In this document: one piece after another, positions 1-42,980 of the stretch
How positions within the stretch are numbered: the stretch's first letter is position 1
Layout of the letters: every line of letters starts with the position of its first letter
Source: Actinomycetota bacterium
GTDB lineage: Bacteria; Actinomycetota; Acidimicrobiia; Acidimicrobiales; CADCSY01
Assembly (NCBI GenBank): GCA_019347915.1
Contig: JAHWKL010000006.1
Span: 1-42,980, forward strand
Direction of reading: 5' to 3'
Length of the DNA stretch: 42,980 nt
The notes under the pieces: generated by a model
Told to the model about the DNA's origin: nothing
Database searches by the model: none
What the model saw: only the letters and a program-made list of their open reading frames with translations
Position numbers and translations under genes: made by a program

Positions 1-247
1 GCCGCTCGGTGGGGGTCAGCAGGTCGGTGCGGACGTCGTCGAGGGGGAAGTACCACACCGGGGCCAGGCCGGTCTCGTGCAGCAGCTTGGCCTGGCGGCT
101 GTCGGCCACCGCCTCGCCGGCGAACATGGCCCGCACCCGCTTGGGCGACGGGTCCCAGAACAACACGTGGGCAGGCCCGGTGCGGGAGAAGTTGAAGTGG
201 CCGGCGGGGTCGGGACCGAAGGGCCCCCGTCCTCTCATGAGCGTCAT
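1..247 (-). CDS. DUF427 domain-containing protein (3' end runs off the window)
   Basis: Reverse-strand translation MTLMRGRGPFGPDPAGHFNFSRTGPAHVLFWDPSPKRVRAMFAGEAVADSRQAKLLHETGLAPVWYFPLDDVRTDLLTPTER resembles the DUF427 family; ATG at 247, open to window edge. Confidence 0.75.
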   Translation of the reverse strand, partial: MTLMRGRGPFGPDPAGHFNFSRTGPAHVLFWDPSPKRVRAMFAGEAVADSRQAKLLHETGLAPVWYFPLDDVRTDLLTPTER

Positions 248-407
248 GGTGGTGTCTCCGTCTCGTGGCGATCAGCGTCTTGGGGACAGCCTGCCGGGAA
301 CGGGCGCGTGTCGCTCCTGCAGCTCGATGTCCTCGCCAGGAGGGCGGGAGGGCGCGAGCATGGTCGCCGGTGAGCGCGCTTACCCCCCTTGTTCGGTCCG
401 AGCACCG

Positions 408-1640
408 GTGATCGATCCGGCGCCGGGCGGAGGCCGGCCCAGGGACGACTTCTTCCTGGCTCCGCTCCCGGTTGCCGACGAGGTGCCCGAGCCGGCGCCG
501 GAGGACCCGCCGCCCGGGCCCGTCGGGGCGACGACGGTCGAGCCGGCCCGGGCCCGGGCCCGGGGAGCCGCGCCGCTCGCCGGTGCCGTCGCCCTCGTGG
601 CCGCGGTCCTCCTCCTCGGGGATCGGGACGAAGGCGGCAACGGGGAACGTGAGGCCATGGCCACCACGACCACTGCCCGGCGGCCGGCGACCACGACGAC
701 CACGCCACTCGGCGAGCGGCCGGCCACGGGGCCGCTCCTGCCCGAGCCCACCGGTGCTGCGCTGGTGGTGGTGACCTCCTCACAGGTCCTGGTCGTCGAG
801 TTGGACACCGGCGCCGTGCGCTCGGTGGCGGTGGCGGGTCGGGAGAACTACCACGGTGCCTGGGCGGCGGATGACGCCGTCTTCGTGCTTGGCCCCGAAG
901 GCCCGTTCGCCGTGCCGGTGGCACCCGGCAAGGATCCCGTCGTCCTCCCCGAGGGCCGTGCATCTGACTGGGTGACTCCCTCCGACCGTGCCGGGCACGC
1001 CTGGCTCATCGCCCACGTCGTCGGGGACAGGGTGGAGGGGCGGGAGGTGGACGCCGGCGGTCAGGAGACGGGACGGCAGTTCGTCCTGCCGGCACTGCTC
1101 AGCTCCGCCATGGTGGCCGTCGACGGTGGGCTCGTCATCGAGGCGTTGGGGAGTCTCACCTTCTACGACCCCGATACGGGCGAGGCCCGGCCCATCGGAC
1201 ACGGGTTCCCGCTGGCCGGCTCCGGTCACACACTGGCCCGGCTCTCGTGTGAGGCCCTGCGCTGTGGGCTCCACCTGACCGATGTCCGCACCGGCGGCGA
1301 CGTGGAGGTACCGCCGGCGGCGGAGACCACCTTCGCCCCGTTCTCGCCGGCGGCGTTCTCACCCGATGGCCGGTGGTTGGCCGCTGCCGTGGGGATGGTG
1401 ACCGGGGGGCGCGACCGCGTGGCCCTGGTCGACGTGGCCGAGGGCGAGGTCGTTGCCTTTCACCCCTTTGTCATCGGCCACGGTACCCCCTTCGCCTTCT
1501 CGCCCGACAGCCGCTGGCTGTTCCTGCTCGACGCCGACGACGTCGTGGCCCACCGGCTGGGCACGGAGGAGACATTGACCCTCGAGGGCCTCCACCCGGG
1601 AGGGGCGGTCGCCCTGGCCGTGGTCGCCATCGGCGAGTGA
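408..1640 (+). CDS. Membrane-anchored protein with C-terminal beta-propeller/WD40-like repeats
   Basis: Long ORF (track 9..1640; GTG at 408 is a plausible start). Single TM (LAGAVALVAAVLLLG), Thr-rich linker, then repeated FSPDGRWLAAAV / FSPDSRWLFLLD motifs. Confidence 0.65.
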   Translation: MIDPAPGGGRPRDDFFLAPLPVADEVPEPAPEDPPPGPVGATTVEPARARARGAAPLAGAVALVAAVLLLGDRDEGGNGEREAMATTTTARRPATTTTTPLGERPATGPLLPEPTGAALVVVTSSQVLVVELDTGAVRSVAVAGRENYHGAWAADDAVFVLGPEGPFAVPVAPGKDPVVLPEGRASDWVTPSDRAGHAWLIAHVVGDRVEGREVDAGGQETGRQFVLPALLSSAMVAVDGGLVIEALGSLTFYDPDTGEARPIGHGFPLAGSGHTLARLSCEALRCGLHLTDVRTGGDVEVPPAAETTFAPFSPAAFSPDGRWLAAAVGMVTGGRDRVALVDVAEGEVVAFHPFVIGHGTPFAFSPDSRWLFLLDADDVVAHRLGTEETLTLEGLHPGGAVALAVVAIGE

Positions 1641-1650
1641 CCCCGGGGGC

Positions 1651-2478
1651 TCAGATGCGGTGACAGCGGGCGGAGACGAGACAGAAGGCGCCGTAGAGGG
1701 CCAGGCCGGCGGCGACGACACCGAGCATCCAGCTGCCGTACGGCTCCTGCAACAACTCACGCAGGGCGGCGTCGAGGCCGTTGGCCTGGCGGGGGTCGTT
1801 GCCCACGGCGGCGGCGACCACGAACCAGCCCACCAGGCAGAACACCAGGGCGCGCCCGGCGTTGCCGGCCATGGCGAGGAGGTCGACCAGCCGGCGCTGG
1901 CAGCGCGACATCCCGTCGAGCTCGAGCTCCTCGCGGTGACCACCGTGCAGGACGTGCCAGGCGATGCCCAGCCCGGTGGCGAACACGGCCACGCCCACGG
2001 CGCCGACGAGCAGGGCGCCCCCGGGCCACGACAGCACCCCGGCGGTGATGCCCTGTTGCTGTCCGCCGGCGCCTTGACCGTTGGGCGACCGCAGCGTGCC
2101 CAACGCCATGACCGACAGCGCCAGGTAGGCGGCGGCGTGGGCCAGGTGCTTCACCCGTGCCGTCCAGCCGGAGCCCTGGGAGCGGTTCAGGAAGGTCTCG
2201 ACGAGCCGCCAACCGGCGTAGGCCAGCAGGCCGACGGCCAGGATCAACAGGAGCGCCTTGCCGAACGGCTTCTGGGCCACCTCCTCCATGGCTCCCTGGC
2301 TGCTGGTCTCCTCCCGGCGCTGCCCCAGGGCCAGTTGGAGAGCGAGCACCGCGGTCACGATGAACAACAGGCCCCGGGCCAGCCACCCGCCGCGGGCTGC
2401 CGCCTGGTACCAGGGCTGGTCGGTGGCCCGCTCGAGCCGGCCCTCCTCGTTCCGGGCCTCGCTCACCTCGGTGGTCAC
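1651..2478 (-). CDS. DUF1206 family membrane protein
   Basis: Translation VTTEVSEARNEEGRLERATDQPWYQAAARGGWLARGLLFIVTAVLALQLALG... with several TM segments in the DUF1206 pattern; GTG start overlaps the stop of the upstream gene. Confidence 0.7.
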   Translation of the reverse strand: MTTEVSEARNEEGRLERATDQPWYQAAARGGWLARGLLFIVTAVLALQLALGQRREETSSQGAMEEVAQKPFGKALLLILAVGLLAYAGWRLVETFLNRSQGSGWTARVKHLAHAAAYLALSVMALGTLRSPNGQGAGGQQQGITAGVLSWPGGALLVGAVGVAVFATGLGIAWHVLHGGHREELELDGMSRCQRRLVDLLAMAGNAGRALVFCLVGWFVVAAAVGNDPRQANGLDAALRELLQEPYGSWMLGVVAAGLALYGAFCLVSARCHRI

Positions 2479-3143
2479 CGGCGGTGTGTCCCCGTCTCTT
2501 TGCCTTTCGAACCCGCACGGCGTGGCCCGCCTGACGGCCCCCGGCCGGCGGCGCGGTAGGCCCACAGCTCGTGCCAGACGTGGGGGTAGACGCCCCTCTC
2601 GAAGTACGCCGCCACGCTGTCGATGGTGTAGCCGGCCCGGTCGGGGAAGAGGAGCCAGTAGGGGACGAGGGTGGCGACGACGAAGTTGGCCACCACCAGC
2701 GGGAGGTAGAGCGGCCCGAACAGCCGGGCCTGGAGGACGTGGATCTCCTCGTGGCGGTCGATGCGCTCGTTGCTGCCCGCCTTGACGGTGCCGATCGTGG
2801 TGGCGTACCGAGGCACGACGCCGTTCACCAGCCAGATGGACCCGGTGCCCCGGGTGCGGTCCACGTCCAACGGGTTCCCTCTGAGGCGGAGGGCTCCGTA
2901 GAAGAGCGCGCCGGCCCACGTGTTGGGCGCGCTCCAGGTGGCGTCGACGATGCACCGCCGCAGCCCGCCGGGCCCCTGGTACGGCTCTCCTCGGCGCACC
3001 GCACGCCCGAAGGGAATGGCGAAGATGCCGGAGAGTGCGCCGCCGACGGCAGCACCGACCCGGCCGCCGGCGAGCAAGCCCATCACCGCCCCGACCCCGG
3101 TCGTGGCCGTGCCCTGCACCCAGCCGGCGATGGCTGCTGTCAC
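2475..3143 (-). CDS. Hypothetical membrane protein with HExxH motif (RHEEIHVLQARLFGPLY)
   Basis: 222-aa ORF; glycine-rich hydrophobic N-terminus, HEEIH motif and C-terminal TM. Confidence 0.6.
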   Translation of the reverse strand: MTAAIAGWVQGTATTGVGAVMGLLAGGRVGAAVGGALSGIFAIPFGRAVRRGEPYQGPGGLRRCIVDATWSAPNTWAGALFYGALRLRGNPLDVDRTRGTGSIWLVNGVVPRYATTIGTVKAGSNERIDRHEEIHVLQARLFGPLYLPLVVANFVVATLVPYWLLFPDRAGYTIDSVAAYFERGVYPHVWHELWAYRAAGRGPSGGPRRAGSKGKETGTHRR

Positions 3144-3167
3144 ATCCGCTGAACGAGTTCCGATATG

Positions 3168-3239
3168 CGCCCCCGGTAGGATTCGAACCTACGCACCCGG
3201 CTCCGGAGGCCGGTGCTCTATCCCCTGAGCTACGGGGGC
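3168..3239 (-). tRNA. tRNA-Arg(CCG)
   Basis: Reverse complement GCCCCCGTAGCTCAGGGGATAGAGCACCGGCCTCCGGAGCCGGGTGCGTAGGTTCGAATCCTACCGGGGGCG folds as a cloverleaf; 7-bp acceptor GCCCCCG/CGGGGGC; anticodon loop CTCCGGA. Confidence 0.95.
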
Positions 3240-3295
3240 GGCTCGGGTGATCCTACCGGCCGCCGGGCGGGGTGGGCCGCCGGTAGCATCGGTCG

Positions 3296-3676
3296 GTGGC
3301 GCAGGCTGGTCGACGCGTGCTGGTGGTCGACGACGATCCCGTGATCCTCAGGTTGCTGCAGGTCAACTTCGAGATGGCGGGCTTCACCGTGAGCACGGCC
3401 GCCGATGGGGTCGAAGCCCTGGCTGCGGCCACGTCGGAGCCCCCGGACCTGGTGGTGTCCGACGTGATGATGCCGGGGATGAACGGGCTGGAGCTGGTGT
3501 CGGCCCTCGACGCCGACGACCGGACCCGGCGGATCCCCGTCGTCCTGCTCTCCGCCCGAGCCCAGACCGACGACGTGATCGAGGGGTTCCGGGCCGGCGC
3601 CGACGACTACGTGACCAAGCCCTTCGAGCCGCTGGACCTGGTCGACCGGGTCAACCGGCTCCTCGGTGCGCCGTGA
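3296..3676 (+). CDS. Single-domain response regulator (REC)
   Basis: RRVLVVDDDPVILRLLQ...DLVVSDVMMPGMNGLEL...VVLLSARAQ...GADDYVTKPFEPLDLVDRV; DD, phospho-Asp, T/S and K signatures. Confidence 0.9.
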   Translation: MAQAGRRVLVVDDDPVILRLLQVNFEMAGFTVSTAADGVEALAAATSEPPDLVVSDVMMPGMNGLELVSALDADDRTRRIPVVLLSARAQTDDVIEGFRAGADDYVTKPFEPLDLVDRVNRLLGAP

Positions 3677-4941
3677 CCCCGCTCCCTCCGCACCTGTTGC
3701 CGCTCACCGCCGAGGTCGACGACCGTGGCCGGCTGGCCGTGGGCGGCTGCGACGTGCTCGAGTTGGCGCGCCAGCACGGCACTCCCGTGTTCGTCTACGA
3801 CGAAGCCCACCTGCGGGCCCGGTGCCGGGAGGCCGTTGCCGCCTTCGGTGACGGTGCCATCTACGCGGCCAAGGCCTTCCTGTGCCGGGCCATGGCCGCG
3901 CTGGTCCACGAGGAGGGCATGGGCATCGACGTGGCCAGCGGCGGCGAGCTGCACGTCGCCCTGGCCGCCGGCGTGCCTCCCGCCCGCCTGGTGCTGCACG
4001 GCAACAACAAGTCCGAGGCCGAGCTGGCCCGTGCCCTCGAGGTCGGCGTCGGGCGAGTGGTGGTCGACAGCCACGACGAGGTCGACCGCATCGAAGCGCT
4101 GGTGGCCGGCGGCGCCCGCCCGCCCCGCGTGCTGGTTCGGGTGACGCCCGGGGTCGAGGCCCACACCCACGTGTACGTGCAGACGGGACAGGCCGACTCC
4201 AAGTTCGGGTTCGGCCTGGCCTCTGGTGCTGCCGCCGCCGCCGTCGAGCGGGTGGCGGCGTCGCCGGCGATGGAGCTGGTCGGCATCCACGCCCACATCG
4301 GCAGCAACGTCTTCCTGCTGGCCTCGTTCGACCAGGCCGTCGAGTTGCTGGCCGACTTCGTGGTCCCGCTGGGACTGCCCGAGCTGTCCCTGGGCGGTGG
4401 CCTCGGGGTGGCCTACGTCGAGGGCGAGGAGGCGCCGTCGCTCAGCGAGTGGGGGGCGGCGCTCGAGAAGGCGTGCACGGAGGCCGGCATCACGTCCCGG
4501 CTCTCGGTCGAGCCGGGCCGGGCCATCGCCGCCGGCGCCGCCCTCACCCTCTACACCGTGGGCACCGTCAAGGAGCTGGTGGGGGTGCGCACCTACGTCT
4601 CGGTCGACGGGGGCATGAGCGACAACCCTCGTCCCGTCCTCTACGGCAGCGGCTACGAGGTCTTTCTCCCTCGCGCCACCGGGGCCCCACGTCCTCGGCA
4701 CGTGCGCGTGGTGGGCAAGCACTGCGAGTCGGGTGACGTCATCGTCCACGACGCCAAGGTCCCGTCCGACCTCGCCGTCGGCGACGTGCTCGCCACCCCG
4801 GTCACCGGGGCCTACGGGCACTCGATGGCCTCCACCTACAACAAGGTGTCCCGCCCACCGGTGCTGTTCGTGGCCGACGGCAAGGCCCGGGTGGTCGTGC
4901 GCCGGGAGACGCTCGACGACCTGTTGCTGCTGGACCAGTAA
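3673..4941 (+). CDS. lysA: Diaminopimelate decarboxylase
   Basis: GTG at 3673 overlaps the REC stop; PLP motif (IYAAKAFLCRAM), HIGSN, ELSLGGGLGV, EPGRAI, KHCESGDVI; the track ORF is extended upstream artefactually. Confidence 0.93.
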   Translation: MTPLPPHLLPLTAEVDDRGRLAVGGCDVLELARQHGTPVFVYDEAHLRARCREAVAAFGDGAIYAAKAFLCRAMAALVHEEGMGIDVASGGELHVALAAGVPPARLVLHGNNKSEAELARALEVGVGRVVVDSHDEVDRIEALVAGGARPPRVLVRVTPGVEAHTHVYVQTGQADSKFGFGLASGAAAAAVERVAASPAMELVGIHAHIGSNVFLLASFDQAVELLADFVVPLGLPELSLGGGLGVAYVEGEEAPSLSEWGAALEKACTEAGITSRLSVEPGRAIAAGAALTLYTVGTVKELVGVRTYVSVDGGMSDNPRPVLYGSGYEVFLPRATGAPRPRHVRVVGKHCESGDVIVHDAKVPSDLAVGDVLATPVTGAYGHSMASTYNKVSRPPVLFVADGKARVVVRRETLDDLLLLDQ

Positions 4942-4953
4942 GGCCCATCGCTC

Positions 4954-5002
4954 GTTCTTTGTCGGCTGGCCCACCGCCAGGGTGGGCGATCCGACAAAGA
5001 AC
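4954..5002. repeat. Intergenic palindrome 'C' (49 nt, 12-bp perfect arms GTTCTTTGTCGG/CCGACAAAGAAC, inner GCCCACC/GGTGGGC)
   Basis: Arms at 4954-4965 and 4991-5002; inner arms at 4969-4975 and 4981-4987; lies between lysA stop and hom. Confidence 0.85.
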
Positions 5003-5013
5003 CAGGGGCGGGG

Positions 5014-6351
5014 GTGGCAGGTAGCGTGGCCGACGTGGCTGGGACGAGCTCGTCGGTGGTGCGCATCGGCCTGCTGGGCTGCGGCAACGTCGGTGCCGCC
5101 CTGATCGGCCTGATCGCCGAGCAGGCCGACGCCGTGGAGCTGCGGACGGGGCTGCGCCTCGAGGTCACCCGGGTGGCGGTGCGCAACCTGGCCAAGGCCC
5201 GCCCGGTGGAGCTGCCCGAGGGCTGCCTCACCCACGACGCCGGCGGGGTGGTGGACGATCCCGAGGTCGACGTGGTGGTGGAGCTGATCGGGGGGATCGA
5301 GCCGGCCCGGAGCCTGATCCTCGACGCCGTCAAGTCGGGCAAGCCCGTGGTCACCGCCAACAAGGAGCTGCTGGCCAACGTGGGGGAGGAGCTCTTTGCT
5401 GCCGCCGACGCCGCCGGCGTCGACCTGCTGTTCGAGGCGTCGGTCGGCGGCGCCATCCCGGTCATCCGCCCGCTACGGGAGTCGCTGGCCGGCACCCGTG
5501 TGCGCCGGGTGACCGGCATCGTCAACGGCACGACGAACTACATCCTCACCCGCATGAGCGAGGAGGGAGCCACCTACGGCGAGGCTCTGGCCGAGGCCCA
5601 GGGCCTGGGCTACGCCGAGCGGGACCCGACCGCCGACGTCGACGGCTACGACGCCGGCGCCAAGGCGGCGATCCTGGCCACCATCGCCTTCGGCGCCTCG
5701 GTGGTGGCGGGTGACGTGTACCACGAGGGCATCTCGGCGGTGACGCCGGCCGACATCGGTTTCGCCCACCGGCTGGGCTATGAGATCAAGCTGCTCGCCG
5801 TGGCCGAGGCGCACTATGACGACGCCGGCGGCGGCGGCGTTCCCGAGGTGGCCGTGCGGGTCCACCCGGCCATGGTCCCGGCCGACCACCCCCTGGCCAG
5901 CGTGCGAGGCAGCTTCAACGCGGTGTTCATCGAAGGCGAGGCGGTGGGCGAGCTCATGCTCTACGGGCGTGGTGCCGGGGGACGGCCCACGGCCAGCGCC
6001 GTGCTGGGTGACGTGGTCGACGCCGCCGGCAACCTGCGTCGGGGCACGCACGCCCCGCTCGGCCTCCTGCCCCGGGCGGTGATCCGTCCCATCGACGAGA
6101 TGCGCTCGGAGTACTACCTCCACCTCGAAGTCGTCGACCGCCCGGGAGTGCTCCACGCCGTCTCCGGCGTGTTCGCCGAGCACGGGGTCTCCATCCGCTC
6201 CATGGAGCAGGAGGGGCTGGGCGACGAGGCCCGGCTGATCTTCATCACCCACGACGCCGCCGAGTCGGCCGTGCAGGCCACGTTGGCGGCGCTGCGGGGC
6301 CTGGACGTGGTCGACCGGGTCACGAGCGTGCTCAGGGTCGTGTCAGGGTGA
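5014..6351 (+). CDS. hom: Homoserine dehydrogenase with C-terminal ACT domain
   Basis: VRIGLLGCGNVGAAL...VVTANKELLA...GIVNGTTNYILTRM...AERDPTADVDGYDAGAKAAILA, ACT: YYLHLEVVDRPGVLHAVSGVFAEHGVSIRSM. Confidence 0.95.
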   Translation: MAGSVADVAGTSSSVVRIGLLGCGNVGAALIGLIAEQADAVELRTGLRLEVTRVAVRNLAKARPVELPEGCLTHDAGGVVDDPEVDVVVELIGGIEPARSLILDAVKSGKPVVTANKELLANVGEELFAAADAAGVDLLFEASVGGAIPVIRPLRESLAGTRVRRVTGIVNGTTNYILTRMSEEGATYGEALAEAQGLGYAERDPTADVDGYDAGAKAAILATIAFGASVVAGDVYHEGISAVTPADIGFAHRLGYEIKLLAVAEAHYDDAGGGGVPEVAVRVHPAMVPADHPLASVRGSFNAVFIEGEAVGELMLYGRGAGGRPTASAVLGDVVDAAGNLRRGTHAPLGLLPRAVIRPIDEMRSEYYLHLEVVDRPGVLHAVSGVFAEHGVSIRSMEQEGLGDEARLIFITHDAAESAVQATLAALRGLDVVDRVTSVLRVVSG

Positions 6352-6355
6352 GCGG

Positions 6356-7750
6356 GTGAACTACGTCAGCACTCGCGGGAAGGCCCCGGTGCTCGGCTTC
6401 GCCGACGTCCTCCTGGCCGGGTTGGCGCGCGACGGCGGGCTCTACATGCCCGAGACGTGGCCCGAGCTGCCGCACGCCACCCTGGCCAGCTTCGCCGGGG
6501 CGCCCTACGCCGAGGTGGCCACCCGGATCATGGCGCCCTTCCTGAGTGGCAACATCGACGAAGGCGACCTGGCCGCGGCGGTCGACGGGGCCTATGCCGG
6601 GTTCCGGCACCCGGCGGTGGTGCCGCTGCGCCAGGTGGCCGACAACGACTGGGTGCTCGAGCTGTTCCACGGCCCCACACTGGCGTTCAAGGACGTCGCC
6701 CTCCAGGTGGTGGGCCGGTTGTTCGACCTGGAGCTGCGCCGGCGGGGGGAGCGGCTGACCATCCTCGGGGCCACCTCGGGCGATACGGGGCCGGCTGCCG
6801 TCGCCGCCTGTCGTGACCGCGACAGCCTCGACGTGTTCATCCTCCATCCCGCCGACCGCATCTCCGAGGTGCAGCGGCGGCAGATGACCACGGTCGACGC
6901 GCCCAACGTCCACAACCTGGCCGTGGAGGGCACCTTCGACGACTGCCAGGACCTGGTGAAGGCCATCTTCAGCGACCTGGCCCTGCGGGAGCAGCTGCGG
7001 CTCTCGGCCGTCAACTCCATCAACTGGGCCCGGGTGCTGCCCCAGGCCGTGTACTACGTCACCGCCGCCGTCGCCCTCGGCGCGCCCCACCGCCGTGTGG
7101 CCTTCTCCGTGCCCACCGGCAACTTCGGCAACGCCCTCGCCGGCTGGATCGCCTGGCGGATGGGCGCCCCCATCTCCCAGCTCGTGGTGGCCAGCAACCG
7201 CAACGACATCGCCACGCGGTTCCTGAGCACGGGCGTGATGGAGGTGCAGACCGTGCACCCCACCATCAGCCCGGCGATGGACATCCAGGTGTCGAGCAAC
7301 CTGGAGCGCCTGCTGTTCGAGCTGCTCGACCGCGATGCCCCGGCGGTGACCGAGCACATGGCCCGCTTCTCCTCCGAGGGGCGCATGGAGATCCCCGTCG
7401 GGCGGCTGGAACAGGTCCGGAGGCTCTTCGATGCCACCACCGTCGACGACGACACGGCCAGCCGGGCCATGGCCAGGCTCCACGCCGCCGGGGGGCCTCT
7501 CGTCGACCCCCACACCGCAGTGGGGTTGGTGGCGGGGCAGGCGTGCCGGCGGGACGCCGATGTCCCCCTGGTCGCCCTTTCCACCGCCCACCCGGCCAAG
7601 TTCCCCGACACGGTGGAGGCGGCCACCGGGGTGCGCCCCGCTCTGCCCGCCCACCTCGACCACCTGTTCGAGCTGCCCGAGCGCTACGCCACCCTGCCGT
7701 GCGACCTGGCCGCCGTGCGCGACTACGTCGTCGCCCACGCCCGGGCTTGA
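6356..7750 (+). CDS. thrC: Threonine synthase
   Basis: MNYVSTRGKAPVLGFADVLLAGLARDGGLYMPE...FHGPTLAFKDVALQ...GATSGDTGPAA...PTGNFGN. Confidence 0.95.
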   Translation: MNYVSTRGKAPVLGFADVLLAGLARDGGLYMPETWPELPHATLASFAGAPYAEVATRIMAPFLSGNIDEGDLAAAVDGAYAGFRHPAVVPLRQVADNDWVLELFHGPTLAFKDVALQVVGRLFDLELRRRGERLTILGATSGDTGPAAVAACRDRDSLDVFILHPADRISEVQRRQMTTVDAPNVHNLAVEGTFDDCQDLVKAIFSDLALREQLRLSAVNSINWARVLPQAVYYVTAAVALGAPHRRVAFSVPTGNFGNALAGWIAWRMGAPISQLVVASNRNDIATRFLSTGVMEVQTVHPTISPAMDIQVSSNLERLLFELLDRDAPAVTEHMARFSSEGRMEIPVGRLEQVRRLFDATTVDDDTASRAMARLHAAGGPLVDPHTAVGLVAGQACRRDADVPLVALSTAHPAKFPDTVEAATGVRPALPAHLDHLFELPERYATLPCDLAAVRDYVVAHARA

Positions 7751-7795
7751 GACCGACGGCGGGCCCGCCGGCCGTCCACCAGTAGCGTCGCCGAG

Positions 7796-8944
7796 ATGAA
7801 GTACGTGGTCTGCGTCCCCGACGGCTGCGCCGACGAGCCCGTCCCCGAGCTCGATGGCCGCACACCGCTGGAGGCGGCCTCCATGCCCACGCTGACGGGG
7901 CTGGCCCGCCGGGGAGAGGTGGGGCGGGCGGCGGTCATCCCCGCCGGCATGGCCCCCGGCAGCGACGTGGGCAACATGAGCATCCTCGGCTACGACCCGG
8001 CTCGCTACCACACCGGTCGGGCCCCCATTGAGGCCGCCGGACGCGGTGTGCGCCTGGGCCCGGAAGAGGTCGCCTACCGCTGCAACCTGGTGACCGTCGG
8101 CGACGACGGGACCATGGCCGACTTCGCCGGAGGCCATCCGAGCACCGAGCAGGCGGCCGAGGTGGTGGCCGCCCTCCAAGCCGAGCTGGGCTCCGACGAG
8201 GTGCGCTTCCACCCCGGGGTGCAGTACCGGCACCTGCTGGTGGTCCCCTCGACCTGGGCCGAGGCCGACTGCGTCCCGCCCCACGACCTGTCGGGCCGGA
8301 CGGCGGTGTGGCCCACGGGGCCGGCGTCCTCGTCGTTGCGCGCCCTCATGGAGGGCTCCCGGTCGGTGGTCAGCCGCTTCGGCCTGCCGGCCAACCAGGT
8401 GTGGCTCTGGGGCCAAGGCCACCAGCCGCAGCTCCCCGCCTTCCGCGACCGCCACGGCCTGGAGGCGGCACTGACCACCGCGGTCGACCTGGTTCGGGGA
8501 CTGGGCGCCCTCACCGGCATGGAGGTGGTCGAGGTCGAGGGCGCCACCGGCTGGTACGACACCGACTACGAGGGCAAGCGGGACGCGTGCCTGGCCACCC
8601 TGGAGGCCGGCGCCGACCTGTTCGTCATCCACGTCGAGGCCACCGACGAGGCGGGCCACGCCGGCGACCTCGAGGAGAAGGTGCGAGCGCTGGAGCACTG
8701 GGACCGGCGCATCCTCGGCCCGCTGGTCGAAGGGCTGGGCGACCTGGGCCCGTGGCGCCTGCTCCTCCTGCCCGACCACCCGACCCCCGTGGCGTTGCGC
8801 ACCCACACCCTCGACCCCGTGCCGTGGCTGCTGGTCGACAGCGAGCACGACGGGCCGGGGGGTACGTACAGCGAGGCCGGCACCGTCGGTTCGCCTCCGG
8901 TGCCGGGGCACGAGCTGATGGGCCGGCTCACCGCCCGCCGCTGA
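7796..8944 (+). CDS. Archaeal-type cofactor-independent phosphoglycerate mutase-like protein; by context proposed homoserine kinase
   Basis: MKYVVCVPDGCADEPVPELDGRTPLEAASMPTLTGLARRGEVGRAAVIPAGMAPGSDVGNMSILGYDP...HVEATDEAGHAGDLEEKVRALEHWDRRI...LLPDHPTPVALRTHT; directly after hom-thrC. Confidence 0.85.
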   Translation: MKYVVCVPDGCADEPVPELDGRTPLEAASMPTLTGLARRGEVGRAAVIPAGMAPGSDVGNMSILGYDPARYHTGRAPIEAAGRGVRLGPEEVAYRCNLVTVGDDGTMADFAGGHPSTEQAAEVVAALQAELGSDEVRFHPGVQYRHLLVVPSTWAEADCVPPHDLSGRTAVWPTGPASSSLRALMEGSRSVVSRFGLPANQVWLWGQGHQPQLPAFRDRHGLEAALTTAVDLVRGLGALTGMEVVEVEGATGWYDTDYEGKRDACLATLEAGADLFVIHVEATDEAGHAGDLEEKVRALEHWDRRILGPLVEGLGDLGPWRLLLLPDHPTPVALRTHTLDPVPWLLVDSEHDGPGGTYSEAGTVGSPPVPGHELMGRLTARR

Positions 8945-8952
8945 GGGCCCGG

Positions 8953-9023
8953 CGCAAACTACTTGCCCGATCTGTGAAGAACCTCGCAGGTGGAAGGGCC
9001 TGCGGACGCGCAAGTAGTTCTGC
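8953..9023. repeat. Intergenic inverted repeat 'D' (CGCA-a-AACTACTTGC ... GCAAGTAGTT-c-TGCG with nested CGCAGG/CCTGCG hairpin)
   Basis: AACTACTTGC 8957-8966 and GCAAGTAGTT 9010-9019 are perfect complements; nested 6-bp stem between them. Confidence 0.75.
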
Positions 9024-9095
9024 GTCGGGTCCTGAGCACGGCCGCCCGCCGGCGACGGCCGGGCCCCCCGGGGCCGCCGGTAGCCTGACGGGGCC

Positions 9096-9944
9096 ATGTC
9101 GGCCCCTCCCCCCGAGCCCGCACCCGCCGGCGGTGAATCAGCGCGCGTCGTCTGGGCCTGCTACCGGCACCCGGGGCGCGAGAGCGGCGTGCGCTGCCGG
9201 CGCTGCGAGCGGCCCATCTGCCCCGACTGCATGATCACCGCACCCGTGGGGTTCCAGTGCCCCGAGTGTGTGCGCCAGGCGCCGCCGGTGCGGAGCCTGC
9301 GCTCGCTCGCTTCCCGGCCGGTGGTGTCCTACGCCCTCATCGCCGCCAGCGTGGCGGCGTTCGTGCCCTCCCTCGGCCCCGGCGCCGGGCCCGGCGGGAA
9401 CCCCTTGGCGGTCGACTTCGCCCTCTACGGCCCGGCGGTGGCGGCCGGCGAGTGGTGGCGCCTCATCACCTCGGGCTTCCTGCACTACGGGATGATCCAC
9501 CTCGCGTTCAACATGATCATCCTCGTACAGCTCGGTGCCATGCTCGAGCCCACCCTGGGTCGGCTGCGCTTCGGGGTGCTGTACGGCACCGCCCTGCTGG
9601 GGGGGTCCTTCGGCGCCCTGCTGCTCCAGCCCGGGGCCCGCACCGCCGGCGCCTCGGGCGCCGTCTTCGGACTCATGGGCGCCGCCGTGGTGGGCATGCG
9701 CCGGCGGGGCGTCGACCCCATGCAGTCCGGCATCGGCGGGCTCCTGGCCATCAACCTTGTGCTCACCTTCCTCATCCCCGGCATCTCCATCGGCGGGCAC
9801 CTCGGGGGCCTGGCCGGCGGAGCGGCGGCCGGCGCCCTGCTCTTCGCCACTGACGACGGCGACCGGGGCCTCCGCTCGGCCGGCGTGGCCGGCTGCGTGG
9901 TGCTGGCCTCGGTCGTGTTCGCCGGCTCAGTCCTCCTGGTCTGA
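9096..9944 (+). CDS. Rhomboid family intramembrane serine protease with N-terminal zinc-binding (B-box-like) domain
   Basis: CYRHPGRESGVRCRRCERPICPDCMITAPVGFQCPECV, then HLAFNMIILVQLG, catalytic GASGAVFGLMG and GGHLGGLAGG. Confidence 0.92.
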   Translation: MSAPPPEPAPAGGESARVVWACYRHPGRESGVRCRRCERPICPDCMITAPVGFQCPECVRQAPPVRSLRSLASRPVVSYALIAASVAAFVPSLGPGAGPGGNPLAVDFALYGPAVAAGEWWRLITSGFLHYGMIHLAFNMIILVQLGAMLEPTLGRLRFGVLYGTALLGGSFGALLLQPGARTAGASGAVFGLMGAAVVGMRRRGVDPMQSGIGGLLAINLVLTFLIPGISIGGHLGGLAGGAAAGALLFATDDGDRGLRSAGVAGCVVLASVVFAGSVLLV

Positions 9945-10751
9945 TCAGCGCAGACGCACGGCTTGGAGCTGGCGCACCTCGAGGGGGATGGAGGCCTCCG
10001 TCTGCAGGCCCGGCACCGTGCCCGAGTCGCCCCCCAGGCGCCAGTCGGCGCTCCACGCCTCGCGCACGGTGACGGTGTAGGTGCCGGTGTCGCGGTAGGT
10101 GTGCACGATGCGCCCGCTGGGATAGGGCTCGCCCTCGAAGGGGAACGGCCCCTCTTCGGGGCTGCCGTCACCCCAGTCGACGTAGTAGGCGCCGGTGGCG
10201 TGGACCTCGATGGGCCCCAGCTCGGTGGGCGCCGGCCCCACCCGGTGACTGAGGCTGCCCCGGGTCTCGAGGTACGCCGGCAGCCCGGTGATGGCGTGAC
10301 CCGGGTTGGATCCGGGGGCGGGGCGCGGGGAGCGGGATGGTGCGCACGAAGGGCTCGGCCACCTGGGCGGGGGTGAGCGCCGCCGGCGTGCCGGGCTCGT
10401 CGGGGCAGGGGTCGGCCTGCAAGCGACTGGCGAAGAGCAACAAGTCGTCGTTGATCGACATCTCGTCTCTGGTCATGGGCGTGTCCCGCCGAGTCCTGAC
10501 CTCTTCCAGGCAGTGCTCGCCGGCGGGGTTGGTACGGAGGTGGTAGCGGGTGACCACGTGCTCGGGCAGGCGCTTGCCGGAGGCGGCTCGCTTCTGCGGG
10601 GGGTGGATTCGAGCTGGTCGTCCAGGGTGCTTTCGCGTAGGTTCTCGAGCTCGAGGTTGTCATTGTTGTCCCCTGCCCTCGCGGTTGTCTTCTTCGGGTG
10701 GGCTTCGGCAACCGCAGACGCCGACGACAGCGACATGAGGACGAGAACCAT
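9945..10751 (-). pseudogene. Secreted PKD-like protein, disrupted by two apparent frameshifts
   Basis: Continuous homology is split across three minus ORFs: signal peptide MVLVLMSLSSASAVAEA (track 10473..10754), middle EEVRTRRDTPMTRDEMSINDDLLLFASRLQADPCPDEPG (track 10168..10557), PKD-like C-terminus YYVDWGDGSPEEGPFPFEGEPYPSGRIVHTYRDTGTYTVTV (track 9945..10241). Breaks fall at G/C runs. Confidence 0.7.
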
Positions 10752-11371
10752 CAATACTCGTCACACGGGTCCTCCGGCCGAGAACCATCGGGGTTGAATC
10801 CGTCCATAAACAGCATCCACGGTGTCGGATTGAGTCCCTCCGGATCGTCGCCCGGTCGTTTAGGTGTTAGCCCGAGGAACACTGTTCTACTTCCCACATC
10901 TCGTGTGGTCGTCTGGGAGTAGTCCCTGAGTACCTCTACGTAGATACAGTCGCCTGTGGCCGTAATAATGTGTTGCACGTCATTTCTCAGGGGACCAGAC
11001 AATAGGTTCTCTGATCGTGAGCCGAGAGCGTGAAACCAGCTATTGACCTCTCGCTCCACCTCCTCCTCGGTGTAGATGGCGCGCAGGTACTCTTTCCCTC
11101 GCTCGTCGAGCGTCTTGGTGGTCACGAAGATCTCCGTCGCCTTGGCGTCCACGGCGAACAGCTCGTCGACCACCGCCTGCACGTACTCCTCGTCGATCTC
11201 CGCCGGGTCGTCGGGGATGACCGCGGGGTCGGGCGCCGGCGCCGTCGACGAGGTCGGCACCTCGGAGGGCACGGTGGCAGCTGGCGGGGGCGGCTCCCCG
11301 CCGTCGGAGCAGCCGCCGACCAGCAGGAGTGCGGAGAGCAAGGCAAGGGTCCGGCGCACTGGCCGGGACAC
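10751..11371 (-). CDS. Putative lipoprotein
   Basis: N-terminus MSRPVRRTLALLSALLLVGGCSDGG has a lipobox; stop overlaps the start codon of the downstream PKD-like gene. Confidence 0.7.
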   Translation of the reverse strand: MSRPVRRTLALLSALLLVGGCSDGGEPPPPAATVPSEVPTSSTAPAPDPAVIPDDPAEIDEEYVQAVVDELFAVDAKATEIFVTTKTLDERGKEYLRAIYTEEEVEREVNSWFHALGSRSENLLSGPLRNDVQHIITATGDCIYVEVLRDYSQTTTRDVGSRTVFLGLTPKRPGDDPEGLNPTPWMLFMDGFNPDGSRPEDPCDEY

Positions 11372-11426
11372 TAACCATGCATTTCATGGCCGTCCAGGCC
11401 TAACTGGCTGAAGGGCAACTGCCTTG

Positions 11427-11476
11427 GTTCTGGCCCCAGAGGAGCGACAGAAGGGCACCGTTCCTGGGGCCAGAAC
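11427..11476. repeat. Intergenic palindrome 'A' (50 nt, 12-bp perfect arms GTTCTGGCCCCA/TGGGGCCAGAAC)
   Basis: Perfect arms 11427-11438 and 11465-11476; core GAGGAGCGACAGAAGGGCACCGTTCC; divergent intergenic region. Confidence 0.85.
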
Positions 11477-11583
11477 GTGGGTCCGCCGGTGCGGGTGCTC
11501 CTCGACGGCCACCCCGGGCAGAGGTTTTCCGTGGGGGGCTCAGGGTACGGGCGCCCTGTCGGGTCCGGAGGAAAGGAGCGCAC

Positions 11584-11766
11584 ATGTCTTTGGCTTCCGC
11601 AGTGCTGGCACAGGCCGCCACCGGGGTGAGCACCGGCCTGTTGCTGATCGGCATCATCGCCGTCGCCGCCGGCATCTTGATCCTGGTCGTCCCCCGGGTG
11701 CTCAACTACGTCGTGGCCATCTACCTTCTGGCCTCCGGCGTGCTGCTGATCATCGAGGCCCTCTAG
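11584..11766 (+). CDS. Small DUF3096-like membrane protein (60 aa)
   Basis: MSLASAVLAQAATGVSTGLLLIGIIAVAAGILILVVPRVLNYVVAIYLLASGVLLIIEAL; two TM segments; SD-like GAAAGGAG upstream. Confidence 0.75.
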   Translation: MSLASAVLAQAATGVSTGLLLIGIIAVAAGILILVVPRVLNYVVAIYLLASGVLLIIEAL

Positions 11767-11788
11767 CCGCCGGCGCGCTCCAGGACTG

Positions 11789-11838
11789 CTTCTGGCGACA
11801 GGAGTGGTCGAAAGGGCAGCCACTGGTGCTGCCAGAAC
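11789..11838. repeat. Intergenic palindrome 'B' (50 nt, related to A)
   Basis: CTTCTGGCGACA-26nt-TGCTGCCAGAAC; same 12-26-12 layout as A and shared core AAGGGCA; convergent region between the DUF3096-like gene and dxs. Confidence 0.75.
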
Positions 11839-11846
11839 GGTTCGGG

Positions 11847-13697
11847 CTACTCGTGACCGGTGGCGGCGAGCGCTTTGGTCGTGGCGGCGGCGACGCCGGG
11901 GCCGTCGAGCCCGAGCTCGGCCAGGATGCGGTCGGCGTTGCCATGAGGTAGGTGCTCGGAGGGAACGCCGAGGACCAGCACGGGCGGACCGATGCGGCTC
12001 TCGGCCCGGTCGGCGACTCCCTCGGCAATCTGGGAGCCGATGCCGCCGACGCTGATGCCGTCCTCGACGGTCACCACCAGGGAGTGGCGGGCGGCATCGG
12101 CCAGCATGAGCGAGTCGAGGGGCTTGGCCACCCGCACGTCCCACACCGTGGCCGAGATCCCGTCGTCGGCCAGAAGGCCGGCGGCGTCCTTGGCGGCGGC
12201 CAGCATCTTGCCCACGGCCAGGATGGCGACCTCACCGTCACCCTCACGTGCCCGCCGAGCCCGCAGGCCGTGGCCGACCTCGTCGGGCGACACCTGCGGC
12301 GCCGCCGTCTTGGGCCAGCGCAGGGCGGAGGGCCCGGTGGTGATCGACAGCGCCTCGTCGAGCATGACCTCGAGCTCCTGGTACGACGAGGGGGCGAACA
12401 TCGTCATCCCCGGCACCTTGGAGAGCAGGGCCATGTCGAGCACGCCGTGGTGGGACGGCCCGTCGTCGCCGGTGATGCCAGCCCGGTCGATGCAGAACAC
12501 GACCGGTTGGCGGTGGAGGCCGACGTCGAGGTTGACCTGGTCGAACGCCCGGCTCAGGAAGGTGGAGTAGATGGCGACCACCGGGCGCAGCCCACCCATG
12601 GCCATCCCCGCCGCCGAGGTGACGGCGTGCTGCTCGGCGATGCCCACGTCGAAGAGACGGTCGGGGAAGCGGTCGCCGAAGGGCAGGAGCCCGGTGGAGT
12701 CGGGCATGGCGGCGGTGATGGCCACCACCGAGGGGTCGCGCTCGGCGGCGGCGATGACGGCGTCGCCGAACGCCGCGGTGTAGGAGCCGGGCTTGCACAC
12801 CGACGTGTCGTGGAGGCACTTGACCGTGTCGTCCTCGGCCGGCTTGTAGCCACGTCCCTTCTGGGTCACGACGTGCACCACGATGGGCTCGTCGAACTCG
12901 GCGGCCTGGCGCAGGGCGGTCTCGACGCCGTGGATGTCGTGGCCGTCGATGGGCCCGACGTAGCGCACGCCCAGGGTCTCGAAGAACGCCGTGGGCTCGA
13001 GCATCTCCCGCACCGCCGCCTTGAACCCGTCCATCCCCCGCTCCAGGTGCTCACCCACCACGGGGACGTCGCGCAGCAGTTGCTCGAGCCGCCGCTGCCG
13101 GCGCATGTAGGTGGGGTTGAGCCGGATGCGGGTGAGGCTCTGCGACAGGTGGGAGATGGTGGGGGCGTAGGAGCGACCGTTGTCGTTGAGCACGATGATG
13201 ACGTTGCGGCCGCTGTGGCCCAGGTTGTTGAGGCCCTCGTAGGCCATGCCCCCGGTCAGCGACCCGTCACCGATGACCGCCACCACCCGGCGCTGCTCAC
13301 GCTTGCGCTCGACGGCGGTGGCGATGCCGTGGGCGTAGCTGAGGATGGTGGAGGCGTGGCTGTTCTCCACCCAGTCGTGCTCGGACTCGTCCCGGCTGGG
13401 GTAGCCCGACAGGCCGCCGGCCTGGCGCAGCGAGGTGAACGCCCCCCGCCGGCCGGTGACCAGCTTGTGGACGTAGCTCTGGTGCCCGGTGTCCCACAGG
13501 AGGATGTCCCGGGGAGAGTCGAACACCCGGTGCAGGGCCAGGGTCAGCTCGACCGCTCCGAGGTTGGACCCCAGGTGACCGCCGTGGGCGGACACCGCGT
13601 CGACGATGAACTGGCGGATCTCGGCCGCCAGGCGGTCGAGCTCCGGATAGTCGAGCCGGCGAAGGTCAGCCGGGCTGAAGATGGTGTCGAGCAGCAT
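11847..13697 (-). CDS. dxs: 1-deoxy-D-xylulose-5-phosphate synthase
   Basis: HGGHLGSNLGAVELTLALH...LLWDTGHQSYVHKLVTGR...VAVIGDGSLTGGMAYEGLNNLG...PIDGHD...DVGIAEQHAVTSAAG. Confidence 0.97.
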   Translation of the reverse strand: MLLDTIFSPADLRRLDYPELDRLAAEIRQFIVDAVSAHGGHLGSNLGAVELTLALHRVFDSPRDILLWDTGHQSYVHKLVTGRRGAFTSLRQAGGLSGYPSRDESEHDWVENSHASTILSYAHGIATAVERKREQRRVVAVIGDGSLTGGMAYEGLNNLGHSGRNVIIVLNDNGRSYAPTISHLSQSLTRIRLNPTYMRRQRRLEQLLRDVPVVGEHLERGMDGFKAAVREMLEPTAFFETLGVRYVGPIDGHDIHGVETALRQAAEFDEPIVVHVVTQKGRGYKPAEDDTVKCLHDTSVCKPGSYTAAFGDAVIAAAERDPSVVAITAAMPDSTGLLPFGDRFPDRLFDVGIAEQHAVTSAAGMAMGGLRPVVAIYSTFLSRAFDQVNLDVGLHRQPVVFCIDRAGITGDDGPSHHGVLDMALLSKVPGMTMFAPSSYQELEVMLDEALSITTGPSALRWPKTAAPQVSPDEVGHGLRARRAREGDGEVAILAVGKMLAAAKDAAGLLADDGISATVWDVRVAKPLDSLMLADAARHSLVVTVEDGISVGGIGSQIAEGVADRAESRIGPPVLVLGVPSEHLPHGNADRILAELGLDGPGVAAATTKALAATGHE

Positions 13698-13856
13698 TCC
13701 GGGCCGTCCTCACGGTTCGGGTTGCCCACGACGCTATCGGCGCGAGCGCCCAGCAACGACCTCGAGCGGCGTGCCGGACGCTGCCGAGGAGACGCCAGGA
13801 CCGGTCACTCCCGACCGGGGCGACCGGGTCCGGGTGGTGGCGGGCACAATGACCAC

Positions 13857-14738
13857 ATGGACGTCGCCCACACCCGACGCCTGCCCGCTGGGGGGGTGGA
13901 GTTGGAGGTGGTCGAGGCGGGCACGGGCGGTCGGCCGCTGCTGCTGGTCCACGGCTTCGGCGGCGCCAAGGAGGACTTCGTCGAGCACGTGCCGGCGCTG
14001 GCCGAGGCCGGTTGGCACACCGTGGCCCCCGACCTCCGGGGGCACGGCACCAGCGACGCCCCCGCCGAGGAGGAGGCCTACGCACTCGAGGTGCTGGCGT
14101 CCGACCTGGTGGCGCTGGCCGATGCCCTCGGATGGGACCGCTTCGCTCTCCTCGGTCACTCGATGGGGGGCATGGCCGCCCAGCTGGCGGCCCTGGCTGC
14201 TCCTGAGCGCATCGGGGCCCTGGTGCTCATGGGCACCTCCCACGGTCCGGTCGAGGTCGACCGTTCCCTGGCCCTGGCTTCCATCGAGATCGTGCGGAGC
14301 GGGGGCATGCCGGCGCTGGCGGAGGCCATCGCCGCGCTGCCGGGCGGCAGTCCCTTCTCCACCCCGGAGGGCCAGCAGGCCCGCAAGTCCCGCCCCAGCC
14401 CGCTCGGGGGCGACGACATCGAGGCCAGCTGGGCGACCTTTGCCGACGCCAAGCTGCTTGCCTCGTCACCGGCGATGTACACGGCGATGGTGCCGGCCAT
14501 GCTCGACCAGCCCGACCGCCTGCCCGCGCTGGAGCGGTTGCGGGTGCCCACGTTGGTGGTGGTCGGCGAGCACGACGCCTCGTTCTCCCAGGCGTGTCGC
14601 CGGCTGGCGGCCACCATCCCGGGCGCCCGCCTCGTCGTGGTGGCAGGCGCCGGCCACAGTCCCCAGCACGAGGCTCCGCAGGCCTGGCGGCACGCGGTGC
14701 TGTCGTTCCTCGAGGAGGCGGTGCCCCAGGCCGGCTGA
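13857..14738 (+). CDS. Alpha/beta hydrolase
   Basis: LLLVHGFGGAKEDF...VAPDLRGHGTSDAP...FALLGHSMGGMAAQLAAL...VVVAGAGHSPQHEAP. Confidence 0.9.
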   Translation: MDVAHTRRLPAGGVELEVVEAGTGGRPLLLVHGFGGAKEDFVEHVPALAEAGWHTVAPDLRGHGTSDAPAEEEAYALEVLASDLVALADALGWDRFALLGHSMGGMAAQLAALAAPERIGALVLMGTSHGPVEVDRSLALASIEIVRSGGMPALAEAIAALPGGSPFSTPEGQQARKSRPSPLGGDDIEASWATFADAKLLASSPAMYTAMVPAMLDQPDRLPALERLRVPTLVVVGEHDASFSQACRRLAATIPGARLVVVAGAGHSPQHEAPQAWRHAVLSFLEEAVPQAG

Positions 14739-14760
14739 TGCCGGCACCGGCGCCGGACCG

Positions 14761-15132
14761 TTACCGCCGGCGGCGGCCCCTGGTCTCCTGGAGCTCGTCC
14801 CGGACCCGGCGCACGCCGCTGCTGGTGGTGGCCACGTCGATGGCGGCGTCGTGGGCCTCGGGCGAGACGACGCCGTGGAGGACGGCGACGCCGTCGATCA
14901 CCTCGGCTCGGACCTGGTCGCTGTCGCCGAGGCGGCGGTCGGTGGTCAAGGCGGCCTTGAGCCGGCCCTCGGCCACCACGTCACGGGTGTCGCCGGCGAC
15001 GATGCGGGGGACGGCCCTGGTCATCCACCCCGCCCAGCCGGCGATCTGTTGGCGATGGCGCCAGGCCCACAGGACGGCCCCCAGCCGGCTGAAGGGCATG
15101 ACGTGGCGGAACGAGCGGCGAAGGAGACCCAC
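14761..15132 (-). CDS. BON domain-containing protein
   Basis: C-terminal VRAEVIDGVAVLHGVVSPEAHDAAIDVATTSSGVRRVRDEL is BON-like. Confidence 0.75.
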   Translation of the reverse strand: MGLLRRSFRHVMPFSRLGAVLWAWRHRQQIAGWAGWMTRAVPRIVAGDTRDVVAEGRLKAALTTDRRLGDSDQVRAEVIDGVAVLHGVVSPEAHDAAIDVATTSSGVRRVRDELQETRGRRRR

Positions 15133-15261
15133 GGCGCCAACTGTGCCCCCCGAGGCCCTGGCGTCAACGTCGGCGGTGTGGCCGCCGAGCAGTAGCGTGC
15201 GCCGCCGTGACCGGCACCGACGTCAGGGTGGGGTGACACCCTGCCTCTCCTGCACGCCATC

Positions 15262-16143
15262 GTGCTCGGCATCGTCCAGGGGCTGTCGGAGTTCCTGCCC
15301 ATCTCGTCGAGCGGCCACCTCGCCCTCGTGCCCTGGCTGTTCGGCTGGGAGGACTTCGTCGGCCAGCCCGAGCTGGAGACGACGTTCGACGTCGCTCTCC
15401 ATCTCGGCACCTTCGCCGGGGCGGTGGCGTACTTCCGGTCCGACCTCGTCGGGCTGGCGCGTGGGGGCGTGGCCGCGCTGCGGGTGCGGCGCCAGCCGGC
15501 GGACGCCGGTACGACGGAGGTGTCAGGGGCGCCAGCGGACCGGTCCTGGCGCCGGGCCCCGGTCTCCGACGACGGACGGCTGGCCTGGCTGCTGGTCGTC
15601 TCCGCCCTGCCCGCCGCCGCCGCCGGAGCCCTGTTCGAGGACACGTTCCGGGGTGTCGCCGACGTCGAGTGGCTGATCGGCCTGCTCCTGATCGTCTTCG
15701 GGCTGGTGCTGTTGTGGGCCGACCGCCTCCGTGGTCGGCGCCCGGCCGACGACTTCCGCCTTCGCGACGCGCTGATCATGGGCGTGGCCCAGGCCCTGGC
15801 GCTGCAGCCGGGCGTGTCACGCTCGGGGGTCACCATCACCGCTGCCCGCTGGGTCGGCTTCGGGCGGGCCGACGCCGCCCGCCTGTCGTTCCTGATGAGC
15901 CTGCCGGTCATCGCCGGCGCCGGGTTGTACAAGGGCCTGGACGTGGTGGCCGCCGGCGGCATCCCCGCCAGCTTCCTCCCCGCCTTCGCCTGGGGCATGG
16001 CGGCGTCGGCGCTCACCGGTTGGCTGGCGGTGTGGGGCACCCTCCGGCTGGTGCGGACCCGCACCTTCACGCCCTTCGTGGTCTACCGGGTGGTGGTCGG
16101 GCTGGCGGTGATCGGCCTGGTCGTCAGCGGCTTCCGGGGCTGA
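15262..16143 (+). CDS. uppP: Undecaprenyl-diphosphatase (UppP/BacA); true start probably slightly upstream
   Basis: IVLGIVQGLSEFLPISSSGHLALVP...LQPGVSRSGVTITAARWVGFGRADAARLSFLMSLPVIAGA; homology extends upstream to ~15241 (LPLLHAIVLG). Confidence 0.93.
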   Translation: MLGIVQGLSEFLPISSSGHLALVPWLFGWEDFVGQPELETTFDVALHLGTFAGAVAYFRSDLVGLARGGVAALRVRRQPADAGTTEVSGAPADRSWRRAPVSDDGRLAWLLVVSALPAAAAGALFEDTFRGVADVEWLIGLLLIVFGLVLLWADRLRGRRPADDFRLRDALIMGVAQALALQPGVSRSGVTITAARWVGFGRADAARLSFLMSLPVIAGAGLYKGLDVVAAGGIPASFLPAFAWGMAASALTGWLAVWGTLRLVRTRTFTPFVVYRVVVGLAVIGLVVSGFRG

Positions 16144-16783
16144 GCACCAGCGTCACCACGCCGGCGGTGAGGGCGAAGGCCAGCCGGTCGGCGTCACCCC
16201 GGTCGACGGCCAGGGTCACCGCCTCGTCGCCGACGTGCACCACCAGGGCCGATCGGGCCACGGGGAAGGTGGGCTGCCCGTCGCCGGCGGTGGTGGGGTC
16301 GACGGTGAGGAGGGCCTCCACCACGTCGCCGGTCTGCAGGGGCAGCGCCCCCGGACCGGTGGGCACGGCCATGCCGACCGTGCCCGCCGGGAGCACGGCG
16401 GCGGTGGGGGACAGTCCGGCAGGAGCCAGACGGGCGGCCAGCACCGGCTCGCCCCGGTGGACGGTGGCGGTGACGACCCGGCCCTCGGCGGCATCTTCCA
16501 GGGCGCCGTCGGGCACCAGGGCGGTGGGCCGATGCTCGATCTCGACGTCGCCCGGGCCGACGGTGGTGCCGGCCTCGAGGTCGACGGTGGCGACCGCAGT
16601 GGGCCGGACGTCGCCCCAGCGCGCCGCCTCGGCGGAGGCGTGACCCACCAGGCGGGCGACAGCGAGGCCGGTGAGCAGGGCCAGGGCGACGGCAGCCAAC
16701 CAGAACGGGACCGGCCGGCGGGGGAGCCGCAGGCCTCGGGTGGGGCCGCGCAGGGGTGGACGGGGCAAGGACGGGGCGGGCAC
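16124..16783 (-). CDS. SAF domain protein (CpaB/flagellar P-ring-like)
   Basis: VPFWLAAVALALLTGLAVARLV...VATVDLEAGTTVGPGDVEIEHRPTALVPDGALEDAAEGRVVTATVHRGEPVLAARLAP; overlaps the uppP 3' end by 20 nt. Confidence 0.75.
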   Translation of the reverse strand: MPAPSLPRPPLRGPTRGLRLPRRPVPFWLAAVALALLTGLAVARLVGHASAEAARWGDVRPTAVATVDLEAGTTVGPGDVEIEHRPTALVPDGALEDAAEGRVVTATVHRGEPVLAARLAPAGLSPTAAVLPAGTVGMAVPTGPGALPLQTGDVVEALLTVDPTTAGDGQPTFPVARSALVVHVGDEAVTLAVDRGDADRLAFALTAGVVTLVLSPGSR

Positions 16784-16869
16784 GGGCGCTCCTCGAGGCA
16801 GGACGGCTGCAGGGGGAAGCGCCGGCGGCCAGCCTAGGCCCGGCCGGCAGCCAGGGGAAGGGCCCGGTG

Positions 16870-17277
16870 CTAGGCGCTCTTGGCCGGCGAGTCGCTCTTG
16901 GCGGGAGACGACGACGATGCCGATGCCGAGTCGGCCGAGCTCTTCGAGCCCGAACCGTCCTTGCCGCCGGCGTCCTTGCCGCCGGCGGTGGACCCGTCGC
17001 CCTTCTTGTCGCCGCCGCCCTTGTCGCCGCCGCCCTTGTCGGAGCTGCCCTTCTCGGAGGCGCCGGCCTTGTCGGCGCCGGCCTTGTCCCTCTTGGCTGA
17101 CGACCGGCTGTCGGTCTTGTAGAACCCGCTGCCCTTGAAGGAGATCCCGATGGAGCCGAACACCTTGCGCAGGGCCCCGCCGCACGAGGGGCAGCTCGAC
17201 AGGGGCTCGTCGTCGAACCGCTGCACGATCTCCAGATGTGCGTCGCAAGTCCTGCAGGCGTACTCGTAGGTCGGCAA
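16870..17277 (-). CDS. FmdB-family zinc-ribbon protein with low-complexity C-terminal tail
   Basis: (TTG start) LPTYEYACRTCDAHLEIVQRFDDEPLSSCPSCGGALRKVFGSIGISFKGSGFYKTD, then Gly/Lys/Asp/Ser-rich tail. Confidence 0.9.
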   Translation of the reverse strand: MPTYEYACRTCDAHLEIVQRFDDEPLSSCPSCGGALRKVFGSIGISFKGSGFYKTDSRSSAKRDKAGADKAGASEKGSSDKGGGDKGGGDKKGDGSTAGGKDAGGKDGSGSKSSADSASASSSSPAKSDSPAKSA

Positions 17278-17329
17278 CGTGCTCCTCTGGGAGGCCGGCC
17301 CGGTCGCCGGCAGGTACGGGCGGCGGTCA

Positions 17330-18625
17330 GTGTACCGGCCTCCCCCCTCGTACCATGGTTGTCGTGGGACCCGAGGCCCTGGCCGCCCTGCCCCGGCGCC
17401 CACCCGTGCCCTGAACATCTGGGGGCGTCTCCGGCTGGTGGCGGCAGCCGTCGTCGTGGTGCCGGCGGTGGCGCTCGTGGCGGCACTGGTCGGCGGCCTC
17501 GACCGTGCCTGGTGGCCGGGGTTGGCGGTCGCCACCGTCGCTGCCGGCTTCGTGGCCGTGGTCACCTGGCGGGTGGCCAGCCAGGTCGGCGGCTACGTCG
17601 ACGAGCTGGAGCGCAGCCGGGTGGAGTTCCGCCGGGCGCTGGGTCGGCTGGGCCAGGTGCTGGAGGCGTCCGACGACCGCCGGGCGCTGGTGGACGTCCT
17701 GGTGGAGAGCACCCAGGCCATCCTCGGTGCCGAGGCCGCCGTGTTCTTCGCCGACGCCGGGAACCGGACCGTGGCCAAGGTGGCGAGGGGAGCGCCGGGG
17801 GTGATCGAGCAGCGTCTCGAGCACGGTCGGGGCCTGGTCGGCTGGGTGGCCGAGCACGGTCAGGCCGCCCGCTGGCCCCCGGGCCCGGCGGCGCCCGTGC
17901 CCCCCGAGCCCGACGGCGGCACCGCCCTCGCCGTCCCCCTCTACGCCGCCGGCCACCTCTTCGGCGTGCTCGGGCTCTACGGGCGGACGCAGCCGTTCAG
18001 TCTCGACGATCTCGATGACGTCGCCGACTTCGCCCGCCAGGCGCAGACCTCCATCGACCGGACCTTCCTGCACGAGGAGGCCCGCCGCCTGGCCGTCACC
18101 GACGGCCTCACCGGACTGTGGAACCGCCGGCACCTCGACCTGCGCTGCTCCGAGGAGCTCGACCGGGCGGCCCGCTTCGGAGAGCAGTTCGCCCTGGTGA
18201 TGTGCGACCTCGACGGGTTCAACGAGGTGAACAACCGGTTCGGGCACCAGGTCGGCGACGCCCTGCTGGTCGAGGTGGCCGGCCGCCTGACCGGCTCCAC
18301 CCGCCAGGTCGACCTGGTGGCCCGCTACGGCGGCGAGGAGTTCCTCCTGCTCCTGCCCCACACCGATCTGGCCGGCGCCGTGGAGGTGGCCGAGAAGGTC
18401 CGGTCGGCGGTGTGCTGCCAGCCGGTCGCCACTGAAGCCGGTGAGGTCACCATCACCCTCTCTCTGGGCGTTGCCTGCCACCCCGAGCACGGCACCACGG
18501 TGCGGGCCCTGATCGGTGCCGCCGACGCAGCGATGTACGAGGCGAAGCGAGCAGGCAAGAATCGGGTCTGCGTGGCCGGGCACGAGCCCGGGGCGCACCT
18601 CGACCCCGACATCGGAGGCACCTGA
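17330..18625 (+). CDS. Membrane GAF-GGDEF protein (putative diguanylate cyclase); start uncertain
   Basis: TM segments, GAF-like region, then LTDGLTGLWNRRHLDLR...CDLDGFNEVNNRFGHQVGDALL...VARYGGEEFLLLLPHT...AADAAMYEAKRAGKNRV. GGEEF active site intact. Confidence 0.88.
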   Translation: MYRPPPSYHGCRGTRGPGRPAPAPTRALNIWGRLRLVAAAVVVVPAVALVAALVGGLDRAWWPGLAVATVAAGFVAVVTWRVASQVGGYVDELERSRVEFRRALGRLGQVLEASDDRRALVDVLVESTQAILGAEAAVFFADAGNRTVAKVARGAPGVIEQRLEHGRGLVGWVAEHGQAARWPPGPAAPVPPEPDGGTALAVPLYAAGHLFGVLGLYGRTQPFSLDDLDDVADFARQAQTSIDRTFLHEEARRLAVTDGLTGLWNRRHLDLRCSEELDRAARFGEQFALVMCDLDGFNEVNNRFGHQVGDALLVEVAGRLTGSTRQVDLVARYGGEEFLLLLPHTDLAGAVEVAEKVRSAVCCQPVATEAGEVTITLSLGVACHPEHGTTVRALIGAADAAMYEAKRAGKNRVCVAGHEPGAHLDPDIGGT

Positions 18626-18627
18626 AC

Positions 18628-19512
18628 ATGGACCCACGCGTGCGCACGGCCGTCATACCCGCAGCCGGCCTCGGCACCCGCTTCCTGCCCGCGACCAAGG
18701 CTCAGCCCAAGGAGATGCTGACCGTGGTCGACCGCCCGGCCATCCAGTACGTGGTCGAGGAGGCGGCCGCCGCCGGCATCGACAACGTCCTGGTGGTGAC
18801 CAGCCGGGGGAAGTCCTCGATGGAGGACCACTTCGATCGCATGCCGGAGCTCGAGGCGGCGCTGGAGGGCAAGGGCAAGACCGAGGCGCTCGACGCCGTG
18901 GTCGCCCTGGCCTCCTTGGTCCGGATGCACTACGCCCGCCAGGCCGAGCCGCTGGGGTTGGGTCACGCCGTGGCGGTGGCCCGCGACCACGTGCGGGACG
19001 AGCCCTTCGCCGTCCTGCTGCCCGACGAGATCATGGCCGATGGCGCCACCGTGCTGAGAGGGATGCTCGAGACCTACTCCGAGCGGGGCGGGGCCGTCGT
19101 CGCCCTCAAGCGGGTGCCGCCGGCGGAGATCTCCGCCTACGGCTGCCCGCGCGTCGACCCGGTCGAGGAGGGGCTGGTGCGCATCCACGAGGTGGTCGAG
19201 AAGCCCGAGCCCGACCAGGCGCCGTCCGACCTGGCGGTGACCGGTCGCTACGTGTTCCCTCCCGGGATCTTCGACGCCCTCGATCAGGTGGAGCCGGGCC
19301 AGGGCGGCGAGATCCAGCTGACCGACGGCATCGCCCTGCTGGGCCAGTCCGAGCCGGTGTACGGCTGGGTGTTCGAGGAGGGCCGCTACGACGTGGGCAC
19401 GCCCTCCGACCACCTGCGGGCCACGGTCGAGCTGGCGCTGGCCCGCGACGACCTCGGTCCCGAGTTCGGCGCCTTCCTGGCCGACGTGGTGGCCCGTCAC
19501 CAGCTGGGCTGA
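18628..19512 (+). CDS. galU: UTP--glucose-1-phosphate uridylyltransferase
   Basis: RTAVIPAAGLGTRFLPATKAQPKEMLTVVDRPAIQYVVEEA...LGHAVAVARDHV...LPDEIM. Confidence 0.96.
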   Translation: MDPRVRTAVIPAAGLGTRFLPATKAQPKEMLTVVDRPAIQYVVEEAAAAGIDNVLVVTSRGKSSMEDHFDRMPELEAALEGKGKTEALDAVVALASLVRMHYARQAEPLGLGHAVAVARDHVRDEPFAVLLPDEIMADGATVLRGMLETYSERGGAVVALKRVPPAEISAYGCPRVDPVEEGLVRIHEVVEKPEPDQAPSDLAVTGRYVFPPGIFDALDQVEPGQGGEIQLTDGIALLGQSEPVYGWVFEEGRYDVGTPSDHLRATVELALARDDLGPEFGAFLADVVARHQLG

Positions 19513-20741
19513 TGCCGCTGGTCCCCCTGGCCGAGGCCCGGGACCACGTCCTGGCCTCGTGCCACCTCCTGGCGCCGGTGACCGTCGCCCTGGCTGACGC
19601 CCTGGATCGGGCGGCGGCGGCGGCGATCACCGCCGACGCGTGCGTCCCCCCGTTCGACAACAGCGCCATGGACGGGTTCGCGGTGCGCTCGACCGACACG
19701 GTCGGGGGGCCGGTGACGCTCGAGGTGGTGGGCACCCTGGCCGCCGGCCAGGCGCCCGGGGTCGAGGTGGGACCGGGCCAGGCCGTGCGCATCATGACCG
19801 GTGCGCCGGTGCCGGCCGGCGCCGACGCCGTGGTGATGGTCGAGCGGACGGCGGCGTTGGACGGGGGCCGCCGGGTGCAGGTGGATGCCGAGGTGGCGGT
19901 GGGCACCGCGGTGCGCCGGGCCGGCGAGGACCTGCGCCCCGGGGACGGGGCCCTGGCCGCCGGCGACGTGCTCACTCCCGGCCTGCTCGGGGTGCTGGCC
20001 AGCCTGGGCGTGGCCGAGGTGGCGGTGTTCCCCCGGGCCCGGGTGGGGGTGCTGTCCACCGGGGACGAGTTGGTGGAGCCGCCGGCGCCGCTGCGTCCCG
20101 GCCAGATCCGCGACTCCAACCGCCCGACCCTGCTGGCCCTGGTCGCCTCGGCCGGCTGCCAGGCCGTCGACCTGGGCCTGGTGGCTGACGACGAGGCGGT
20201 GCTCACCGAGGCGTTCCGCCATGGCGTGGCGTCGTGCGACGCCGTGGTCACGAGCGGCGGGGTGAGCATGGGCGACCTCGACCTGGTGAAGGTGGTCCTC
20301 GACCGCCTCGGCGACATGCGGTGGATGCAGGTGGCGATCAAGCCGGCCAAGCCGCTGGCCTTCGGCACGGTGGGCCGCACCCCGGTGTTCGGCCTGCCGG
20401 GCAACCCGGTGTCGTCGATGGTCAGCTTCGAGCTGTTCGCCCGTCCCGCCCTGCGGCGGATGATGGGCTTCCCGCTGGCGGTGGCCGACCGCCCCGTCGT
20501 CCCCGCCGTCGCCGGCGAGGCGCTCCGCCGCCGGGCCGACGGCAAGACCCACTTCGTCCGCGTGGTCGCCTCCATGGGCGACGACGGCCGTTACCGGGTG
20601 CGCTCGGCGGGGGGGCAGGGCTCGCACCAGCTGCGGGCCATGGCCGCCGCCAACGCCCTGGCCGTGCTGCCCGACGGCGACGGCGCCGAGGCGGGGGACG
20701 TGGTGGACGCCATGCTGCTCGGCGCCGGCGCCGTAGGCTGA
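19512..20741 (+). CDS. moeA: MoeA/gephyrin-like molybdopterin molybdotransferase
   Basis: FDNSAMDGFAVRS...AVRIMTGAPVPAGADAVVMVE...VLSTGDELVEP...QIRDSNRPTL...SGGVSMGDLDLVKVVL...GLPGNPVSSMVSFELF; start overlaps the galU stop (TGATG). Confidence 0.95.
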   Translation: MPLVPLAEARDHVLASCHLLAPVTVALADALDRAAAAAITADACVPPFDNSAMDGFAVRSTDTVGGPVTLEVVGTLAAGQAPGVEVGPGQAVRIMTGAPVPAGADAVVMVERTAALDGGRRVQVDAEVAVGTAVRRAGEDLRPGDGALAAGDVLTPGLLGVLASLGVAEVAVFPRARVGVLSTGDELVEPPAPLRPGQIRDSNRPTLLALVASAGCQAVDLGLVADDEAVLTEAFRHGVASCDAVVTSGGVSMGDLDLVKVVLDRLGDMRWMQVAIKPAKPLAFGTVGRTPVFGLPGNPVSSMVSFELFARPALRRMMGFPLAVADRPVVPAVAGEALRRRADGKTHFVRVVASMGDDGRYRVRSAGGQGSHQLRAMAAANALAVLPDGDGAEAGDVVDAMLLGAGAVG

Positions 20742-20745
20742 CTCG

Positions 20746-21729
<984 letters not shown>

Positions 21730-21807
21730 GGCGCCGTCCGGCAACCGGGCCCGCCTGCCACCACGGTGCGGGCGAGCGGGGCGACGGGCGCGCCTACACT
21801 TCCGGAC

Positions 21808-22314
21808 GTGTCTGGGCGGGAGCTGACGCATCTTGATCCGCTGGGCCGTGCCCGCATGATCGACGTCAGCCCCAAGGAGGCCAGCCAGCGCCGGGCCCTG
21901 GCTCGCTGCCGGGTGTTCATGCAGCCTGAGACGACGAGCCTCGTGGCCCGGGGGGCGGTGAGCAAGGGGGACGTGCTGGCGGTGGCCCGGGTGGCGGGCA
22001 TCCAGGCGGCCAAGCGCACGGCTGACCTCATCCCTCTGTGCCACCCGCTGCTCGTGGGATCGGTGTTCGTCAACTTCACCATCGACGACGCCTGGATCGA
22101 GATCGAGGCCCAGGTCGAGACCGTCGACCGGACCGGGGTCGAGATGGAGGCGCTCACCGCCTGCTCCGTGGCGGCGCTGACCATCTACGACATGTGCAAG
22201 TCGGCCGACCGCAGCATGACCATCGGGGACCTCACGCTGTGGGAGAAGACCGGTGGTCGCTCGGGTGTCTACCGCCGCCCGCCGGAGCCCGACGGGCCCC
22301 GCTCCGACGCCTGA
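21808..22314 (+). CDS. moaC: Cyclic pyranopterin monophosphate synthase MoaC
   Basis: MIDVSPKEASQRRALARC...AAKRTADLIPLCHPL...GVEMEALTACSVAALTIYDMCKSADR. Confidence 0.95.
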   Translation: MSGRELTHLDPLGRARMIDVSPKEASQRRALARCRVFMQPETTSLVARGAVSKGDVLAVARVAGIQAAKRTADLIPLCHPLLVGSVFVNFTIDDAWIEIEAQVETVDRTGVEMEALTACSVAALTIYDMCKSADRSMTIGDLTLWEKTGGRSGVYRRPPEPDGPRSDA

Positions 22315-22452
22315 GACGGGCCTCGGGGTTGTGACCCGCTGGTCGCCGTAGTAGAACCGCAACGCGAACGTCATCGGGGGGCGGCACTCACAGCATCCAC
22401 CCGGAGCCGGAACGGTCCGGGTACGGTCAACGAAGAAAGCAGAGGGCGGAGC

Positions 22453-23016
22453 GTGTCACTGGTGGTTCTGGTCATCCTTGCCATCGTTTGGGCGGTTTTC
22501 CTCCTCCCGCAGCTCTTCCGGGCGCGGGCGGAGCGCTCGAGCGACTCCATCGGCAACTTCCGCCACCAGCTGTCGGTGCTCGAGCGCACCACCCCCGCCG
22601 GCTCACGGTCGGTGACCCAGTTGCGCCCGGTCTCCGGGCCCCGGTCCCCCGTCACCGGCAGCAGCCCTGCCCGTGGTCGTCACGTGGCGCCCGAGCGCCG
22701 TCGGGCTGCTCCTGCGCCTCGCCCGGCGGCCCCTCGCCCCGGCACCGCCTCAGGTCGGGCGCTGGTCCGCAAGCGCCGGCGCGACGTCTTCTGCGGGCTC
22801 CTCGTGGCCATGGGCGCCACCCTGGTCCTGAGCCTCATCCCGTCGCTGCGGATGATGCTCCTGCTCCACGTGGTGGTCGACCTGCTGTTCGCCGGCTACA
22901 TCGCCCTGCTCATCCGGGCCCGCAACGTCGCCGCCGAGCGCGAGCTCAAGGTCCGCTTCCTCCCCGGCATGGTCACTCCCCAGCCGGCCCTGCTGCTGCG
23001 CCGCTCGGCCAACTGA
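22453..23016 (+). CDS. Membrane protein, GlpR-like (putative gephyrin-like protein receptor) by topology and neighbourhood
   Basis: N-terminal TM MSLVVLVILAIVWAVFLLPQLFRARAERSSDSIGNFRHQLSVL, Pro/Arg-rich linker, two C-terminal TMs; in the galU-moeA neighbourhood. Confidence 0.55.
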   Translation: MSLVVLVILAIVWAVFLLPQLFRARAERSSDSIGNFRHQLSVLERTTPAGSRSVTQLRPVSGPRSPVTGSSPARGRHVAPERRRAAPAPRPAAPRPGTASGRALVRKRRRDVFCGLLVAMGATLVLSLIPSLRMMLLLHVVVDLLFAGYIALLIRARNVAAERELKVRFLPGMVTPQPALLLRRSAN

Positions 23017-23071
23017 TCCGTCGGCAGGAGGCCGCTGGCGCCGAGCCGGCGCCACCTGAGGCGGGGCGACC

Positions 23072-24019
<948 letters not shown>

Positions 24020-24033
24020 CATGAGCACCCCGC

Positions 24034-24106
24034 GGGGGTGTAGCTCAGTTGGCAGAGCGCTACGTTCGCAACGTAGAAGTCGGCGGTTCGAATCCGCTCA
24101 CCTCCA
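24034..24106 (+). tRNA. tRNA-Ala(CGC)
   Basis: Cloverleaf GGGGGTGTAGCTCAGTTGGCAGAGCGCTACGTTCGCAACGTAGAAGTCGGCGGTTCGAATCCGCTCACCTCCA; anticodon loop TTCGCAA; G3:U70 Ala identity pair; CCA not encoded. Confidence 0.95.
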
Positions 24107-24176
24107 CCCGCCTCCGACCGCACCACCTGACAAAGCAACCTTGTCACCACACACACCGACCTTGTAGCCTCCGGGT

Positions 24177-24419
24177 GTGGCACTTCACACGTTCAAGGTC
24201 TCCGAGCGGGGCCAGATGGCGCTACCGGCCGAGGCACGGCGGCGCTGGGACCTCGTGCAGGGCGGCGCAGTCGAGATCGCTGACCTCGGCGACGCCTTGG
24301 TGATCGTCCCGGCCGGGCGAGGCGGACTGCGGGCGCTGCTGCTCGAGGCGGTCGAGGCGGCCGGCGGCTACGAAGCCCTCGCCGCCAACGTCGCTGCCGA
24401 CGATCCCGACCTGGCTTGA
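24177..24419 (+). CDS. AbrB/MazE/SpoVT-type antitoxin
   Basis: MALHTFKVSERGQMALPAEARRRWDLVQGGAVEIADLGDALVIVPAG is a swapped-hairpin AbrB fold pattern; overlaps the next ORF by TTGA. Confidence 0.82.
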   Translation: MALHTFKVSERGQMALPAEARRRWDLVQGGAVEIADLGDALVIVPAGRGGLRALLLEAVEAAGGYEALAANVAADDPDLA

Positions 24420-24862
24420 GCGCCGGTGTCGTCCTCGTCGACGACCACCTGCTGCTGCGCCTCCTGCTCGACGACGAGCCGCCCGAGCTGCGGCCGGAGG
24501 GCGCGGCGATGTTCACCACGGGGCTCTGGTACCACCGCCTCTGCCGAGCGCTCCGAGATCAGACCGTGACCGGCGCCATGTCGAAGTCCCTCGGCAACGT
24601 CGACGCCCACATCGCCAGCGAAGTCGTGCGCTCGGCCGTCGAGCTGCCGCCGTCGATCGGGCTGACGTCGCTGCGGTCCCTCGGTTGGCGAATGGCCGAT
24701 CTGGTGGCGAGCGGCGCCCGCCTCAACCTGCTCTCGCTCGAGGCACTCGCAGCCGCCGAGCACCTGGGGGCGGAGATCTGCCTGGCGACCGGGGACGACA
24801 ACCCGCCACTCCGCCAGGCGGCTGACCACCGGGGATTGGCGCTTCGGTTGGTCAGCGGCTGA
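24416..24862 (+). CDS. PIN-like toxin (VapC-like), divergent
   Basis: VVLVDDHLLLRLLLDDEP...LNLLSLEALAAAEHLGAEICLATGDDNPPLRQAADHRGLALRLV; coupled to the AbrB-type antitoxin. Confidence 0.6.
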   Translation: MSAGVVLVDDHLLLRLLLDDEPPELRPEGAAMFTTGLWYHRLCRALRDQTVTGAMSKSLGNVDAHIASEVVRSAVELPPSIGLTSLRSLGWRMADLVASGARLNLLSLEALAAAEHLGAEICLATGDDNPPLRQAADHRGLALRLVSG

Positions 24863-24968
24863 GACGACGTTGCTTCGGACCCTCCAGTTCCCGGAGGTCA
24901 TTCGGGACCGGCCGACCAGGGCGTAGGGACGGCGACGACAATGGTGGCAATGACCTGGAGACCGGAAG

Positions 24969-26345
24969 GTGGTCGCCATGCCCTCGCCTGACGAACAGCC
25001 CCTCGACCCGATCGGCGATGCCGTCGCCCAAGCCCTCGCCGAGGTGCTGTTCGGAGCGACGGTGTCGATCACCCACGCAGGGAGCGGGTCGGAGCCCTCC
25101 GATGCCGGCGTCAAGGAGGCATCGGCGTCAGCGACCGGTCCGGGCCCGGCGGGGTGGGCCACCACCATCACCATCGGTCTGAGGCCCCAGGTCGCCCGCT
25201 TGCTGCACGGCGGGCCGACGGCGCTCGAGGAGCTGATCGGCGTGCTCCCCGGTGCCGGGCTGCGCGCTGCCGCCCAGCTCCGTAGCACCGTGGGCGGCAG
25301 GGAACGGTCGACTTCCACTGTGCGCCGAGCGGTGCGTGACACCCTGGCGGCGGAGATCCTCGCCGTCTACTTCACGTCCCGCCTGGGCCGCGCATCTCCG
25401 GGTCACCTCATCGAAGAGACCCTCGACTACCTCATCGAGCTGAGTGGCACGAGGGTGGAGGCGCACGAGGTGACCCACGGAGTCGTCGTCACCGACGTGC
25501 TGCACGACCGCCCCCGCCTCGAGCTGCGATACCCCGACGACCTGCGGCCGGCCAAGCGAGCGCCGCTGCTGTTCGACGGGAAGCAATCGGTGCTGATCGT
25601 GGACCCGTTCGGTCGCGCCCGCACCGAGCTGCAACGCCATCGCTTCCACCGCTTCAGCGACACGCCGGCGCCACCTCGGGCGACCGAAGGGTCACTCGAC
25701 AGCGGCTCCCTGGTCGCCCTCGCCACCAGAGCACTCGGCGGCATCGGCTTCTACGCGCGGGGTGATCGCAGCATCTGGACCTTCGTGGACGGCCGACCGC
25801 TGCTGGTTCGTCGCAGCGAGCATTGGACGGCATTCCCGGTGGAGCTGGCGGTTGCCATCTCCAACATGATCGGTGGTGGCCCGGCGGCAGAAGTGGTGGC
25901 CCACGCCGCCTCCATGATCTCGGCCCGCCCCCAGGGCGCCATCCTCGCCATCGTCGAGGATCCAACCGCGCTCGACGGCATGGTCTCGCCCAAGGATCGT
26001 TACGACCTGCGCGACGGGATCGACCCGACGGCGATGCGCCCGGAGACGCGGCTGCATCACCTCGTCGATGGCGAGGACCTCGACGAGCGCACCGTCGCTC
26101 GGCTGGCGGCGCTCGACGGCGCAACCGTGCTCGACCGTGCGGGCCGCCTCATCGCCTACGGCGCCATCGTCACGACCGCCGACAGCGAACACGAGGGGGC
26201 GCGCACGTCCGCAGCGCGGACGCTGTCGCAGGTGGCCTTGGTGGTGCTGAAGATCTCGGTCGACGGTGACATCACGATCTTCCGGGACGGCGACGCGGTC
26301 ACGACGCTGCTCGGCCATCCGACACACTCGGTGCCGGCGGGATGA
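24969..26345 (+). CDS. DisA_N / diadenylate-cyclase-like domain protein with N-terminal putative sensor region
   Basis: C-terminal ARPQGAILAIVEDPTALDGMVSP...LAALDGATVLDRAGRLIAYGAIVTTADSEHEGARTSAARTLSQVALVVLKISVDGDITIFRDG parallels DAC motifs (DGA retained, RHR region degenerate). Confidence 0.6.
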   Translation: MVAMPSPDEQPLDPIGDAVAQALAEVLFGATVSITHAGSGSEPSDAGVKEASASATGPGPAGWATTITIGLRPQVARLLHGGPTALEELIGVLPGAGLRAAAQLRSTVGGRERSTSTVRRAVRDTLAAEILAVYFTSRLGRASPGHLIEETLDYLIELSGTRVEAHEVTHGVVVTDVLHDRPRLELRYPDDLRPAKRAPLLFDGKQSVLIVDPFGRARTELQRHRFHRFSDTPAPPRATEGSLDSGSLVALATRALGGIGFYARGDRSIWTFVDGRPLLVRRSEHWTAFPVELAVAISNMIGGGPAAEVVAHAASMISARPQGAILAIVEDPTALDGMVSPKDRYDLRDGIDPTAMRPETRLHHLVDGEDLDERTVARLAALDGATVLDRAGRLIAYGAIVTTADSEHEGARTSAARTLSQVALVVLKISVDGDITIFRDGDAVTTLLGHPTHSVPAG

Positions 26346-26388
26346 GCACGTCGGGCGCAGCCGCTGCCGACCAAAGCGCACCTGGCGG

Positions 26389-27123
26389 TCACACCGCCAG
26401 CAGGAGTGCGGCGTAGCCCCCGGCGCCGGCCAGGAACGGCAGGAAGCGGCTCCGCCGCTCGCTCGGCAGCTCCTCTTTCAACACGTTGAGGATCACTCCT
26501 CCGCCGAGGAAGGCGAGGGGGACGGCGATGGCGGCGGGGGACAGTTCCACGGCCAGCCCCACCGCCCACCCAGCGAGTAGCCCCAGAGAGACGACCCAGC
26601 GCCCCGTGTGGGCGTACGCACGCTTGTGGTGCTCCTGCAACGAGAAGTCCGTGACGAGGAAGTGCACGGCCATGGCGAAGGCGAAGGTGACGACGGCCAC
26701 CACACCGGTGTCTTCTCGGTGCACGAGGAGGTAACCGATGAGGGCGTTGTAGAGGAGGAAGGAACCGATGCTCACCCGGAAGGCGGCAGGAGTGGTGGCG
26801 TCCTCTCCGCTCTGGTCCCGCCGCTGCTGGCGCGACGAGAGGGCCAGGTGCTCGAGACCGTAGAAAAGAGCGAGGCCGGCCAGGGCGATCAACCACACGT
26901 GGCGCTCCAACACCGGCAGCCATGCCTCTTCCTCGAAGGCTGCCTGGCCCTCCTGCAGTTCCGGGAGGAGGTGGACGAAGACGTAGGCGACGGAGATCCC
27001 TCCGGCCAGCGACAGCCAGCGGCTACGAGGTATGCCCTCGAGGAAGCGCAGCTTGCCCGCCGTCAGGTGGACCAGCGTCAGGGCCAGGGCGGCGGTGAGG
27101 GCGAGCAGTTCCACGGACGACAT
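26389..27123 (-). CDS. ZIP-like integral membrane protein
   Basis: Seven or eight hydrophobic segments; LAGGISVAYVFVHLLPEL and PLAFLGGGVILNVLKEELPSE are ZIP-like. Confidence 0.6.
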   Translation of the reverse strand: MSSVELLALTAALALTLVHLTAGKLRFLEGIPRSRWLSLAGGISVAYVFVHLLPELQEGQAAFEEEAWLPVLERHVWLIALAGLALFYGLEHLALSSRQQRRDQSGEDATTPAAFRVSIGSFLLYNALIGYLLVHREDTGVVAVVTFAFAMAVHFLVTDFSLQEHHKRAYAHTGRWVVSLGLLAGWAVGLAVELSPAAIAVPLAFLGGGVILNVLKEELPSERRSRFLPFLAGAGGYAALLLAV

Positions 27124-27150
27124 GCCTCCACCATCCCCAATCCGACGGCG

Positions 27151-29085
27151 TTACGGGGCCGCCAGGGGAGTGGCGAAGGTGAAGCCGCGTTCCCGGAGTT
27201 GCTGGATGAGCGGGCGGAGCGCCGCCACGGTCCGCGAGCGGTCGCCGTCCCCGTCGTGGAGCAGGATGACCGCACCGGGCGCGGCGGCATCGAGAACCCG
27301 GGTGAGCAGCTCCTCCGGCGGCGGCTTGGTGAAGTCGCGGCTGTCGACCGTCCAGTGGAGCACCCGCATGCCGCCCTCGTGGGCGACGTCGATCACGTTC
27401 GGGCTGAGGCTGCCCGCGGGGGGGCGGTACAGCTGCGGAGCCGTGCCGAGGAGCGACTCGAGGAGCTCGGAGCCGCCTTGGATCTCCTCGACCACCGTGT
27501 CGCGATCGGCTCGGTCGAGGCCCACGGCGTGGCTCTCGGTGTGGTTGCACAAGGCGTGGCCGGCGTCCCGCACCGCCCGCACCAGATCGGGGTGTCGTCG
27601 ACCCAGCGTGCCCACCACGCAGAACGTCGCCTTGACCCCTTCGGAGGCGAGGATCTCGAGGATCTGCGGCGTCCATTCCGGGTGTGGTCCGTCGTCGAAA
27701 GTGAGCGCCACCACGTTGCCCCGCTCCTCCCGTGGGGGGCGGGGCGCCCTCACCTGCGAGCGGGAGACGACCTCGCCGCTCAGGAGCCCGTAGACCTGGT
27801 CCTCGACCCCGTCGGCACCCGGGTACCACAGCGTGAACTCGACCTCGGGCAGCGGCGGAGGGGGCACCAACACTCGGCGGCTGTCGGTCGGCTCCACGAC
27901 GTCGGCTGACGCCGCCACGTCGACGTCTGCTCCCTCTCCGAGCTTGGCGTCCGGCGAGGAGGGGAAGCCGTCGACGAGGACAGTCGCCGGAGCGAAGTGG
28001 GAATCGATCACCGTCCGTGTCCCCGCGGAGAGAAGGGCCCCGTTGGCCGACGCCACGCCGGCGGCGTCCATGGCGTTGGCCACGGTGGGCTGGGACCGCG
28101 AGATGCGCACGGGCTCGCCGTTGACGGTGACGCTCATGACCGGGCCACTGTCGGGGGCGACGGTGAAGAGACCCAGCACCAGGGTGACCACCACGAACCT
28201 GGCCAGCCGGGGCCGTGCCCACTCGAGCAGTCGCCGCGCCGCCGCCGCCTTGCGAACGGCGCCTCGGCCACCCGCTACCAGCGGACGGACCAGGAGGTGG
28301 GCGACGTGCGGCTTCAGCCGTTCGAACAGGCGCCGTTCCGCTGCCGCCTCCTTGCGGAGGACGGTCAACAGCGCCACCACGGCGAGGAGGGGAAAGCGAA
28401 CCAGCCGAGGAACTACCCGCTCGAACAGTCGCTTGCCGCCGAGCGCCCCCCGGCGAGCGGCACGGCGCAGGCGTTCGACCGAGGCTCCATCCCTACCGTG
28501 CACCGGCGGCACGGTGGTGGCCGGCTGCGGCAGTGCCAGGCGCTGGGGGACCGGGGACGTGAGGATGACCTGACTGTCACGGACCCGGTTGCGTACCACC
28601 CAGGGCTGGGCCTCCACCTCGGCGGGGGTCAGGTCGCGCCGCGCGCCGACGCCCCGGGACGAGATCTTCACCGCCTGGAGGGCGGACACCTCCACCGAAG
28701 CGGCGGTCGCACCGGTGATGTGGACCGTGCCTTCCACCACCACGAGCACCCACCCGGCTCCGGCCCGGCGGATGGCGGTGAAAGCAGCGTCGTCGGTGGA
28801 CACCACGGCGTCGGAGAGGTGAAGCTCGTACCCGTTGCCGCCGGTGGGGCCGGGCACGGCACGGTGCCAGATCCTCCCCTCGTCCTGGCGGATGACCACG
28901 GAGGTCGAGCCGTCGGCCCGGATGTTCGTCAGGACGTTGCACTGCCCACCGGCGTCGACGCGGGTGACCGATCCGCCGGGGTGCACACGTTCGGCCAGGC
29001 CTCCGGGCGCGGCGCTGAGCTCTTCGGCGTGGCCCGAGGCGACCGAGCCCTTCACCGTGGCGCCGCCGCCCGGTGCCTGCTGCAT
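27151..29085 (-). CDS. FecR-like / DUF348 / polysaccharide deacetylase (NodB) fusion
   Basis: N-terminal FecR-like GRIWHRAV...VSTDDAAFTAIRRAGAGWVLVVVEGTVHI; TM FVVVTLVLGLFTVA; DUF348-like VNGEPVRISRSQPTVANAMDAAGV; NodB VVALTFDDGPHPEWTPQILEIL...NHTESH...RPPAGS...ILLHDG. Confidence 0.8.
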   Translation of the reverse strand: MQQAPGGGATVKGSVASGHAEELSAAPGGLAERVHPGGSVTRVDAGGQCNVLTNIRADGSTSVVIRQDEGRIWHRAVPGPTGGNGYELHLSDAVVSTDDAAFTAIRRAGAGWVLVVVEGTVHITGATAASVEVSALQAVKISSRGVGARRDLTPAEVEAQPWVVRNRVRDSQVILTSPVPQRLALPQPATTVPPVHGRDGASVERLRRAARRGALGGKRLFERVVPRLVRFPLLAVVALLTVLRKEAAAERRLFERLKPHVAHLLVRPLVAGGRGAVRKAAAARRLLEWARPRLARFVVVTLVLGLFTVAPDSGPVMSVTVNGEPVRISRSQPTVANAMDAAGVASANGALLSAGTRTVIDSHFAPATVLVDGFPSSPDAKLGEGADVDVAASADVVEPTDSRRVLVPPPPLPEVEFTLWYPGADGVEDQVYGLLSGEVVSRSQVRAPRPPREERGNVVALTFDDGPHPEWTPQILEILASEGVKATFCVVGTLGRRHPDLVRAVRDAGHALCNHTESHAVGLDRADRDTVVEEIQGGSELLESLLGTAPQLYRPPAGSLSPNVIDVAHEGGMRVLHWTVDSRDFTKPPPEELLTRVLDAAAPGAVILLHDGDGDRSRTVAALRPLIQQLRERGFTFATPLAAP

Positions 29086-29173
29086 GGTCTTACGGTGCCA
29101 CGCGCCGTCGCCGGCAGCGTGGACCCCACAGGGGGAGATGACCGCCCGGACCGCGCCGGGTGAGCGCCGTTGC

Positions 29174-30364
29174 TCACGGCGAGGGCCCGCTGCGGGGGGG
29201 CCGGCGCGGCGGGGGCAGGCGAAGCGAGCCGAGGTCCTGGGTCTGCGCCAACCACCGATCGAAGCCGGGGAGATCGAAGGCCAGGTGGCCGTAGCGCGGG
29301 GTGTGCACCACGTGGTGCTCGTTGAGCAGCGCGTGGCGCGCCACCGAGAGCTGGGACGGGGTGCGCCCCACGGCGGTGGCGATGTCCCTGGTGGCCACCA
29401 TGGTGCCCCCGAGGGCGGCGATGGCCTTCACCATGGCCCGCTCGGTGGTGTCCAGGCGGTCCCAGCGGGGCTCGTAGAGGTTGACCGCCAGCCACCGATC
29501 GGCATCCTCGACGGCGATCATCGCCTCGGCCAGGGTGAGCCGGCCCCCTTCGCCCACGCGTTCCCAGGCCCGATGGCCGTAGAGCTGGATGGCGAAGGGG
29601 TAGCCCTGCGAGCGGGCGACGAGCAGCTCGAGCGCCTCGGTGTCGATGGCGATGCCCCCCGTGGCCAGGGGTTCCAGGTACGCCACCCGGGTGGCGTCAG
29701 GACCGAGGTCAGTGACCTGGACCTTGTCCTGGCGTTCGAAGAAGGTGCAGGCCCGGGCGAGATGGCGGGGCGTGTTGTGCAGCCCGGCCATGGCCATGCT
29801 CACCGGGAGCCCTCGGCGGCGCTCGAGCTGCTGCACGGTGTTGCCGAGCAGCTCCAGGTCGGGTTGCGCCCGGGCTCGTTGGACCTCGTCCACCACGAAC
29901 AGCAGGCCTGCCCCCCGTTTCTGGGCGAGCTCGGCGAGCCGTTGGAGCAGGGGCAGGAACTGGCTGGCGTCGACTCCGGGAAGCTCGACCGACGCCCGCA
30001 GGGGGCGACCGGGCACGGGAGCCGCTGCTTCGACACGGCGAGGCAGGCCCTGGGCCGACGCCCGGCGACCGCCGAGCTGGCGAAGCAGGGCCGGCGCGGC
30101 CTCGGCCAGCGCCTGGCGGGGGCCGTACTCGGGGGTGCCGCTGTAGTCGACGACGGCCCATTCCCACTCCCGATGCACATGCTCGGCGATCTCGGTCAGC
30201 AGCACCGTCTTGCCCACGCCCCGGGGCCCGTAGAAGACGTGGTGGTAGTTGGCGTGCCCGGGACCGGCGGCGAGATCCTCGAACACCGCCTGCAGGATCT
30301 CCTGGCGACCGGCCAGCACGGGCGGGCGGGTCCCCCACGACGGATTGAAGGGATTTCTAGACAT
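29174..30364 (-). CDS. AAA/STAND-type ATPase (archaeal-ATPase-like)
   Basis: MSRNPFNPSWGTRPPVLAGRQEILQAVFEDLAAG...HHVFYGPRGVGKTVLLTEIA...GAGLLFVVDEVQ...C-terminal wHTH-like ATAVGRTPSQLSVARHALLNEHHVV. Confidence 0.85.
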   Translation of the reverse strand: MSRNPFNPSWGTRPPVLAGRQEILQAVFEDLAAGPGHANYHHVFYGPRGVGKTVLLTEIAEHVHREWEWAVVDYSGTPEYGPRQALAEAAPALLRQLGGRRASAQGLPRRVEAAAPVPGRPLRASVELPGVDASQFLPLLQRLAELAQKRGAGLLFVVDEVQRARAQPDLELLGNTVQQLERRRGLPVSMAMAGLHNTPRHLARACTFFERQDKVQVTDLGPDATRVAYLEPLATGGIAIDTEALELLVARSQGYPFAIQLYGHRAWERVGEGGRLTLAEAMIAVEDADRWLAVNLYEPRWDRLDTTERAMVKAIAALGGTMVATRDIATAVGRTPSQLSVARHALLNEHHVVHTPRYGHLAFDLPGFDRWLAQTQDLGSLRLPPPRRPPRSGPSP

Positions 30365-30497
30365 GGGTAGAACCACGGTCGACGGTCGGCGTCAGCTCGG
30401 TGTGAGCGCATCCAGCCACAGGTGTAGAAGCAACTATATCTTTGGACGTGGCCGCCACCGAACGCCGGAGTCCCTTCGGGCGGGGGGACCGTTTGGC

Positions 30498-31530
30498 TCA
30501 GCGGTCGTGGGCGTCCCGGTGCCAGTCGTCGGCGACGGTCCGTATGGACGAGGGGGCCAGCAGATCGCTCACCGCCGCCTGCGTGAGCGGGTGGACGTCG
30601 CCTTCCGGAAGGGTGAGTACCAGTGGCGTTCCGGGAGGCATTCGTGCCGCCTGCAGCTCCGCTGCCATCGGGACGAAGGTGGGGTCGAACCCGACGGAGC
30701 AGGCAACGAGGAGCGCGGCTCCGTCGTCGCTCTGGCCCACCGCCGGCGCCAGCAGGGGGAGCCGCAGGTCACGCAGAGGCCGGGGCGGGGCGATGGGGTC
30801 GAGTCCCGTTGCACCGACGAGCCCGGGCTGCCGGCAGAGGTGGTGGCGGAGCCAGCGCTCCCTACCCAGTTGGTTCAGAGGATGGAAACGATCACCGGAC
30901 CGGCGCGCCTGGCGGGCTGCCTCCACCACGGGCACGAGCGCGTCTGCCGGACGACGGGTGCCCCACGCCAGCTGGTTGACGAGCCGGTCGTGCTTGCCGA
31001 TCCCCACCTCGAGCGTGGCGCCGTCCTCGGCGGTGCGCACCCGAGCGACCTGCACGCCGAGGACCTCGGCGCTGAGCATGCCCCACTCGACGACCGGGTC
31101 CGCACCGGCGGAGCGGATGGGATCACGGAACGGCTCGGCCCGTGGATCGAGCGGCGGTTCCGGTGGGAGAGGCTCGGCGTGGACGACGGCCAGGTCGGCG
31201 CCCACCACCTCCCACACGGTGATGGGGGTCCGGAAGCAGGCGGCCTGGCGGGTGGCGGCCGGCACGTCGGCGTTGGGGTCCATCAGCACGTGCAGCTCGC
31301 TGACCCGCCGGTGCAGGCCCCACAGCAGCGCTCGTGCGAAGCCGTGGGCGGCGTCGGTGCCGTCGACCAGGACCCAGGCTCGCCCGTCGAGATCGACGGC
31401 CACACCACCGGCCGCCGGTGTGGGCTCGGCCGCCCCCACCTCCGACCATCCCCGCTTCACGAGCGCCCGCAGCTTGGCAGCCAGCAGCATGGCCCGCCGT
31501 TCGGGATCGAGTGCCGGCGGCGTGGTCATG
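30498..31530 (-). CDS. Hypothetical protein
   Basis: Long ORF with plausible ATG at 31530 (MTTPPALDPERRAMLLAAKLRALVKRGWSEVG...). Confidence 0.6.
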
Positions 31531-31636
31531 AGCTCCGTTGGGCGTCGCCATCGGTCACGACGTGACGGTACCGCTCGGGTGCGGCGGGCTGAGCACCCTC
31601 CGTTCGAGCGTGGGGGGATGGGGACATCATGGGGCC

Positions 31637-32032
31637 GTGGGTCGGGTGGTGGCGGTGGCCGGGGCACTCGGGGTCCTGGTGGCGTCGTTCCTCCCCTGGG
31701 GACGCAGCGGCGGTGCCAGTCGCACCAGCTACGAGCTGGTCGCCGCCGCCGGGCGTCTCGAGGTGGTGAGCGGCGCTGTGGCGGTCGGCGTGCGGGGCTG
31801 GTACCTCGTGCCCTTCCTGGTGGCGTGCACCTGGCTGGCAGCCGCCCGCCGCCGTCTCCTGGTGACGGCTACCCTGAGCGCGCTCGTCGGGTCAGCGGCA
31901 GTCGCGCTGGCGGTAGCGGTCAAGGCATCCCCTGTCGGCGCCGAAACAGGGACGAGCGTGGCCCTGGTCGCAGGCGCCACGGCGCTGATCGGCGCCGCCC
32001 GGTCGGCATGGGAGCACAGGAGGCAGTCATGA
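31637..32032 (+). CDS. Hypothetical membrane protein
   Basis: GTG start VGRVVAVAGALGVLVASFLPWGRSGG...; four TM segments; ATGA overlap with next gene. Confidence 0.6.
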   Translation: MGRVVAVAGALGVLVASFLPWGRSGGASRTSYELVAAAGRLEVVSGAVAVGVRGWYLVPFLVACTWLAAARRRLLVTATLSALVGSAAVALAVAVKASPVGAETGTSVALVAGATALIGAARSAWEHRRQS

Positions 32033-33534
32033 CCGACACCCCCCCGGGTGGCCCACAGGAGTCGTCACCCGTGGAGGGGCAGTCGCCTTCCCCGTACGTC
32101 AGGTGGGAGACCGGTGGTTCGGGCCGCGGGGTCGGGGCCTCGCGCTCGCGCCTGGTCGGGATGGGCGTGGGCCTGGTCGCCCTGGTCGGTGCCGGGGTGT
32201 TCTCCGTGACCATGCTGAGCGCCGCCAGCGGCAGCGCCACCGCAGAGGCAGCGGTCGAGCGGCTGTTCGGCGCCGTCGGAGAGGAGGACGTCATCGGCGT
32301 GCTCGAGGCCCTGGCTCCCGGCGAGCGTTCAGCCCTGCGGCCCGTCGAGGACCTGGCCGACGAGCTGCGGCGCCTGGGGATCGTCTCGGACGACTTCGAC
32401 CTCGGGGCCGTGGGTGGGGTCGACCTCCAGTTCGACGACCTGACCTTCGAGACCGAGGAGTTGGGCCCGGGCGTGGCCGCCGTCCACATCACCGGCGGCA
32501 CCGTCACCTCCTCCACCGATCCCCAGCAGCTGCCCATCGGCCCGACGCTGAGAAAGCTGCTCGGCCATTTCGATGCCGAGCCCGACTTCGAGGCGACCAC
32601 CACCACCGAGGACCTGGCCGCCGACGCACCGATGATCGTGGCGCTCGACGAGGGCGACGGCTGGCACGCCAGCTGGTCCTACACAGTCGCCGAGGGAATG
32701 CGGCGAGAGGCGGGGGAGCCGGTGCCGGCCTTCGGGGACGGTGTCGAGGCCGCCGGCGCCGACTCGCCCGAGGCGGCGGTCCGCCAGGCGGTGGAGGCCG
32801 CCGTCGACCTCGACGCCCGCCGGCTGATCGGCCTGGTGTCGCCCTCCGAGGCGGCAGCCCTGCACGACTACGCCCCGTTGTTCCTCGACGACGCCGAGGC
32901 GGCGGTGGCCGAGCTGCGGGCCGAAGTGCCCTACGAGGTCGACGTCACCCACCTCGATCTCAGCTCCGAGACCGATGGCGACGTGGCCCAGGTGCGCCTG
33001 GGTGGTTTCGAGGCGTCCGGCACCGTGCCCGGTCTGGGCCGGTTCTCGGTGTCCTACGACGGGGACTGCTTCACCTTCGAGGCCGACGTCGAGGCCGACA
33101 CCATTTGTGCCGGCGACCTCCCGCAGTCGGGGTTCGGCGGGGCCGACACCCAGATGGTGGTGACCACCGTGCGCGATGACGGCCAGTGGTACCTCAGCCC
33201 CACCCGAACGCTCTTCCAACAGGTGCTGGGCGCACTACGGGCGCTCGATCGTGACGATCTCGAAGACCCCGAGTCGCTGTTCGGGCCCTTCTTCGGCCCC
33301 GGCTTGGGCTCGGCGTTCGCCGAAGGCGGGGACTTCGTGGAGGGACCGGGGAACGGCACCTCGCTCTTCGAAGGCACCCCGGCCCCGGACGCCGCCGTTC
33401 CCGGTGACGCCGAGCTGCTGGGCGAGGAGTGCTTCGGTGTCTTCGAGGACCTCCCGCCCACCGCGGGGCCGGAGGACTACGAGCGGGCCGAGAAGGAGGT
33501 CGACGACTGCCTCGACGACCTGTGGGACGACTGA
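32029..33534 (+). CDS. Hypothetical membrane-anchored extracytoplasmic protein (501 aa)
   Basis: MTDTPPGGPQESSPVEGQSPSPYVRWETGG..., TM LVGMGVGLVALVGAGVFSVTML, long acidic extracytoplasmic region with two internally similar halves (AAVERLFGAV.. / AAVRQAVEAAV..). Confidence 0.65.
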   Translation: MTDTPPGGPQESSPVEGQSPSPYVRWETGGSGRGVGASRSRLVGMGVGLVALVGAGVFSVTMLSAASGSATAEAAVERLFGAVGEEDVIGVLEALAPGERSALRPVEDLADELRRLGIVSDDFDLGAVGGVDLQFDDLTFETEELGPGVAAVHITGGTVTSSTDPQQLPIGPTLRKLLGHFDAEPDFEATTTTEDLAADAPMIVALDEGDGWHASWSYTVAEGMRREAGEPVPAFGDGVEAAGADSPEAAVRQAVEAAVDLDARRLIGLVSPSEAAALHDYAPLFLDDAEAAVAELRAEVPYEVDVTHLDLSSETDGDVAQVRLGGFEASGTVPGLGRFSVSYDGDCFTFEADVEADTICAGDLPQSGFGGADTQMVVTTVRDDGQWYLSPTRTLFQQVLGALRALDRDDLEDPESLFGPFFGPGLGSAFAEGGDFVEGPGNGTSLFEGTPAPDAAVPGDAELLGEECFGVFEDLPPTAGPEDYERAEKEVDDCLDDLWDD

Positions 33535-33701
33535 GCTCGCCCGCGGGGCCTGATGGTCGTCTCAGGTGCGGGCCGAACGGCCCCGGGGCGACATCGCCTC
33601 TTCACGGAGTGAGATCAACCGGCTACAGTGTGTGGTGAGTTACCGCTCGGGGGCGTGCATCTCGATGACGTAGATCGGCGACCAGACCCGGGACCCACGA
33701 C

Positions 33702-34559
33702 ATGACGTCACCAGCGCCTTCGTACACCGTGACTCGCCGGCACGGCGTCGTGGTGGTGACCGTCCACGCCGACTTCGACCTGGCCTGCTCGAGCCGCCTC
33801 GGCGCGGCGCTCGGCGATCTGATCGATGGCCAGGGGAACCTGAACGTGGGCGTCGATCTGAGCCGGGCGGCCACCATCGACCCCGCTGCGCTCGGCGTGC
33901 TCGCCGCTGGTGAGAAGCTCGCCCGTCACCACGGCGCGACATTGACGGTCAGGGGCCTGCCGCCCGGTGACTCGCCTCGGCTCTCCACTCCGGCCGCCAC
34001 CGCCGGCGCCCCCGCCCACCACCTGTTGGAGCTCTACGAGGGAGACGAGGTTCTCGCCGATTCGGTGCGGGCCCACCTCAGTGCGGGGCTGCGGGGAGGC
34101 GAGACGGCCATCGTCGTCGCCACCGAGGCGCACCGCCGGCTGTTCGCCGCGGCACTCTCGCGCCGCGGTGTCGACGTGGGGGCGGCCCAGGCGGCCGGGC
34201 GTTACCTCGCTCTCGATGCAGGCGAGACGCTCTCGCGGTTCATGGTCGACGGCGCCCCTGACCCCACCCGCTTCTGGACCGCCATGGGAGGCCTCGTCGA
34301 CGCTGCGACGGGCGCCGGCCGCCGGGCGCGGATCTACGGTGAGATGGTGGCGCTGCTCTGGGCCGAGGGCAACGTCGCCGCCGCCATCGCCCTGGAGGAC
34401 CTGTGGAACGAGCTCAGCGGCGCCCGACCGTTCTCGCTCCTGTGCGCCTACCCGACCGCCGCCTTCGACCCCGTCGAGAGCACGGCGCTGTTCCGGGTCC
34501 TGTGTGAACAGCACTCGCGCGTGGACGTCAGCGGGGGCCAGGTGGGAGCGGATCGGTGA
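33702..34559 (+). CDS. STAS domain - MEDS domain fusion
   Basis: STAS-like HGVVVVTVHADFDLACSSRLGAALGDLIDG...VDLSRAATIDPAALGVLAAG; MEDS-like HHLLELYEGDEVLADSVRAHLSAGLRGGETAIVVATEAHRRLFAAAL...RIYGEMVALLWAEGN. Confidence 0.8.
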   Translation: MTSPAPSYTVTRRHGVVVVTVHADFDLACSSRLGAALGDLIDGQGNLNVGVDLSRAATIDPAALGVLAAGEKLARHHGATLTVRGLPPGDSPRLSTPAATAGAPAHHLLELYEGDEVLADSVRAHLSAGLRGGETAIVVATEAHRRLFAAALSRRGVDVGAAQAAGRYLALDAGETLSRFMVDGAPDPTRFWTAMGGLVDAATGAGRRARIYGEMVALLWAEGNVAAAIALEDLWNELSGARPFSLLCAYPTAAFDPVESTALFRVLCEQHSRVDVSGGQVGADR

Positions 34560-35286
34560 CCCGGTCGATCATGGCGAGGAAGCGCTCGGCGTCGAGGCTG
34601 CCGCGGGTGGCACCCACACCGTCGAGGACGTCGAGTCGGGCGAACTGGCCGACGTTCTCGTCGGCGACGGTGCCCCCGTAGAGCACCTCGGGCCGGCTCG
34701 ATCCCAGCCGGCGAAGCTCAGCCTTCAGGTGCTCCACCATCCCGCCCACGTAGGCGGCGTCTGCCGGCCGCTCGGCGCCGATCGCCCAGGTGGGCTCGTA
34801 GACCACCAGCACGGGCCGGCGGGCCAGGTCCACCCCTCGCACCCCGTGCCGTAGCCGGCGCTCGGTCTGGGCGAGGGCATGGTCACCCTGCTCGTCCTCC
34901 CCGACGAAGAGGATGGGGACGAGGCCGGCGCCGGCGACCGCCGCCACCTTGTCGGCGACCTGGTCGTCGGTCTCCCCGGCGGCACGCCGTTCGCTGTGGC
35001 CCACCATCACGTAGTCGACGAGGCCCCGCAGCATGGGCGGGGAGATCTCACCGGTATGAGGGCCCTCGGCCTCCCAGTGGCAGTTCTGGGCACCGAGCCG
35101 CACCAGCCGCTCGTCGGCCTCCGCTCTCAGGGGAACCAACGAGACGAAGGGCGAGCACACGATCACCAGCGGAAGGTGGCGGTCGGACTGCTGCCGGCGG
35201 CGTAGGCCTTCCTGGATGGCCCGGAGCAGTGTCAACGCCTCGTCGACCGTCGGGTACATCTTCCAGTTGGCGAGCACGTACCTCAT
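34528..35286 (-). CDS. tpiA: Triosephosphate isomerase
   Basis: MRYVLANWKMYPTVDEAL...VMVGHSERRAAGETDDQVADKV...VVYEPTWAIG...VLYGGTVADENV; K, H, E catalytic residues present. Confidence 0.92.
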   Translation of the reverse strand: MRYVLANWKMYPTVDEALTLLRAIQEGLRRRQQSDRHLPLVIVCSPFVSLVPLRAEADERLVRLGAQNCHWEAEGPHTGEISPPMLRGLVDYVMVGHSERRAAGETDDQVADKVAAVAGAGLVPILFVGEDEQGDHALAQTERRLRHGVRGVDLARRPVLVVYEPTWAIGAERPADAAYVGGMVEHLKAELRRLGSSRPEVLYGGTVADENVGQFARLDVLDGVGATRGSLDAERFLAMIDRVTDPLPPGPR

Positions 35287-35316
35287 CGCAGGTCGTCGGC
35301 TGCCGGTGGGCGAGGG

Positions 35317-36363
35317 TCAGCGGGACGCGACGGCCTCGGGCCGGACCCAGCGCCGCTCGGCGTCAGCCACCCGAGCGGCGTCGAACACCGCTTGCACCCG
35401 CAAGCCCTCCTCGAGCGACGGCTCGGCCACCCCACCTTCCCTGATGGCCGACCAGAAGCTCTTGGCCACCCGGGCGAAGGCGGCGGTGGAGCTGGCGTCG
35501 AGCGGTCCCTCGCACTGGAGCTCCTCGCCGGCGCGTCCCCACCACAGCCGGCGGTCAGCGTCGAGGCGCACGGTGCCCTCGTCACCGTGGACCTCGATGA
35601 CGTCGCCCCGGTCGTGACGGGCGGTCGCCGCCATGCTCACGGTGCCGAGGCCGCCCCCCCGGAAGCGCAGGAGCACGACGTAGGTGTCCTCGGCGGTGAC
35701 CGGGCGCAGCTGGTCGTCGTCGCCTGCCGTCCGCAGCGGCACGCCCACCTCGGTGGCGGCGGCGACGGCCTCCACCTCGGGGAAGATCTCGAGCACCAGG
35801 TCGAGGTCATGGACCCCGTAGCCCTGCAGCCGGCCGCCGCCGAGGCTGGCGTCGTGGACCCAGGTGTGCGGCCGGGTGTAGGGGTCGGCATGGTCGGAGC
35901 GGATGAGGGAGACCGAGACCATCCGGGGCCGGCCCACCACCTCGCGGGCGCACTCGATCAGCCGCCGGCGCACGTCCTTCAGCCGCAGCTCGTAGTCGAC
36001 GGCACCGACCACGCCGGCGGCGCGGATGGCGTCCACGATCCGTCGCGCCTCGGCCAGGTCGTTGGCCAGCGGCTTCTCGCACAGCACGTGCAGCCCCCGC
36101 TCCACGGCGGCCATGGCGAACTGGGCGTGGGTGGTCACCGGCGTGGCCACGTGCACGGCGTCCAGCCCCGGCACCGACAGCAGCTCGTCGAAGTCGGACG
36201 TGCCCACCGGCACGCCGGCGTCGTCAGCCAGCTCCCGGGCCCGCTCCGGCCGGCGGGACCACACCGCCACCGGCTCGAACTCCTCGAGCTCCTGGTAGAC
36301 GGGCAGGGCCACCTTGCGGCCGAAACCACTGCCGGCGACGGCGATCTTCACGGGCTGGTCCAC
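35317..36363 (-). CDS. Gfo/Idh/MocA family oxidoreductase
   Basis: VKIAVAGSGFGRKVALPVYQELEEFEPVAVWSRRPERA...DAVHVATPVTTHAQFAMAAVERGLHVLCEKPLANDLAEA. Confidence 0.92.
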   Translation of the reverse strand: MDQPVKIAVAGSGFGRKVALPVYQELEEFEPVAVWSRRPERARELADDAGVPVGTSDFDELLSVPGLDAVHVATPVTTHAQFAMAAVERGLHVLCEKPLANDLAEARRIVDAIRAAGVVGAVDYELRLKDVRRRLIECAREVVGRPRMVSVSLIRSDHADPYTRPHTWVHDASLGGGRLQGYGVHDLDLVLEIFPEVEAVAAATEVGVPLRTAGDDDQLRPVTAEDTYVVLLRFRGGGLGTVSMAATARHDRGDVIEVHGDEGTVRLDADRRLWWGRAGEELQCEGPLDASSTAAFARVAKSFWSAIREGGVAEPSLEEGLRVQAVFDAARVADAERRWVRPEAVASR

Positions 36364-36392
36364 GTCACCCCCCTCTCGTTGCGGGACCACGG

Positions 36393-36914
36393 CTACTGGC
36401 TGGCGAGGGCGTGCAGGAGGGCCTTCATCCACGGGCCCAAGTCGGCCGGCGTGCGGGCCGAGATGAGGTTGCCGTCGACCACGCACTCCTCGTCGACCCA
36501 ATGGGCGCCGGCGTTCACCATGTCGTCACGGATGGCACCGACGCTCGTGGCCTGCCGCCCCTTGACGATCCCGGCGGAGATGGCCACCCAGCCGGCGTGG
36601 CAGATGAAGGCGATGGGCTTGCTGTCGGCGTTGAACGCCTCCACCAACGACAGGACGGCCGGCGACTGGCGCAGCTTGTCGGGGGCGTAACCGCCGGGCA
36701 CCACCAGGGCGTCGAAGTCGGAGGCGTCCACGTCCTCGACCGTGGTGTCCACCGGGACGGGGCCGTGGCCCTTCTTGCCGGTGACCGGGTCGGGGGTCAG
36801 GCCGGCGAGGGTCACCTCGACGCCCTCCTCCCGCAGGCGGTACACCGGGTACAGCAGCTCGAGGTCCTCGAAGAGGTCGGCGGCCAGTACGAGCACTCGT
36901 CGTTCGTTCAGCAT
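36393..36914 (-). CDS. DJ-1/PfpI family protein
   Basis: RRVLVLAADLFEDLELLYPVYRLREEGVEVTLAG...DALVVPGGYAPDKLR...IAFICHAGWVAISAGIVKGRQATS. Confidence 0.92.
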   Translation of the reverse strand: MLNERRVLVLAADLFEDLELLYPVYRLREEGVEVTLAGLTPDPVTGKKGHGPVPVDTTVEDVDASDFDALVVPGGYAPDKLRQSPAVLSLVEAFNADSKPIAFICHAGWVAISAGIVKGRQATSVGAIRDDMVNAGAHWVDEECVVDGNLISARTPADLGPWMKALLHALASQ

Positions 36915-37028
36915 GGCAACGGCCTACCCGCCACCCCCGGTTGTTTCACTCCTGCCGGGATGGATGCCGGTGCGGCAGGGGCCCAGATGGGCCACCATGC
37001 CCTCATGGCCACGAGTGGGCCCAGGAAC

Positions 37029-37580
37029 ATGTGGAACCAGGGACCGCCGCCGGCACTCAGGAGGGGTGTGAGGTCGCTCGCCCTTTCTCCCCGGGACCAG
37101 GACCGGCAGCCGGCGGCGGACGGCGGCGTCGAGGTGCTGTTCCGCTCGTCGTACGTCCAGATGGTGCGCCTGGCCACGTTCCTGGTGGGACGTAGCGAGG
37201 TCGCCGAGGAACTGGTCCAGGACGCGTTCGTGAGGGTGGCGCCCAAGCTGTCCTACGTGGAGGCGCCGGCGGCCTACCTGCGGGTGGCGGTGGTCAACGC
37301 CTGCCGGTCGTGGCAGCGCAAGCAGGGCCGGGAGCGCAGTGCCCTCTCGGTGCTGGCCGGGGACCGGGACCAGGCGGTGAGCGACCGGCCCTGCGAGCTC
37401 AGCGACGCCCTGGCCCGGCTCCGCCAGCGCCAACGGGAGGCCATCGTCCTGCGCTACTGGGAGGACCTGCCCGAGGTCGAGATCGCCGCCCTGCTCGGGT
37501 GCCGCCCGGGCACGGTGAAGTCGCTGCTCAGCCGAGGGCTGGCGGCGCTGCGTGAAGAGTTGGGAGATGACGATGCCTGA
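37029..37580 (+). CDS. ECF-type RNA polymerase sigma factor (start uncertain)
   Basis: VEVLFRSSYVQMVRLATFLVGRSEVAEELVQDAFVRVAPKL...RQREAIVLRYWEDLPEVEIAALLGCRPGTVKSLLSRGLAALREEL. Confidence 0.9.
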   Translation: MWNQGPPPALRRGVRSLALSPRDQDRQPAADGGVEVLFRSSYVQMVRLATFLVGRSEVAEELVQDAFVRVAPKLSYVEAPAAYLRVAVVNACRSWQRKQGRERSALSVLAGDRDQAVSDRPCELSDALARLRQRQREAIVLRYWEDLPEVEIAALLGCRPGTVKSLLSRGLAALREELGDDDA

Positions 37581-38529
37581 GCTCGAGAACGAGCTGCGCA
37601 CCCGGCTGCGGCAGGACGCCGAGCGGGTCCGCCCCGACGTGGACGCCGCCTGGTCGGACGTGAGCCGGCGCCTGGGTGCCGCTCCTCCTGCACGGAGCCG
37701 AACGCCGGCATGGCAGCGGCCGTGGTTGACCGCTTCGGTCGCCGCTGCCCTCCTGGCCGTCTTCGCCGCGGTCGTCCTCGTCCCCGGCGACGGGCCCACC
37801 ACCGTGGCCGTGGGCCCAGAGTCCGACTCGGCCGACGAGGCCGGCGACGCCCCCGACCAGGCGGCCCGCATGAGTGCCGACAGCCCCGAGGCGGCCACGC
37901 CTCGACCGACGACCACCTCGGCGCAGCAGGACGGAGAGGCGCCGCCCGAGCGCAGCAGCTACGTCGGCCCCTTCGAGGGCATGTTCCCGGCCGTCACCTG
38001 GGAGACCTACGACCGCCTCCGCCACGAGATGGCCACGGGAAGCCGGGCATGGACCGCCGACCCCGAGCAGGTGGCCACCAGGTTCCTGCAGGAGGTGATC
38101 GGCGCCGAGCCCGACGGCCAGCTCCGCCCGATCGGTGATCAGGTGGCCGAGTACGAGTGGTCGGGCGGGCGCCTGGTCCTCCGGCGCTACGGGCCGCCGG
38201 GCGACCCCTGGGTCGTCACCGCCGCCGACGCCGCCGGCGTCCAGGTCGGCATCGGCGGCTACCGCGGGATGGAGCTGTCCGTCGCCGTCCGCCTGGAGCG
38301 GGCCGGCACGGTCACCGTCAGAACCGGTGCCTTCGACTCCGAGTGGGTGGCGGCCCACACCGACGAGGTCCCCGCCGGCGGCACGACCGAAGCCCGCCTC
38401 CAGGTGGGTCGGGAGGACGCTCCCGGTCCGGACGCCCTGCTCGTGGAGGTCCGGGTGGACTTCGCCGACGGCTCCACCGCCCACGCCCGGTACCGGGCCG
38501 ACGCCATCGGCCCCCCGTCCGGCGACTAG
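37567..38529 (+). CDS. Putative anti-sigma-like membrane protein
   Basis: Overlaps the sigma factor; short cytoplasmic N-terminus, one TM (LTASVAAALLAVFAAVVLV), extracytoplasmic C-terminus. Confidence 0.6.
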   Translation: MTMPELENELRTRLRQDAERVRPDVDAAWSDVSRRLGAAPPARSRTPAWQRPWLTASVAAALLAVFAAVVLVPGDGPTTVAVGPESDSADEAGDAPDQAARMSADSPEAATPRPTTTSAQQDGEAPPERSSYVGPFEGMFPAVTWETYDRLRHEMATGSRAWTADPEQVATRFLQEVIGAEPDGQLRPIGDQVAEYEWSGGRLVLRRYGPPGDPWVVTAADAAGVQVGIGGYRGMELSVAVRLERAGTVTVRTGAFDSEWVAAHTDEVPAGGTTEARLQVGREDAPGPDALLVEVRVDFADGSTAHARYRADAIGPPSGD

Positions 38530-38591
38530 CGCCGGCGGAGGCACCCGCCGGCCCCCGTGCGCCGGGGAGGAGGACCGGGTAGGCCGGGGCC

Positions 38592-39257
38592 ATGGCATCC
38601 CCACCCCAGATCGTCGTCTGGAGCGACTACATCTGACCGTTCTGCTACGTCGCCCTCGAGCGGGCCACGTGGCTGGAGCGCCGGTACGGCGCCGAGATGA
38701 TCTGGCTCCCCTTCGACCTCCATCCCGAGTACCCGCCCGAGGGCATCCCCCGGCAGCGCCTCGAAGCGCGTTACGGGGAGGGGTTCTCCGAGCACGTGCG
38801 ACGGATGATCGAGGGCGTGGGATTCGACCACCGGCCGCCTCCACGGGTCCCCCGGTCTTTGGGCTCCCTCCAGCTGGCCGAGCTGGCGAGGGACGAGGGC
38901 CGCCACGAGGCGGTCCACGCCGGGCTGTTCGCCGCCTACTGGTCACACGGACGGGACATCGGTGACCTGGACGTGCTGGCGGAGGTGGCCGCCGGCGCCG
39001 GCCTCGACCCCGACAAGGCCCGGGAGGTGCTGGAGCAGGGTGCCTTCGCGGATCGCGTCCGGGAGTCGACTGAGGCGGCGCACCGGGTGGGCGTCGACGC
39101 CGTTCCCGCCTGGTTGATCGACCGCTCGCAGCTCATCCTCGGCGCCCAGCCCCACCAGGTCTTCGCCGAGGTCCTCGAGCAGCTCGGTCACGCCCCGCTG
39201 GAGGGTGGTGAGCCGGAGAGGGGCGAGGAGGACCGCCTGGGCCCCCCAGGGCTCTGA
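38592..39257 (+). CDS. DsbA/FrnE-like thiol oxidoreductase with in-frame UGA at the first CxxC position (candidate selenoprotein)
   Basis: ATG at 38592: MASPPQIVVWSDYI-UGA-PFCYVALERATWLERRYGAEMIWLPFDLHPEYPPEGIPRQRLEARYGEGF...VDAVPAWLIDRSQLILGAQPHQVF. UGA at 38634-38636; track ORF begins only at 38697. Confidence 0.7.
38644..38673 (+). promoter_or_regulatory. Candidate bacterial SECIS-like stem-loop downstream of the in-frame UGA
   Basis: GCU-ACGU-C-GCCC-[UCGAGC]-GGGC-C-ACGU-GGC: three blocks of pairs (one U:G) and one C/C mismatch; apical loop begins 20 nt after the A of UGA. Loop does not start with the usual GU. Confidence 0.4.
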
Positions 39258-39290
39258 GGGTCGCGGAGCGGCCGCCGGCCCGGGAAGGGG

Positions 39291-39572
39291 TCAGTCGATG
39301 GGCAGACGGGCGAGGAGCTCGGCCTTCTTCTCGTCGTACTGCTCCTGATCGATCTGTTTCGCCTGGAACTGGCGGTGGACCTGCTCGATCTGCTCGAGCA
39401 GCTCGCCGGCCGACAGCTCGCCGCCCGAGTCGGCCGGCGCCGTCGGCGCCGCCGTGATCTCCTCGTCGGTCTCCTCCTGCTTGGACTGGCGACGCTCCCG
39501 CTTGGCGGCGGCGTTGGCCTTCTTCGCCCGGTCTCGCTGCAGCTTGGCAAAGCTCGTTCGTTGGGCGCCCAT
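39291..39572 (-). CDS. Small charged SHOCT-like protein
   Basis: MGAQRTSFAKLQRDRAKKANAAAKRERRQSKQEE...LLEQIEQVHRQFQAKQIDQEQYDEKKAELLARL. Confidence 0.6.
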   Translation of the reverse strand: MGAQRTSFAKLQRDRAKKANAAAKRERRQSKQEETDEEITAAPTAPADSGGELSAGELLEQIEQVHRQFQAKQIDQEQYDEKKAELLARLPID

Positions 39573-39697
39573 CGACCTTCTCTTCTCGTCGTCGTGCGTC
39601 GGTCGCCGGCCCTGACGACCGGTTTCTCCCGCCGACTGTAGGGGCACAGGTCCCGGTTGACTCACTCCGTCCCCGACTCGCTACCGTCGGCGTCGTC

Positions 39698-40078
39698 GTG
39701 GAGGTCCTGTCCAGCCGTGTCCTGCTCCGGCCCGTCGACCTCGAGCGGTCGCTGGCCTTCTACGGCGAGACGCTGGGCCTGGCCACCTACCGGGAGTTCG
39801 GCGCCGGCGAGGGGCGGGGAGTGGTGTTCTTCACCGGCGGCGGGTTCCTGGAGGTCTCCGGACGGGCCTCCGGCCCGGCAGGGCCCAACGTGGCGCTGTG
39901 GCTGCAGGTGCGGGACCTCGACGTGGTGCACCCCGACCTGGTGGGGCGCGGGGTGACCGTTCTCCGGCCTCCGATGCTGGAGCCCTGGGGGCTGCGTGAG
40001 GCCTGGATCGCCGACCCTGACGGCGTGCGCATCGCCCTCGTCGAGGTCCCCGAGGAGCACCCGCTGCGTCGCCGTTGA
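39698..40078 (+). CDS. VOC/glyoxalase superfamily protein
   Basis: SSRVLLRPVDLERSLAFYGETLGLATYREFG...FLEVSG...LREAWIADPDGVRIALVEVPE. Confidence 0.88.
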   Translation: MEVLSSRVLLRPVDLERSLAFYGETLGLATYREFGAGEGRGVVFFTGGGFLEVSGRASGPAGPNVALWLQVRDLDVVHPDLVGRGVTVLRPPMLEPWGLREAWIADPDGVRIALVEVPEEHPLRRR

Positions 40079-40175
40079 GGCTCGGCCGGTCGGGCCTTCC
40101 CGGTTGCGCCGCCGCCGGGGTGGGTAGCTGCGCGCCCGAGCCAACGACCACAGAGGACATGGAGGAGCAGCGACG

Positions 40176-40400
40176 ATGGGGAGCGCACACACGCCGGCCG
40201 ACGACCTGGTGTACGACCTGGTGAGCATCCAGTACCACGCCCTGAAGGGGGCCCACGTCTACGACCAGTACCTGCAGGACGCCAAGGGGCACGCCCAGGT
40301 CGAGGAGTTCATCGCCCAGGTCAGGGACGAGGACGCTTACCGGGCCCAGCGCTGCCACGAGCTGCTCGTCGAGCTCACCAAGGGCGACGGGATCGGATGA
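40176..40400 (+). CDS. Small conserved hypothetical protein (74 aa)
   Basis: MGSAHTPADDLVYDLVSIQYHALKGAHVYDQYLQDAKGHAQVEEFIAQVRDEDAYRAQRCHELLVEL; SD-like GGAGGAG upstream. Confidence 0.65.
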   Translation: MGSAHTPADDLVYDLVSIQYHALKGAHVYDQYLQDAKGHAQVEEFIAQVRDEDAYRAQRCHELLVELTKGDGIG

Positions 40401-40472
40401 GCCGTGGACCGGTCGGCCCTGGCTGGCGACCGGTCGAGCGGAGCCTGCCGGCCGCCGGTGTAGCGTGCCGGC

Positions 40473-41681
40473 GTGCAGCTGACGGTCGCCCGACTGGCCG
40501 TGGCCGCGTCCGTTGTGGTGGTGCTCTCCCTGGCCATCGTCGCCGCCGTGACCACGTCGCCGGCCCCGGAGAGCGAGCCGGAGGCCCCCCTCGCGGCGAG
40601 CGAGCCGGCTGAGGCCCCGATCGCCGTGGAGGCGCCCGAGAGCTGCGTGCCGGCGCCCCTCGAGCAACGGGCGGCCCAGGTGCTGGTCGTGGGCCTGCCC
40701 GGGGTCATCGGCTCCTCGGACTCCATCGCCGGCGAGGTCCTCGACGTGGGCGTGGGCGGCGTGCTCGTCACCGGGCCCAACGTGGAGTCGAGCGCCCAGG
40801 TGGCCCAGCTGACCAGCGACCTCGAGGCCCGGGCCGGACGGCCGCTCGTGGTCGTCACCGGCGAGGAGTCGGGGAGGGTGTCGACGTTCCGCAAGCTCCT
40901 CGGTCGCAGCTTGTCGGCTCGCGACCTCGCCGCCTCCCGGTCGCCGGCCGAGGTCCGGGCCGTGGCCGAGCAGGTCGGCTCCGACCTGGCGGCGTTGGGC
41001 ATCGACGTCGCTCTCGCACCCGTGGTCGACCTCGACGCCGGCCCGGCCGACGGGGTCATCGGCGACCGCTCCTTCTCGGGCGACCCGGCCTCGGCGGCCG
41101 CCTACGGCCTGGCGTGGGCCCAGGGCCTGGCCGCCCACGGCGTTCGCCCCACCGCCAAGCACTTCCCCGGGCACGGCCGGGTGAGGGAGGACAGCCACTT
41201 GGAGCTCGTCACCGTCGACGCCTCCGTCGAGGAGCTCTCAGGCACCGACCTGCGTCCGTTCGCCAGCCTGATCGACGCCGGCGTGCCCCTGGTGATGCTC
41301 GAACACGTCGCCTACACCGCCTTCGACCCCGACCTGCCGGCCAGCCTGGCGCCCGGCGCCTACCAGCTGCTGCGGGACATGGGGTTCGAAGGCGTGGCCA
41401 TCACCGACTCAGTGGGCATGGGCGCGGTCAACCTGCGTTGGCCGTTCCCCGAAGCGGCGGTGATGGCCGTCGCCGCCGGTGCCGATGCCGTCCTCACCAC
41501 CGACGGCACCCAGGCCCGGGTGATGCGGGACGCGCTGGTCGACGCCGTGCGCTCGGGTCGTCTGGCCGAGGAACGCCTGGACGAGGCTGCCGGACGGATG
41601 ATGGCCCTGGCCGGCGGCGACACCGAAGCGCTGATGTGCCGGACGCTCACCATCCCCCAGCTGTCCCCGGCGGCCGGGTGA
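40473..41681 (+). CDS. Glycoside hydrolase family 3 N-terminal domain protein (beta-N-acetylhexosaminidase-like, secreted)
   Basis: Signal/anchor N-terminus; VALAPVVDLDAGPADGVIGDRSFSGDPASAAAYGLAWAQGLAAHGVRPTAKHFPGHGRVREDSH...VAITDSVGMGAV. Confidence 0.85.
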   Translation: MQLTVARLAVAASVVVVLSLAIVAAVTTSPAPESEPEAPLAASEPAEAPIAVEAPESCVPAPLEQRAAQVLVVGLPGVIGSSDSIAGEVLDVGVGGVLVTGPNVESSAQVAQLTSDLEARAGRPLVVVTGEESGRVSTFRKLLGRSLSARDLAASRSPAEVRAVAEQVGSDLAALGIDVALAPVVDLDAGPADGVIGDRSFSGDPASAAAYGLAWAQGLAAHGVRPTAKHFPGHGRVREDSHLELVTVDASVEELSGTDLRPFASLIDAGVPLVMLEHVAYTAFDPDLPASLAPGAYQLLRDMGFEGVAITDSVGMGAVNLRWPFPEAAVMAVAAGADAVLTTDGTQARVMRDALVDAVRSGRLAEERLDEAAGRMMALAGGDTEALMCRTLTIPQLSPAAG

Positions 41682-41691
41682 GGGCGGGGCC

Positions 41692-42450
41692 ATGAAGGGT
41701 GTGATCCTCGCCGGCGGGTCCGGCAGCCGGCTCTACCCCCTCACCCGCATCACCAACAAGCACCTGCTGCCGATCTACGACCGGCCCATGGTCACCTACG
41801 CCATCGAGGCCATGGTGAACGCCGGCGTGGACGACATCATGCTGGTCACCGGGGGCACCCATGCCGGGGAGTTCTTCCGGCTCCTCGGCAACGGGCACGA
41901 GTACGGCATCGAGCGCCTCTTGTACGCCTACCAGGACCGCCCCGGAGGCATCGCCGAGGCGCTGGGGCTGGCCGAGCGCTTCGTGGGCGGCGACCAGGTG
42001 CTGGTGATGCTCGCCGACAACATCGTCGAGCGCTCCATCCGGCCGGTGGTCGAGCGCTTCTCCGCCCAGGAACGGGGAGCGCGGGTGGTGCTGTCCAAGG
42101 TCCAGGACCCGACCCACCTCCGCCATCTCGGGGTCCCGGAGCTCGACGGTGACGGACGCATCGTGCGCATCCTCGAGAAGCCGGCCGACCCGCCCAGCAG
42201 CTTCGCCGTGACCGGGCTGTACTTCTACGACGGCACGGTCTTCGACGTCATCCCCACCCTGACGCCGTCGGGACGGGGCGAGCTGGAGATCACCGACGTG
42301 AACAACTGGTTCGTCTCCCAGGGGCAGATGGAGCTCGACGTGCTCGACGGCTTCTGGGGCGACGCCGGCGAGTCGATCGACGCCTACTACGAGGTCAACG
42401 ACTTCGTCCGGGCCAACGGCGCCAACAAGCCGGAGCCGGCGCCCGGCTAA
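41692..42450 (+). CDS. Sugar nucleotidyltransferase (glucose-1-phosphate thymidylyltransferase-like, short form)
   Basis: MKGVILAGGSGSRLYPLTRITNKHLLPIYDRPMVTYAIEAMVNAGVDDIMLVTGGTHAGEFFRLLGNG...LEITDVNNWFV. Confidence 0.9.
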   Translation: MKGVILAGGSGSRLYPLTRITNKHLLPIYDRPMVTYAIEAMVNAGVDDIMLVTGGTHAGEFFRLLGNGHEYGIERLLYAYQDRPGGIAEALGLAERFVGGDQVLVMLADNIVERSIRPVVERFSAQERGARVVLSKVQDPTHLRHLGVPELDGDGRIVRILEKPADPPSSFAVTGLYFYDGTVFDVIPTLTPSGRGELEITDVNNWFVSQGQMELDVLDGFWGDAGESIDAYYEVNDFVRANGANKPEPAPG

Positions 42451-42980
42451 CCGCCCGCGGGTTCGGGCCAGGCGAGGCTGAAGCAGCGCTGGTCGAGCGT
42501 GCCCGGGGACCAGTGGCCCCACAGGCGGAAGAAGGAGCGGCGGGTGGAGTCGGTCCAGCGCAGCGCCTGGGGGTCGGCGACGCGCCGGACGACCTGGCGG
42601 ATGCCGCCCTCGTGCACGACGTAGCCGGCCCACGTGCCCGGGAAGTCCTGGGGCGAGCCCACCTCGACGATGGTGAGGGGCCCCCAGCGGTGGCGGCGGT
42701 GGCGGTGGCTGTGGCCGCTCGTCACCAGCGTGGCCGGGTTGGCGGCGGCCAGGGCGCGGAGGAAGGGCCGCGCCTCGGTGCCGGGCACGCCCTGCGGTGG
42801 GTGGGTGGCGACGCGCCGGCGCTGCGGGTGGTGGTGGATGGCGACCACGGCCGGCCCACCGGCCCCCGCCACCAGCCTGGCCACCTCGTCGGTGATGCCG
42901 GCGAGCGTGCCCCGGTTCTTCCCCGGGATGGTGCTGTCGCCCAGCACCAGCCGCACGCCCGGCAGGTCGCGGGCGACGGC
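42447..42980 (-). CDS. Metallophosphoesterase (calcineurin-like; 5' end runs off the window)
   Basis: VVAIHHHPQ...ATLVTSGHSHRHRRHRWGPLTIVEVGSPQDFPGTWAGYVVHEGG; open to right edge. Confidence 0.75.
   Translation of the reverse strand, partial: AVARDLPGVRLVLGDSTIPGKNRGTLAGITDEVARLVAGAGGPAVVAIHHHPQRRRVATHPPQGVPGTEARPFLRALAAANPATLVTSGHSHRHRRHRWGPLTIVEVGSPQDFPGTWAGYVVHEGGIRQVVRRVADPQALRWTDSTRRSFFRLWGHWSPGTLDQRCFSLAWPEPAGG

Follow-up and report, generated by a model that had tools for sequence, protein, structure and literature searches.

A deep-branching FrnE-like gene of Acidimicrobiia with an in-frame UGA almost certainly read as selenocysteine

DsbA-like selenoproteins were described from the Sargasso Sea in 2005, as nine sequences of COG2761 with a UxxC motif and SECIS-like hairpins (PMC1088965). 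The GOS data contain two groups of them, with 63 and 18 sequences ('DsbA 1' in the GOS set; PMC2398784), and an inventory of 2026 lists a 'DsbA-like protein form 1' (PF01323, UxxC) next to another thioredoxin-like UxxC selenoprotein, the Rcas_1661 family (PMC13188914). FrnE, in turn, is a cytoplasmic thiol oxidoreductase, and Deinococcus that has lost it is more sensitive to cadmium and diamide (PMC8945050). Literature searches for FrnE together with selenoprotein, and for Acidimicrobi- together with selenocysteine, found no paper on the clade treated below.

Here, I show that the window, namely the whole stretch of 42,980 nucleotides of actinomycetote DNA that was analysed, encodes on its forward strand (38592 to 39257; 221 amino acids plus stop) a FrnE-like protein of the DsbA family, identified by domain, residue and fold matches, whose frame is interrupted by a single internal stop codon. 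An earlier note, made from the letters alone, had placed an in-frame TAG at 38580-38582, the start at ATG 38592 and the TGA at 38634-38636, and all these coordinates proved exact. The TGA is codon 15 and is followed by 206 codons and the stop TGA at 39255-39257; codon alignment with homologues puts it, as the note had proposed, where the CxxC motif has its first Cys (U-P-F-C). The product is almost certainly a selenocysteine-containing redox enzyme, that is, a selenoprotein in the FrnE-like branch of the DsbA superfamily.

The claim that both sides of the TGA form one DsbA/FrnE-like protein is borne out by a single Pfam DSBA domain spanning residues 6-195 (E=1e-31), the read-through protein scoring 110.5 bits against PF01323 (cut-off 25.6). 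The resolving Cys of UxxC is intact (Cys18, 38643-38645) and invariant in the aligned family, and the protein has no Cys besides the pair Sec15/Cys18. Also invariant is Pro172 (39105-39107), by its position presumably the cis-Pro which in DsbA/FrnE proteins lies opposite the active site. The full set of invariant residues is S11, D12, U15, P16, C18, P172 and G184, although the invariance around U15 is partly due to the choice of alignment rows, which were picked for the TGA and its neighbours. Since the DNA is G+C-rich and the other two frames hold just 2-3 stops, an open downstream frame is weak evidence alone, and the weight is therefore put on conservation. Directly upstream (37005-38529, forward strand) lie an ECF sigma factor gene and, overlapping it, an anti-sigma-like gene. 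The latter is kept in the sister species of the same genus (71% identity), and in other relatives it did not turn up next to the gene; because it and the downstream genes are common to the sister species only, no operon argument is drawn from the neighbourhood.

As it has the defining features of the DsbA-like UxxC selenoproteins (PF01323/COG2761), namely the Pfam DSBA domain, Sec as first residue of UxxC, a SECIS-like hairpin after the UGA and Cys homologues, the gene belongs to this family known since 2005, of which it is a new, deep-branching member. In a comparison by defining features, it differs from the published members in having UPFC instead of UPWC. The window protein and that of the sister species form a deep branch of their own, at 1.2 changes per column; in a quick tree, whose branch support is not bootstrap-based, this long two-member branch lies inside an Acidimicrobiia clade that mixes Sec and Cys proteins. 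The Rcas_1661 family (NF041057, DsbG-like (seleno)lipoprotein) shares with it the character of a thioredoxin-like UxxC selenoprotein, yet membership was rejected on a partial match of 31.5 bits against a cut-off of 190.

The AlphaFold model, predicted with Cys at position 15, has a pLDDT of 93 and a pTM of 0.89 and places residue 15 just before a helix (16-32), an arrangement proper to thioredoxin-fold enzymes, in which the active-site residue sits just ahead of a helix. Its best PDB matches are five entries of Deinococcus FrnE (TM 0.80-0.81) and SCO1869; for FrnE of D. radiodurans (PDB 5CNW/5CO3) and SCO1869 (PDB 3GL5) the fold agrees at TM 0.81 with an rmsd of 2.0-2.2. The same two are the nearest solved structures by sequence (E about 1e-21), and all three proteins share the motif WSD...CP[WF]C, but identity is 28-30% and Sec replaces the first Cys in the window protein. 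The C-terminal CxxxxC of Deinococcus FrnE is missing, as it is in some true FrnE proteins (PMC8945050). Inspection by eye revealed no N-terminal hydrophobic stretch or signal peptide, for which reason the product is probably cytoplasmic. By analogy with the role of FrnE in Deinococcus, a similar function, with a selenolate as nucleophile, is most likely.

The earlier note suggested looking for the selenocysteine machinery in the source genome; selA and selB are there, whereas selC and selD were not found in the 86%-complete draft. The note's point that a complete genome lacking selB, selC and selD would speak against its reading is thereby answered in part. selA and selB are adjacent on one contig (G000:C30) and both score above curated cut-offs, as they do in the sister species. 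Across the order, a selA match accompanies the TGA gene in 17 of 17 genomes, compared with 61 of the 98 genomes taken as a whole (p about 1e-4, with no correction for relatedness). The window's clade has three Cys members, and the genomes of two of them (G006, G071) gave no selA match and no tRNA-Sec above cut-off. Formate dehydrogenase is a second, textbook selenoprotein of the same genome: the gene (G000:C45:1681-2418, L230) has a single in-frame TGA in NQARI-U-HSATVPGLG, the canonical Sec site of the enzyme (U-H motif), and a formate dehydrogenase-like gene with a single TGA at this site occurs in the sister as well (G001:C263, L229).

Neither Rfam, nor a covariance model specific to the order (built from 11 tRNA-Sec genes), nor pattern searches found selC in the drafts of the two species. 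The family has ten other genomes, and nine of these yielded the gene (the exception being G006); in three (G003, G005, G009) it is no more than about 300 bases away from the end of a contig. The sister draft does contain selD (L074, G001:C203:3279-4202). Because the two assemblies are drafts of 244-320 contigs and only 86-87% complete, the missing selC is read as a probable assembly gap. The tRNA-Sec candidates of the window's own genome turned out to be tRNA-Ser, Trp, Leu and Tyr, and a sequence on G000:C110 that closely resembles the anticodon arm of tRNA-Sec is not a tRNA. Elsewhere, G003:C69:5550-5564 (L237) holds a copy of the 5' half of tRNA-Sec which diverges past the anticodon arm, the full copy being on another contig; it resembles what an element integrating at selC would leave behind. 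As a separate observation, many genomes of the order have a selD with one in-frame TGA, SelD presumably being itself a selenoprotein there, and in others selD has none.

Both species keep selA-selB and Sec genes with no recognisable selC, and hence the genus might decode UGA with a tRNA that has diverged beyond the reach of the tRNA-Sec models, either an unusual tRNA-Sec or an allo-tRNA; this is improbable. Even less is to be expected of a special tRNA with a UCA anticodon that would insert Cys, or some residue other than Sec, at the UGA. The homologues do have Cys at this position, selC is found in neither draft, and the ARAGORN run covered the best candidate loci of the genome, so that it is no whole-genome check for an odd tRNA-UCA; however, the same genome has a selA-selB operon and a Sec-type formate dehydrogenase, and the tRNA-Sec genes of nearly all the other family members point the same way.

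Returning to selenocysteine, this codon is TGA in the sister species too, whose protein is 88% identical. Position 15 was aligned among the 41 best homologues from the same order, a comparison the note had also proposed: it is TGA in 17 (own and sister species and 15 further genomes) and TGC or TGT in 24. Scanning GTDB genomes for WSD[YF]xUPWC gave at least 118 matching stretches; at least 109 of these extend for 130 codons or more, and every one of the 109 matches the window protein (P0001) at E<1e-4, while at least six of the remaining nine listed are truncated where the stored stretch ends. Because the pattern demands UPWC, it leaves out the window's own UPFC form, which makes the survey independent of the window gene. 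The listed matches belong chiefly to Acidimicrobiia, Chloroflexota and Myxococcota. One listed record is labelled Pleurocapsa, a cyanobacterium, and is placed among Chloroflexota in the tree.

It is against this distribution that a pseudogene or a sequencing error, the alternatives raised in the note, must be weighed: a TGC codon would have become TGA by mutation or misreading, and translation would either stop after 14 codons or begin anew at ATG 38697. The step takes one base and the downstream ATG is available, but the sister species and over 100 independent genomes carry the same TGA, which excludes a private event, the frame is otherwise free of stops, and purifying selection acts downstream of the TGA, including on the codons ahead of ATG 38697 (dN/dS between the two congeners over the 201 codons after the TGA is 0.05 by YN00 and 0.2 by NG86); there is thus very little chance that this explanation is correct. 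Likewise, ATG 38697, the start chosen by the ORF finder, loses the active site, as had been remarked, and ATG 38592 is the start instead, because the sister species shares all 20 residues from the TGA to 38697, among them the conserved P-[FW]-C. Finally, the absence of selC and selD from this assembly might mark a remnant gene, no longer expressed after the loss of Sec decoding from the lineage, yet this has next to no probability, for the selA and selB frames are open and intact in both congeners, the selD of the sister is intact and itself contains one in-frame TGA, and the two selenoprotein genes (FrnE-like and formate dehydrogenase) are intact in both species.

A SECIS-like hairpin in the mRNA (38638-38680, forward strand), delimited by RNA folding and family statistics, begins just past the UGA. 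Its core stem (38649-38655 / 38662-38668) has six of seven pairs in the window and seven of seven in the sister species, and the apical loop (38656-38661; UCGAGC in the window, with no G at its first two positions) has its centre some 26 nt away, counted from the first base of the UGA. Taken alone, the window hairpin is not significantly more stable than synonymous shuffles (z -0.64), whereas the fully paired one of the sister is (z -2.64, p 0.017). Under a common criterion (5 or more stem pairs, loop centre 22-30 nt from the UGA), the hairpin is present in 91 of 115 distinct Sec genes, where synonymous shuffles would give 48 +/- 5 (at most 68 in 10,000 simulations), and in 5 of 24 Cys homologues. 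In the xVR subgroup (54 sequences, picked on the protein level) 89% of the helix cells are paired, compared with 36-44% when the helix is slid, and two pairs covary, with two-sided changes in 25 cells vs 6 +/- 5 in shuffles. Total folding energy does not differ between Sec and Cys genes, only the position of the hairpin does, and so the case for the hairpin rests on position and covariation. The suggestion that it favours recoding is therefore sustained by a position-specific signal across the family and by covariation in one subgroup, rather than by the window copy. Taken together, the selenocysteine reading is supported, at the level of sequence, by a TGA conserved over three phyla, Cys/Sec exchange at a single position, selA-selB, a second selenoprotein and the position-specific SECIS-like hairpin.

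On this reading, translation in this actinomycetote of the Acidimicrobiia type would begin at ATG 38592, and the ribosome, on reaching the UGA at 38634, would insert selenocysteine instead of terminating, with SelB and tRNA-Sec directed by the hairpin that starts a few bases further on. The product would be a thioredoxin-fold thiol-disulphide oxidoreductase, probably cytoplasmic and possibly active as a disulphide reductase or isomerase, in which the selenolate of Sec15 would be the attacking residue and Cys18 would resolve the mixed selenenyl-sulphide.

None of the NCBIfam models reaches its cut-off against the window protein, and the active site sits in the portion that ordinary gene finders discard; for these two reasons Sec-FrnE genes are likely annotated as truncated, inactive proteins. 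Among the matches listed, such genes are common in Acidimicrobiia, Chloroflexota and Myxococcota, and some carriers are cultured (Corallococcus, Archangium and Myxococcus). Since such genes are widespread and partly in culture, the Sec and Cys forms that occur naturally within one clade allow a direct test of why a FrnE-type enzyme pays the price of selenium. Two Sec-FrnE paralogues, one on each main branch of the tree, occur together in several genomes of Acidimicrobiia (L136/L126, L191/L153, L199/L160 and L222/L173).
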